Below are positions 1-34,088 of a DNA stretch of 34,088 nt, piece by piece. Location: assembly GCA_023700925.1 (NCBI GenBank), contig JAMPXZ010000009.1, positions 1 to 34,088 of the forward strand, written 5' to 3'. A model generated the notes under the pieces. It was given only the letters and a program-made list of their open reading frames with translations. It searched no databases and had not been told where the DNA came from. The first letter of the stretch is position 1. Every line of letters begins with the position of its first letter. The translations under genes and the position numbers were made by a program. This DNA comes from Oligoflexia bacterium (GTDB taxonomy: Bacteria > Bdellovibrionota > UBA1018).

Positions 1-462
1 CGTGTAACGCTTTTCGCGCGGAAACTGCGGCTCCTTTTGGATGGCGATCTGCTCGATCGCGCAGCCCACCGGTAAGGCGATATGCTCGGAGTCAGGGATA
101 TCGACCAGCTGGACACCCGAAAGCGAAAGCGTCTCCTGCTCGAAGGTCGCATACCAGTCGCGGTAGAACTTTTCGAGTGCGGGCAGGCGGTTTCCCAGGC
201 GCGTGAGCAGCAGTGAAACCTTCTCGGGGACCGAAAGTCCGGGACCGCCCAGATCCGCTACGTTGCCCCAGCGGGTCCGGCCTTCGTAGAGATCGAGCAA
301 TTCCACGGAGCGGATCGCGCCCGCAGCGTTGCGGCAGACGACGACATCTCCGCCATTGCCGGGGCCGTGATCGCCGCCTGCGGCGAAGCACGCGGGAGCG
401 ACGAGAGTGCACAGGAGCCAGGCGAGCAAAGTTAAATTCAGATTTTTAGTTACGTGATTCAT
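1..462 (-). CDS. Secreted protein with GNGGDVVVC motif (partial, runs off left edge)
   Basis: Reverse-strand reading from ATG at 462 is open to the window edge: MNHVTKNLNLTLLAWLLCTLVAPACFAAGGDHGPGNGGDVVVCRNAAGAIRSVELLDLYEGRTRWG... with a signal peptide-like N-terminus. Not in the supplied ORF track because it has no stop in the window. Starts 4 nt after the stop of the TIGR02147 gene. Confidence 0.75.
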   Translation of the reverse strand, partial: MNHVTKNLNLTLLAWLLCTLVAPACFAAGGDHGPGNGGDVVVCRNAAGAIRSVELLDLYEGRTRWGNVADLGGPGLSVPEKVSLLLTRLGNRLPALEKFYRDWYATFEQETLSLSGVQLVDIPDSEHIALPVGCAIEQIAIQKEPQFPREKRYT

Positions 463-465
463 AGT

Positions 466-1368
466 TCAAGCCTCAAGTAGATTCTTGGGTTTGGGCCATT
501 CAACGCCTTCGTCCTCCGGGGCAGCTAAAGTTGCCTCGGGGCTCTCCGTAAGTTGAAAAAATTGAAGATTCATCTGGAAAACTTCCGCTCCGCGCGTGGC
601 GCTCATCGCCTGCGCGAATTGCGCCCGGAATTTGCGGATCAGCTCCTTGGCAAGCGGGACCTGATCGGGGCTGAGCGAGAGCGAAAAAGACTGAAACTCA
701 CGGCGGTCGAGCGGAATGCGCTCGAGGCTCTCGATGGCGAGCTCGGAAGTCTGCTTGTGGTATGCGCGCGCGCCCCGGCTCGCGATGTCGTTTCGCGAGG
801 TGACCCGCTGATAGGTCGAGACGAGGCGGCCGGATTCATCGCGGCGCAGGAGCCCGAGCGTGAGCAGCCGCTCGAGCGCCGCGCGTACTTCGATCAGGCT
901 CACGCGGTGACCCCATTTCTTTAGCCGGCGATGCAGATTCTCAGGGGTCAGCTCAAGCGAAGGGATCTCGGTCGCGGCCAAAAGCACGGTGTGGATCCAG
1001 TGCGCGATAGCGGAGTATTCTTCCAGCTCCCGGATCTTGAAATCGCCCTCGGGATGAAGCTCTGCGAGCCAGACGCGACAGAGGTCTTTTTCCTCAGGGT
1101 CGGTCGCTGACTCCAGTTGGAGTAAGGCCTGGAGGAAGAGACGCTCCTGAGAGGAGAGCCTCATGGCCTTTGCGAGCAGGGGACCGTGCTTCACGCGAAG
1201 GGGGCGTTTTCCCTGGAGGAACATCAGAAGCAGCGTGTGTGAAATGCCCATTTCCGTCGCGAAACGTCGCACGGAATAGTGGGGCTCCTGGCGTTGGCGA
1301 CCGGCCAGAAAGTCGAGGAGCGCCTGGCGGGGGCTCTGGTAGTTGAAGACGCTGAAAGCGGTTTCCAT
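466..1368 (-). CDS. TIGR02147 family / DUF4423-like regulatory protein
   Basis: 300 aa; N-terminal ARRFATEMGIS-type HTH (FLAGRQRQEPHYSVRRFATEMGISHTLLLMFLQGKRPL) and C-terminal ...RGARAYHKQTSELAIESLERIPLDRREFQSFSLSLSPDQVPLAKELIRKFR typical of TIGR02147 proteins. Confidence 0.8.
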   Translation of the reverse strand: METAFSVFNYQSPRQALLDFLAGRQRQEPHYSVRRFATEMGISHTLLLMFLQGKRPLRVKHGPLLAKAMRLSSQERLFLQALLQLESATDPEEKDLCRVWLAELHPEGDFKIRELEEYSAIAHWIHTVLLAATEIPSLELTPENLHRRLKKWGHRVSLIEVRAALERLLTLGLLRRDESGRLVSTYQRVTSRNDIASRGARAYHKQTSELAIESLERIPLDRREFQSFSLSLSPDQVPLAKELIRKFRAQFAQAMSATRGAEVFQMNLQFFQLTESPEATLAAPEDEGVEWPKPKNLLEA

Positions 1369-1717
1369 CGGATGGCGGCTGATTATCAGCTGGCGAGCGC
1401 CGCGTCAAAAAGAATTTGCCAGTACGGTTAGTTTTTTAACCACTCGCGAAGGCGATCGCATTGATGTCCTCGACAACTTCGAATCCAGCTGGGCTGCGGT
1501 GAATGCCAGGGCGGGCTTTATGGAGTGCTATGAGGAGACGTATGACGGCAAGCTGTGCGTAAAGGCGAGGTCAGGGTTCGGGGATTGTTACGCGAAGACC
1601 TACGATGCTAAACTCTGCGTCATGGCAGGCTCCAATTTCCTGGACTGCTATACCCATACTTACGATCCGCAGGCTTGTGTTGACGGAACGGATGACGACG
1701 ATGACTGCGAAGATTGA
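1343..1717 (+). CDS. Small Cys-repeat protein (possibly C-terminal relic; start uncertain, alternatives GTG 1499 or ATG 1520)
   Basis: ORF contains three in-frame 20-aa repeats with regularly spaced Cys. The upstream part overlaps the divergent gene start and has no signal peptide, so the 5' boundary is doubtful. Confidence 0.45.
   Translation: MKTLKAVSIGWRLIISWRAPRQKEFASTVSFLTTREGDRIDVLDNFESSWAAVNARAGFMECYEETYDGKLCVKARSGFGDCYAKTYDAKLCVMAGSNFLDCYTHTYDPQACVDGTDDDDDCED
1505..1684 (+). repeat. Three tandem 60-bp (20-aa) coding repeats
   Basis: ARAGFMECYEETYDGKLCVK / ARSGFGDCYAKTYDAKLCVM / AGSNFLDCYTHTYDPQACVD. Confidence 0.85.
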
Positions 1718-1758
1718 TTGAGCGCAGTGTAGTAAGTCTTTAGCATCCAGGACAGGAT

Positions 1759-1835
1759 GGTCGCCTTTGGCGACCGCCTCCGAACTTGGAATGATCCGCT
1801 TCGCGGATCGCCGAAGGCTTTGTTCCAAATCCGAC
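1759..1835 (+). repeat. 77-bp direct repeat copy A with tRNA T-arm-like end
   Basis: GGTCGCCTTTGGCGACCgCCTCCGAACTTGGAATGATCCGCTTCGCGGAT...GGCTTTGTTCCAAatcCGAC; aligns without gaps to 2118-2194, about 7 mismatches by eye. Confidence 0.85.
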
Positions 1836-1843
1836 ACACTGGG

Positions 1844-2042
1844 AGGCCACCATCTTCCACCCTCATTACGACCCAATACTTTCGGTCATTCCCCTTTCTT
1901 CTCGTGAGGGAGAGGGCTTGCGCCGGCCAGGGATGGCCACAAAGGCGAGAGGGCATGGATGCCCGTGCCTTAACCCTCACGAGAAGAAGGGGGCATGACA
2001 GCAAGATTTAGAGTTCGTAATGAGGGGGGAAGATGGTGGCCT
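1844..2042. repeat. Long inverted repeat 1 (arms 1844-1871 / 2015-2042; inner arms 1891-1910 / 1974-1993) with REP-like core
   Basis: AGGCCACCATCTTCCaCCCTCATTACGA versus reverse complement AGGCCACCATCTTCCcCCCTCATTACGA (27/28); inner CCCCTTTCTTCTCGTGAGGG arms 19/20; core contains GGCCAgggaTGGCC and GGGCATggATGCCC. Confidence 0.85.
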
Positions 2043-2117
2043 CACCAAGAATGGCGCTCCGGCCCCTGCCTCCGCGCATCGGCAAGGATGCCGCACATCC
2101 TGTGCGGCTCATGATAA

Positions 2118-2194
2118 GGTCGCCTTTGGCGACCACCTCCGAACTTGGAATGATCCGCTTCGCGGATGAGCGAGGGCTTTGTTCCAAGTTCGAC
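2118..2194 (+). repeat. 77-bp direct repeat copy B
   Basis: See copy A; contains hairpins GGTCGCCtttGGCGACC and ATCCGCttcGCGGAT and inverted repeat GAACTTGGAA...TTCCAAGTTC. Confidence 0.85.
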
Positions 2195-2360
2195 CCTCGG
2201 GCGTCGCGATCTCCTCTTCAATTTCCCAAGTAAGCCTGAGGACTCGTGCGAGCCAGGAAGGCGCGAGCACAGAGGACAGGATGTCCGTGTCCGACATGGC
2301 TTACTTGGGAAAGTGAAGAGGAGATGGTGGCCTCACCAAGAATCGAACTTGGAACAAAGC
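2176..2360. repeat. Long inverted repeat 2 whose right arm is the 3' half of tRNA-Arg plus its 3' flank
   Basis: Left 2176-2236 GCTTTGTTCCAAGTTCGAcc...TCTCCTCTTCAaTTTCCCAAGTAAGCC; right 2298-2360 reverse complement GCTTTGTTCCAAGTTCGAtt...TCTCCTCTTCAcTTTCCCAAGTAAGCC. Outer 18 bp identical, inner 27 bp with one mismatch. Confidence 0.9.
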
Positions 2361-2399
2361 TTTAGGAAAGCTCCGTTATATCCATTTAACTATGAGGCC
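2325..2399 (-). tRNA. tRNA-Arg (anticodon CCT), CCA encoded
   Basis: GGCCTCA acceptor pairs with TGAGGCC; anticodon arm GAGCT-TTCCTAA-AGCTT; T-arm CCAAG-TTCGATT-CTTGG; A discriminator + CCA. Confidence 0.9.
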
Positions 2400-2402
2400 C
2401 CC

Positions 2403-2427
2403 GGAGAAAGCCGAAGACGGCTTCTCC
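2403..2427. terminator. Stem-loop between SGNH hydrolase gene and tRNA-Arg (possible terminator, no T-tract)
   Basis: GGAGAAAGCCGAAGACGGCTTCTCC. Confidence 0.4.
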
Positions 2428-2463
2428 CATTCATAGCTACCCCAGGGGGAAAACTCAACTTGG

Positions 2464-3402
2464 TTATTTGAACCAGGGCTGCTCGTTCCAGAGGAGTCTG
2501 GAGATTTCGGCCTGGCCGTCCTTGTTCGGATGGAAGCAGTCCACCGCGAGCCATTCGGCTGGGATCTTCTGGTGGAAGAGCACGTTCGTGAACTTGATGT
2601 CGAGGTTGCGGTGCCTGGCCTGCGCTTCGCGCGCGGATTCCTCGATCACCTGATTCTTGGCTGCCACCTCGGCCATGCGCTCCTGGTACTCGCTTTCGGT
2701 GTTCCAGTTCAGGAGGTGCCCGCAGGAGTGGAAGACCTCGCGACGGACCTCCTCGCAGGTCATGGAACCGGGGATGCGGTGACGGCGGATCTCCGGCCGG
2801 TTCAGGTCGGGGATTGCGGGCATGCCGGACACGAGGATGCGGATTTTCTCGGCTTGCCGGATATCCGCAAGCGCTGCGAAAGCTCGGCGCAGGTGTTCGC
2901 GCATTTTTTCGTTGTCAGTTTCGGTGCACGCATCATTGTTGCCGATAAAGAAGGTTACGTACGTGAGTGCCTCGAACTCGCCGCTCAGCATGGAGCGGGC
3001 GATGTTGTCGGCCTGGGCAACAAGTCCTTTGGCGACTTCGCCCGGGACGGCGTCGTTTTGAATAACGATATTATTCCCGAGTCCTTGTTCTTCGAGGGCG
3101 TTCTTGAGGCGTTCGAAGTGAGAGGCGATCCTGCGACCTGAGGCCCAGGAGTAGGTGCCCTTGTTTTCAATGGAAAGAACCAGGGCGGGAATGCTGGGAT
3201 CGACGGGCTGGCGGATACCGCTTTCATCAGGGGGGCCCAGGAAGGGCTCGTTCGCGCTGTGATCGGCAAAGGTCGCGGCGGTGATGGAGTCACCGACGGA
3301 CCCCATCAGCAGGCGAGGGCTCTTTCCGGCAGCATCGGCGTCACGCGGTGCGTTAATACCGAGGCAAAAAAAAGCTAAGGCGAAGCAGATGGTCTTCTTC
3401 AT
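2464..3402 (-). CDS. Secreted SGNH/GDSL-type hydrolase
   Basis: Signal peptide, block I GSVGDSITA, GNND block III, DCFHPN block V. Confidence 0.85.
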   Translation of the reverse strand: MKKTICFALAFFCLGINAPRDADAAGKSPRLLMGSVGDSITAATFADHSANEPFLGPPDESGIRQPVDPSIPALVLSIENKGTYSWASGRRIASHFERLKNALEEQGLGNNIVIQNDAVPGEVAKGLVAQADNIARSMLSGEFEALTYVTFFIGNNDACTETDNEKMREHLRRAFAALADIRQAEKIRILVSGMPAIPDLNRPEIRRHRIPGSMTCEEVRREVFHSCGHLLNWNTESEYQERMAEVAAKNQVIEESAREAQARHRNLDIKFTNVLFHQKIPAEWLAVDCFHPNKDGQAEISRLLWNEQPWFK

Positions 3403-3585
3403 ATAAAGCTCACTTCCTAAAGATCTGCGTTAAGTTAAGAATAACAAACAATATGAAGAAGTCTACAATTTTGATAACGCGGCGCAACATGGCGTTTGGC
3501 TTTTAAATTTGAAATAGTCAAGTGTTTCAATTGTGGTTGTAATTAGCCTGTTCGGCCTTAAGATGGCGCGAGGGTTGGAGTAGCT

Positions 3586-3867
3586 ATGATTCAGTGCCGA
3601 GTGATCGTCAGGGGGCGAGTGCAGGGGGTGGGTTTTCGCGCGGCGACGGTGCGTCAGACGAACCGTTACCCGGGGCTACGGGGTTTTGTTCGGAACCTGG
3701 CGGATGGCAGTGTTGAGGCGGTTTTCAGTGGAGAGGATTCGGCCGTGCGAGCGATGGTGGAATGGTGCGGGAAGGGGCCTCTCTTTGCGAGGGTGGAGTC
3801 GGTGAGCTCGGCTGAGGAGGCGCCTGACGCGTCGTTGCCTGAGTTTCAGGTGAGGCGCCAGGGATAG
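3586..3867 (+). CDS. acyP: Acylphosphatase
   Basis: CRVIVRGRVQGVGFRAATVRQ...GLRGFVRNLADGSVEAVFSG matches acylphosphatase signatures. Confidence 0.95.
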   Translation: MIQCRVIVRGRVQGVGFRAATVRQTNRYPGLRGFVRNLADGSVEAVFSGEDSAVRAMVEWCGKGPLFARVESVSSAEEAPDASLPEFQVRRQG

Positions 3868-3869
3868 GA

Positions 3870-3893
3870 GGCGGACCACCGGAGTGGCCCGCC
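3870..3893. terminator. Stem-loop between convergent acyP and HU genes
   Basis: GGCGGACCAC-CGGA-GTGGCCCGCC; no strong T-run. Confidence 0.45.
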
Positions 3894-3908
3894 CCTCGAA
3901 GTCACCGC

Positions 3909-4181
3909 TTAGCGAACCGCGTCCTTGAACTCCTTGCCGGGACGGAACCGCGGCACGACCATGGCCGGGATCTTGATTTCGCCGCCGGTCTGGGGGTTGC
4001 GGCCGCTGCGGGCTTTGCGCTTGGCTTTGGTGAACGTACCGAAACCGACGAGAGTCACGTCATCGCCTTTTTTGACGGCTTTCTTGATGTTCTCGATAGT
4101 GGCGTTCAGGACGTCTTCGACACTCGTTTTGGTGGTGCGGGTTTGCTTTGCAACGAGATCGACCAGTTCGGTTTTGTTCAT
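3909..4181 (-). CDS. HU family DNA-binding protein
   Basis: MNKTELVDLVAKQTRTTKTSVEDVLNATIENIKKAVKKGDDVTLVGFGTFTKAKRKARSGRNPQTGGEIKIPA. Confidence 0.95.
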   Translation of the reverse strand: MNKTELVDLVAKQTRTTKTSVEDVLNATIENIKKAVKKGDDVTLVGFGTFTKAKRKARSGRNPQTGGEIKIPAMVVPRFRPGKEFKDAVR

Positions 4182-4348
4182 CGGGGTAGGGTCCTCTTCG
4201 ATAAAGAAGTTTTCGGTTGAAGTCGGGTTTATTAAATCCGCATGGGAATGAAGTCAATTCCCAAGCTTGGATTTCGTGTCAAGAGTTTGGCGCTAAAAAT
4301 AATTCGCACGCTCGTTCGCGGGTCGCAAACTGTGGCAACATTGAGGAG

Positions 4349-5230
4349 ATGGATTCAGGAATCTCTCCCCAGGTATCTTCCTCGTCGCCACCGGGCACCT
4401 ATCGCATCAAGGCGCTGCATGTCGCCGAGATCCTCAAGCTCAAGGAATTCAGGGAAAAGCTCACGTTGCCACCCCTGGAGTTTTCCAACTATGAGCTGAT
4501 CGTGCGTTATAGCGAGGACTCGTACCTATTCGTCTACAAGTATGGGTCTGTCGTCTTCTTCAATGTCCCTGAAGAAATTCAGGAGCGCGAGCTGCGCAAG
4601 ATCCAGGAGTGTCGGGCCTCCGCCGACGCCACGCAGTCGCCCACGGCACCGGTTCTGGCTCCCGCGGGCGATCCGGGCAGTCCGATGGACGTGTTTCTCC
4701 TCGAGGTCCAGCCCTCGCAACCCACGGGCAGCGGCGCGAAGGTCTATTTTGACAGGATTATCGCTCCGAGCCTCTCGTATCAGATCGTCAAGATCGCCTG
4801 TATGCTGCTCGCTGAGAGTACCGCGCTCGAGTACTACGAGGTGCTGATCGAGAACCTGCTGGAGAAGACCAACGCGTACTCCAAAAAACTTCAGCGCCAG
4901 GGCCGGATGCTCGAGAGCTCCGAGGACCTCATCAAGTTCATCGGCACCTGCCTGGATACCAAGCAGGAGATCATCTCGAACCTCTATATCGTCGATTCGC
5001 CGGATGAGACCTGGGAAAACGTCGAATTAGACAGGGTGCATCAGGAGCTCAAGATCATGCTTGAGATCGATACGCGGTACCGCGCCCTCGAATACAAGAT
5101 CAAGATCATCCAGGAGAGCCTCGAGATCATCGTCGATCTCTCGAAGTCCAAGCGCGAAACGTTGCTTGAAATGGTGATCATCCTGCTCATCGCCTTTGAA
5201 ATCGTGCTATCGATCGTCCGGTCCCATTGA
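4349..5230 (+). CDS. DUF155/RMD1 family membrane-anchored protein
   Basis: YRIKALHVAEILKL...YELIVRYSEDSYLFVYKYGSVVFFNV...SLSYQIVKIACMLLAESTALEYYE...C-terminal TM. Track ORF starts at 4217; ATG at 4349 preceded by GAGG is more likely. Confidence 0.8.
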   Translation: MDSGISPQVSSSSPPGTYRIKALHVAEILKLKEFREKLTLPPLEFSNYELIVRYSEDSYLFVYKYGSVVFFNVPEEIQERELRKIQECRASADATQSPTAPVLAPAGDPGSPMDVFLLEVQPSQPTGSGAKVYFDRIIAPSLSYQIVKIACMLLAESTALEYYEVLIENLLEKTNAYSKKLQRQGRMLESSEDLIKFIGTCLDTKQEIISNLYIVDSPDETWENVELDRVHQELKIMLEIDTRYRALEYKIKIIQESLEIIVDLSKSKRETLLEMVIILLIAFEIVLSIVRSH

Positions 5231-5294
5231 AATGCCTTGCAAAAGCGGTGACTTGTCTTTAGCGTAAGAGATATCAAAGGAGCCTGACTGCACT

Positions 5295-5603
5295 ATGACG
5301 AAAGCCGACTTGATTAATGTGATTGCTGACAAAGCCCACCTCCAGCACAAGCAGGCTGAGATGGTCGTCAATATGGTTTTTGACATGATGTCGGACGCTC
5401 TCAAGAAGGACGATCGCATCGAGATTCGCGGCTTTGGGTCATTTGTGAATCGTTGTTACGGCAGCTATCAGGGGCGAAACCCCAAGACCGGCCAGGTGGT
5501 TCAGGTTCCGCCGAAACGCGTGCCTTTCTTCAAAGTCGGGAAGGAACTCAAGGAGATGGTTGACTACGGGAACAAGAAGGAACCCGCGGGCGCCGCGACC
5601 TGA
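5295..5603 (+). CDS. HU/IHF family DNA-binding protein (IHF-like)
   Basis: MTKADLINVIADKAHLQHKQAEMVVNMVFDMMSDALKKDDRIEIRGFGSFVNRCYGSYQGRNPKTGQVVQVPPKRVPFFKVGKELKE. Confidence 0.92.
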   Translation: MTKADLINVIADKAHLQHKQAEMVVNMVFDMMSDALKKDDRIEIRGFGSFVNRCYGSYQGRNPKTGQVVQVPPKRVPFFKVGKELKEMVDYGNKKEPAGAAT

Positions 5604-5625
5604 GTTTCACGCACAGGATTTTTTC

Positions 5626-5660
5626 GCCCATCCGGCTTTTCGTCGGGTGGGCTTTTTTTT
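5626..5660 (+). terminator. Rho-independent terminator
   Basis: GCCCATCCGGCTTTTCGTCGGGTGGGC followed by TTTTTTTT. Confidence 0.9.
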
Positions 5661-5678
5661 AATCGCTGGGCCGATCGC

Positions 5679-6509
5679 TCAGTAGTGCGCGCGGAACCAG
5701 AACACGCCGGCAAGCGTCGCGGCGAGCAGCCAGCGATAGACGACGTACTGAGACGGGCTCCTGCGCTGCATCTGTCCCATGAAGCCGCCGATGGCGAGTA
5801 ACCCCGCAAGAAGCGTCACAACGAGCGCGACGGAAAAGCTGAGCCAGCTCAGGTCGGAGATGGACGAGGCCGCCTGGACGTTCGGTCCGCGGAGATGAAA
5901 GATGGAAGCAGCGGCCAGGACCGGAGCGCTCGCGAAAAACGCGTATTTTGCCGCGGCCTCGCGACGGTAGTTGCGCAGCATGGCGCCGAGAAGCGCGCCC
6001 GTCATCTGCCCGCAGCCGGGCACCAGCGCGCCGGTCTGGAAAAGTCCGATGAAGAGTGCGTCGCGCCAGTTCCAGTCGAACATGCCCTTATTCTTGCGGC
6101 TCAGTGAGTCGGTAAAACCGAGCAGCAGGCCAAAGCCGGCCAGAAGTCCGGCGACATGGAACGCCGTGAGCGGAAACTGGGCCAATCGTTCGTGCAGGTA
6201 GTACCACGCGACCGCGGTGGGCAGCGAGGTGATGAACAGGAAGATCGGCATCCGCTCGTCGAGCGTCATCGGACGCTTGCGGAAGATCAGCACCTGCAGA
6301 AAACAGGAGATCATGCTCGCCCAGTCGTGCCGGAAGAAGACGAGCACCGCGAGCAGCGCCCCGAGGCTCAGTGCTCCCGCGAGCGAACCCTCGGGCGTCG
6401 GCCAGCCCACGAAGGTGGAGAGCGCCGAGTCGTGCGCGGCGGCGCTGACCGGTAGGAACTCCGTGAAACCGTGGAGGAGGGCGTAGATGAACGATTGAAA
6501 GGTCGTCAT
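5679..6509 (-). CDS. Divergent UppP/BacA-like membrane protein
   Basis: HGFTEFLPVSAAAHDSAL resembles EGxTEFLPVSSTGH of UppP; ...GLFQTGALVPGCGQMTGALLGAML aligns with CFQ..ALWPGFSRSGATISGGML; ends YRWLLAATLAGVFWF. Confidence 0.75.
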   Translation of the reverse strand: MTTFQSFIYALLHGFTEFLPVSAAAHDSALSTFVGWPTPEGSLAGALSLGALLAVLVFFRHDWASMISCFLQVLIFRKRPMTLDERMPIFLFITSLPTAVAWYYLHERLAQFPLTAFHVAGLLAGFGLLLGFTDSLSRKNKGMFDWNWRDALFIGLFQTGALVPGCGQMTGALLGAMLRNYRREAAAKYAFFASAPVLAAASIFHLRGPNVQAASSISDLSWLSFSVALVVTLLAGLLAIGGFMGQMQRRSPSQYVVYRWLLAATLAGVFWFRAHY

Positions 6510-7708
6510 TGCAGGACCTGTTTGAACGCCTCGACGATCAGATCGAGCTCACTTCGCTGGATGGTCAGCGGCGGCGCGAGGCGGATCGTCTGATGGTGGG
6601 TCTCCTTGGCGAGGATCCCCAGCTTCATGAGCTTTTCACAGTAAGGTCGCGCCTCTCCCGAGGACTTCTTGATCTCGACCGCGATCATCAGCCCCCTGCC
6701 GCGCACCTCGAGCACGTGCTCGGAGCGGAGTTCGCGGAGCTTGCCCATGAGGTATTCGCCCTGCTGCGTGGACTTCTCGGCGAGCTTCTCGTCGATGATG
6801 ACGTCCATCGAAGCGATGGCGACCGCAGCCCCGAGCGGGTTTCCGCCGAAGGTGCTTCCATGGTCCCCGGGCTTGAAGACGCCCAGCACCTCACGGCTGC
6901 CGACGACCGCCGAGACCGGGTAGACCCCGCCGCCCAGCGCCTTGCCGATGACCACGAGGTCCGGCTTGGCGTTCTGTTCGTGCTGATAGGCGAAGAGTTT
7001 TCCGGTGCGTCCGAGGCCCGTCTGGATCTCGTCGAGGATGAACAGCACGCGGTTCTTCGAGCACAGCTCGCGCGCTTTCTTCAGATAGCCGGCCGGCGGG
7101 ATCAGGATGCCCGCTTCGCCCTGGATCGGCTCGACGAGGAAGGCCACCGTGTTCGGGGTGATTGCGCGCTCGAGCTGCTCGGCGTTGCCGAAGTCGATCA
7201 GCTTGAAGCCCGGGGTGAACGGGCCGAAGCCGTTTCGGTATTGCGGCTCCGAGGAGAAGCTCACGACCGTGGTGGTGCGGCCATGGAAGTTGTCACGGCA
7301 GACGATGATCTCGGCCTGTTCCGCGGGGACGCCTTTGACGTCATAGCCCCACTTGCGTGCGGCCTTGACGGCGGTCTCGACCGCCTCGGCGCCGGTGTTC
7401 ATCGGCAGCGCCATCTCCATCTCGCAGAGCCGGCAAAGCTTCTCGAGCATGGGTCCCATCGTCTCGTTGTGGAAGGCGCGCGAGGTAACCGTGACTTTGG
7501 CCGCCTGGTCGATGAGAGCCTTGAGGATGCGGGGATGGCGGTGGCCCTGGTTCAGTGCCGAATAGGCGCTCAGGCAGTCGAGGTAGCGGTTGCCTTCGAT
7601 ATCCCAGGCCCAGATGCCTTCACCGCGGCTGATCACCACGGGCAGGGGCTTGTAGTTCTTGGCGCTCCACTGTTCGGTGGTGGCGATCACTTCAGTCGTG
7701 TGGCTCAT
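6506..7708 (-). CDS. rocD: Ornithine aminotransferase
   Basis: AKNYKPLPVVISRGEGIWAWDIEGNRYLDCLSAYSALNQGHRHPRI...NTGAEAVETAVKAARKWGY...ILDEIQTGLGRTGKLF...DHGSTFGGNPLG; start reset to the ATG of MSHTTEVIATTEQ. Confidence 0.93.
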   Translation of the reverse strand: MSHTTEVIATTEQWSAKNYKPLPVVISRGEGIWAWDIEGNRYLDCLSAYSALNQGHRHPRILKALIDQAAKVTVTSRAFHNETMGPMLEKLCRLCEMEMALPMNTGAEAVETAVKAARKWGYDVKGVPAEQAEIIVCRDNFHGRTTTVVSFSSEPQYRNGFGPFTPGFKLIDFGNAEQLERAITPNTVAFLVEPIQGEAGILIPPAGYLKKARELCSKNRVLFILDEIQTGLGRTGKLFAYQHEQNAKPDLVVIGKALGGGVYPVSAVVGSREVLGVFKPGDHGSTFGGNPLGAAVAIASMDVIIDEKLAEKSTQQGEYLMGKLRELRSEHVLEVRGRGLMIAVEIKKSSGEARPYCEKLMKLGILAKETHHQTIRLAPPLTIQRSELDLIVEAFKQVLQ

Positions 7709-7724
7709 GACGGGCTCTCCAATG

Positions 7725-8735
7725 TCAGTACGTCGGCAAGGGCCTCGCGGGGTTACGCGCGAGGATCTGTTTGCCGAAAAGGCTTTCAACGAGCTCGACG
7801 GCGAGCTCCGCGGTCTTGTTGTGCAGGTCGAACGCGGGATTCAGCTCCACGATGTCGAGCGACCCGAGAAGGCCGGAGTCGTAAATCATCTCCATGCACA
7901 GCTGGGCCTCACGATAGTTCGGGCCGCCGGACACGGTCGTGCCGACCCCGGGGGCGATCATCGGGTCCAGGAAGTCGACGTCGAAGCTCACGTGCAGGTG
8001 GGCATTCTCGGCGCGCGCGAAGTTCAGGGCTTTTTCCATCACGGCCCGCATGCCGATCTCGTCGACCTGCCGCATGTCGAAGACCCGGACCCCGCCTTCG
8101 CGGACCTTGATCTTTTCCACGGCGTCGACCGAGCGGATCCCGATCTGGACGATGCGGGAGGCATCCAGCACGGGGCGGGTGTGCCCGATGTTGAGAAGCT
8201 TCGGGTGCCCGTAGCCGGCGAGCACGGCGGCCGGCATTCCGTGAATGTTCCCCGACGGCGAGGAGTCCGGCGTGTTGAAGTCGGCGTGGGCATCGAGCCA
8301 GAAGACGACGAGCGGCTTGTTCCGTTCGGCGCAGTAGCGCGAAACTCCGGCTACCGAACCGATGGCAAGCGCATGGTCTCCCCCAAGCATGACGGGAAAG
8401 TCGCCAGCCTTCATGCTGTCGTAGATCGCATCGCGCACGCGCTCGCACCAGAAGACAGCCTCATCGAGGTGACGGTAGCCATCCTTGGGTGGAAGCACGG
8501 GGTTCGGCGGTCCTGAAACGTTTCCCTGATCGATCACATGGATGCCGAGCGAGGCGAGCGCATGCTGGATGCCAGCGACGCGGAGTGCCTCGGGACCCAT
8601 GGAGCCGCCGCGGTGGCCAGCGCCGATGTCCGTCGGTGCGCCGATGAGCGCTACCCGGCGGTTGCGGAAGTTTTCGGAAATCCCCTCGGGAGAGGAGGGC
8701 TTCATTACGGGGGTACCGGATGCGGGTGTCATCAT
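7725..8735 (-). CDS. rocF: Arginase
   Basis: GAPTDIGAGHRGGSMGPEALR, MLGGDHALAIGS, WLDAHADFNTP..SGNIHGMP, SFDVDFLDPMIAPGVGTTVSGG, DIVELNPAFD. Confidence 0.95.
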   Translation of the reverse strand: MMTPASGTPVMKPSSPEGISENFRNRRVALIGAPTDIGAGHRGGSMGPEALRVAGIQHALASLGIHVIDQGNVSGPPNPVLPPKDGYRHLDEAVFWCERVRDAIYDSMKAGDFPVMLGGDHALAIGSVAGVSRYCAERNKPLVVFWLDAHADFNTPDSSPSGNIHGMPAAVLAGYGHPKLLNIGHTRPVLDASRIVQIGIRSVDAVEKIKVREGGVRVFDMRQVDEIGMRAVMEKALNFARAENAHLHVSFDVDFLDPMIAPGVGTTVSGGPNYREAQLCMEMIYDSGLLGSLDIVELNPAFDLHNKTAELAVELVESLFGKQILARNPARPLPTY

Positions 8736-8858
8736 AAGATTGAGGTCCTTACGTTAATTTGCGGGCCGTCAGACTGGCAACTGGAAAAGGGCCCAAAAGA
8801 GCGTTAACGCAGTGTATAAGGTGCCTGAAAATGATGACTTGCAGCGCAAAATCGCAAT

Positions 8859-9731
8859 TTAAGCGGCGCGGCGTGATCCTACGACCGGGTGGAACGGCAG
8901 AGTCAGGACCGGGCAGGTAGCGTCTTTGAGTACCTTGCGCAGGACCCGTGCTGTATTGAAGTCGCCCCGCCAGGGGATGGCGATGAGGTCGGCGTGTGCC
9001 TTGGTGGACCAGTCGAGGATCTCGTTGGCCGGGTCGCCCAAGGCGAGCACGAGTTGAACGTCGACGGACGCGGGGATCTGCCCCAGCTCGCGCAGCCGCT
9101 CGATGAACTCCTGTTTCCATGCCGGGAACTCGTGCTGAGGCTGGTCCATATATCGGGGGAAGGGTAATGCCTCGTGTTCCGGGAGGAAGCGCTCAGTCGA
9201 GTAGTTTGGCACATGCACTACGAAGAGCGTGCCGCCATTCTGCCTGGCCATCGCGACGGCCGGTTCAATGGCGTAAGCGGTTTCCGCGGTGCTGTCCTGG
9301 GGCACGATGATCTTGCCCGGGCGCCACGCGCCGGGGTCCGCACTCGGAGGCACGAGCAGGATCGGACAGCGCGCTCCCCGCAGGACCTGTTCGGCGAACG
9401 GGCTGAGTCCGCTCTTAGGCCGCGCGCCTTCACTTGAGAACATCGGAACGACGATGACCGACTGAGGGGTTTCTTCCGCCTTGGCAGGCAAGGCGACGCT
9501 CGAGGGGCCTGTGAGCTGCTCCAGGATCGCGCCTTCCATCTCCTCACGGGCAAGCTGCAGCCGCTCGCGGAGGGCTCCCGGGGTTTCGAGCGGTTGAACT
9601 GCTTCTTCCTCGGCGGAATGCACGAGATGCAACGACGCGCCCGAAAGACGGGCCATCGTTCGGGCCCAGGGGACCGCTCTCCGGGAGTCGGCCGAAGCAT
9701 CGATGGGGACGAGGATCTTCTTCATGGTCAT
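8859..9731 (-). CDS. Universal stress protein (tandem UspA-like)
   Basis: MTMKKILVPIDASADSRRAVPWARTMARLSGASLHLVHSAEE...; ATGA overlap with upstream HAD-GH65 stop. Confidence 0.85.
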   Translation of the reverse strand: MTMKKILVPIDASADSRRAVPWARTMARLSGASLHLVHSAEEEAVQPLETPGALRERLQLAREEMEGAILEQLTGPSSVALPAKAEETPQSVIVVPMFSSEGARPKSGLSPFAEQVLRGARCPILLVPPSADPGAWRPGKIIVPQDSTAETAYAIEPAVAMARQNGGTLFVVHVPNYSTERFLPEHEALPFPRYMDQPQHEFPAWKQEFIERLRELGQIPASVDVQLVLALGDPANEILDWSTKAHADLIAIPWRGDFNTARVLRKVLKDATCPVLTLPFHPVVGSRRAA

Positions 9732-12700
9732 GACGCAATCTCCGAGCGCACCGATTCCTCGCGCCAGGTGGTTTCCTGCGGGGGGAGCGCCCACTTGCGC
9801 GTCTCGCCCGGCGGAACGGTTACGACGGGTGAGGTGCCGATCCGAACCGGCACCTCTTTCCATCCCGACGAGATGATCTCGACCTCGTTCGCCGACAGAT
9901 GCACGGCCAACGGCTGTCCTCGCCACAGCACGTGGAAGCGGAGGTTCGTCCAGGTCCGCGGCAGTCGTGGCGAGAAGGCGACCTCGTCCGCCCGGAGGCT
10001 CATGCCGGCGAACCCAAAGACCACTGCCTGCCAGAGTCCGCCCTGGGCCGCGGCGTGGATGCCCCCGGAGGCGTTCCCCATATTGTTGAACAGGTCGATC
10101 TCCGAGGCCATCTTGAAGTAGCGCAGCGCCGTGTCCATCCGGCCGAGTCGCGCGGCGACCAGCGCGTAGATCGCCGGGCTGAGCGAACTTCCATGGAGGG
10201 TGCGGGCTTCATAATAGTCGAAGCTCTGCTGGCGCTGGTTCTCCGGTATCTGGTCCCAAAGCAGGTGCAGCAGCATCACGATGTCAGCCTGCTTGATGAG
10301 CTGCGTTTTCCCGAGCCGTTCCAGATTCAGGAAGATCCGGAAGTCCGCCCCGCCCGGCTGGTTCTGCGCGGTGGCGGTGAGATTCTCGAGCCCGAAGTAG
10401 CCGTCGAACTGCTCCCAGACGCCGTCGACCTCGCGCGCGCGCGCCAGCTTCTCGGCGATCTCCACCCAGCGTTCCGGCTCACCTGGACGGAGCGCGAGGC
10501 GTTCGGCGGTCGAGCGGACGAGGGAGAGCGCCTCGAGCGCCCGTCGCAGATTCCAGCGCGCCATCTCGTTGGTGAATGCGTTGTCTGAAACGTCTTCATG
10601 GTACTCATCCGGGCCGATGATGGCCCCGAGGTGGTACGCGCCGTCCGGGCCGAGCTTCGCGCGGCTTGCCCAGAATCTGGCTGTTTCGACGAGGATCTCG
10701 ATACCGGGGCCCGCCAGGAAGTCCTCATCGCCCGTGGCAAGGAAGTACTGCCACACCGCATAGGCGACGTCCGCGGTGATGTGATGCTCCTGTTCGCCGG
10801 TCAGGACCCGGATCTTTTCGCCGGTTGGTGAGAGGATGACCGAAGGCGTGGTCTCAAGGCCGGTGTCCGTGGATTCCCACGCATAGAGTGCGCCCTCGAA
10901 GCCGCGATCCCGTGCGTTCTGACGGGCGCCGGGCAAGGTATGGTAGCGGTACAGCAGCAGGCTGCGCGCGAGCTCGGGCGCCGTGCAGGTGAAGAACGGC
11001 AGCATGAAGATCTCGGTGTCCCAGAAGACGTGGCCCAGATAGGAGTTGCCCGTCAGCGCACGGGCGCCGATGGAGACTTTTTCGTCTTCGGGATTGGCGG
11101 CGCTCAGCAGATGGTAGCAGGCGAAACGCACCGCTCTTTGCGCCTGGGCGTCGCCGTCGATTTCGATGTTGCTCATCTGCCAGTGACGTTTCCATTCATC
11201 CAGGTGGGCGCGCACGTTGGCTTGCGTGCCCTGGCGAAGCGAACGTTTGAGGTGGTCGGCGGCCGCGTGCGCGGGTTTCGCCGTTTCCCGGGTCGTGTAT
11301 ACCGCCACCAGGCGGTCGATGCGGTAGGTCCTATCCAGCTCCACGTCGAATTCCCAGTACTCGGCGACGCGGTCATGAACCCGGCTGATCCAGGGAAAAA
11401 ACACTGTTCCATCGTCACGCACCAGCCGGCACGTCGACGCGAAGGCGATTTTTCCCCCGTTCTTGTAGGAGTAAGTCACGACGATCGGGTCGCCAGGAGC
11501 GCGCTCGGGATCGTGGGCGACCTGAGTTCGGGTGGGATAGGGATTCAGGAAGCTCGTGTGCTGGCTCTGATAGAGGTCCACTTCCGCTTCCACCCGCAGC
11601 TTGCCTGAATAGTTCACAGGCTTGAGCTCCACGGACTGCATCAGTAGGTGACGATCCTTGATCGAGGCCAGACGAAAACCACGGAGCGAGGTGATTCGGT
11701 TCTGCGGGTCCTGGTGCTTGAACTCCCGCCAGAACAAACCGCGGCGTAAATCGAGCGTTCGGACGTTGTCGAGAAACGAGCCGTCCGTGATGCCTGAGTC
11801 CTCCTCGCCGAGAAGCTCCACGCGCAAACGCACCCAATCGGGTGCCGCCACGAGCGCGGGCACGGCGTTTTCCGCGGCGGGCATGTCAAAGACGCCGGCA
11901 ATCATGGTACCCGGACCGAGCGCGGAGGGGCGTTCAAAGAGGGTGCCGCGGGTTCCCACGTAGCCGTTGGCGATGGCGAGGAGCGATTCGGTTTCAAGCT
12001 CGCGGGCGGGACTGTGACTGACGGCGCTCACTACCCAGGATGGATCCGTATGCGGGCCGGCGGGCAAGGCCGGCGCGAGCCCTTGCTCGAGCCGGGTGGC
12101 TATGATGTTGAGCAGTTCCAGGAAGCGATCCGGTCCGCCTCCGAAGTGTTCGACGCCGGGGGGGATGCCTCCGGGTTCCGTTCCGACGGAGATGAAGACC
12201 GCTTCGCGGAACTCGGGTGTCTGCATGAGCGAGTCGCTGCCCGGAAATCCCGCTATCGGACCGAACTCGTCTCCGGCCACCAGGATCTCGCTCGGGTCGA
12301 TGCCGTGCTCCCACGCGAGGCGCTGCAGGATCCAGTTCATCGCATCTGATTTGTCCGTCAGGCCGACCTCGATATGCTTGACGTCCGTTGTGATGCGAGG
12401 ATCACTGAGCCCTTTCTCGATCGAGATCCTGCGGGTGAGCTCGAAGGCCCCGCGAAGCCCGTCGCGCAGACCCGCGGCGGCGAGGCGCGCTTCCACGGCC
12501 TTGAGCAGGTTGCCGATCTCCGATTTCGGCGGGTCCGCCCATTCAGGAGTGGGAATGAGGTCGAGTTTCCGGCGATTGAGCCGGTCGGAGACGATGCCGA
12601 TCTCGAGGCCCGCCTTTCCCAGGGTGCGCTGCACCTCGAGCGAGATCGCGGTCAGCGAGTCGTTCTCGGCGGAGGTGGCTTTACGCGACCAAAGAAGTAG

Positions 12701-12985
12701 CGGCGCCCCGGCGCGGGAGTAGCCGTAAACCTCGGAGCCGCGATTGGTGGCGAGGTAAAGTCTATGCCGGAGCTGCGCGGGGACCGCGTTCGCGAACTGA
12801 CGATCCAGATGGCCGCGGTGAGTGCCGGTCACGACGACGACCAGAACACCGAGAGTCAAGAGGCGCTCGATCGCTGCGCGAGCGGCTGCGGCATCGGCGA
12901 GGCGATTGGCGACAGCCGTGCCGTCCCAGTCAAAGGCGATCATCGAGAAACGTCGGGACAACAGCGGATCGGTCTGGGCCATCAT
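9728..12985 (-). CDS. HAD-superfamily hydrolase fused to GH65 disaccharide phosphorylase/hydrolase-like protein
   Basis: N-terminal MIAFDWDGTAVANR...VVVTGTHRG...GDEFGP; C-terminal GYVGTRGTLFE, SYLGHVFWDTEIFMLPFF, IIGPDEYHEDVSDNAFTNEMARWNL. Start reset from 13675 to ATG at 12985. Confidence 0.87.
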   Translation of the reverse strand: MMAQTDPLLSRRFSMIAFDWDGTAVANRLADAAAARAAIERLLTLGVLVVVVTGTHRGHLDRQFANAVPAQLRHRLYLATNRGSEVYGYSRAGAPLLLWSRKATSAENDSLTAISLEVQRTLGKAGLEIGIVSDRLNRRKLDLIPTPEWADPPKSEIGNLLKAVEARLAAAGLRDGLRGAFELTRRISIEKGLSDPRITTDVKHIEVGLTDKSDAMNWILQRLAWEHGIDPSEILVAGDEFGPIAGFPGSDSLMQTPEFREAVFISVGTEPGGIPPGVEHFGGGPDRFLELLNIIATRLEQGLAPALPAGPHTDPSWVVSAVSHSPARELETESLLAIANGYVGTRGTLFERPSALGPGTMIAGVFDMPAAENAVPALVAAPDWVRLRVELLGEEDSGITDGSFLDNVRTLDLRRGLFWREFKHQDPQNRITSLRGFRLASIKDRHLLMQSVELKPVNYSGKLRVEAEVDLYQSQHTSFLNPYPTRTQVAHDPERAPGDPIVVTYSYKNGGKIAFASTCRLVRDDGTVFFPWISRVHDRVAEYWEFDVELDRTYRIDRLVAVYTTRETAKPAHAAADHLKRSLRQGTQANVRAHLDEWKRHWQMSNIEIDGDAQAQRAVRFACYHLLSAANPEDEKVSIGARALTGNSYLGHVFWDTEIFMLPFFTCTAPELARSLLLYRYHTLPGARQNARDRGFEGALYAWESTDTGLETTPSVILSPTGEKIRVLTGEQEHHITADVAYAVWQYFLATGDEDFLAGPGIEILVETARFWASRAKLGPDGAYHLGAIIGPDEYHEDVSDNAFTNEMARWNLRRALEALSLVRSTAERLALRPGEPERWVEIAEKLARAREVDGVWEQFDGYFGLENLTATAQNQPGGADFRIFLNLERLGKTQLIKQADIVMLLHLLWDQIPENQRQQSFDYYEARTLHGSSLSPAIYALVAARLGRMDTALRYFKMASEIDLFNNMGNASGGIHAAAQGGLWQAVVFGFAGMSLRADEVAFSPRLPRTWTNLRFHVLWRGQPLAVHLSANEVEIISSGWKEVPVRIGTSPVVTVPPGETRKWALPPQETTWREESVRSEIAS

Positions 12986-13105
12986 AAGGATGGGTTTGAC
13001 TGTGCAATCAGAACGCCACGGTTCCGAAGCCGCCCGTCCGTAGCAGTTCGATTCTTGCACCCCCGAACCTCTGAACCGAAAATCTACGCGTAAGGAGAGA
13101 TACCC

Positions 13106-13645
13106 ATGCCAAATCGAAGTGGTTTGCCCGAAATGTGGAGCGGGACCTGGACCCCGATGCGTGAGCTGACGAGGATGCAGCGTCGGCTCGACCAGCTCCT
13201 GGATGACACCGGATTCGCGCCCCAGGGTAGCGAGGAAGCGGGAATGATGCGCGAGTTCGCCCCGCCCTGCGACGTGCGTGAGGTTGAGGATCACATCGTG
13301 GTGAGTTTCGATATGCCGGGAGTACGGCGCGAGGACCTGCGGGTCGAGGTGCTGGACAACCAGCTCGTCGTCACGGGCGAAAAGCATAGCGAAAGGCACG
13401 AGAAAGAAGGCCGCAGCTTCACCCGCGAGCGTCACTACGGGACGTTCCGCCGCGCGCTGACATTGCCTGCGGGCATTAGCCCCGAGCGGGTCGAGGCGCG
13501 CTACGAGAACGGCGTTCTTCAGATCGCCTTCCCGAAGATGGAGGAAACGCGTTCCAAGAGCATTCCCATCCAGGAGCGGAAGGGTGGGATTCTGGAGCGG
13601 CTCGCCTCCACGATGAGGGACCGGAAGTCCGATAAGGTCGCCTGA
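13106..13645 (+). CDS. Hsp20/alpha-crystallin small heat shock protein
   Basis: PPCDVREVEDHIVVSFDMPGVRREDLRVEVLDNQLVVTGEK...RHYGTFRRALTLPAGISPERVEARYENGVLQIAFPK. Confidence 0.95.
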   Translation: MPNRSGLPEMWSGTWTPMRELTRMQRRLDQLLDDTGFAPQGSEEAGMMREFAPPCDVREVEDHIVVSFDMPGVRREDLRVEVLDNQLVVTGEKHSERHEKEGRSFTRERHYGTFRRALTLPAGISPERVEARYENGVLQIAFPKMEETRSKSIPIQERKGGILERLASTMRDRKSDKVA

Positions 13646-13659
13646 CGGTTCAGCGCTGT

Positions 13660-13694
13660 GCCGGCCCGGCCTCATTGCCGGGTCGGCTCTTTGT
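13660..13694 (+). terminator. Rho-independent terminator after hsp20
   Basis: GCCGGCCCGGC-CTCATT-GCCGGGTCGGC then TCTTTGT. Confidence 0.7.
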
Positions 13695-13756
13695 AAGCAC
13701 CCCAGAGGGGCCCCGGAAGAGTAATGCTCGCTCTCCGCGCGGCCCGGGCTACGTCC

Positions 13757-14767
13757 TCACGCGGCCCGCAGCGTCGGCTTCCGACCTGTCTGGCGCGCGG
13801 GCTTGGCGAAAGCCAGGCGTGAACGGATCGTCCAGACCGGGCAGGGCGCGCGGCGAATCACCTGGCGCGAGACGCTGCCGAGGAGCGCGGAGCTGAGGCG
13901 GCCGCTTTCGGCTTCGAGCGCGATGAGGCCGATTCGCCGTTTCCGAACTTCGCGAAGTACCGCCTCGGCGACTGGCTCGACCTTTTCGCTCAAGACGAGT
14001 TGGACCGTGACGCCCTCGGCTCTCGCCATCGCCGCCATCCGGTCGAGCTGCTGCCGGGCCGACTCGCGAAGATCGTCGAGCGGAAACCCTTTTGACGGGA
14101 ATCTCCCGAGCGGGCCATGAGGATAGGAGGCCAGCTCCGACAACGTCACGAGCGTGCTGATCGTGGGCAGGACGTGAAGCAGGGTCAGCTCCGAACGGAG
14201 CTCCTTGGCCAGGTCGATGACCTCACGCAGGGCCCTTCGCGAATAAGGGCCGAAATCCGTCGCGAAGAGTATCCGGTTGAACGCCGTGCGTCTGGTGCCC
14301 GCGGGACTCACGCTGATCACCGGTACCGCGGAGCGGAGCAGCAGTGCCTCGGTGAAGCTTCCGAGGAAGAAGCGCCCGAGTCCTTTTCGCGCATGTGTCT
14401 CACAGAAGATCGCGAGCGCTCCCGAGCGTGACGCGTAGTCGGCGAGCTCCTGGGCGCGGAGGACCGTGGACTGGGTGTCCACGAAGAGCCCCATCGGCTT
14501 GGCCATGGGCGGGGCATCGAGCTTGCGGAGAAGGCGATCGACGCGGCTCTCGATCGCGGTGCGCGAGGCCGGGATGCTCTCGAGCCACGGGCTCCCGGAG
14601 GGACCCAGCTCCATGATCCTGCCGTAAACGTAGGCGGGCTGGACCTCGGCATGAAGCGATTCGGCGACCGCGTGCACTTTGCGCAGGCTGGCCTGCTGCA
14701 GTCGTGTTTCGCTGGAGAGCGGGTCCAGCGCCCAGATGACCATGCGACGTCTTTCAGATGTTCTCAT
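13757..14767 (-). CDS. Universal stress protein (tandem UspA-like)
   Basis: Two repeats: RRMVIWALDPLSSETRLQQASL... and FNRILFATDFGPYSRRALREVIDLAKELRSELTLLHVLP...; start reset to MRTSERRRM. Confidence 0.85.
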   Translation of the reverse strand: MRTSERRRMVIWALDPLSSETRLQQASLRKVHAVAESLHAEVQPAYVYGRIMELGPSGSPWLESIPASRTAIESRVDRLLRKLDAPPMAKPMGLFVDTQSTVLRAQELADYASRSGALAIFCETHARKGLGRFFLGSFTEALLLRSAVPVISVSPAGTRRTAFNRILFATDFGPYSRRALREVIDLAKELRSELTLLHVLPTISTLVTLSELASYPHGPLGRFPSKGFPLDDLRESARQQLDRMAAMARAEGVTVQLVLSEKVEPVAEAVLREVRKRRIGLIALEAESGRLSSALLGSVSRQVIRRAPCPVWTIRSRLAFAKPARQTGRKPTLRAA

Positions 14768-14869
14768 CGGATTTCCGGATTGCACGCCCGGTGCCAGGGC
14801 ATTGCCGGAGACGCCCGGCACGATCTCTGCTTTCTCCTTTGCCGCCGAACCCTATTCAGGAGAGAGCTG

Positions 14870-15178
14870 ATGCCTAAAGTGACCCTTGAGATGCCGCCAG
14901 TCGCCAAGTGCTCGGTGGATTCCTGCGCCTATAACGTATCCCAGAAATGCCATGCCAAGGCGATCACCGTGGGCGACGGCCAGTCTCCCGGCTGTGACAC
15001 CTTCTTCACCGCGAACGCCCATAGTCGTGAAAAGCAGCGGATCGCGGGCGTCGGCGCCTGCAAGGTGTCGGGATGCCGCTTCAACGATGACTTCGAGTGC
15101 AATGCCGGAGCGATCGAGGTCGGCCGAACCGGGTCCGATGTGCGCTGCCTGAGTTTTTCGCCCAGGCAGACGCCTTAG
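14870..15178 (+). CDS. DUF1540 protein with two Cys-rich repeats
   Basis: KCSVDSCAYNVSQKCHAKAITVGDG...CDTFF and ACKVSGCRFNDDFECNAGAIEVG...DVRCLSF. Confidence 0.85.
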   Translation: MPKVTLEMPPVAKCSVDSCAYNVSQKCHAKAITVGDGQSPGCDTFFTANAHSREKQRIAGVGACKVSGCRFNDDFECNAGAIEVGRTGSDVRCLSFSPRQTP

Positions 15179-15951
15179 TGTGAAAGCTCCTCGAGCCCGA
15201 GCACGCGGAAGCCGGCGCCGCGGATTTCCCATTTCACGTCGAAGTCCAGGAGCTTGAAGCCGTAGCGCGTCCCTTGGGCTTCGGGTGAGCCTGGAGGAAA
15301 CCGTCGCTTCTGGAAGGCGGGCCGCGGGTCTAGCTCAAGCATCTCGACGATCAGCGAGCGAAGCCGTCCATAACCGTCGGAAGCCGCGCCTGTACGGGCC
15401 GCCCGCTCGAGCAGCGCCGATTCGGCACGCGCACTGAAGTCGACGGGAACCCGTACGATGGGTGCTTCGGCCCAGCCGGCGCGCGCATCCGGCACCGAGT
15501 CGGCGTAGGGAAGATAGGGCTTGATGTCGAGCACGGGCGTGCTGTCGAGGATGTCCACTCCCGTGATGTCGATCTCCGGCCCGCCCGCGGCGTCGGGGCG
15601 GCACGCTTCGAGGGTGACTACGCTGAGGCCGATCGGGTTCGGCCGGTGAGGGGAGCGCGAAGCAAGGACGCCCACCTTCTGCGCGCCTCCGAGGCGCGGC
15701 GGCCGGATGCTGGGCTTCCACTTGCGGCTCCCGTGGTCGTGAAACACGAAGACCACCCAGAGGTGACTGAAGCCCTCCAGGCCGCGGATGGCGGTCCGGA
15801 GATCCGGGTCATCGGCGAGCTTGATCGTGGCGCGCGCCCCGGTCACCAGTCCGGGTTGGCGCGGGATCCCGAATTTCTCCTTGAAGCAACTCTGGATCGT
15901 TCCGATCGCCTCGAACTGAAAGCGATGGCTCGCGCGTTTGGGTTTGGTCAT
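15175..15951 (-). CDS. trmO: tRNA (adenine(37)-N6)-methyltransferase TrmO (TsaA family)
   Basis: FEAIGTIQSCFKEKFGIPRQPGL, LEGFSHLWVVFVFH, VGVLASRSPHRPNPIGLSVV, DILDSTPVLDIKPYLPYADS. Confidence 0.95.
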   Translation of the reverse strand: MTKPKRASHRFQFEAIGTIQSCFKEKFGIPRQPGLVTGARATIKLADDPDLRTAIRGLEGFSHLWVVFVFHDHGSRKWKPSIRPPRLGGAQKVGVLASRSPHRPNPIGLSVVTLEACRPDAAGGPEIDITGVDILDSTPVLDIKPYLPYADSVPDARAGWAEAPIVRVPVDFSARAESALLERAARTGAASDGYGRLRSLIVEMLELDPRPAFQKRRFPPGSPEAQGTRYGFKLLDFDVKWEIRGAGFRVLGLEELSH

Positions 15952-15961
15952 GTCGGGCCCT

Positions 15962-18900
15962 TTACCTGCGGAGACGGCGGATGCCGATTTTCACGATTTC
16001 ACCGTCGATGTCGGCCTCTTCGGTGTGCTCGCCGGAAGGCTGCGGCGCAAAGCCGAACTCGAGCGCGAGCGTTTCGCACGAGATCATCTCGCGATGCGCT
16101 TCGGCGGCCGTCCGGAGTGGTCCGTCGCAGCCGAGCTCGAGCGCGATCCGATCGTCGAGGTTGAAGTCGGCGTTCTTGCGCGCCTGCTGGATCTTGCGGG
16201 TGATCTCGCGGGCCAGGCCTTCGCGCTCCTGCTCGGGCGTCACCGTCGGATCAAGCTCGATCGAGACGCGGGGATGCGTCGCCAGGTTCGGATGCGCTCC
16301 CTTGGCTTCGCGCCGGATCTCGATGTCAGCGAGAGTGATCGGCTCGCCTTCGACGAGCACCGGTCGACCGGCCTCGAGCTCCAGGAGACTCGTAAGCGGA
16401 AGCTTCTGGATCGCGCCCGCCACGGCCTTCATCTTGGGTCCCAGGCGCTTGCCGAGGATGGGGAAGTTGGCCTTTGCCGTGACCTGCACGTAGTGGTCCT
16501 CGTTGCTGTCGTAGGAGATCGTCTGGATGTTCAGCTCGTCCTTGAAATAGGCCTCGAACTTCTTCAGATTATCGAGGAGTGCGGCGTCGCGATGAATGAT
16601 CCGCATGGAACGAAGTGGGATCTTCGCCTTCACGCCGATCTTCTCGCGCTGGTTGCGCCCGAGGGTGACCAGGGCCTCCATCGCGCCGACGGCCTCTTCG
16701 AGCTCCCGGTGGATCCGTCGTTCGTCGGCTTCGGGGAAGCTCTCGAGGTGCACGCTTTGCTTGCGTCCTGACTCAGGCAGTACGCCGGAGAGGTTCAGAT
16801 AGGTGCTCTCCGCGAGGAACGGCGCGAATGGGGCCATCAGGCGCGAGAGCGTCAGCAGCACCTCATGCAGTGTTTCGTAAGCGAGGCGCTTGTCCTCGGG
16901 CATCCCGTCCTGCCAGAAGTGAGAGCGGTTGAACCGGATGTAAGTGTTCGTGAGCTCCTCGATGAACTGCAGGAGCTGCGGTACGACGTTGTACAGGCGG
17001 TAAGCCGTCATTTCACGCTGGGTATTGGCGATGAGCGAATGCAGCCGGGACATCACCCACTGATCGAGGATGTTGGGCGAGGACTTGGCATCGCCCTTCG
17101 GCACGAAGCGGTCGATGTTGGCGTAGCTCACGAAGAATGAATAGGAGTTCCACCACCGCAGGAGGATCTTGCGGACGATGTCGCGCACGCCGTTCTCGGA
17201 GAACTTCAGCTCCTGCGCTTTCACCACGGGCGAGTCGATGAGGTAGAGCCGGAGCGCATCCGCGCCGTGGCGGTCGAGGACCTCCATCGGATCGGGATAA
17301 TTGCGCAGGCTCTTGGACATCTTGCGGCCGTCCTCGGCGAGAACGAGGCCGTTCACGACGACGTTGCGGAACGGGGCCTGGTCAAAGAGGGCCGCGCCGA
17401 TGACCATGAGCGTGTAGAACCAGCCGCGGGTCTGGTCGAGCCCCTCGGCGATGAAGTCGGCCGGGAAGGCTTTCTTGAAAGCCTCGACATCGGCATGGGG
17501 ATAGCCCCACTGCGCGTAAGGCATCGAACCGCTCTCGAACCAGCAGTCGAGCACGCCTTCGACGCGCCGGAGCGGGCTTTTGCCCGTGGGCGACGGAATG
17601 GTGATCTTGTCGACGACGTCGATGTGCAGGTCATGCACCTTCTGACCGGAGAGGCGTTCGAGCTCCTCGCGTGAGCCGATGCACAGAATCTCGCCCTCGG
17701 GGTTGCGCCAGATCGGGATCGGCGTGCCCCAGAAGCGGTTGCGCGAGACCGCCCAGTCGCGGGCGTTCTCGAGCCAGTTGCCGAAGCGGCCATCGCGCAG
17801 GTGATCCGGCACCCACGCGGTCGTCTTGTTCGCGGCGACGACCTTGTCCTTGATCTTCTCGACCGCGACGAACCAGCTCGAGACCGCGCGGTAGATGAGC
17901 GGGGTGTCCGAGCGGTAGCAGAACGGGTAGCTGTGATCGAGCGTCTCCTGCTTGAGAAGGCGGCCGTTCTTCTTGAGCTCCGCGATGATGTCCTTGTCCG
18001 CGTCTTTCACGCGGCGGCCCTGGTAGGTCGGCACCTCCGCCGTGAAGGTTCCGTCATCATCGACGGGATTGACCATCGGCACGCCCTCTTTGGCGCAGGC
18101 GAAGTAGTCTTCCTCGCCGAACGCCGGAGCCATGTGCACGATGCCGGTTCCGCTCTCGGTCGTGACGTGGTCGGAGTGGATGACCCGGAACGCGCCCTTG
18201 GCGCGGCGATCCGCGAAGAACGGGAAGAGCGGCTCGTACTCGAGGCCGAGGAGTTTTTCGCCTTTCACGGTTTCCAGGATTTCCGCTTCCTTGGCGGGAT
18301 CCTTGAAAACGGCACCCAAAAGCGCCTGCGCGACGATGTAGATCTGGCCCGAAGCCTTGTCGCGCGCCTTGACGTAATCGAACTCGCGATTCACCGCGAG
18401 CGCCAGGTTGCTCGGAAGCGTCCAGGGCGTCGTCGTCCAGGCGAGGAATGAAACGCCGGGCTGCCCGAGCACCGGGAAGGTGATCGTGATCGCCGGATCC
18501 TGCACCATCTTGTAGTTGAGGTTGGCCTCGAAGTTCGAAAGCGGCGTGGAAATCCCGACCGAGTAGGGCACGACCTTGTAGCCCTCGTAGATGAGGCCCC
18601 GCTTGTAAAGCTCCTGGAACACCCACCACACGCTCTGCATGAAGCTCACGTCCATGGTGAAGTAGGGCTTGTCCATATCGACCCAGCGCCCGACGCGCCG
18701 GACAGTCTTTTTCCATTCCTCGGAGTAGCGCTCGACGATTCCCCGGCAGGCGGCGTTGTACTTGTCGACGCCCATCCGGAGCACATCCTTGCGGCTCTCG
18801 ATCTTGTGGGCCTTGTTGATCTCGTACTCGACCGGTAGCCCGTGGCAGTCCCAGCCGAAGCGGCGGGGGACGGTGTATCCCTTCATGGTCCAGTAGCGCG

Positions 18901-19129
18901 GAACAACGTCCTTGAGAACGCCGGCCAGGATGTGGCCGTAGTGCGGCAGGCCCGTGGCGAACGGCGGGCCGTCATAAAAGCTGTAGGTCTTGCGGCCCGT
19001 GGGATCGAGGGATTTCTGGAAAATCTTCTCCCGGTCCCAGTACGTCAGAATGTCCTGCTCCTGGGCGGGAAGCTGGACATCGGGTTTAACAGGAGTGTAG
19101 GGCAGTTCGCGGGTGGTTTGCTTGGGCAT
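15962..19129 (-). CDS. ileS: Isoleucyl-tRNA synthetase (type-2-like)
   Basis: YDGPPFATGLPHYGHILAGVLKD, FGWDCHGLPVEYEINKA, QTRGWFYTLMVIG, GRKMSKSLRNYPDP; start reset to ATG 19129. Confidence 0.96.
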   Translation of the reverse strand: MPKQTTRELPYTPVKPDVQLPAQEQDILTYWDREKIFQKSLDPTGRKTYSFYDGPPFATGLPHYGHILAGVLKDVVPRYWTMKGYTVPRRFGWDCHGLPVEYEINKAHKIESRKDVLRMGVDKYNAACRGIVERYSEEWKKTVRRVGRWVDMDKPYFTMDVSFMQSVWWVFQELYKRGLIYEGYKVVPYSVGISTPLSNFEANLNYKMVQDPAITITFPVLGQPGVSFLAWTTTPWTLPSNLALAVNREFDYVKARDKASGQIYIVAQALLGAVFKDPAKEAEILETVKGEKLLGLEYEPLFPFFADRRAKGAFRVIHSDHVTTESGTGIVHMAPAFGEEDYFACAKEGVPMVNPVDDDGTFTAEVPTYQGRRVKDADKDIIAELKKNGRLLKQETLDHSYPFCYRSDTPLIYRAVSSWFVAVEKIKDKVVAANKTTAWVPDHLRDGRFGNWLENARDWAVSRNRFWGTPIPIWRNPEGEILCIGSREELERLSGQKVHDLHIDVVDKITIPSPTGKSPLRRVEGVLDCWFESGSMPYAQWGYPHADVEAFKKAFPADFIAEGLDQTRGWFYTLMVIGAALFDQAPFRNVVVNGLVLAEDGRKMSKSLRNYPDPMEVLDRHGADALRLYLIDSPVVKAQELKFSENGVRDIVRKILLRWWNSYSFFVSYANIDRFVPKGDAKSSPNILDQWVMSRLHSLIANTQREMTAYRLYNVVPQLLQFIEELTNTYIRFNRSHFWQDGMPEDKRLAYETLHEVLLTLSRLMAPFAPFLAESTYLNLSGVLPESGRKQSVHLESFPEADERRIHRELEEAVGAMEALVTLGRNQREKIGVKAKIPLRSMRIIHRDAALLDNLKKFEAYFKDELNIQTISYDSNEDHYVQVTAKANFPILGKRLGPKMKAVAGAIQKLPLTSLLELEAGRPVLVEGEPITLADIEIRREAKGAHPNLATHPRVSIELDPTVTPEQEREGLAREITRKIQQARKNADFNLDDRIALELGCDGPLRTAAEAHREMISCETLALEFGFAPQPSGEHTEEADIDGEIVKIGIRRLRR

Positions 19130-19182
19130 AAGAACCCAGGAACATAGCAGTTTCCGGGCGGGGAGCCAAGGGGCATGCCGCT

Positions 19183-21366
19183 TCAGGCGGCTTCGCGTTC
19201 GGGCTGCGGGAGTGGCTTCTGCCTTCGCCGTCCCAACCGGAGAAAACCGTCCGCGATGGTGGGGAAGATCAGGAGCATCACGACGAGCGCCAGCACGCTC
19301 CCGATGACCACGAGCCAACCCATGTTCCGGCTGGGCGGAAAATGCGAGAGCCAGAAGACCGAAAAGCCGAGCGCCAGCATCCCGCAGGAGGCCGAAATGG
19401 GCCTCCAGAGAGTCATTTTCGCCTCCTCCAGATCGAACTCCCCGCGTCCTTTGCGCGAGCGGTGGATGAGGTGAATCGTTTCGTCCACTCCGAGGCCCAT
19501 GGCGAGGTTGATTCCGGGCGTGGAGATGATCTCAAGGGGTAGGTGAAGATGACCCGCTGCGCCCAAAACTCCGACCGGGACGAAGACGAGGCTGCACGCG
19601 ACCGCGGAGGACAGGCGAAGAGAGCGGGAAACAATCAACGCGATCAAAAAGAGCATTCCCGAAAGTCCGAAAACGCCTTGAAGAAGGCTCTTTGAAACCA
19701 ACGTCGAAAGTTGGCCGGTCAGCTCGAAGAGTCCCCCGGTCAGGATGGGATCAAAGCCCTTGTCGCGCACGAGCTGCAGGAGGTCTTTGATGACGGCTTC
19801 GCGCGAAGCGCCTCCGAGCTCCGATTCTTTCATCCGAAGAACAAAGAGCGCGGTCTTGCGGTCCTCCGTGACAAAGCCTCGCCCGGGTTTGCCCAGGGCC
19901 GGCAGATCGAGGAAGGCGTAGATCTTGTCCCAGCTCAGATACGGGGCAAAAGGTGAGTTGACCACCTCGCCGAGCAGTACGGGCAGCGAGATCACCTCGC
20001 CGACTATCCGGTGCCGCTCGAGCGCGACCTGGAGCTGCCAAAGTTGGAGGTAGGACCGGCTGTTTCGAAAGTCTTCACCGTTCTGACCTTTGAGGGCGAT
20101 GTAAAAGGGGCTTGAGCCTCCGAGGTGATCGATCCGGAGAAGATCCTCGCGAAGGCGGCCTCCTTTTTCGAAATAGGAGTAAAGGGGGGGCTGGGTATCG
20201 ACCTTGTGAAAGCCGGCGACGCCGATCAGAGCCAGCACGATCATCACGATGACCACCGTGGCGTGAGGGCCCGAAAGATAACGGCGCGTGGCCGTCGCAA
20301 AGCGGCTCTCGCGCTTCGACGGGGGAGTGGCCATCCGCAGGTAAGCGGGAAAGAGCGAGTAAGCGACGACGAGCGCCAGGATCGCCCCGACCATCCCGGC
20401 GAGGCCGAATTGCCGGATGGGCTTTGCGGCGGTGAACAGCAGGGTGAGAAATCCCAGCGAGTTCGTGATCATCGACCAGAGCGAGGCGGTGCCCGTTTCG
20501 CGCAGGGCGGCTCGGACGAGCTCGCTGCGCGGCACCTTCCCGCTTCGGGCCAGAAGCTCCCAGTTTCCCGAAATGAAGACCACGTGCGAAAGTGTGAGAA
20601 TGGCGACGATGCTCCAGAGATTGGCGCTCAGGGGCCCCGGATCGACGCCGAGCAGCCGGAGCGTCAGAAAGTCCAGGAACGTCGCCGTGGCTCCGCACAC
20701 GATGGCGCCGAAGAGAATCCATCCCGACCGATAGATCGCGAAAATCACCGCCGAAAAGCCCAGCACCGCCGCCAGACTGAAGCTTTTCATGTCGTCGACG
20801 AGCTTCTTCTGGATTTCGTGCACGACATAGGGCGTACCGCTCACCGCGAGCCGGAACTCCGGCGAGTCATAGCGGCCTTTGAACGCGTTGATCCGTTCGA
20901 CGAGCTCGCCGTAATCGTCCCTGGGCTCGAGGTTTACGATGAAGTTGGAGCCGCGGCTATAGTCCTGCTCGTCAGCCGCGATGACCAGGCGCGACCAGAG
21001 CGGGCTCTTCATTGCGTCGTTCACGCTCGAAGGGCCGGCCCCGAGGCTGAAGATGCTTTGCACTCCGTTGAGCCGCTGCAGCGCCGCCGTGAGCGAAGCG
21101 GCTCGCGTCAGATAGGGGCGCGAGCGTACGTCGCCCTCCGCCGTCAGGATGATCTGGGGCGGCAGTTCGAAGAGCGCCTCGATCCTCTTGGAGCCCTGGA
21201 GTTGCGGGTCATCGCTCGAGAAGAAGAAGTTCCCGCCGATCCGCGGCTTGAGCTCGACGAAGGCGAACATCGCCGCCGCGCATGCGAGCGCGAAAAGTGC
21301 GTGCAGCGCGGGGCGAAACAGGGGGTGAAGAAAAAACGGAAGACGGGTGCTCGAGTGGATCGACAT
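19183..21366 (-). CDS. MMPL/RND superfamily exporter-like membrane protein
   Basis: 727 aa, two TM blocks with periplasmic loops; STPGINLAMGLGVDETIHLIHRSRKG resembles RND/MMPL TM motif. Confidence 0.8.
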   Translation of the reverse strand: MSIHSSTRLPFFLHPLFRPALHALFALACAAAMFAFVELKPRIGGNFFFSSDDPQLQGSKRIEALFELPPQIILTAEGDVRSRPYLTRAASLTAALQRLNGVQSIFSLGAGPSSVNDAMKSPLWSRLVIAADEQDYSRGSNFIVNLEPRDDYGELVERINAFKGRYDSPEFRLAVSGTPYVVHEIQKKLVDDMKSFSLAAVLGFSAVIFAIYRSGWILFGAIVCGATATFLDFLTLRLLGVDPGPLSANLWSIVAILTLSHVVFISGNWELLARSGKVPRSELVRAALRETGTASLWSMITNSLGFLTLLFTAAKPIRQFGLAGMVGAILALVVAYSLFPAYLRMATPPSKRESRFATATRRYLSGPHATVVIVMIVLALIGVAGFHKVDTQPPLYSYFEKGGRLREDLLRIDHLGGSSPFYIALKGQNGEDFRNSRSYLQLWQLQVALERHRIVGEVISLPVLLGEVVNSPFAPYLSWDKIYAFLDLPALGKPGRGFVTEDRKTALFVLRMKESELGGASREAVIKDLLQLVRDKGFDPILTGGLFELTGQLSTLVSKSLLQGVFGLSGMLFLIALIVSRSLRLSSAVACSLVFVPVGVLGAAGHLHLPLEIISTPGINLAMGLGVDETIHLIHRSRKGRGEFDLEEAKMTLWRPISASCGMLALGFSVFWLSHFPPSRNMGWLVVIGSVLALVVMLLIFPTIADGFLRLGRRRQKPLPQPEREAA

Positions 21367-21495
21367 GGCGCGGGGCTCAGGCCCCGCGGTGAAGCAGCAA
21401 GTTCCTAGCCAGGCGGCCCTGTCAGGGCGCCCCAGCTTACACCGGGGCTGCCTGCGTTGCGATCCGATCTTGCGAGTGATGCGACCGTTTCTGGA

Positions 21496-21666
21496 TCACA
21501 GGAACTTTTCAGGCGTCTTCTCGAAGCGGTCCTTGCATTTCTTGGTGCAGAAATACCGCTTCTTCCCCTTTGCGAGCAGGGTATTCGAGCATTTCTCCGG
21601 TTGTTTGATTTCCCACCTGGGGCATACGGTGCAATAGGTTTTCGTGGTCTTCTTTTTTGCCGGCAT
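21496..21666 (-). CDS. Small YHS/TRASH-like zinc-finger protein (56 aa, absent from ORF track)
   Basis: Direct translation: MPAKKKTTKTYCTVCPRWEIKQPEKCSNTLLAKGKKRYFCTKKCKDRFEKTPEKFL; Shine-Dalgarno-like GGAGA upstream. Confidence 0.75.
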   Translation of the reverse strand: MPAKKKTTKTYCTVCPRWEIKQPEKCSNTLLAKGKKRYFCTKKCKDRFEKTPEKFL

Positions 21667-21684
21667 GTTTGTCTCCTTTATCGG

Positions 21685-22425
21685 TTACCGTGAAAATACC
21701 TTGGTTTTGAACTCTGTTCGGAAGCCCAGCCGTTCGTAAAAGGATTCCGCGTAAGACCCCTCGGCAACTTGTAAGGTGATCTCGCGGCAGCCTTGATTGC
21801 GGGCATCTTCTATGGCCCGGCTCATGATCGTGGCACTTACGCCCTTTTTTCTGAATTCGGGAAGAGTTGCGACTGCGTAAATGCCAGCGAGTTCACCCGT
21901 GACTACGGTGAGGACGACGCCAACGGCCTGGTTATTGAGGGAGCCGATGTAGAAGGATTGAGCGCGATTGCCGAGATTCCGGTGATTGGCATCCCGAAGA
22001 AACGGATGCCATATCGCATAGGCTTCGGGTTTCTCCAGGAACCCCTTGCTTTGAACTTCGCTGAACAGATCCATGTCGCGCGGGGTGGTGGCCGTGCGGA
22101 TGGTCATGCTTCCTGAAGTCTTCCAAGGCGGAAGATTTGTGCCCAGGGTCATATAAGTTAATCCACCCTTGGGGAGGCACCCACGGTCCTTGAGCTGGTT
22201 CTCGGTCAATGCGCTCCAGGGAGCGAGGTGAATGGTGTTGAATCGATCAAGGAGGTCATGTGATTCGGCACTCTCGCCGAGGACCAGGTAGGTGAACTCG
22301 GGGCGCGCGCTTTCCACGCGCACGGTATCCCTGTCAAAGCTGACCTTGCCGCGATGATTGCGGAGGAATGCGAGGTGGTTTTGCAGGAGTTCTTTCGCCC
22401 TGGATGGGGGATTTGCCGTGCTCAT
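21685..22425 (-). CDS. GNAT family N-acetyltransferase
   Basis: C-terminal GELAGIYAVATLPEFRKKGVSATIMSRAIEDARNQGCREITLQVAEGSYAESFYERLGFRTEFKTKVF. Confidence 0.87.
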   Translation of the reverse strand: MSTANPPSRAKELLQNHLAFLRNHRGKVSFDRDTVRVESARPEFTYLVLGESAESHDLLDRFNTIHLAPWSALTENQLKDRGCLPKGGLTYMTLGTNLPPWKTSGSMTIRTATTPRDMDLFSEVQSKGFLEKPEAYAIWHPFLRDANHRNLGNRAQSFYIGSLNNQAVGVVLTVVTGELAGIYAVATLPEFRKKGVSATIMSRAIEDARNQGCREITLQVAEGSYAESFYERLGFRTEFKTKVFSR

Positions 22426-22483
22426 TGTTTTCTCCTCTTGGATGAGCCTCATGTAATCGCGGCGCTCCTGCCTGTCAAGAGAA

Positions 22484-22523
22484 AGTTAGACTTGCGTATA
22501 CACAGTTCGACTGATATCTAACT
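22484..22523. promoter_or_regulatory. Candidate operator in GNAT/ArsR divergent promoter
   Basis: Inverted repeat AGTTAGA ... TCTAACT 8 bp upstream of the 22532 start codon. Confidence 0.35.
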
Positions 22524-22531
22524 AAGTCACA

Positions 22532-23731
22532 ATGCAGACATTTCGAGAAACTCGATTCAAGGAACGATGCCTCTTCCAGGTCAGCCTGAGATACGAGCTG
22601 TTTTACTCCCTGAATGCGCTACTCGACCCGGCTTCCCGAATTCACTCCTCGTGGAGGCGGTCGGCCCGTGATGCTCTGGGGAGTTCCTTTCAAAGGGAGT
22701 TTCTGACCATCGGAGGCGCATGGGATATTTGGCCTGTTCTCGCGGCAACATTGCCGGGATTGACCCCGAACCCGTCCTTCGATGAGGTCATCGAGGGTTT
22801 ACGGAGTCAACCTATAGAGCAGTTTCAGCGGAAGATACTTCTTGGAGAGATTCACTCCGAGGAGGCTGTTGCCGCGCTCTTGAAGGAAAAACTCCCTCTG
22901 CGTAAGGCGATTGCCAAGGTGCCCAAGGCAAAACAGGAGTGGTTGGCTCATATTGGCCTTTTCCCGTTTCAAGAAGATGCCCCCCACGCGATCGCGATCG
23001 AGCGATTGGTCTCCGAGCCGGAGGAGTTTCGCGGCACCGTTGTCGGGCTCTTGAAGCGCTATTGGGTATCCGTTTTTGAAAATACCTGGCGCCGCTTACA
23101 ACCCCAGTACCAACGTTCCCTTGAGGAAAAGGAGCGCTTATTTCAATCCTGTACCTTCGCTGAGTTTGCGCGGCAATCGCTGCTGCGGGTAGAGGTGGAT
23201 GAGGGAAAGTATCTCATTAAAGCGGTTCGCGGCGGCTGTAAACTCCCGTTCAAGGATATCGAAGCCTGCTATTTCCAGCCGTCGGCATTCAATGACCGGA
23301 GATTCTGGAGCGCGTTCGATGACAATGACGGGAAAACCCACGTGTACTTTCCCTATTTCGATCCTGTGATAGCGCTGGACCTTCAGCCGGCTCGCGCTCA
23401 GTCGGCATTCGTCGAGCCTGCACTGGACCCCGCATTGATCTTCAAATGCCTAGGTGACTCTACCCGCTACGCCATCGCATCCGTGGTGGCGCGGGCGCCG
23501 AAGTCGTCCGTCGAGCTGGCCAAGATGTTCTCGGTGTCCAAGCCAACCATCTCTCACCATGTCCAGCAAATGCGGGAGGCTGGCTTGATCAATGAGACCT
23601 ACATCGGCGGCTCGGTTCAGATTTCGCTCAAGCGCGAAGTTTTCGAGAATTTGTCGGGCCTGACCGTTCACAAGTTGTTTCATTCCAACGACGCGCCCGA
23701 TCTCAAAGTAAGACGGAGCAGAAATTCATGA
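22532..23731 (+). CDS. ArsR-family HTH regulator with long uncharacterised N-terminal domain
   Basis: C-terminal ALIFKCLGDSTRYAIASVVARAPKSSVELAKMFSVSKPTISHHVQQMREAGLINETYIGGSVQISL; about 280 aa upstream not recognised. Confidence 0.8.
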   Translation: MQTFRETRFKERCLFQVSLRYELFYSLNALLDPASRIHSSWRRSARDALGSSFQREFLTIGGAWDIWPVLAATLPGLTPNPSFDEVIEGLRSQPIEQFQRKILLGEIHSEEAVAALLKEKLPLRKAIAKVPKAKQEWLAHIGLFPFQEDAPHAIAIERLVSEPEEFRGTVVGLLKRYWVSVFENTWRRLQPQYQRSLEEKERLFQSCTFAEFARQSLLRVEVDEGKYLIKAVRGGCKLPFKDIEACYFQPSAFNDRRFWSAFDDNDGKTHVYFPYFDPVIALDLQPARAQSAFVEPALDPALIFKCLGDSTRYAIASVVARAPKSSVELAKMFSVSKPTISHHVQQMREAGLINETYIGGSVQISLKREVFENLSGLTVHKLFHSNDAPDLKVRRSRNS

Positions 23732-23806
23732 AAATCGTACTTGGAGAGGTTGAGGTGCTTGGTGTTTCCCAAGGGGTGTGCCGAGGAGAGGGAAAGGTTG
23801 TCAAAG

Positions 23807-23823
23807 TTATCGCGTTACGATAA
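23807..23823. promoter_or_regulatory. Candidate HigBA operator
   Basis: Perfect inverted repeat TTATCG-CGTTA-CGATAA ending 9 bp before the higB start. Confidence 0.45.
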
Positions 23824-23832
23824 TATCAGAAC

Positions 23833-24123
23833 GTGATTCGGCCCTTTGGTGACGAGCTCTCAGGCGATTTGTTCTTTGATCGGAGTTCGGCGACGACGCG
23901 AAAGTTCCCAGCGGAATTGCGTCGAGTCGCTCAGCGGAAGCTTCAGTATCTGAATGCCGCCGGGCGGCTTCAGGATTTGTCGATACCTCCTGGCAATCGT
24001 CTGGACGCGCTGAAGGGCGATTTGAAAGGGTTCCATTCGATTCGAATCAATGACCAGTGGCGAGTGGTCTTCCGGTGGGAAGACGGCGGGCCGTCTGAGG
24101 TCAAGATCGTGGATTATCACTGA
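23833..24123 (+). CDS. higB: RelE/HigB-type toxin (GTG start)
   Basis: LRRVAQRKLQYLNAAGRLQDLSIPPGNRLDALKGDLKGFHSIRINDQWRVVFRWEDGGPSEVKIVDYH. Confidence 0.93.
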   Translation: MIRPFGDELSGDLFFDRSSATTRKFPAELRRVAQRKLQYLNAAGRLQDLSIPPGNRLDALKGDLKGFHSIRINDQWRVVFRWEDGGPSEVKIVDYH

Positions 24124-24137
24124 AGTAGAGGTGTGTA

Positions 24138-24401
24138 ATGCGTCCCAAGAATCCGATTCATCCCGGTGAGATGCTTTTTGAGGAGTTCCTGAGTCCGATA
24201 GGGCTTTCTCAGCGAGCCTTCGCGTCGAAGCTCGGATGGACCCCCGCTAAGCTGAACGAGCTGATAGCCGGAAAAAGAGGAATTACCGCGGAGAGTGCGT
24301 TGGATCTTTCGGAGGCGCTGGGGACATCGCCCGAGCTTTGGATGAACTTGCAGGCGATGTGGGATTTGCACCGAGCGGAGCAGAAGAGGAAGGCCTCGTG
24401 A
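24138..24401 (+). CDS. higA: HigA-type XRE antitoxin
   Basis: NPIHPGEMLFEEFLSPIGLSQRAFASKLGWTPAKLNELIAGKRGITAESALDLSEALGTSPELWMNLQ. Confidence 0.95.
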   Translation: MRPKNPIHPGEMLFEEFLSPIGLSQRAFASKLGWTPAKLNELIAGKRGITAESALDLSEALGTSPELWMNLQAMWDLHRAEQKRKAS

Positions 24402-24763
24402 TCAAAACTGTCCGCCTTGACCGGATCAGCATTCGGCTCTTGCTTCGCTGCTTTGTCGGAATCTCCGCTCTGATTGGTTTTTATTACTTTTTCGACCTGC
24501 ACGCCTACCTGCCATGGAAAGCCCGAATCCTCAAAGCCTTGGGTCGGACGGTTGAACTGCATTTAGGCTTGTGGTTAGCAACCATCGAAATGCGAAGTCG
24601 ATGGCGCTACATTGTGATTGTGCTGCTGATTCCATCGTGGGTTGGCACCTATCTCTTTTTTTGGCACCGAAATAGTGTAACCCTGATCGCCGGATCCCTC
24701 ATCATGATCTGGCTAATTCGCGATGTATTACGAGGCCAGCGACTTGAAGCTCAAGCTATTTGA
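24398..24763 (+). CDS. Small multi-TM membrane protein, GTGA-coupled to higA
   Basis: 121 aa VIKTVRLDRISIRLLLRCFVGISALIGFYYFF...YIVIVLLIPSWVGTYLFFW...LIAGSLIMIWLIRDVL; GTG overlaps higA TGA. Confidence 0.6.
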   Translation: MIKTVRLDRISIRLLLRCFVGISALIGFYYFFDLHAYLPWKARILKALGRTVELHLGLWLATIEMRSRWRYIVIVLLIPSWVGTYLFFWHRNSVTLIAGSLIMIWLIRDVLRGQRLEAQAI

Positions 24764-25397
24764 TAGGTTATTCGAAGAAGCTCGCGCGGAGGCGTATGAG
24801 TACTTTGATCATCATATTCGCCGCTTGCCAAAGGGGGCGAATGGTCGGGTCAATGCTAGAGCGGCGGGCCTTGACGACAACGACGTCGACGCTTTTCGGC
24901 ACGCGTATGTGAGTGGTGTATTTACTCAGGAGTACGGTGAGCTGACGGCCAACATCCTTGGCCTGGCCAACGAATATGATCCAGTCGGGCAGGCTTCGAA
25001 CTCAATGGATCCGCGCTCCATGAACATGGATCTTTGGAATAACCGCGTCGGCAGAAAATATGGGAAGAAGACTCGCGGACGCAAGACGCTGCTCAAGCTG
25101 ATTCATCAAGCACTCGAACGGGGCGAGTTGATCGTCGATCTTGATGATTCCCGAAAGTTTTCAGGGTTAACTGCCGCTCCTAAACGAATGCCGAAGTCGA
25201 TCATCGCCTTGACCAAATCAAAGTCAGGACGAAACGAAACTTATTATGACCTTCTGAAGAGAGTCGTAATGACGCGAGTGGAGTTAGTTGAGCGTATCCT
25301 TGCGGGAGCTTATTCGGGATACTCGGTGAAAGTCATCCGGGGGATAGAAACGCCCGTTTCAAGGCGGGATGGAAAGCGAATCAATAATATTGGGTAG
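24723..25397 (+). CDS. DUF6973-like protein (DAFRHAY ... MDLWNNRVGR)
   Basis: DDNDVDAFRHAYVSGVFTQEYGELTANILGLANEYDPVGQASNSMDPRSMNMDLWNNRVGRKYG; overlaps the TM gene by 41 bp. Confidence 0.65.
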   Translation: MYYEASDLKLKLFDRLFEEARAEAYEYFDHHIRRLPKGANGRVNARAAGLDDNDVDAFRHAYVSGVFTQEYGELTANILGLANEYDPVGQASNSMDPRSMNMDLWNNRVGRKYGKKTRGRKTLLKLIHQALERGELIVDLDDSRKFSGLTAAPKRMPKSIIALTKSKSGRNETYYDLLKRVVMTRVELVERILAGAYSGYSVKVIRGIETPVSRRDGKRINNIG

Positions 25398-25553
25398 TGG
25401 CCGGAAAGGGGCTTCCATTCTGAGACGGGTAGGTAGGGTTTGTCTTGATTTCAAAGGGGCCCCGAAAGGGGATTCACGAGAGCTGAGCAAGGCCCGAAGG
25501 GTGCCTGCCTGTCCGCGCTAAACGCTTTCGCGTTTCCCGCGGTCGCGGCTCCG

Positions 25554-25637
25554 GTTCGATTCTCGCCATCACAAATAACAAAGCCCACCGGCTGAAGCCG
25601 ATGGGCTTTGTTATGGAGGTGACGGTGAGAATCGAAC
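25554..25637. repeat. Inverted repeat copying tRNA-Cys 3' end
   Basis: 25554-25593 GTTCGATTCTCgCCaTCACaaATAACAAAGCCCAcCGGCT versus reverse complement of 25596-25637 GTTCGATTCTCaCCgTCACctccATAACAAAGCCCAtCGGCT. Confidence 0.88.
25575..25614 (-). terminator. Strong stem-loop immediately after tRNA-Cys
   Basis: ATAACAAAGCCCACCGGCT-GA-AGCCGATGGGCTTTGTTAT, 19-bp stem with one mismatch. Confidence 0.65.
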
Positions 25638-25689
25638 TCACAAAAAACGGTTTTGCAAACCGTCCCATTAGCCATTTTGGTACGTCACC
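25614..25689 (-). tRNA. tRNA-Cys (anticodon GCA), CCA encoded
   Basis: GGTGACG/CGTCACC acceptor, ACGGT-TTGCAAA-ACCGT anticodon arm, GTGAG-TTCGATT-CTCAC T-arm, T + CCA. Confidence 0.95.
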
Positions 25690-25759
25690 CCGCACCAGAT
25701 TGCCCTCACTTGGGTAGCAAGCCCCGGCTTGCTTTGTCAACTTCCTTGAAAAGGGAAGC

Positions 25760-26434
25760 TTAGACGCCCTTGCGATCCGGTCCCCAGATCAGCTTGTGAA
25801 GCTGGTACTGCAGCCTGACCGGCAGGCGATCTTCGAGGATCCGTTCGGCAAGCCACGCGAGTTCGACGCCCGGATAAGCGCCCGGCGCGCCGCGGGCGGA
25901 CTGGGCCGCCGAAAAAAGAATCTCCTTCGGCCTCAGGCGCCCGGAGCGAACGAGGTCGCGTGCCCAAGGATAGTCCTCCGGCGCGGCGAGCACGAACTTG
26001 ATCTCATCGCTTTCCTTGAGAAGGGGCAAATTTTCCTCGAAGCCACCGCGGCACATGCCGCTGCCCGGGGTCTTGATGTCCATGATGATCCGCGCGGACG
26101 CGACGACCCGGGCGATCGAGACCTCGCCATGGGTTTCGATGCTCACGGCGTAGCCTTGGGCGACGAGAGCCTCGACCAGGGCCGGTGCCTCTCGCTGCAG
26201 GAGGGGTTCTCCGCCGGTGAGGAGCACGTTTCGCGCGCCGAATGGTCGGACTGCTTCGAGGACCTCGGGGATCGTCATCTTGCGCCCGCCGTGAAACGCA
26301 TAGGCCGAATCACAGTACGCGCATCTCAGGTTGCAGCCGGTCAAGCGGATGAAGGCGAATGGGAGCCCGGCGAGCGAGCTTTCGCCCTGAATGCTGTGAA
26401 AGATCTCGGTGACAAGCACTTCGCCGGAGCCCAT
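25760..26434 (-). CDS. queE: 7-carboxy-7-deazaguanine synthase
   Basis: VTEIFHSIQGESSLAGLPFAFIRLTGCNLRCAYCDSAYAF (radical SAM CxxxCxxC), VLLTGGEPLLQ, IMDIKTPGSGM, LQYQLHKLIWGP. Confidence 0.95.
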   Translation of the reverse strand: MGSGEVLVTEIFHSIQGESSLAGLPFAFIRLTGCNLRCAYCDSAYAFHGGRKMTIPEVLEAVRPFGARNVLLTGGEPLLQREAPALVEALVAQGYAVSIETHGEVSIARVVASARIIMDIKTPGSGMCRGGFEENLPLLKESDEIKFVLAAPEDYPWARDLVRSGRLRPKEILFSAAQSARGAPGAYPGVELAWLAERILEDRLPVRLQYQLHKLIWGPDRKGV

Positions 26435-26450
26435 GAGGCAACCCCATACC

Positions 26451-26498
26451 ACAAAAAGGACGAGGCCCGGCGCCGCTTTCCTGGCGGCCCGAGCCTCG
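26451..26498 (-). terminator. Rho-independent terminator between riboswitch and queE
   Basis: Minus strand CGAGGCTCGGGCCGCCAGGAAAGCGGCGCCGGGCCTCG then TCCTTTTT. Confidence 0.75.
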
Positions 26499-26587
26499 CG
26501 GGGACTGAAGAGGAGGTCTCCTTTGAGGTAGGGGACCCCCCTTTGAAACTTGGCGGACCATCCATCGGTCCTTTTCGTTCCTCCTTT

Positions 26588-26670
26588 GGCAGCCCGGCTG
26601 ACAAGAACCGCCGGGGTAAGCGGTTCGTAGCCCCGTGGCTTTGCGTCCCGGCCTTTCGGCGCGGTTTGCC
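26588..26670 (-). ncRNA. Cyclic-di-GMP-I (GEMM) riboswitch aptamer
   Basis: Minus strand GGCAAACCGCGCCGAAAGGCCGGGACGCAAAGCCACGGGGCTACGAACCGCTTACCCCGGCGGTTCTTGTCAGCCGGGCTGCC: GEMM hallmarks GCAAACC, GAAA tetraloop, GGGACGCAAAGCC, second stem GAACCGC/GCGGTTC, GCCGGGCTGCC. Confidence 0.9.
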
Positions 26671-26919
26671 TTTTTCAAAGGGGGTTGAGGTTGAACCCGC
26701 CTCTTCAAAGCGCCCTTTCCGTGGGCTAAAGACTGATAAGCGCTAGCTTTATTCCTATTATGGTTTCCAGCTAACTTTGTTAAAACCTCTATAAACATCC
26801 TAATGCGGCGCGTCGCAAAATGCAAGAGCTGTTTTTAATGCTATGAAATCCCAAGAAAAGTTCTCTCAACGTCCACCCTGATTTTTCCGAAAAGAGACTC
26901 AAGGAGGCGTTCGCCGGCC

Positions 26920-27756
26920 ATGAGTCCCATCCGAAATTCCGCTCTTCGCCTGCAGGACGCTGTTCCACCGACAACCGCACTGCGCGTGGTGCCGGTGCGG
27001 CTTCCCACGCTCGCGGTGGTGATCCCCGCTTACAATGAGGAAAAGAATATCGAGAAAGTCCTGGCCGAGCTCGCGGCGCTGCGCCGCGCCCGCCCGCGAT
27101 GGAAGATCATTCCGATCGTTGTGAATGACGGCTCGGCGGACCGGACCGAGGAAGTTCTCCAGCGGATCTCACCGATCTATGAAGCTTGTTTTGTTTCCCT
27201 GCCGCTGAACCTCGGCATCGGTCGCGCGGTCCAGGCGGGCCTCAAGATGGCTGTTCGCCTCGGCGCCGATGTGACGCTTCAGCTCGATGGCGATGGCCAG
27301 CATCCGGCCGAGCAGATCCCGCTTCTCGCAGGGCCGATTCTCGCCGGCAAGGTCGACGTGGCCGTGGGCTCGCGCTATCTGCCGGGCGCGGGCGGAAACG
27401 TCTCCACCTCGCTTCGACAGGCGGGAACCTGGTTCTTTTCACGGCTGCTGCGGCTGCTGGTCGGCGTCGACATCAAGGACGTGACGAGCGGCTTTCGCGC
27501 GTTCAGCGCGGATGCAACCGAGTTTCTTTCGCGCTACTATCCGGATGATTATCCGGAGGTGCAGGCTTATGTACCGCTCGTGCGCAAGGGGTTTTCGGTC
27601 GGAGAGGTGGCCGTGCGGATGCGTCCGCGCACGCAGGGCGTCTCGAGCATCACGCCGCTTCGGAGCGCCTATTACATGATCAAGGTGGCCTTCGCGACCA
27701 CGATCGATCTGATTCGGCCGCTGCCGCGGCGGCGAGGGGGACCCGTTGAACGTTAG
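26920..27756 (+). CDS. Glycosyltransferase family 2 (dolichyl-phosphate mannosyltransferase-like)
   Basis: LAVVIPAYNEEKNIEKVLAEL, VVNDGSADRTEEV, NLGIGRAVQAGLKMAVRLGADVTLQLDGDGQHPAEQIPLL; AAGGAGG upstream. Confidence 0.93.
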   Translation: MSPIRNSALRLQDAVPPTTALRVVPVRLPTLAVVIPAYNEEKNIEKVLAELAALRRARPRWKIIPIVVNDGSADRTEEVLQRISPIYEACFVSLPLNLGIGRAVQAGLKMAVRLGADVTLQLDGDGQHPAEQIPLLAGPILAGKVDVAVGSRYLPGAGGNVSTSLRQAGTWFFSRLLRLLVGVDIKDVTSGFRAFSADATEFLSRYYPDDYPEVQAYVPLVRKGFSVGEVAVRMRPRTQGVSSITPLRSAYYMIKVAFATTIDLIRPLPRRRGGPVER

Positions 27757-28186
27757 TTCGCCGTTCGTCATCGCGCCGCCCGCGCCTGAGTACCGGTTCC
27801 GGATCGAGTTCTGGGCCATCGTCGGCTGCGTCGTGCTGTTCGTGGCGCTGATCGAGCTCGTTCGCCGCAACCGGCTCAAAGAGCGTTACTCGTTCCTGTG
27901 GTTCCTGACTTCGATCGTGCTGCTCGTGTTCACGCTCAAGCGATCCTGGCTCGAGGACCTCGCGGGCTTTGTCGGCGTGTATTATCCGCCGACCGCGCTC
28001 TTCCTGCTTCTCGTGTTTTTCATGCTGCTCATCCTGATCCATTACTCCACGGTGATCAGCCGGCTTCTCGATGAGAAGCAGGCGATCGTCCAGAATCTCG
28101 GGCTCATGGACGCCCGCACCCGGGCACTCGAGGAGAAGATCCGGGCGCTCGAAGGCTCGCGGCCTTCCGGCCCTAACCCCGGCTGA
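27746..28186 (+). CDS. DUF2304 membrane protein (TTG start, overlaps GT2)
   Basis: RRNRLKERYSFLWFLTSIVLLVFTLKRSWLEDLAGFVGVYYPPTALFLLLVFFMLL. Confidence 0.85.
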   Translation: MNVSSPFVIAPPAPEYRFRIEFWAIVGCVVLFVALIELVRRNRLKERYSFLWFLTSIVLLVFTLKRSWLEDLAGFVGVYYPPTALFLLLVFFMLLILIHYSTVISRLLDEKQAIVQNLGLMDARTRALEEKIRALEGSRPSGPNPG

Positions 28187-29405
28187 CGTATTTCCAGTAG
28201 CGGGGATTAAGCGCCGCAGCGCCCGTGCAGATGATCGTTGCGAGGGCACCGGCGGGATCTTCGGGATCCCATTCCTCGGCTTGCCCGGGCAGACCCCGCA
28301 GGAACTCGCGGACGCTCTCGCGGCTTTGCGCGGGCTGGGTGATGTATCTCAGGATGTCACCCGGGATCACCCAGCGGCACCGCACTCCTGCCGGATAGCG
28401 CAGGACGGGCTCGATCCGTTCTCCCAGCGCAGCGCGCGCATAGAGCTGCGGAAAATCCACGCCCGACCGGATGGCGAGCTCGAGGCTCCCCCAGAAGCGC
28501 GGGTTGATTTCCATGAGCTTGGGCCGTCCGTCGCGCGGGTCGGCTTTCCACTCGACCATGGCGATTCCGCGCCAGTTGAGGCGCTTGAGCAGCCGAATGC
28601 TCATCTCCAGAAGCTCCGGCGCGTAAAGGCTCTGTCGATCCGTACTAGGGCCGCCCGAGTTTGGATACTGCTGCAGTCTTTCGTGCGCGAACGCGGCGAT
28701 GCATTCCCCCGCGGCATCAAACAGGAGGCTCGCGCCGAGTCCCTGGCCCTGCGCCGGAACGCGCTCCTGCACCAGCATCGGGCCGAAGCGTTCCCAATGG
28801 CGTTTCCACTCGGCGGGGGTGCGGCTGTCACGGTTGCCGTAGCACACGCCCGCGGAGCCGCTGCCGCGTAGGGGTTTGGTCACGAACTCACCTTGGATTC
28901 CCGCGACGATATCGCAAAGCTCCTCGGGGTTGCTGGGGCGCCAGGTCCGGGGGCAGGGTAGGCCCATCTCCTCGGCTAGCGCGAGCGTGGCGCTCTTGTC
29001 CCAGGCGGTCTCGAGCGCCTCGGGGCTAGGCAGTAGGATGCGAGCGAGCTCCTGGATCCTCTTGCGATGAGTCGACACCCAGCGGAGCGTGGTGTCTTCC
29101 ATGGGCAGCAGGACGCTTCCCGGATTTTCTTCCAGTGTCTCGAGCAGCCTCTTACCGAACCCGTCGGGGTTCGCCGCGGCGGTGGGGGCGATAATTCTTT
29201 TCTCGGTGAAAGTGGACCAGAAACCCGTCGTGAAAACCGAATCGCCCATCACGGCGACCTCGAAGCCCGCTTTGCCGAGCGAGCGGACCGCGCTCAGGCT
29301 CTTTCGCCAGAGGCCATCAGTCACAAGGGCGGGACGCGTGAAGGCCGGGTCCTCGAAACGCCCTTGTCTCAGTTCCTGTTTGGAGCGCGAAGCGGTGCCG
29401 GGCAC
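28173..29405 (-). CDS. ATP-grasp family protein (carbamoyl-phosphate synthase large subunit-like)
   Basis: PALVTDGLWRKSLSAVRSLGKAGFEVAVMGDS...FVTKPLRGSGSAGV...MVEWKADPRDGRPKLMEINPRFWGSLELAIRSGVDFP. Confidence 0.88.
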   Translation of the reverse strand: MPGTASRSKQELRQGRFEDPAFTRPALVTDGLWRKSLSAVRSLGKAGFEVAVMGDSVFTTGFWSTFTEKRIIAPTAAANPDGFGKRLLETLEENPGSVLLPMEDTTLRWVSTHRKRIQELARILLPSPEALETAWDKSATLALAEEMGLPCPRTWRPSNPEELCDIVAGIQGEFVTKPLRGSGSAGVCYGNRDSRTPAEWKRHWERFGPMLVQERVPAQGQGLGASLLFDAAGECIAAFAHERLQQYPNSGGPSTDRQSLYAPELLEMSIRLLKRLNWRGIAMVEWKADPRDGRPKLMEINPRFWGSLELAIRSGVDFPQLYARAALGERIEPVLRYPAGVRCRWVIPGDILRYITQPAQSRESVREFLRGLPGQAEEWDPEDPAGALATIICTGAAALNPRYWKYVSRG

Positions 29406-29443
29406 GATTTCATTCTACACGTTTTTTATCCGGACGGCATAGA

Positions 29444-30322
29444 ATGGCAGTGCGAGGAAGCATGGAAAAACGTTCCGATGAAAAGTGCACGGGCCTGCTG
29501 ACCCTGGATGTGGAGGATTGGGAGCATGCGAACTTCGCCCAGCTCGAGCCGCTGCGCGACCCGATCGCCCGGACGGTCCGCGAGCGCCGATATGCCATGG
29601 ACGCGAACACCGATGCCTGGATCGCGCTGCTCGCGGAGACAGGGGCGCGCAGCACCTGCTTTGTGCTCGGGGACTTCGCCCGACGCTATCCGGAGGCGGT
29701 AAAGCGCCTCCATGCGGCGGGTCACGAGATCGCGTCGCATGGTGACACTCACGCGCTGATTTATCGCATGAGCCGGGAGCAGTTCCGGGTGTTCCTCGAA
29801 AAAGGCCTGGCCGCGGTGGGTGAGCTGATCGGCGAGACGCCGCGCGGTTTTCGCGCCCCGAGCTGGTCCGTTGATCCCAAGCGCACGCCCTGGTTCTGCG
29901 AGGAGCTCAAGGCGAGGGGACTCGTTTACGACTCCAGTGTCTTCCCTGTTCGCACGCCCCTGTTCGGCCAGGGCGACTCACCGCTCGCCCCGTACTGGGA
30001 AGCGGGCATCTATCGCGTGCCTGTCACGGTTTTGACGCTGGGGGGCTTCCGGCTCCCATTCTCCAGTGGTGCGTTCTTCCGTCTTTCTCCGTTGCCGCTC
30101 ATTCGGCATGGGCTGAGCCGAGCCGGACGCGCGGGGCTCCCGGTGATGGTGGTGTTGCATCCGCGGGAGCTGGACCCGGGGCATCCCCGCCTGCCGCTTC
30201 GGGGCTGGGAACGTTCGGTGCACTATGCGCGCCTTGGGACGACGGTGCCCAAGCTGAGAAGCCTGCTTCGGGAGTTTCACTGGACCTCGATCGCGGAAGC
30301 CTACGGCGAAGTTCTAGGGTGA
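29444..30322 (+). CDS. Polysaccharide deacetylase (DUF3473-containing, XrtA/PEP-CTERM-locus-like)
   Basis: LTLDVEDWEHAN, STCFVLGDFARRYPEAVKRLHAAGHEIASHGDTHALIYRMS, GFRAPSWSVDPKRTPWFCEELKARGLVYDSSVFPV, MVVLHPRELDPGHPRL. Confidence 0.9.
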   Translation: MAVRGSMEKRSDEKCTGLLTLDVEDWEHANFAQLEPLRDPIARTVRERRYAMDANTDAWIALLAETGARSTCFVLGDFARRYPEAVKRLHAAGHEIASHGDTHALIYRMSREQFRVFLEKGLAAVGELIGETPRGFRAPSWSVDPKRTPWFCEELKARGLVYDSSVFPVRTPLFGQGDSPLAPYWEAGIYRVPVTVLTLGGFRLPFSSGAFFRLSPLPLIRHGLSRAGRAGLPVMVVLHPRELDPGHPRLPLRGWERSVHYARLGTTVPKLRSLLREFHWTSIAEAYGEVLG

Positions 30323-30364
30323 ACGCGGCTTGACAGTCCCGGCGGGCGCCGGGAAAATTGAACG

Positions 30365-32536
30365 ATGACATTATCTTTCAAGCGCCTGGCGTTGGGGTTG
30401 GGTGTGGTGATCGCGCTTTGCTATGCGGGAAGCCTGACCGGTGGCTTTCATTTCGACGATTCCCACAGCGTGGAGTCGAACCTCGCCGTTCGTTCGATGG
30501 CCAACATCCCGAGCTTCTGGACCGATGCGACGACCTCGTCGTTTATCCCGGAAAACCGGGTCTATCGCCCCCTGGTTTACACCTTCTACTCGATCTGCTG
30601 GACGATCGGCGGCGGCCAGACCTGGCCCTTCCATGTCATGAAAATCTTCATGCACTGGGGCGTTGCCTTGGCGCTGATGCTGATCTGGGCGCGGCTGTGG
30701 TCGGAGCCGGGATGGTTCCCGCTCAAGAACCTGAATATCCGGTTTCCATTCTTCAAAGCCCCGATCGCCGTGACGCCCCTCGTGGCGGCCTTCCTCCTCG
30801 CACTGCTCTTCGGCATCCATCCCGCCGGCTCCGAGTGCGTCGATTACGTCTCGGCGACGACCTCGCTCCAATGCGCGCTGTTCTATGTGTGGGCGTACTA
30901 CGCGTACCTGCTCTACCGCGATTCGCGTGATCCTCGAAAGCTGGCGCTTTCCCTGGGGCTCTATTTTCTTTCCGTCGCTTCCAAGGAAGAAGGCATCACT
31001 CTCCCGGCGATGATCTTTCTGACTGAGTTCTTTCTCGCTCGTCCGGCGGCCAAAAAGCGCCCCGGGGCCGAATCCGCCTGGAGCGCGTTTGCTCAGCGCG
31101 TTTGGGTCAACTTCAAGTTCTCGGTCCCTTACGTGGCCATGGGCCTCGCGCTTGCGGCCTGGATCGTGCTCATGCGGCCTGCGTCGGGCGACGAGTCGCG
31201 CGGCTACCATTCCTCGCTTTCGTACTTCCTCACTCAGTGGCGCGCCTATCTCTGGTACATGCGCCTCTGGTTCTGGCCGTGGGATCTCAACGCCGACAAC
31301 GCCTCCATCGAGTTCTCCAAATCTCTTACCGATCCGCTCGTCATCCAGGCGGCGATCGGCAACCTTCTCGTGCTGGTGATCTCGTGGATGAATCGCAGGA
31401 AATATCCCGCGCTGCTTTTCGGCGTGGTCTGGTTCTATGTCACGATCGCTCCCGCTTCGAGCGTGGTGGTTCTCGCCGAGGCGATCAACGAGCACCGGAT
31501 GTACCTGGCGTACGTCGGCTTCGCCGGCGGTACCTTCACGGTCCTTCTCGCGATGAGCGAGGCTCTTTTCGCCGAGCAGACGCGCGCGGTTCGCCTGGCC
31601 TGGATATTCCTCGCCGTCGCGGTGGGACTCTTCACGGGCACGCAGGAACGCAACCGCGTCTGGCGCAACGGCCAAAACCTTTGGACCGACACGGTCGAGA
31701 AGAACCCCACCTCCGGTCGAGCGCTCAACAACCTGGCGCTCGTTTACATGGCTCGCGCCGAATATGACCGTGCGTTGCCGCTTCTCGATAAGTGCGCTCA
31801 GCACTGGCCGACCTACATGTACTGCGCCCTCAATAAGGGCCTGGTTCTGGCGAGTCAGGCCGACATTGCGGACAAGGCCGGCAACAAGGCCGAGAGCACG
31901 CGTCTGGCGGCGCTCTCGGAGGCATCGCTTCTTCGCGCCTATGAGCTCAATCCGCGGAACGTGCACGTGAACTACCACCTCGGCAAGCTCCATCAGATGC
32001 GCAAGAAAGACTACGAAAAGGCCGCTTTTCATTTCAAAACCGCGATTGACCTCACGGCCGGCCGCTATCCCGCGGCCGAGGCGGATCTCGCGAACTGCTA
32101 CGCGAAGATGGGCAAGGCAGTCGAAGCCAAGGCCGCTTTCGAGCGGGCCCTTCAGCTCGATTCCAATCCGGAAGGGATGCTTTTCGAAAAAGCGAGAGGC
32201 ACGCTCGACGCCGGTGATCCTGCCGGCGCCGCCGAGACGTATCGTAAGCTGCTCGAGCGCAATCCCAGGCATCTTCAGGCCTGGTATAACCTTGGTGTGA
32301 CCTATCTCGCCCTTAAGCAGGTGGGCGAGGCCCGCGCCGCGTTCGAGCGAACCGTGGCCCTCGATCCCCGGAGCGAGCAGGGCTGGTACAATCTCGCCGT
32401 TACCGCCGACACCCTAGGCGACGGCCCCACGGCCATCTCGGCGGTCCGCGAGCTCGCGCGGCTTCAGCCGGGCAAGCCTAAGTACGGCACGAGACTCCAG
32501 GAGCTGCTCAGGAAGTACGGCGGAACGCCGCAATGA
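30365..32536 (+). CDS. TMTC-like multi-TM protein with C-terminal TPR repeats (putative GT-C glycosyltransferase)
   Basis: GGFHFDDSHSVESNLAVRS...ENRVYRPLVYTFYSICW; many TMs; TPR units ALNNLALVYMARAEYDRALPLLDKC, AWYNLGVTYLALKQVGEARAAFERTVALDP. Confidence 0.85.
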   Translation: MTLSFKRLALGLGVVIALCYAGSLTGGFHFDDSHSVESNLAVRSMANIPSFWTDATTSSFIPENRVYRPLVYTFYSICWTIGGGQTWPFHVMKIFMHWGVALALMLIWARLWSEPGWFPLKNLNIRFPFFKAPIAVTPLVAAFLLALLFGIHPAGSECVDYVSATTSLQCALFYVWAYYAYLLYRDSRDPRKLALSLGLYFLSVASKEEGITLPAMIFLTEFFLARPAAKKRPGAESAWSAFAQRVWVNFKFSVPYVAMGLALAAWIVLMRPASGDESRGYHSSLSYFLTQWRAYLWYMRLWFWPWDLNADNASIEFSKSLTDPLVIQAAIGNLLVLVISWMNRRKYPALLFGVVWFYVTIAPASSVVVLAEAINEHRMYLAYVGFAGGTFTVLLAMSEALFAEQTRAVRLAWIFLAVAVGLFTGTQERNRVWRNGQNLWTDTVEKNPTSGRALNNLALVYMARAEYDRALPLLDKCAQHWPTYMYCALNKGLVLASQADIADKAGNKAESTRLAALSEASLLRAYELNPRNVHVNYHLGKLHQMRKKDYEKAAFHFKTAIDLTAGRYPAAEADLANCYAKMGKAVEAKAAFERALQLDSNPEGMLFEKARGTLDAGDPAGAAETYRKLLERNPRHLQAWYNLGVTYLALKQVGEARAAFERTVALDPRSEQGWYNLAVTADTLGDGPTAISAVRELARLQPGKPKYGTRLQELLRKYGGTPQ

Positions 32537-33630
32537 CGCGCTGGCGACGGATCAAAGGCGTCTGCCTGCTGGCAGCGTTCGCCGCCTCGAGCGGGCACGC
32601 CGCGACGGAGTACACCGCGGAACTCGAGCGTGTGATCCCTTTGCGAGCCAATGGCACGCTCCAGGTCATCAATAACCGCGGGGATGTGGTGATTGAAGGA
32701 TGGGCACAGGACAAGGTCCGGGTGCGCGGCAGGAAAAGGGCCTTGGCGGACACCGAAGAAGAAGCGCAGCGCCTGTTTTCGGCAATTGATTTCCGCAGTC
32801 GCACGATCGAGGGCGGCGTCGAGCTCTCAGCTGAATATGGCCGAGGTCTGTCCATCGAGGAGCGCCTCAAGGAGCGTTCAAATCCGCGCACCGGCATGGC
32901 GATGCATGTTTTGGCGCCCTCGAATCTGCCTTTGCGGGTATGGGCGGTGGCCGGAAAGGTCTTCCTCAAGTCGTGGAGAGGATCGGTCGAGCTTCGCTCC
33001 GCCTCCGGGGAAATTCGCGTGGAGGCTGTCCGTGGAAAAAACGCGGTATCCATTCTCTGTCCCTCCTGCGCGATGACCGTCGAGAATATCCGCGGCCCGC
33101 TCAGGTGTCTCGGAGGTAGCGGCAAGATCCATTTGAAGGACATCGAGGGAGCGTCCATTTACGTCGAGTCTGCGGAGGGCCCCGTGGTGGCGAACCGGAT
33201 CTCCGGCGAACAGCTATACGTGGTGAAATCAGGTGCTCTCCAGATTTCCGATTCGGATGGGCATGTCGAGTTTCACGGGCAACAGGGTGACGTCAAGATC
33301 GAGGATGGCATGGGGTTCGTCAGCGGCCGGACGACCAGTGGGAATATTTTTGTAGGAATGCGACGATGGGTGTTTCATGATAAGGCTCTTATTGAGTCGA
33401 CTGCTGGAAATATTTCCCTCGTATTGCCACGTGATCTGTCGGCTGACTTGGAGGTAGCGAGCGCGCAAGGGAAGGTGACCGTCACGATTCCACTTCAAAG
33501 CGGTCAGGCACCGACCGGATCAACTCCGCGCAGCTCCTCGCGACACGTTGTTGGAACGGCGGGGGATGGCGGGGAGCTTCTCAAGGTGACAAGTGACACC
33601 GGAGATATCGTTGTAACGAATCGAAAATAA
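32533..33630 (+). CDS. DUF4097-like secreted beta-repeat protein
   Basis: Signal peptide; LQVINNRGDVVIEGWAQDKVRVRGRKR, repeated G-rich short beta units, C-terminal LKVTSDTGDIVVTNRK; ATGA overlap with TPR gene. Confidence 0.75.
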   Translation: MTRWRRIKGVCLLAAFAASSGHAATEYTAELERVIPLRANGTLQVINNRGDVVIEGWAQDKVRVRGRKRALADTEEEAQRLFSAIDFRSRTIEGGVELSAEYGRGLSIEERLKERSNPRTGMAMHVLAPSNLPLRVWAVAGKVFLKSWRGSVELRSASGEIRVEAVRGKNAVSILCPSCAMTVENIRGPLRCLGGSGKIHLKDIEGASIYVESAEGPVVANRISGEQLYVVKSGALQISDSDGHVEFHGQQGDVKIEDGMGFVSGRTTSGNIFVGMRRWVFHDKALIESTAGNISLVLPRDLSADLEVASAQGKVTVTIPLQSGQAPTGSTPRSSSRHVVGTAGDGGELLKVTSDTGDIVVTNRK

Positions 33631-34088
33631 AGAAATAAACCCGAGTCCTGGCGTTTGATTTTTCGCTAATGAATGCTGCGCGTCAATACCGAGAGAGTCC
33701 ATGCTGCGAGACGGCTGGGATTCGACCGAGCAAAAATATCTGAGTATCTGTAAAAAAACAGGTTGCGTCGAACTCAAAACGGCGCTAAATCATACGACAC
33801 ACTGAACGATAGCGATCTGGCGCTGTTCCAAGATTTAGACCACGCCACTATCTGTTGAAGTTGCGGCCTGTAGAGTGAATGGCGGCCGAAGGCGCGATCC
33901 GGAGCTTGGAAGAGCAGGAGCTTTTCGTCTTCAGTGTTTGTTCTTTGAAAATTAGGATGAATTTTTTGAAAGAGAAAGTGAGGGTGAGTAGGCAGCTCAC
34001 AGGTCCCGTGAGGGAGATGTGAGTGATGTCGAAAAACCTCGAGCAATTTCTTCTTTTAGTAAGCAAATAATTCGCGGTGAGCTTTGGA

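What the first reader, a model, noticed from the sequence alone, without database searches (positions are those of the whole stretch)
1745..2399. About 600-bp mosaic of nested palindromes built from tRNA-Arg(CCU) 3'-half sequence
The right arm of inverted repeat 2 (2298-2360) is the 3' half of tRNA-Arg plus 27 bp of 3' flank. The left arm (2176-2236) is the same sequence in opposite orientation, with an identical 18-bp GCTTTGTTCCAAGTTCGA outer end and a 26/27 inner end but a diverged middle. Further tRNA 3'-end fragments (AGGCCACCATCT) bound inverted repeat 1 at 1844 and 2042. The structure alternates tRNA-derived ends with REP-like cores (GGACAggATGTCC, GGGCATggATGCCC, CCGCACAtccTGTGCGG), like a family of non-autonomous elements that carry or copy the tRNA terminus.
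Basis: seen in the sequence. Interest (0 to 1): 0.72.

Follow-up and report, generated by a model that had tools for sequence, protein, structure and literature searches.

The report
tRNA-copying palindromic elements beside tRNA genes
Next to this arginine tRNA gene sit two small non-coding elements that carry forward and backward copies of the end of that same tRNA, and the same kind of element, each time matched to a different tRNA, was found beside many tRNA and tmRNA genes of related bacteria, which points to an undescribed family of miniature mobile elements that live at tRNA ends.

Summary
Downstream of tRNA-Arg(CCT) lie one complete unit and one truncated unit. A complete unit reads: tRNA CCA end, a palindrome T, an inverted copy of that tRNA's 3' half (INV), a structured hairpin module (E), and an exact direct copy of the tRNA's last 17-21 nt (DIR). 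Seven of 33 testable tRNAs in this genome have their own last 17 nt repeated within 600 bp; other tRNAs' ends never occur there (0 of 1056). A covariance model of one E class, built without tRNA sequence, hits 14 of 370 genomes of the phylum. Of 43 hits inspected, 34 lie directly behind a tRNA or tmRNA; most others are followed by a tRNA-like 3' half. In the E model, 23 of 26 base pairs show double compensatory change. INV and DIR match their own tRNA (0 of 20,000 permutations as good). Presence/absence between relatives, and distal copies that keep CCA where the proximal one lacks it, indicate insertion in the T-loop with restoration of the tRNA. Best reading: miniature non-autonomous integrative elements with a tRNA-matched, foldable attachment site. 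The recombinase is unknown. RAYT and integron integrase are not supported; serine recombinase and Xer remain open. Mobility is inferred, not shown.

The parts
2325..2399 (-). tRNA-Arg(CCT), CCA encoded; its last 19 nt are the proximal copy
   Evidence: ARAGORN and Rfam
2209..2324 (-). T module of unit 1: long hairpin (arm A 2298-2324, core 2237-2297 with paired hairpins, arm A' 2209-2236)
   Evidence: (MFE -66 kcal/mol)
2176..2208 (-). INV1: inverted copy of the tRNA-Arg 3' half; T-arm part 2176-2193 exact (18 nt), acceptor part 2194-2208 diverged
2053..2175 (-). E module of unit 1 (class II/III): hairpin D 2151-2175, T-stem copy 2140-2150, hpA 2118-2134, hpB 2091-2107 (GGA-centred), hpC 2053-2086
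   Evidence: same architecture with different stem sequences at other tRNAs
2034..2052 (-). DIR1: exact 19-nt direct copy of the tRNA-Arg 3' end including CCA (ATTCTTGGTGAGGCCACCA)
1853..2033 (-). T module of unit 2: long hairpin with REP-like cores (e.g. GGGCATGGATGCCC)
   Evidence: MFE -97 kcal/mol
1817..1852 (-). INV2: degenerate inverted copy of the tRNA-Arg 3' half (CCA part 1843-1852)
1745..1816 (-). Truncated E module of unit 2 (hairpin D2 1792-1816, T-stem 1777-1791, hpA 1759-1776); no distal copy follows, so unit 2 is decayed

Best explanation
The structure is a tandem array of one intact and one decayed copy of a miniature non-autonomous integrative element (about 130-400 bp, non-coding) that integrates in the T-loop of tRNA and tmRNA genes. 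The element's left end supplies a new tRNA 3' half, so the tRNA stays intact, and the original 3' half is pushed to the far side, where it remains as DIR. Inside, the inverted copy (INV) can pair with DIR (or, in a circle, with the element's own left-end copy), enclosing the structured E module. This forms a hairpin attachment site that can only refold at a tRNA whose 3' half matches. It works like an integron cassette with an attC-like folded site, the tRNA T-arm playing the receiving site. Shown by comparison: tRNA matching, conserved folding, arrays, presence/absence, displaced CCA-bearing ends. Inferred: circular intermediate, strand exchange in the T-loop, folded-strand recognition, a recombinase supplied in trans.
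For: Own 17-mer downstream at 7 of 33 tRNAs, 0 of 1056 cross. Units at Gln-CTG, Gln-TTG, Gly-CCC, Arg-CCT, Leu-TAG, Ser-CGA, Ser-GCT, Ser-TGA, Pro-TGG in own genome and at others in relatives. E model without tRNA sequence: 45 hits in 14 of 370 genomes; 34 of 43 inspected hits lie directly behind a tRNA or tmRNA. Covariation 23 of 26 pairs, score 0.647 against 0.176 shuffled. DIR matches own tRNA best in 29 of 31, INV in 23 of 31, 0 of 20,000 permutations as good. Gln-CTG and Gln-TTG share E but each has its own DIR. In G344 Arg and Val, G345 Arg and G348 Leu the distal copy keeps CCA while the proximal lacks it. Empty site: G006 against G020 at tRNA-Arg; same-genus synteny breaks at the tRNA 3' end with a unit on one side only, Arg-TCT and Gly-CCC. 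Islands with a tyrosine or large serine recombinase gene sit at the same sites beside units. T-loop integration leaving about 20-bp 3'-end repeats and tandem arrays is documented for Dehalococcoides ssrA islands (PMC3146451).
Against: No recombinase is tied to the units: own MAG has no serine recombinase, G349 has only two tyrosine recombinases, of Xer-like score, and no serine recombinase, although these are draft genomes. No circular form was observed. In G345 Leu and G349 Ser the CCA is in the proximal, not the distal copy. INV is degenerate in several units, including its acceptor part here. The T core also exists away from tRNAs. G:U pairs are rarer than in tRNA stems but not absent (14 GU against 4 AC), so DNA versus RNA folding is not settled.
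Confidence: 0.6

Rival explanations
1. Attachment-site scars: the units are the right ends (attR modules) of ordinary tRNA-targeted islands with tyrosine or large serine recombinases, left behind after the islands were deleted, that is, cis-mobilizable remnants rather than elements in their own right.
For: All six intact PF07508 recombinases in the genomes searched lie convergent at a tRNA or tmRNA 3' end; three tyrosine-integrase islands and one LSR island are followed directly by a unit; units flank islands in G022 C31 and G029 C74.
Against: Island right ends carry only a partial tRNA end before the unit starts, so the unit is a separate block; complete units are common in genomes where no such enzyme was found (no serine recombinase in own MAG or G349, only Xer-like tyrosine recombinases in G349); unit architecture is the same at many tRNAs while the islands differ.
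Confidence: 0.25
2. Fold-back replication: the palindromes arise by template switching at terminator and tRNA hairpins, a local mutational process with no mobile element.
For: T palindromes extend exactly into the tRNA end, and arms are locus-specific yet nearly perfect.
Against: E modules of the same families recur at different tRNAs and in distant families with compensatory changes; distal copies differ in CCA status.
Confidence: 0.07
3. REP/REPIN-type elements moved by a RAYT (Y1) transposase that happened to insert behind tRNAs.
For: Y1_Tnp genes are frequent in own genome (12 matches); the T core has REP-like hairpins and occurs away from tRNAs.
Against: Y1_Tnp was not found in unit-bearing G012 and G029 and is present in genomes without class I units, G003 and G006; tRNA-matched ends are not a REP feature (own knowledge); no such hairpins were seen around eight RAYT loci.
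Confidence: 0.05
4. A host regulatory or processing structure: a structured RNA that controls termination or maturation of the tRNA.
For: Short T modules look like intrinsic terminators; E has strong conserved structure.
Against: Patchy presence between congeners at the same tRNA, tandem copies, and E lying behind the terminator.
Confidence: 0.03

Closest known systems
Dehalococcoides ssrA-specific genomic islands and their cis-mobilizable relatives (PMC3146451)
   Same: Insertion in the T-loop, about 20-bp direct repeat of the gene's 3' end at the far boundary, tandem arrays downstream of one RNA gene, a conserved motif just upstream of each repeat
   Different: Those are kilobase islands with CcrB-like serine recombinases at one gene; here the units are 130-400 bp, non-coding, at many tRNAs, with an inverted tRNA copy and a large conserved hairpin module
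Integron gene cassettes with attC sites
   Same: Palindromic attachment site with imperfect arms around a variable structured tip; arrays; sites that must refold after exchange (comparison from own knowledge)
   Different: No integron integrase found; the arms are the 3' half of the neighbouring tRNA; E is conserved in structure; most units have no gene
REP/REPIN sequences with RAYT
   Same: Short non-autonomous hairpin repeats; Y1 genes in the genome
   Different: Location only at tRNA/tmRNA for E, tRNA-matched ends, no RAYT correlation
MITEs and PATEs (IS200/IS605 derivatives)
   Same: Small, palindromic, non-coding
   Different: Ends are not fixed but copy the target tRNA; 17-21 bp repeats

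Membership tests
Integron cassette / attC | Integron integrase (IntI) in the genome | tested here: not met
   None of the three non-XerC/XerD tyrosine recombinases of the own MAG, nor one from G052, reaches the TIGR02249 cut-off of 265 bits; best 39. Draft genome, 88.6% complete
Integron cassette / attC | R box GTTRRRY with cleavage G^TT | tested here: inconclusive
   tRNA T-loops carry GTTCRA at the right place, but this is universal in tRNAs and the repeat starts at about C56/R57
Integron cassette / attC | Imperfect palindrome that folds as a single strand | tested here: met
   INV-E-DIR pairing and E covariation; by computation only
REP / RAYT | Associated RAYT in every genome with copies | tested here: not met
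   No Y1_Tnp found in G012 and G029
REP / RAYT | Copies dispersed in intergenic regions irrespective of neighbour | tested here: not met
   For E: tRNA/tmRNA-bound. The T core alone does occur elsewhere
tRNA-targeted integrative element, non-autonomous | Direct repeat of the RNA gene 3' end at the far side with the gene kept intact | tested here: met
tRNA-targeted integrative element, non-autonomous | Presence/absence at orthologous sites | tested here: met
   G006/G020 at tRNA-Arg; own/G001 at Arg-TCT and Gly-CCC; divergent genomes, few pairs
tRNA-targeted integrative element, non-autonomous | Excised circle and a recombinase that acts on it | not testable with these tools
   No reads or cultures
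Known structured RNA family | Match in Rfam 15 | tested here: not met
   No credible match besides tRNA in 14 unit loci and no match over the array in the window
IS110-type bridge RNA element | DEDD recombinase (PF01548) nearby | not tested

The most novel reading that the evidence does not exclude
A tRNA-anchored counterpart of the integron: cassettes whose folded attachment sites are matched to the 3' half of each host tRNA, inserted in order at the T-loop and re-mobilised only where the tRNA matches, run by a recombinase outside the integron integrase family, possibly the host's own XerC/XerD (the only tyrosine recombinases shared by G000, G001 and G022; G349 has just two, of Xer-like score).
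Probability: 0.2. Interest if true: 0.92.

Novelty: new variant of a known kind. Interest (0 to 1): 0.75.

Why it matters
tRNA genes are the classic docking sites of genomic islands, but small non-coding passengers that copy the tRNA's own end in both orientations and keep a conserved fold across distant families were not found in Rfam or in the literature searched. They would explain stacked palindromes behind tRNAs, assembly breaks there, and extra docking sites for islands. They also offer a testable case of a second folded-DNA recombination system besides integrons.

Tried and rejected
RAYT/Y1 link: no correlation. Integron integrase: not found. Large serine recombinase as the sole enzyme: absent in own MAG, G345, G349, G350. 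Dedicated tyrosine integrase: only XerC and XerD shared among G000, G001, G022. Known RNA family: none. Phage origin: the 580-bp array has no match in 50,697 phage records. Plasmids: only one short match, to the tRNA part, in a Prevotella record. A covariance model of class II/III E was not built because MAFFT misplaced the hairpins; the stems were compared by script and eye instead. The T-core alignment gave weak statistics. An early idea that E avoids G:U pairs and so must act as DNA was weakened by the count (7.7% of non-GC pairs against 15.7% in tRNA stems). Papers on tRNA-associated palindromes: nothing matching.

Full report
What is there. The window is one contig of a draft metagenome-assembled genome (3.35 Mb, 262 contigs, 88.6% complete). 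A pattern search of named genomes puts its relatives among 'Bdellovibrionales' and 'Oligoflexia' MAGs. Read in tRNA direction they form: tRNA end, long hairpin T1 (2324-2209), inverted copy INV1 of the tRNA 3' half (2208-2176), hairpin module E1 (2175-2053), exact 19-nt direct copy DIR1 of the tRNA end (2052-2034), then T2 (2033-1853), degenerate INV2 (1852-1817) and a truncated E2 ending near 1745. The stretch from the tRNA to DIR1 folds far better than shuffles (z = -11.5).

It is a family. BLAST of the array against its own genome found relatives beside other tRNAs. All 35 tRNA matches of the genome were collected. Direct copies of a tRNA's own 3' end lie 114-400 bp downstream of Gln-CTG, Gln-TTG, Gly-CCC, Arg-CCT, Leu-TAG, Ser-CGA, Ser-GCT, Ser-TGA and Pro-TGG, and inverted copies at several more. 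An exact last-17-nt copy is found for 7 of 33 tRNAs, and never for another tRNA's end (0 of 1056). The same holds for other tRNAs in the congener G001 and in G020 and G022, while G003 showed none in the loci read apart from neighbouring tRNAs in a cluster.

Anatomy. Units share the order T, INV, E, DIR. T is either a short terminator-like palindrome or a long hairpin with a core of two GGA/TCC-centred hairpins. E comes in classes. Class I folds into two hairpins with conserved internal loops. Class II/III, to which the window belongs, has a 7-bp hairpin with a 3-nt loop, then a GGA-centred hairpin, with different stem sequences at different tRNAs that keep pairing.

Conserved structure. A covariance model (R1) from six class I E modules, without tRNA sequence, found 35 matches in 9 of 55 genomes of the order and 45 in 14 of 370 of the phylum, among them small genomes of two distant families. 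On 44 distinct sequences 92.9% of cells pair, 23 of 26 pairs show changes on both sides, and the covariation score is 0.647 against 0.176 shuffled and at most 0.1 for slid partners. The matches were found and aligned with this model, so the counts lean towards it to some degree.

Always at RNA genes. Of 43 model hits read in context, 34 lie directly behind a tRNA or tmRNA on the same strand: 31 with an ARAGORN tRNA upstream, then one tRNA-Ser, one tRNA apparently interrupted by a group I intron (my reading of the Rfam intron hit) and one tmRNA. Most of the rest are later members of an array (tmRNA in G021, Arg-CCT in G022) or are followed by a tRNA-like 3' half whose tRNA is not in reach; one lies at a contig end and one is a weak partial hit. 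DIR matches its own tRNA best in 29 of 31 units and INV in 23 of 31; no permutation of 20,000 reached either sum.

Signs of insertion. In G344 (Arg, Val), G345 (Arg) and G348 (Leu) the tRNA copy next to the element lacks an encoded CCA while the far copy has it, so the far copy looks like the original end and the element supplied the near one; the shared repeat then runs from about C56 to position 73. G345 Leu and G349 Ser show the reverse. Gln-CTG and Gln-TTG carry nearly the same E, each with its own tRNA end behind it. At tRNA-Arg, G006 lacks a 305-bp unit that G020 has: tRNA and downstream flank align, and the last 19 nt of the tRNA align twice. Between the two congeners upstream synteny runs to the tRNA 3' end and breaks there, with a unit on one side only at Arg-TCT and Gly-CCC.

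Company. In the genomes searched, all six intact PF07508 large serine recombinases sit convergent at a tRNA or tmRNA 3' end. One such island in G022 is about 20 kb and ends in a class I unit with a 21/21 tRNA copy. Tyrosine-integrase genes lie just upstream of units in G052 (two) and G029 (one fragment). Units flank islands with other genes in G022 C31 and G021. But own MAG has no serine recombinase, and G349 has none and only two tyrosine recombinases, so no dedicated enzyme follows the units. XerC and XerD are the only tyrosine recombinases shared by G000, G001 and G022.

How it most likely works. Shown: tRNA-matched ends, conserved fold, arrays, presence/absence, displaced original ends. 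Inferred: an excised form joins E to the left-end tRNA half; INV pairs with that half to make a hairpin with E at its tip; exchange at the T-loop swaps in the host's 3' half; the site can refold only if that half matches INV. This is the logic of integron cassettes with the T-arm as receiver, but the integron integrase is not there. T-loop insertion with about 20-bp repeats and tandem accretion is documented for Dehalococcoides ssrA islands (PMC3146451), so the mode of integration has a precedent; the miniature, tRNA-matched, folded unit was not found in the papers searched.

Limits. These are draft MAGs; absence of genes is weak evidence. Kinship is between genera or species, so empty-site comparisons are few and diverged. 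Movement, circles and enzyme are not shown. The T core also occurs alone, so the composite may combine a REP-like hairpin with the tRNA-bound unit.

Noticed in passing
window 26584-26679 (-): c-di-GMP-I-GGC riboswitch aptamer (Rfam RF03167, 63.1 bits).
   Followed up: no
window 25614-25689 (-) and its 3' flank: tRNA-Cys followed by a terminator and a partial inverted copy of its T-arm without a direct copy: probably a decayed unit; the class I model finds nothing there.
   Followed up: partly
L037 (G000 C205) 100-230; L021 (G000 C247) 1460-1515: T-like paired GGA/TCC hairpins with no tRNA nearby, the first upstream of an ORF that looks like Lon protease: the T core is an independent repeat.
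   Followed up: partly
L352 (G344 C15): Group I intron match just upstream of a tRNA-like 3' half that is followed by a class I unit; probably an intron-containing tRNA.
   Followed up: no
L299 (G021 C69) 10967-18970: tmRNA followed by an array of units with about 7 kb of cargo that includes a long histidine-kinase-like ORF and an IS21-like transposase ORF.
   Followed up: partly
L077 (G000 C140) 400-645; L139 (G001 C16) 3300-3730: Arg-type T module without the tRNA body, beside the same degraded ORF in both congeners; origin unclear.
   Followed up: no
L260 (G001 C13) 4105-6227: Large serine recombinase gene whose open frame overlaps the tmRNA 3' part in the opposite direction.
   Followed up: partly
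G000 and G001 contig ends: Many tRNAs lie 100-650 bp from a contig end on their 3' side, so units probably break assemblies and are undercounted.
   Followed up: no
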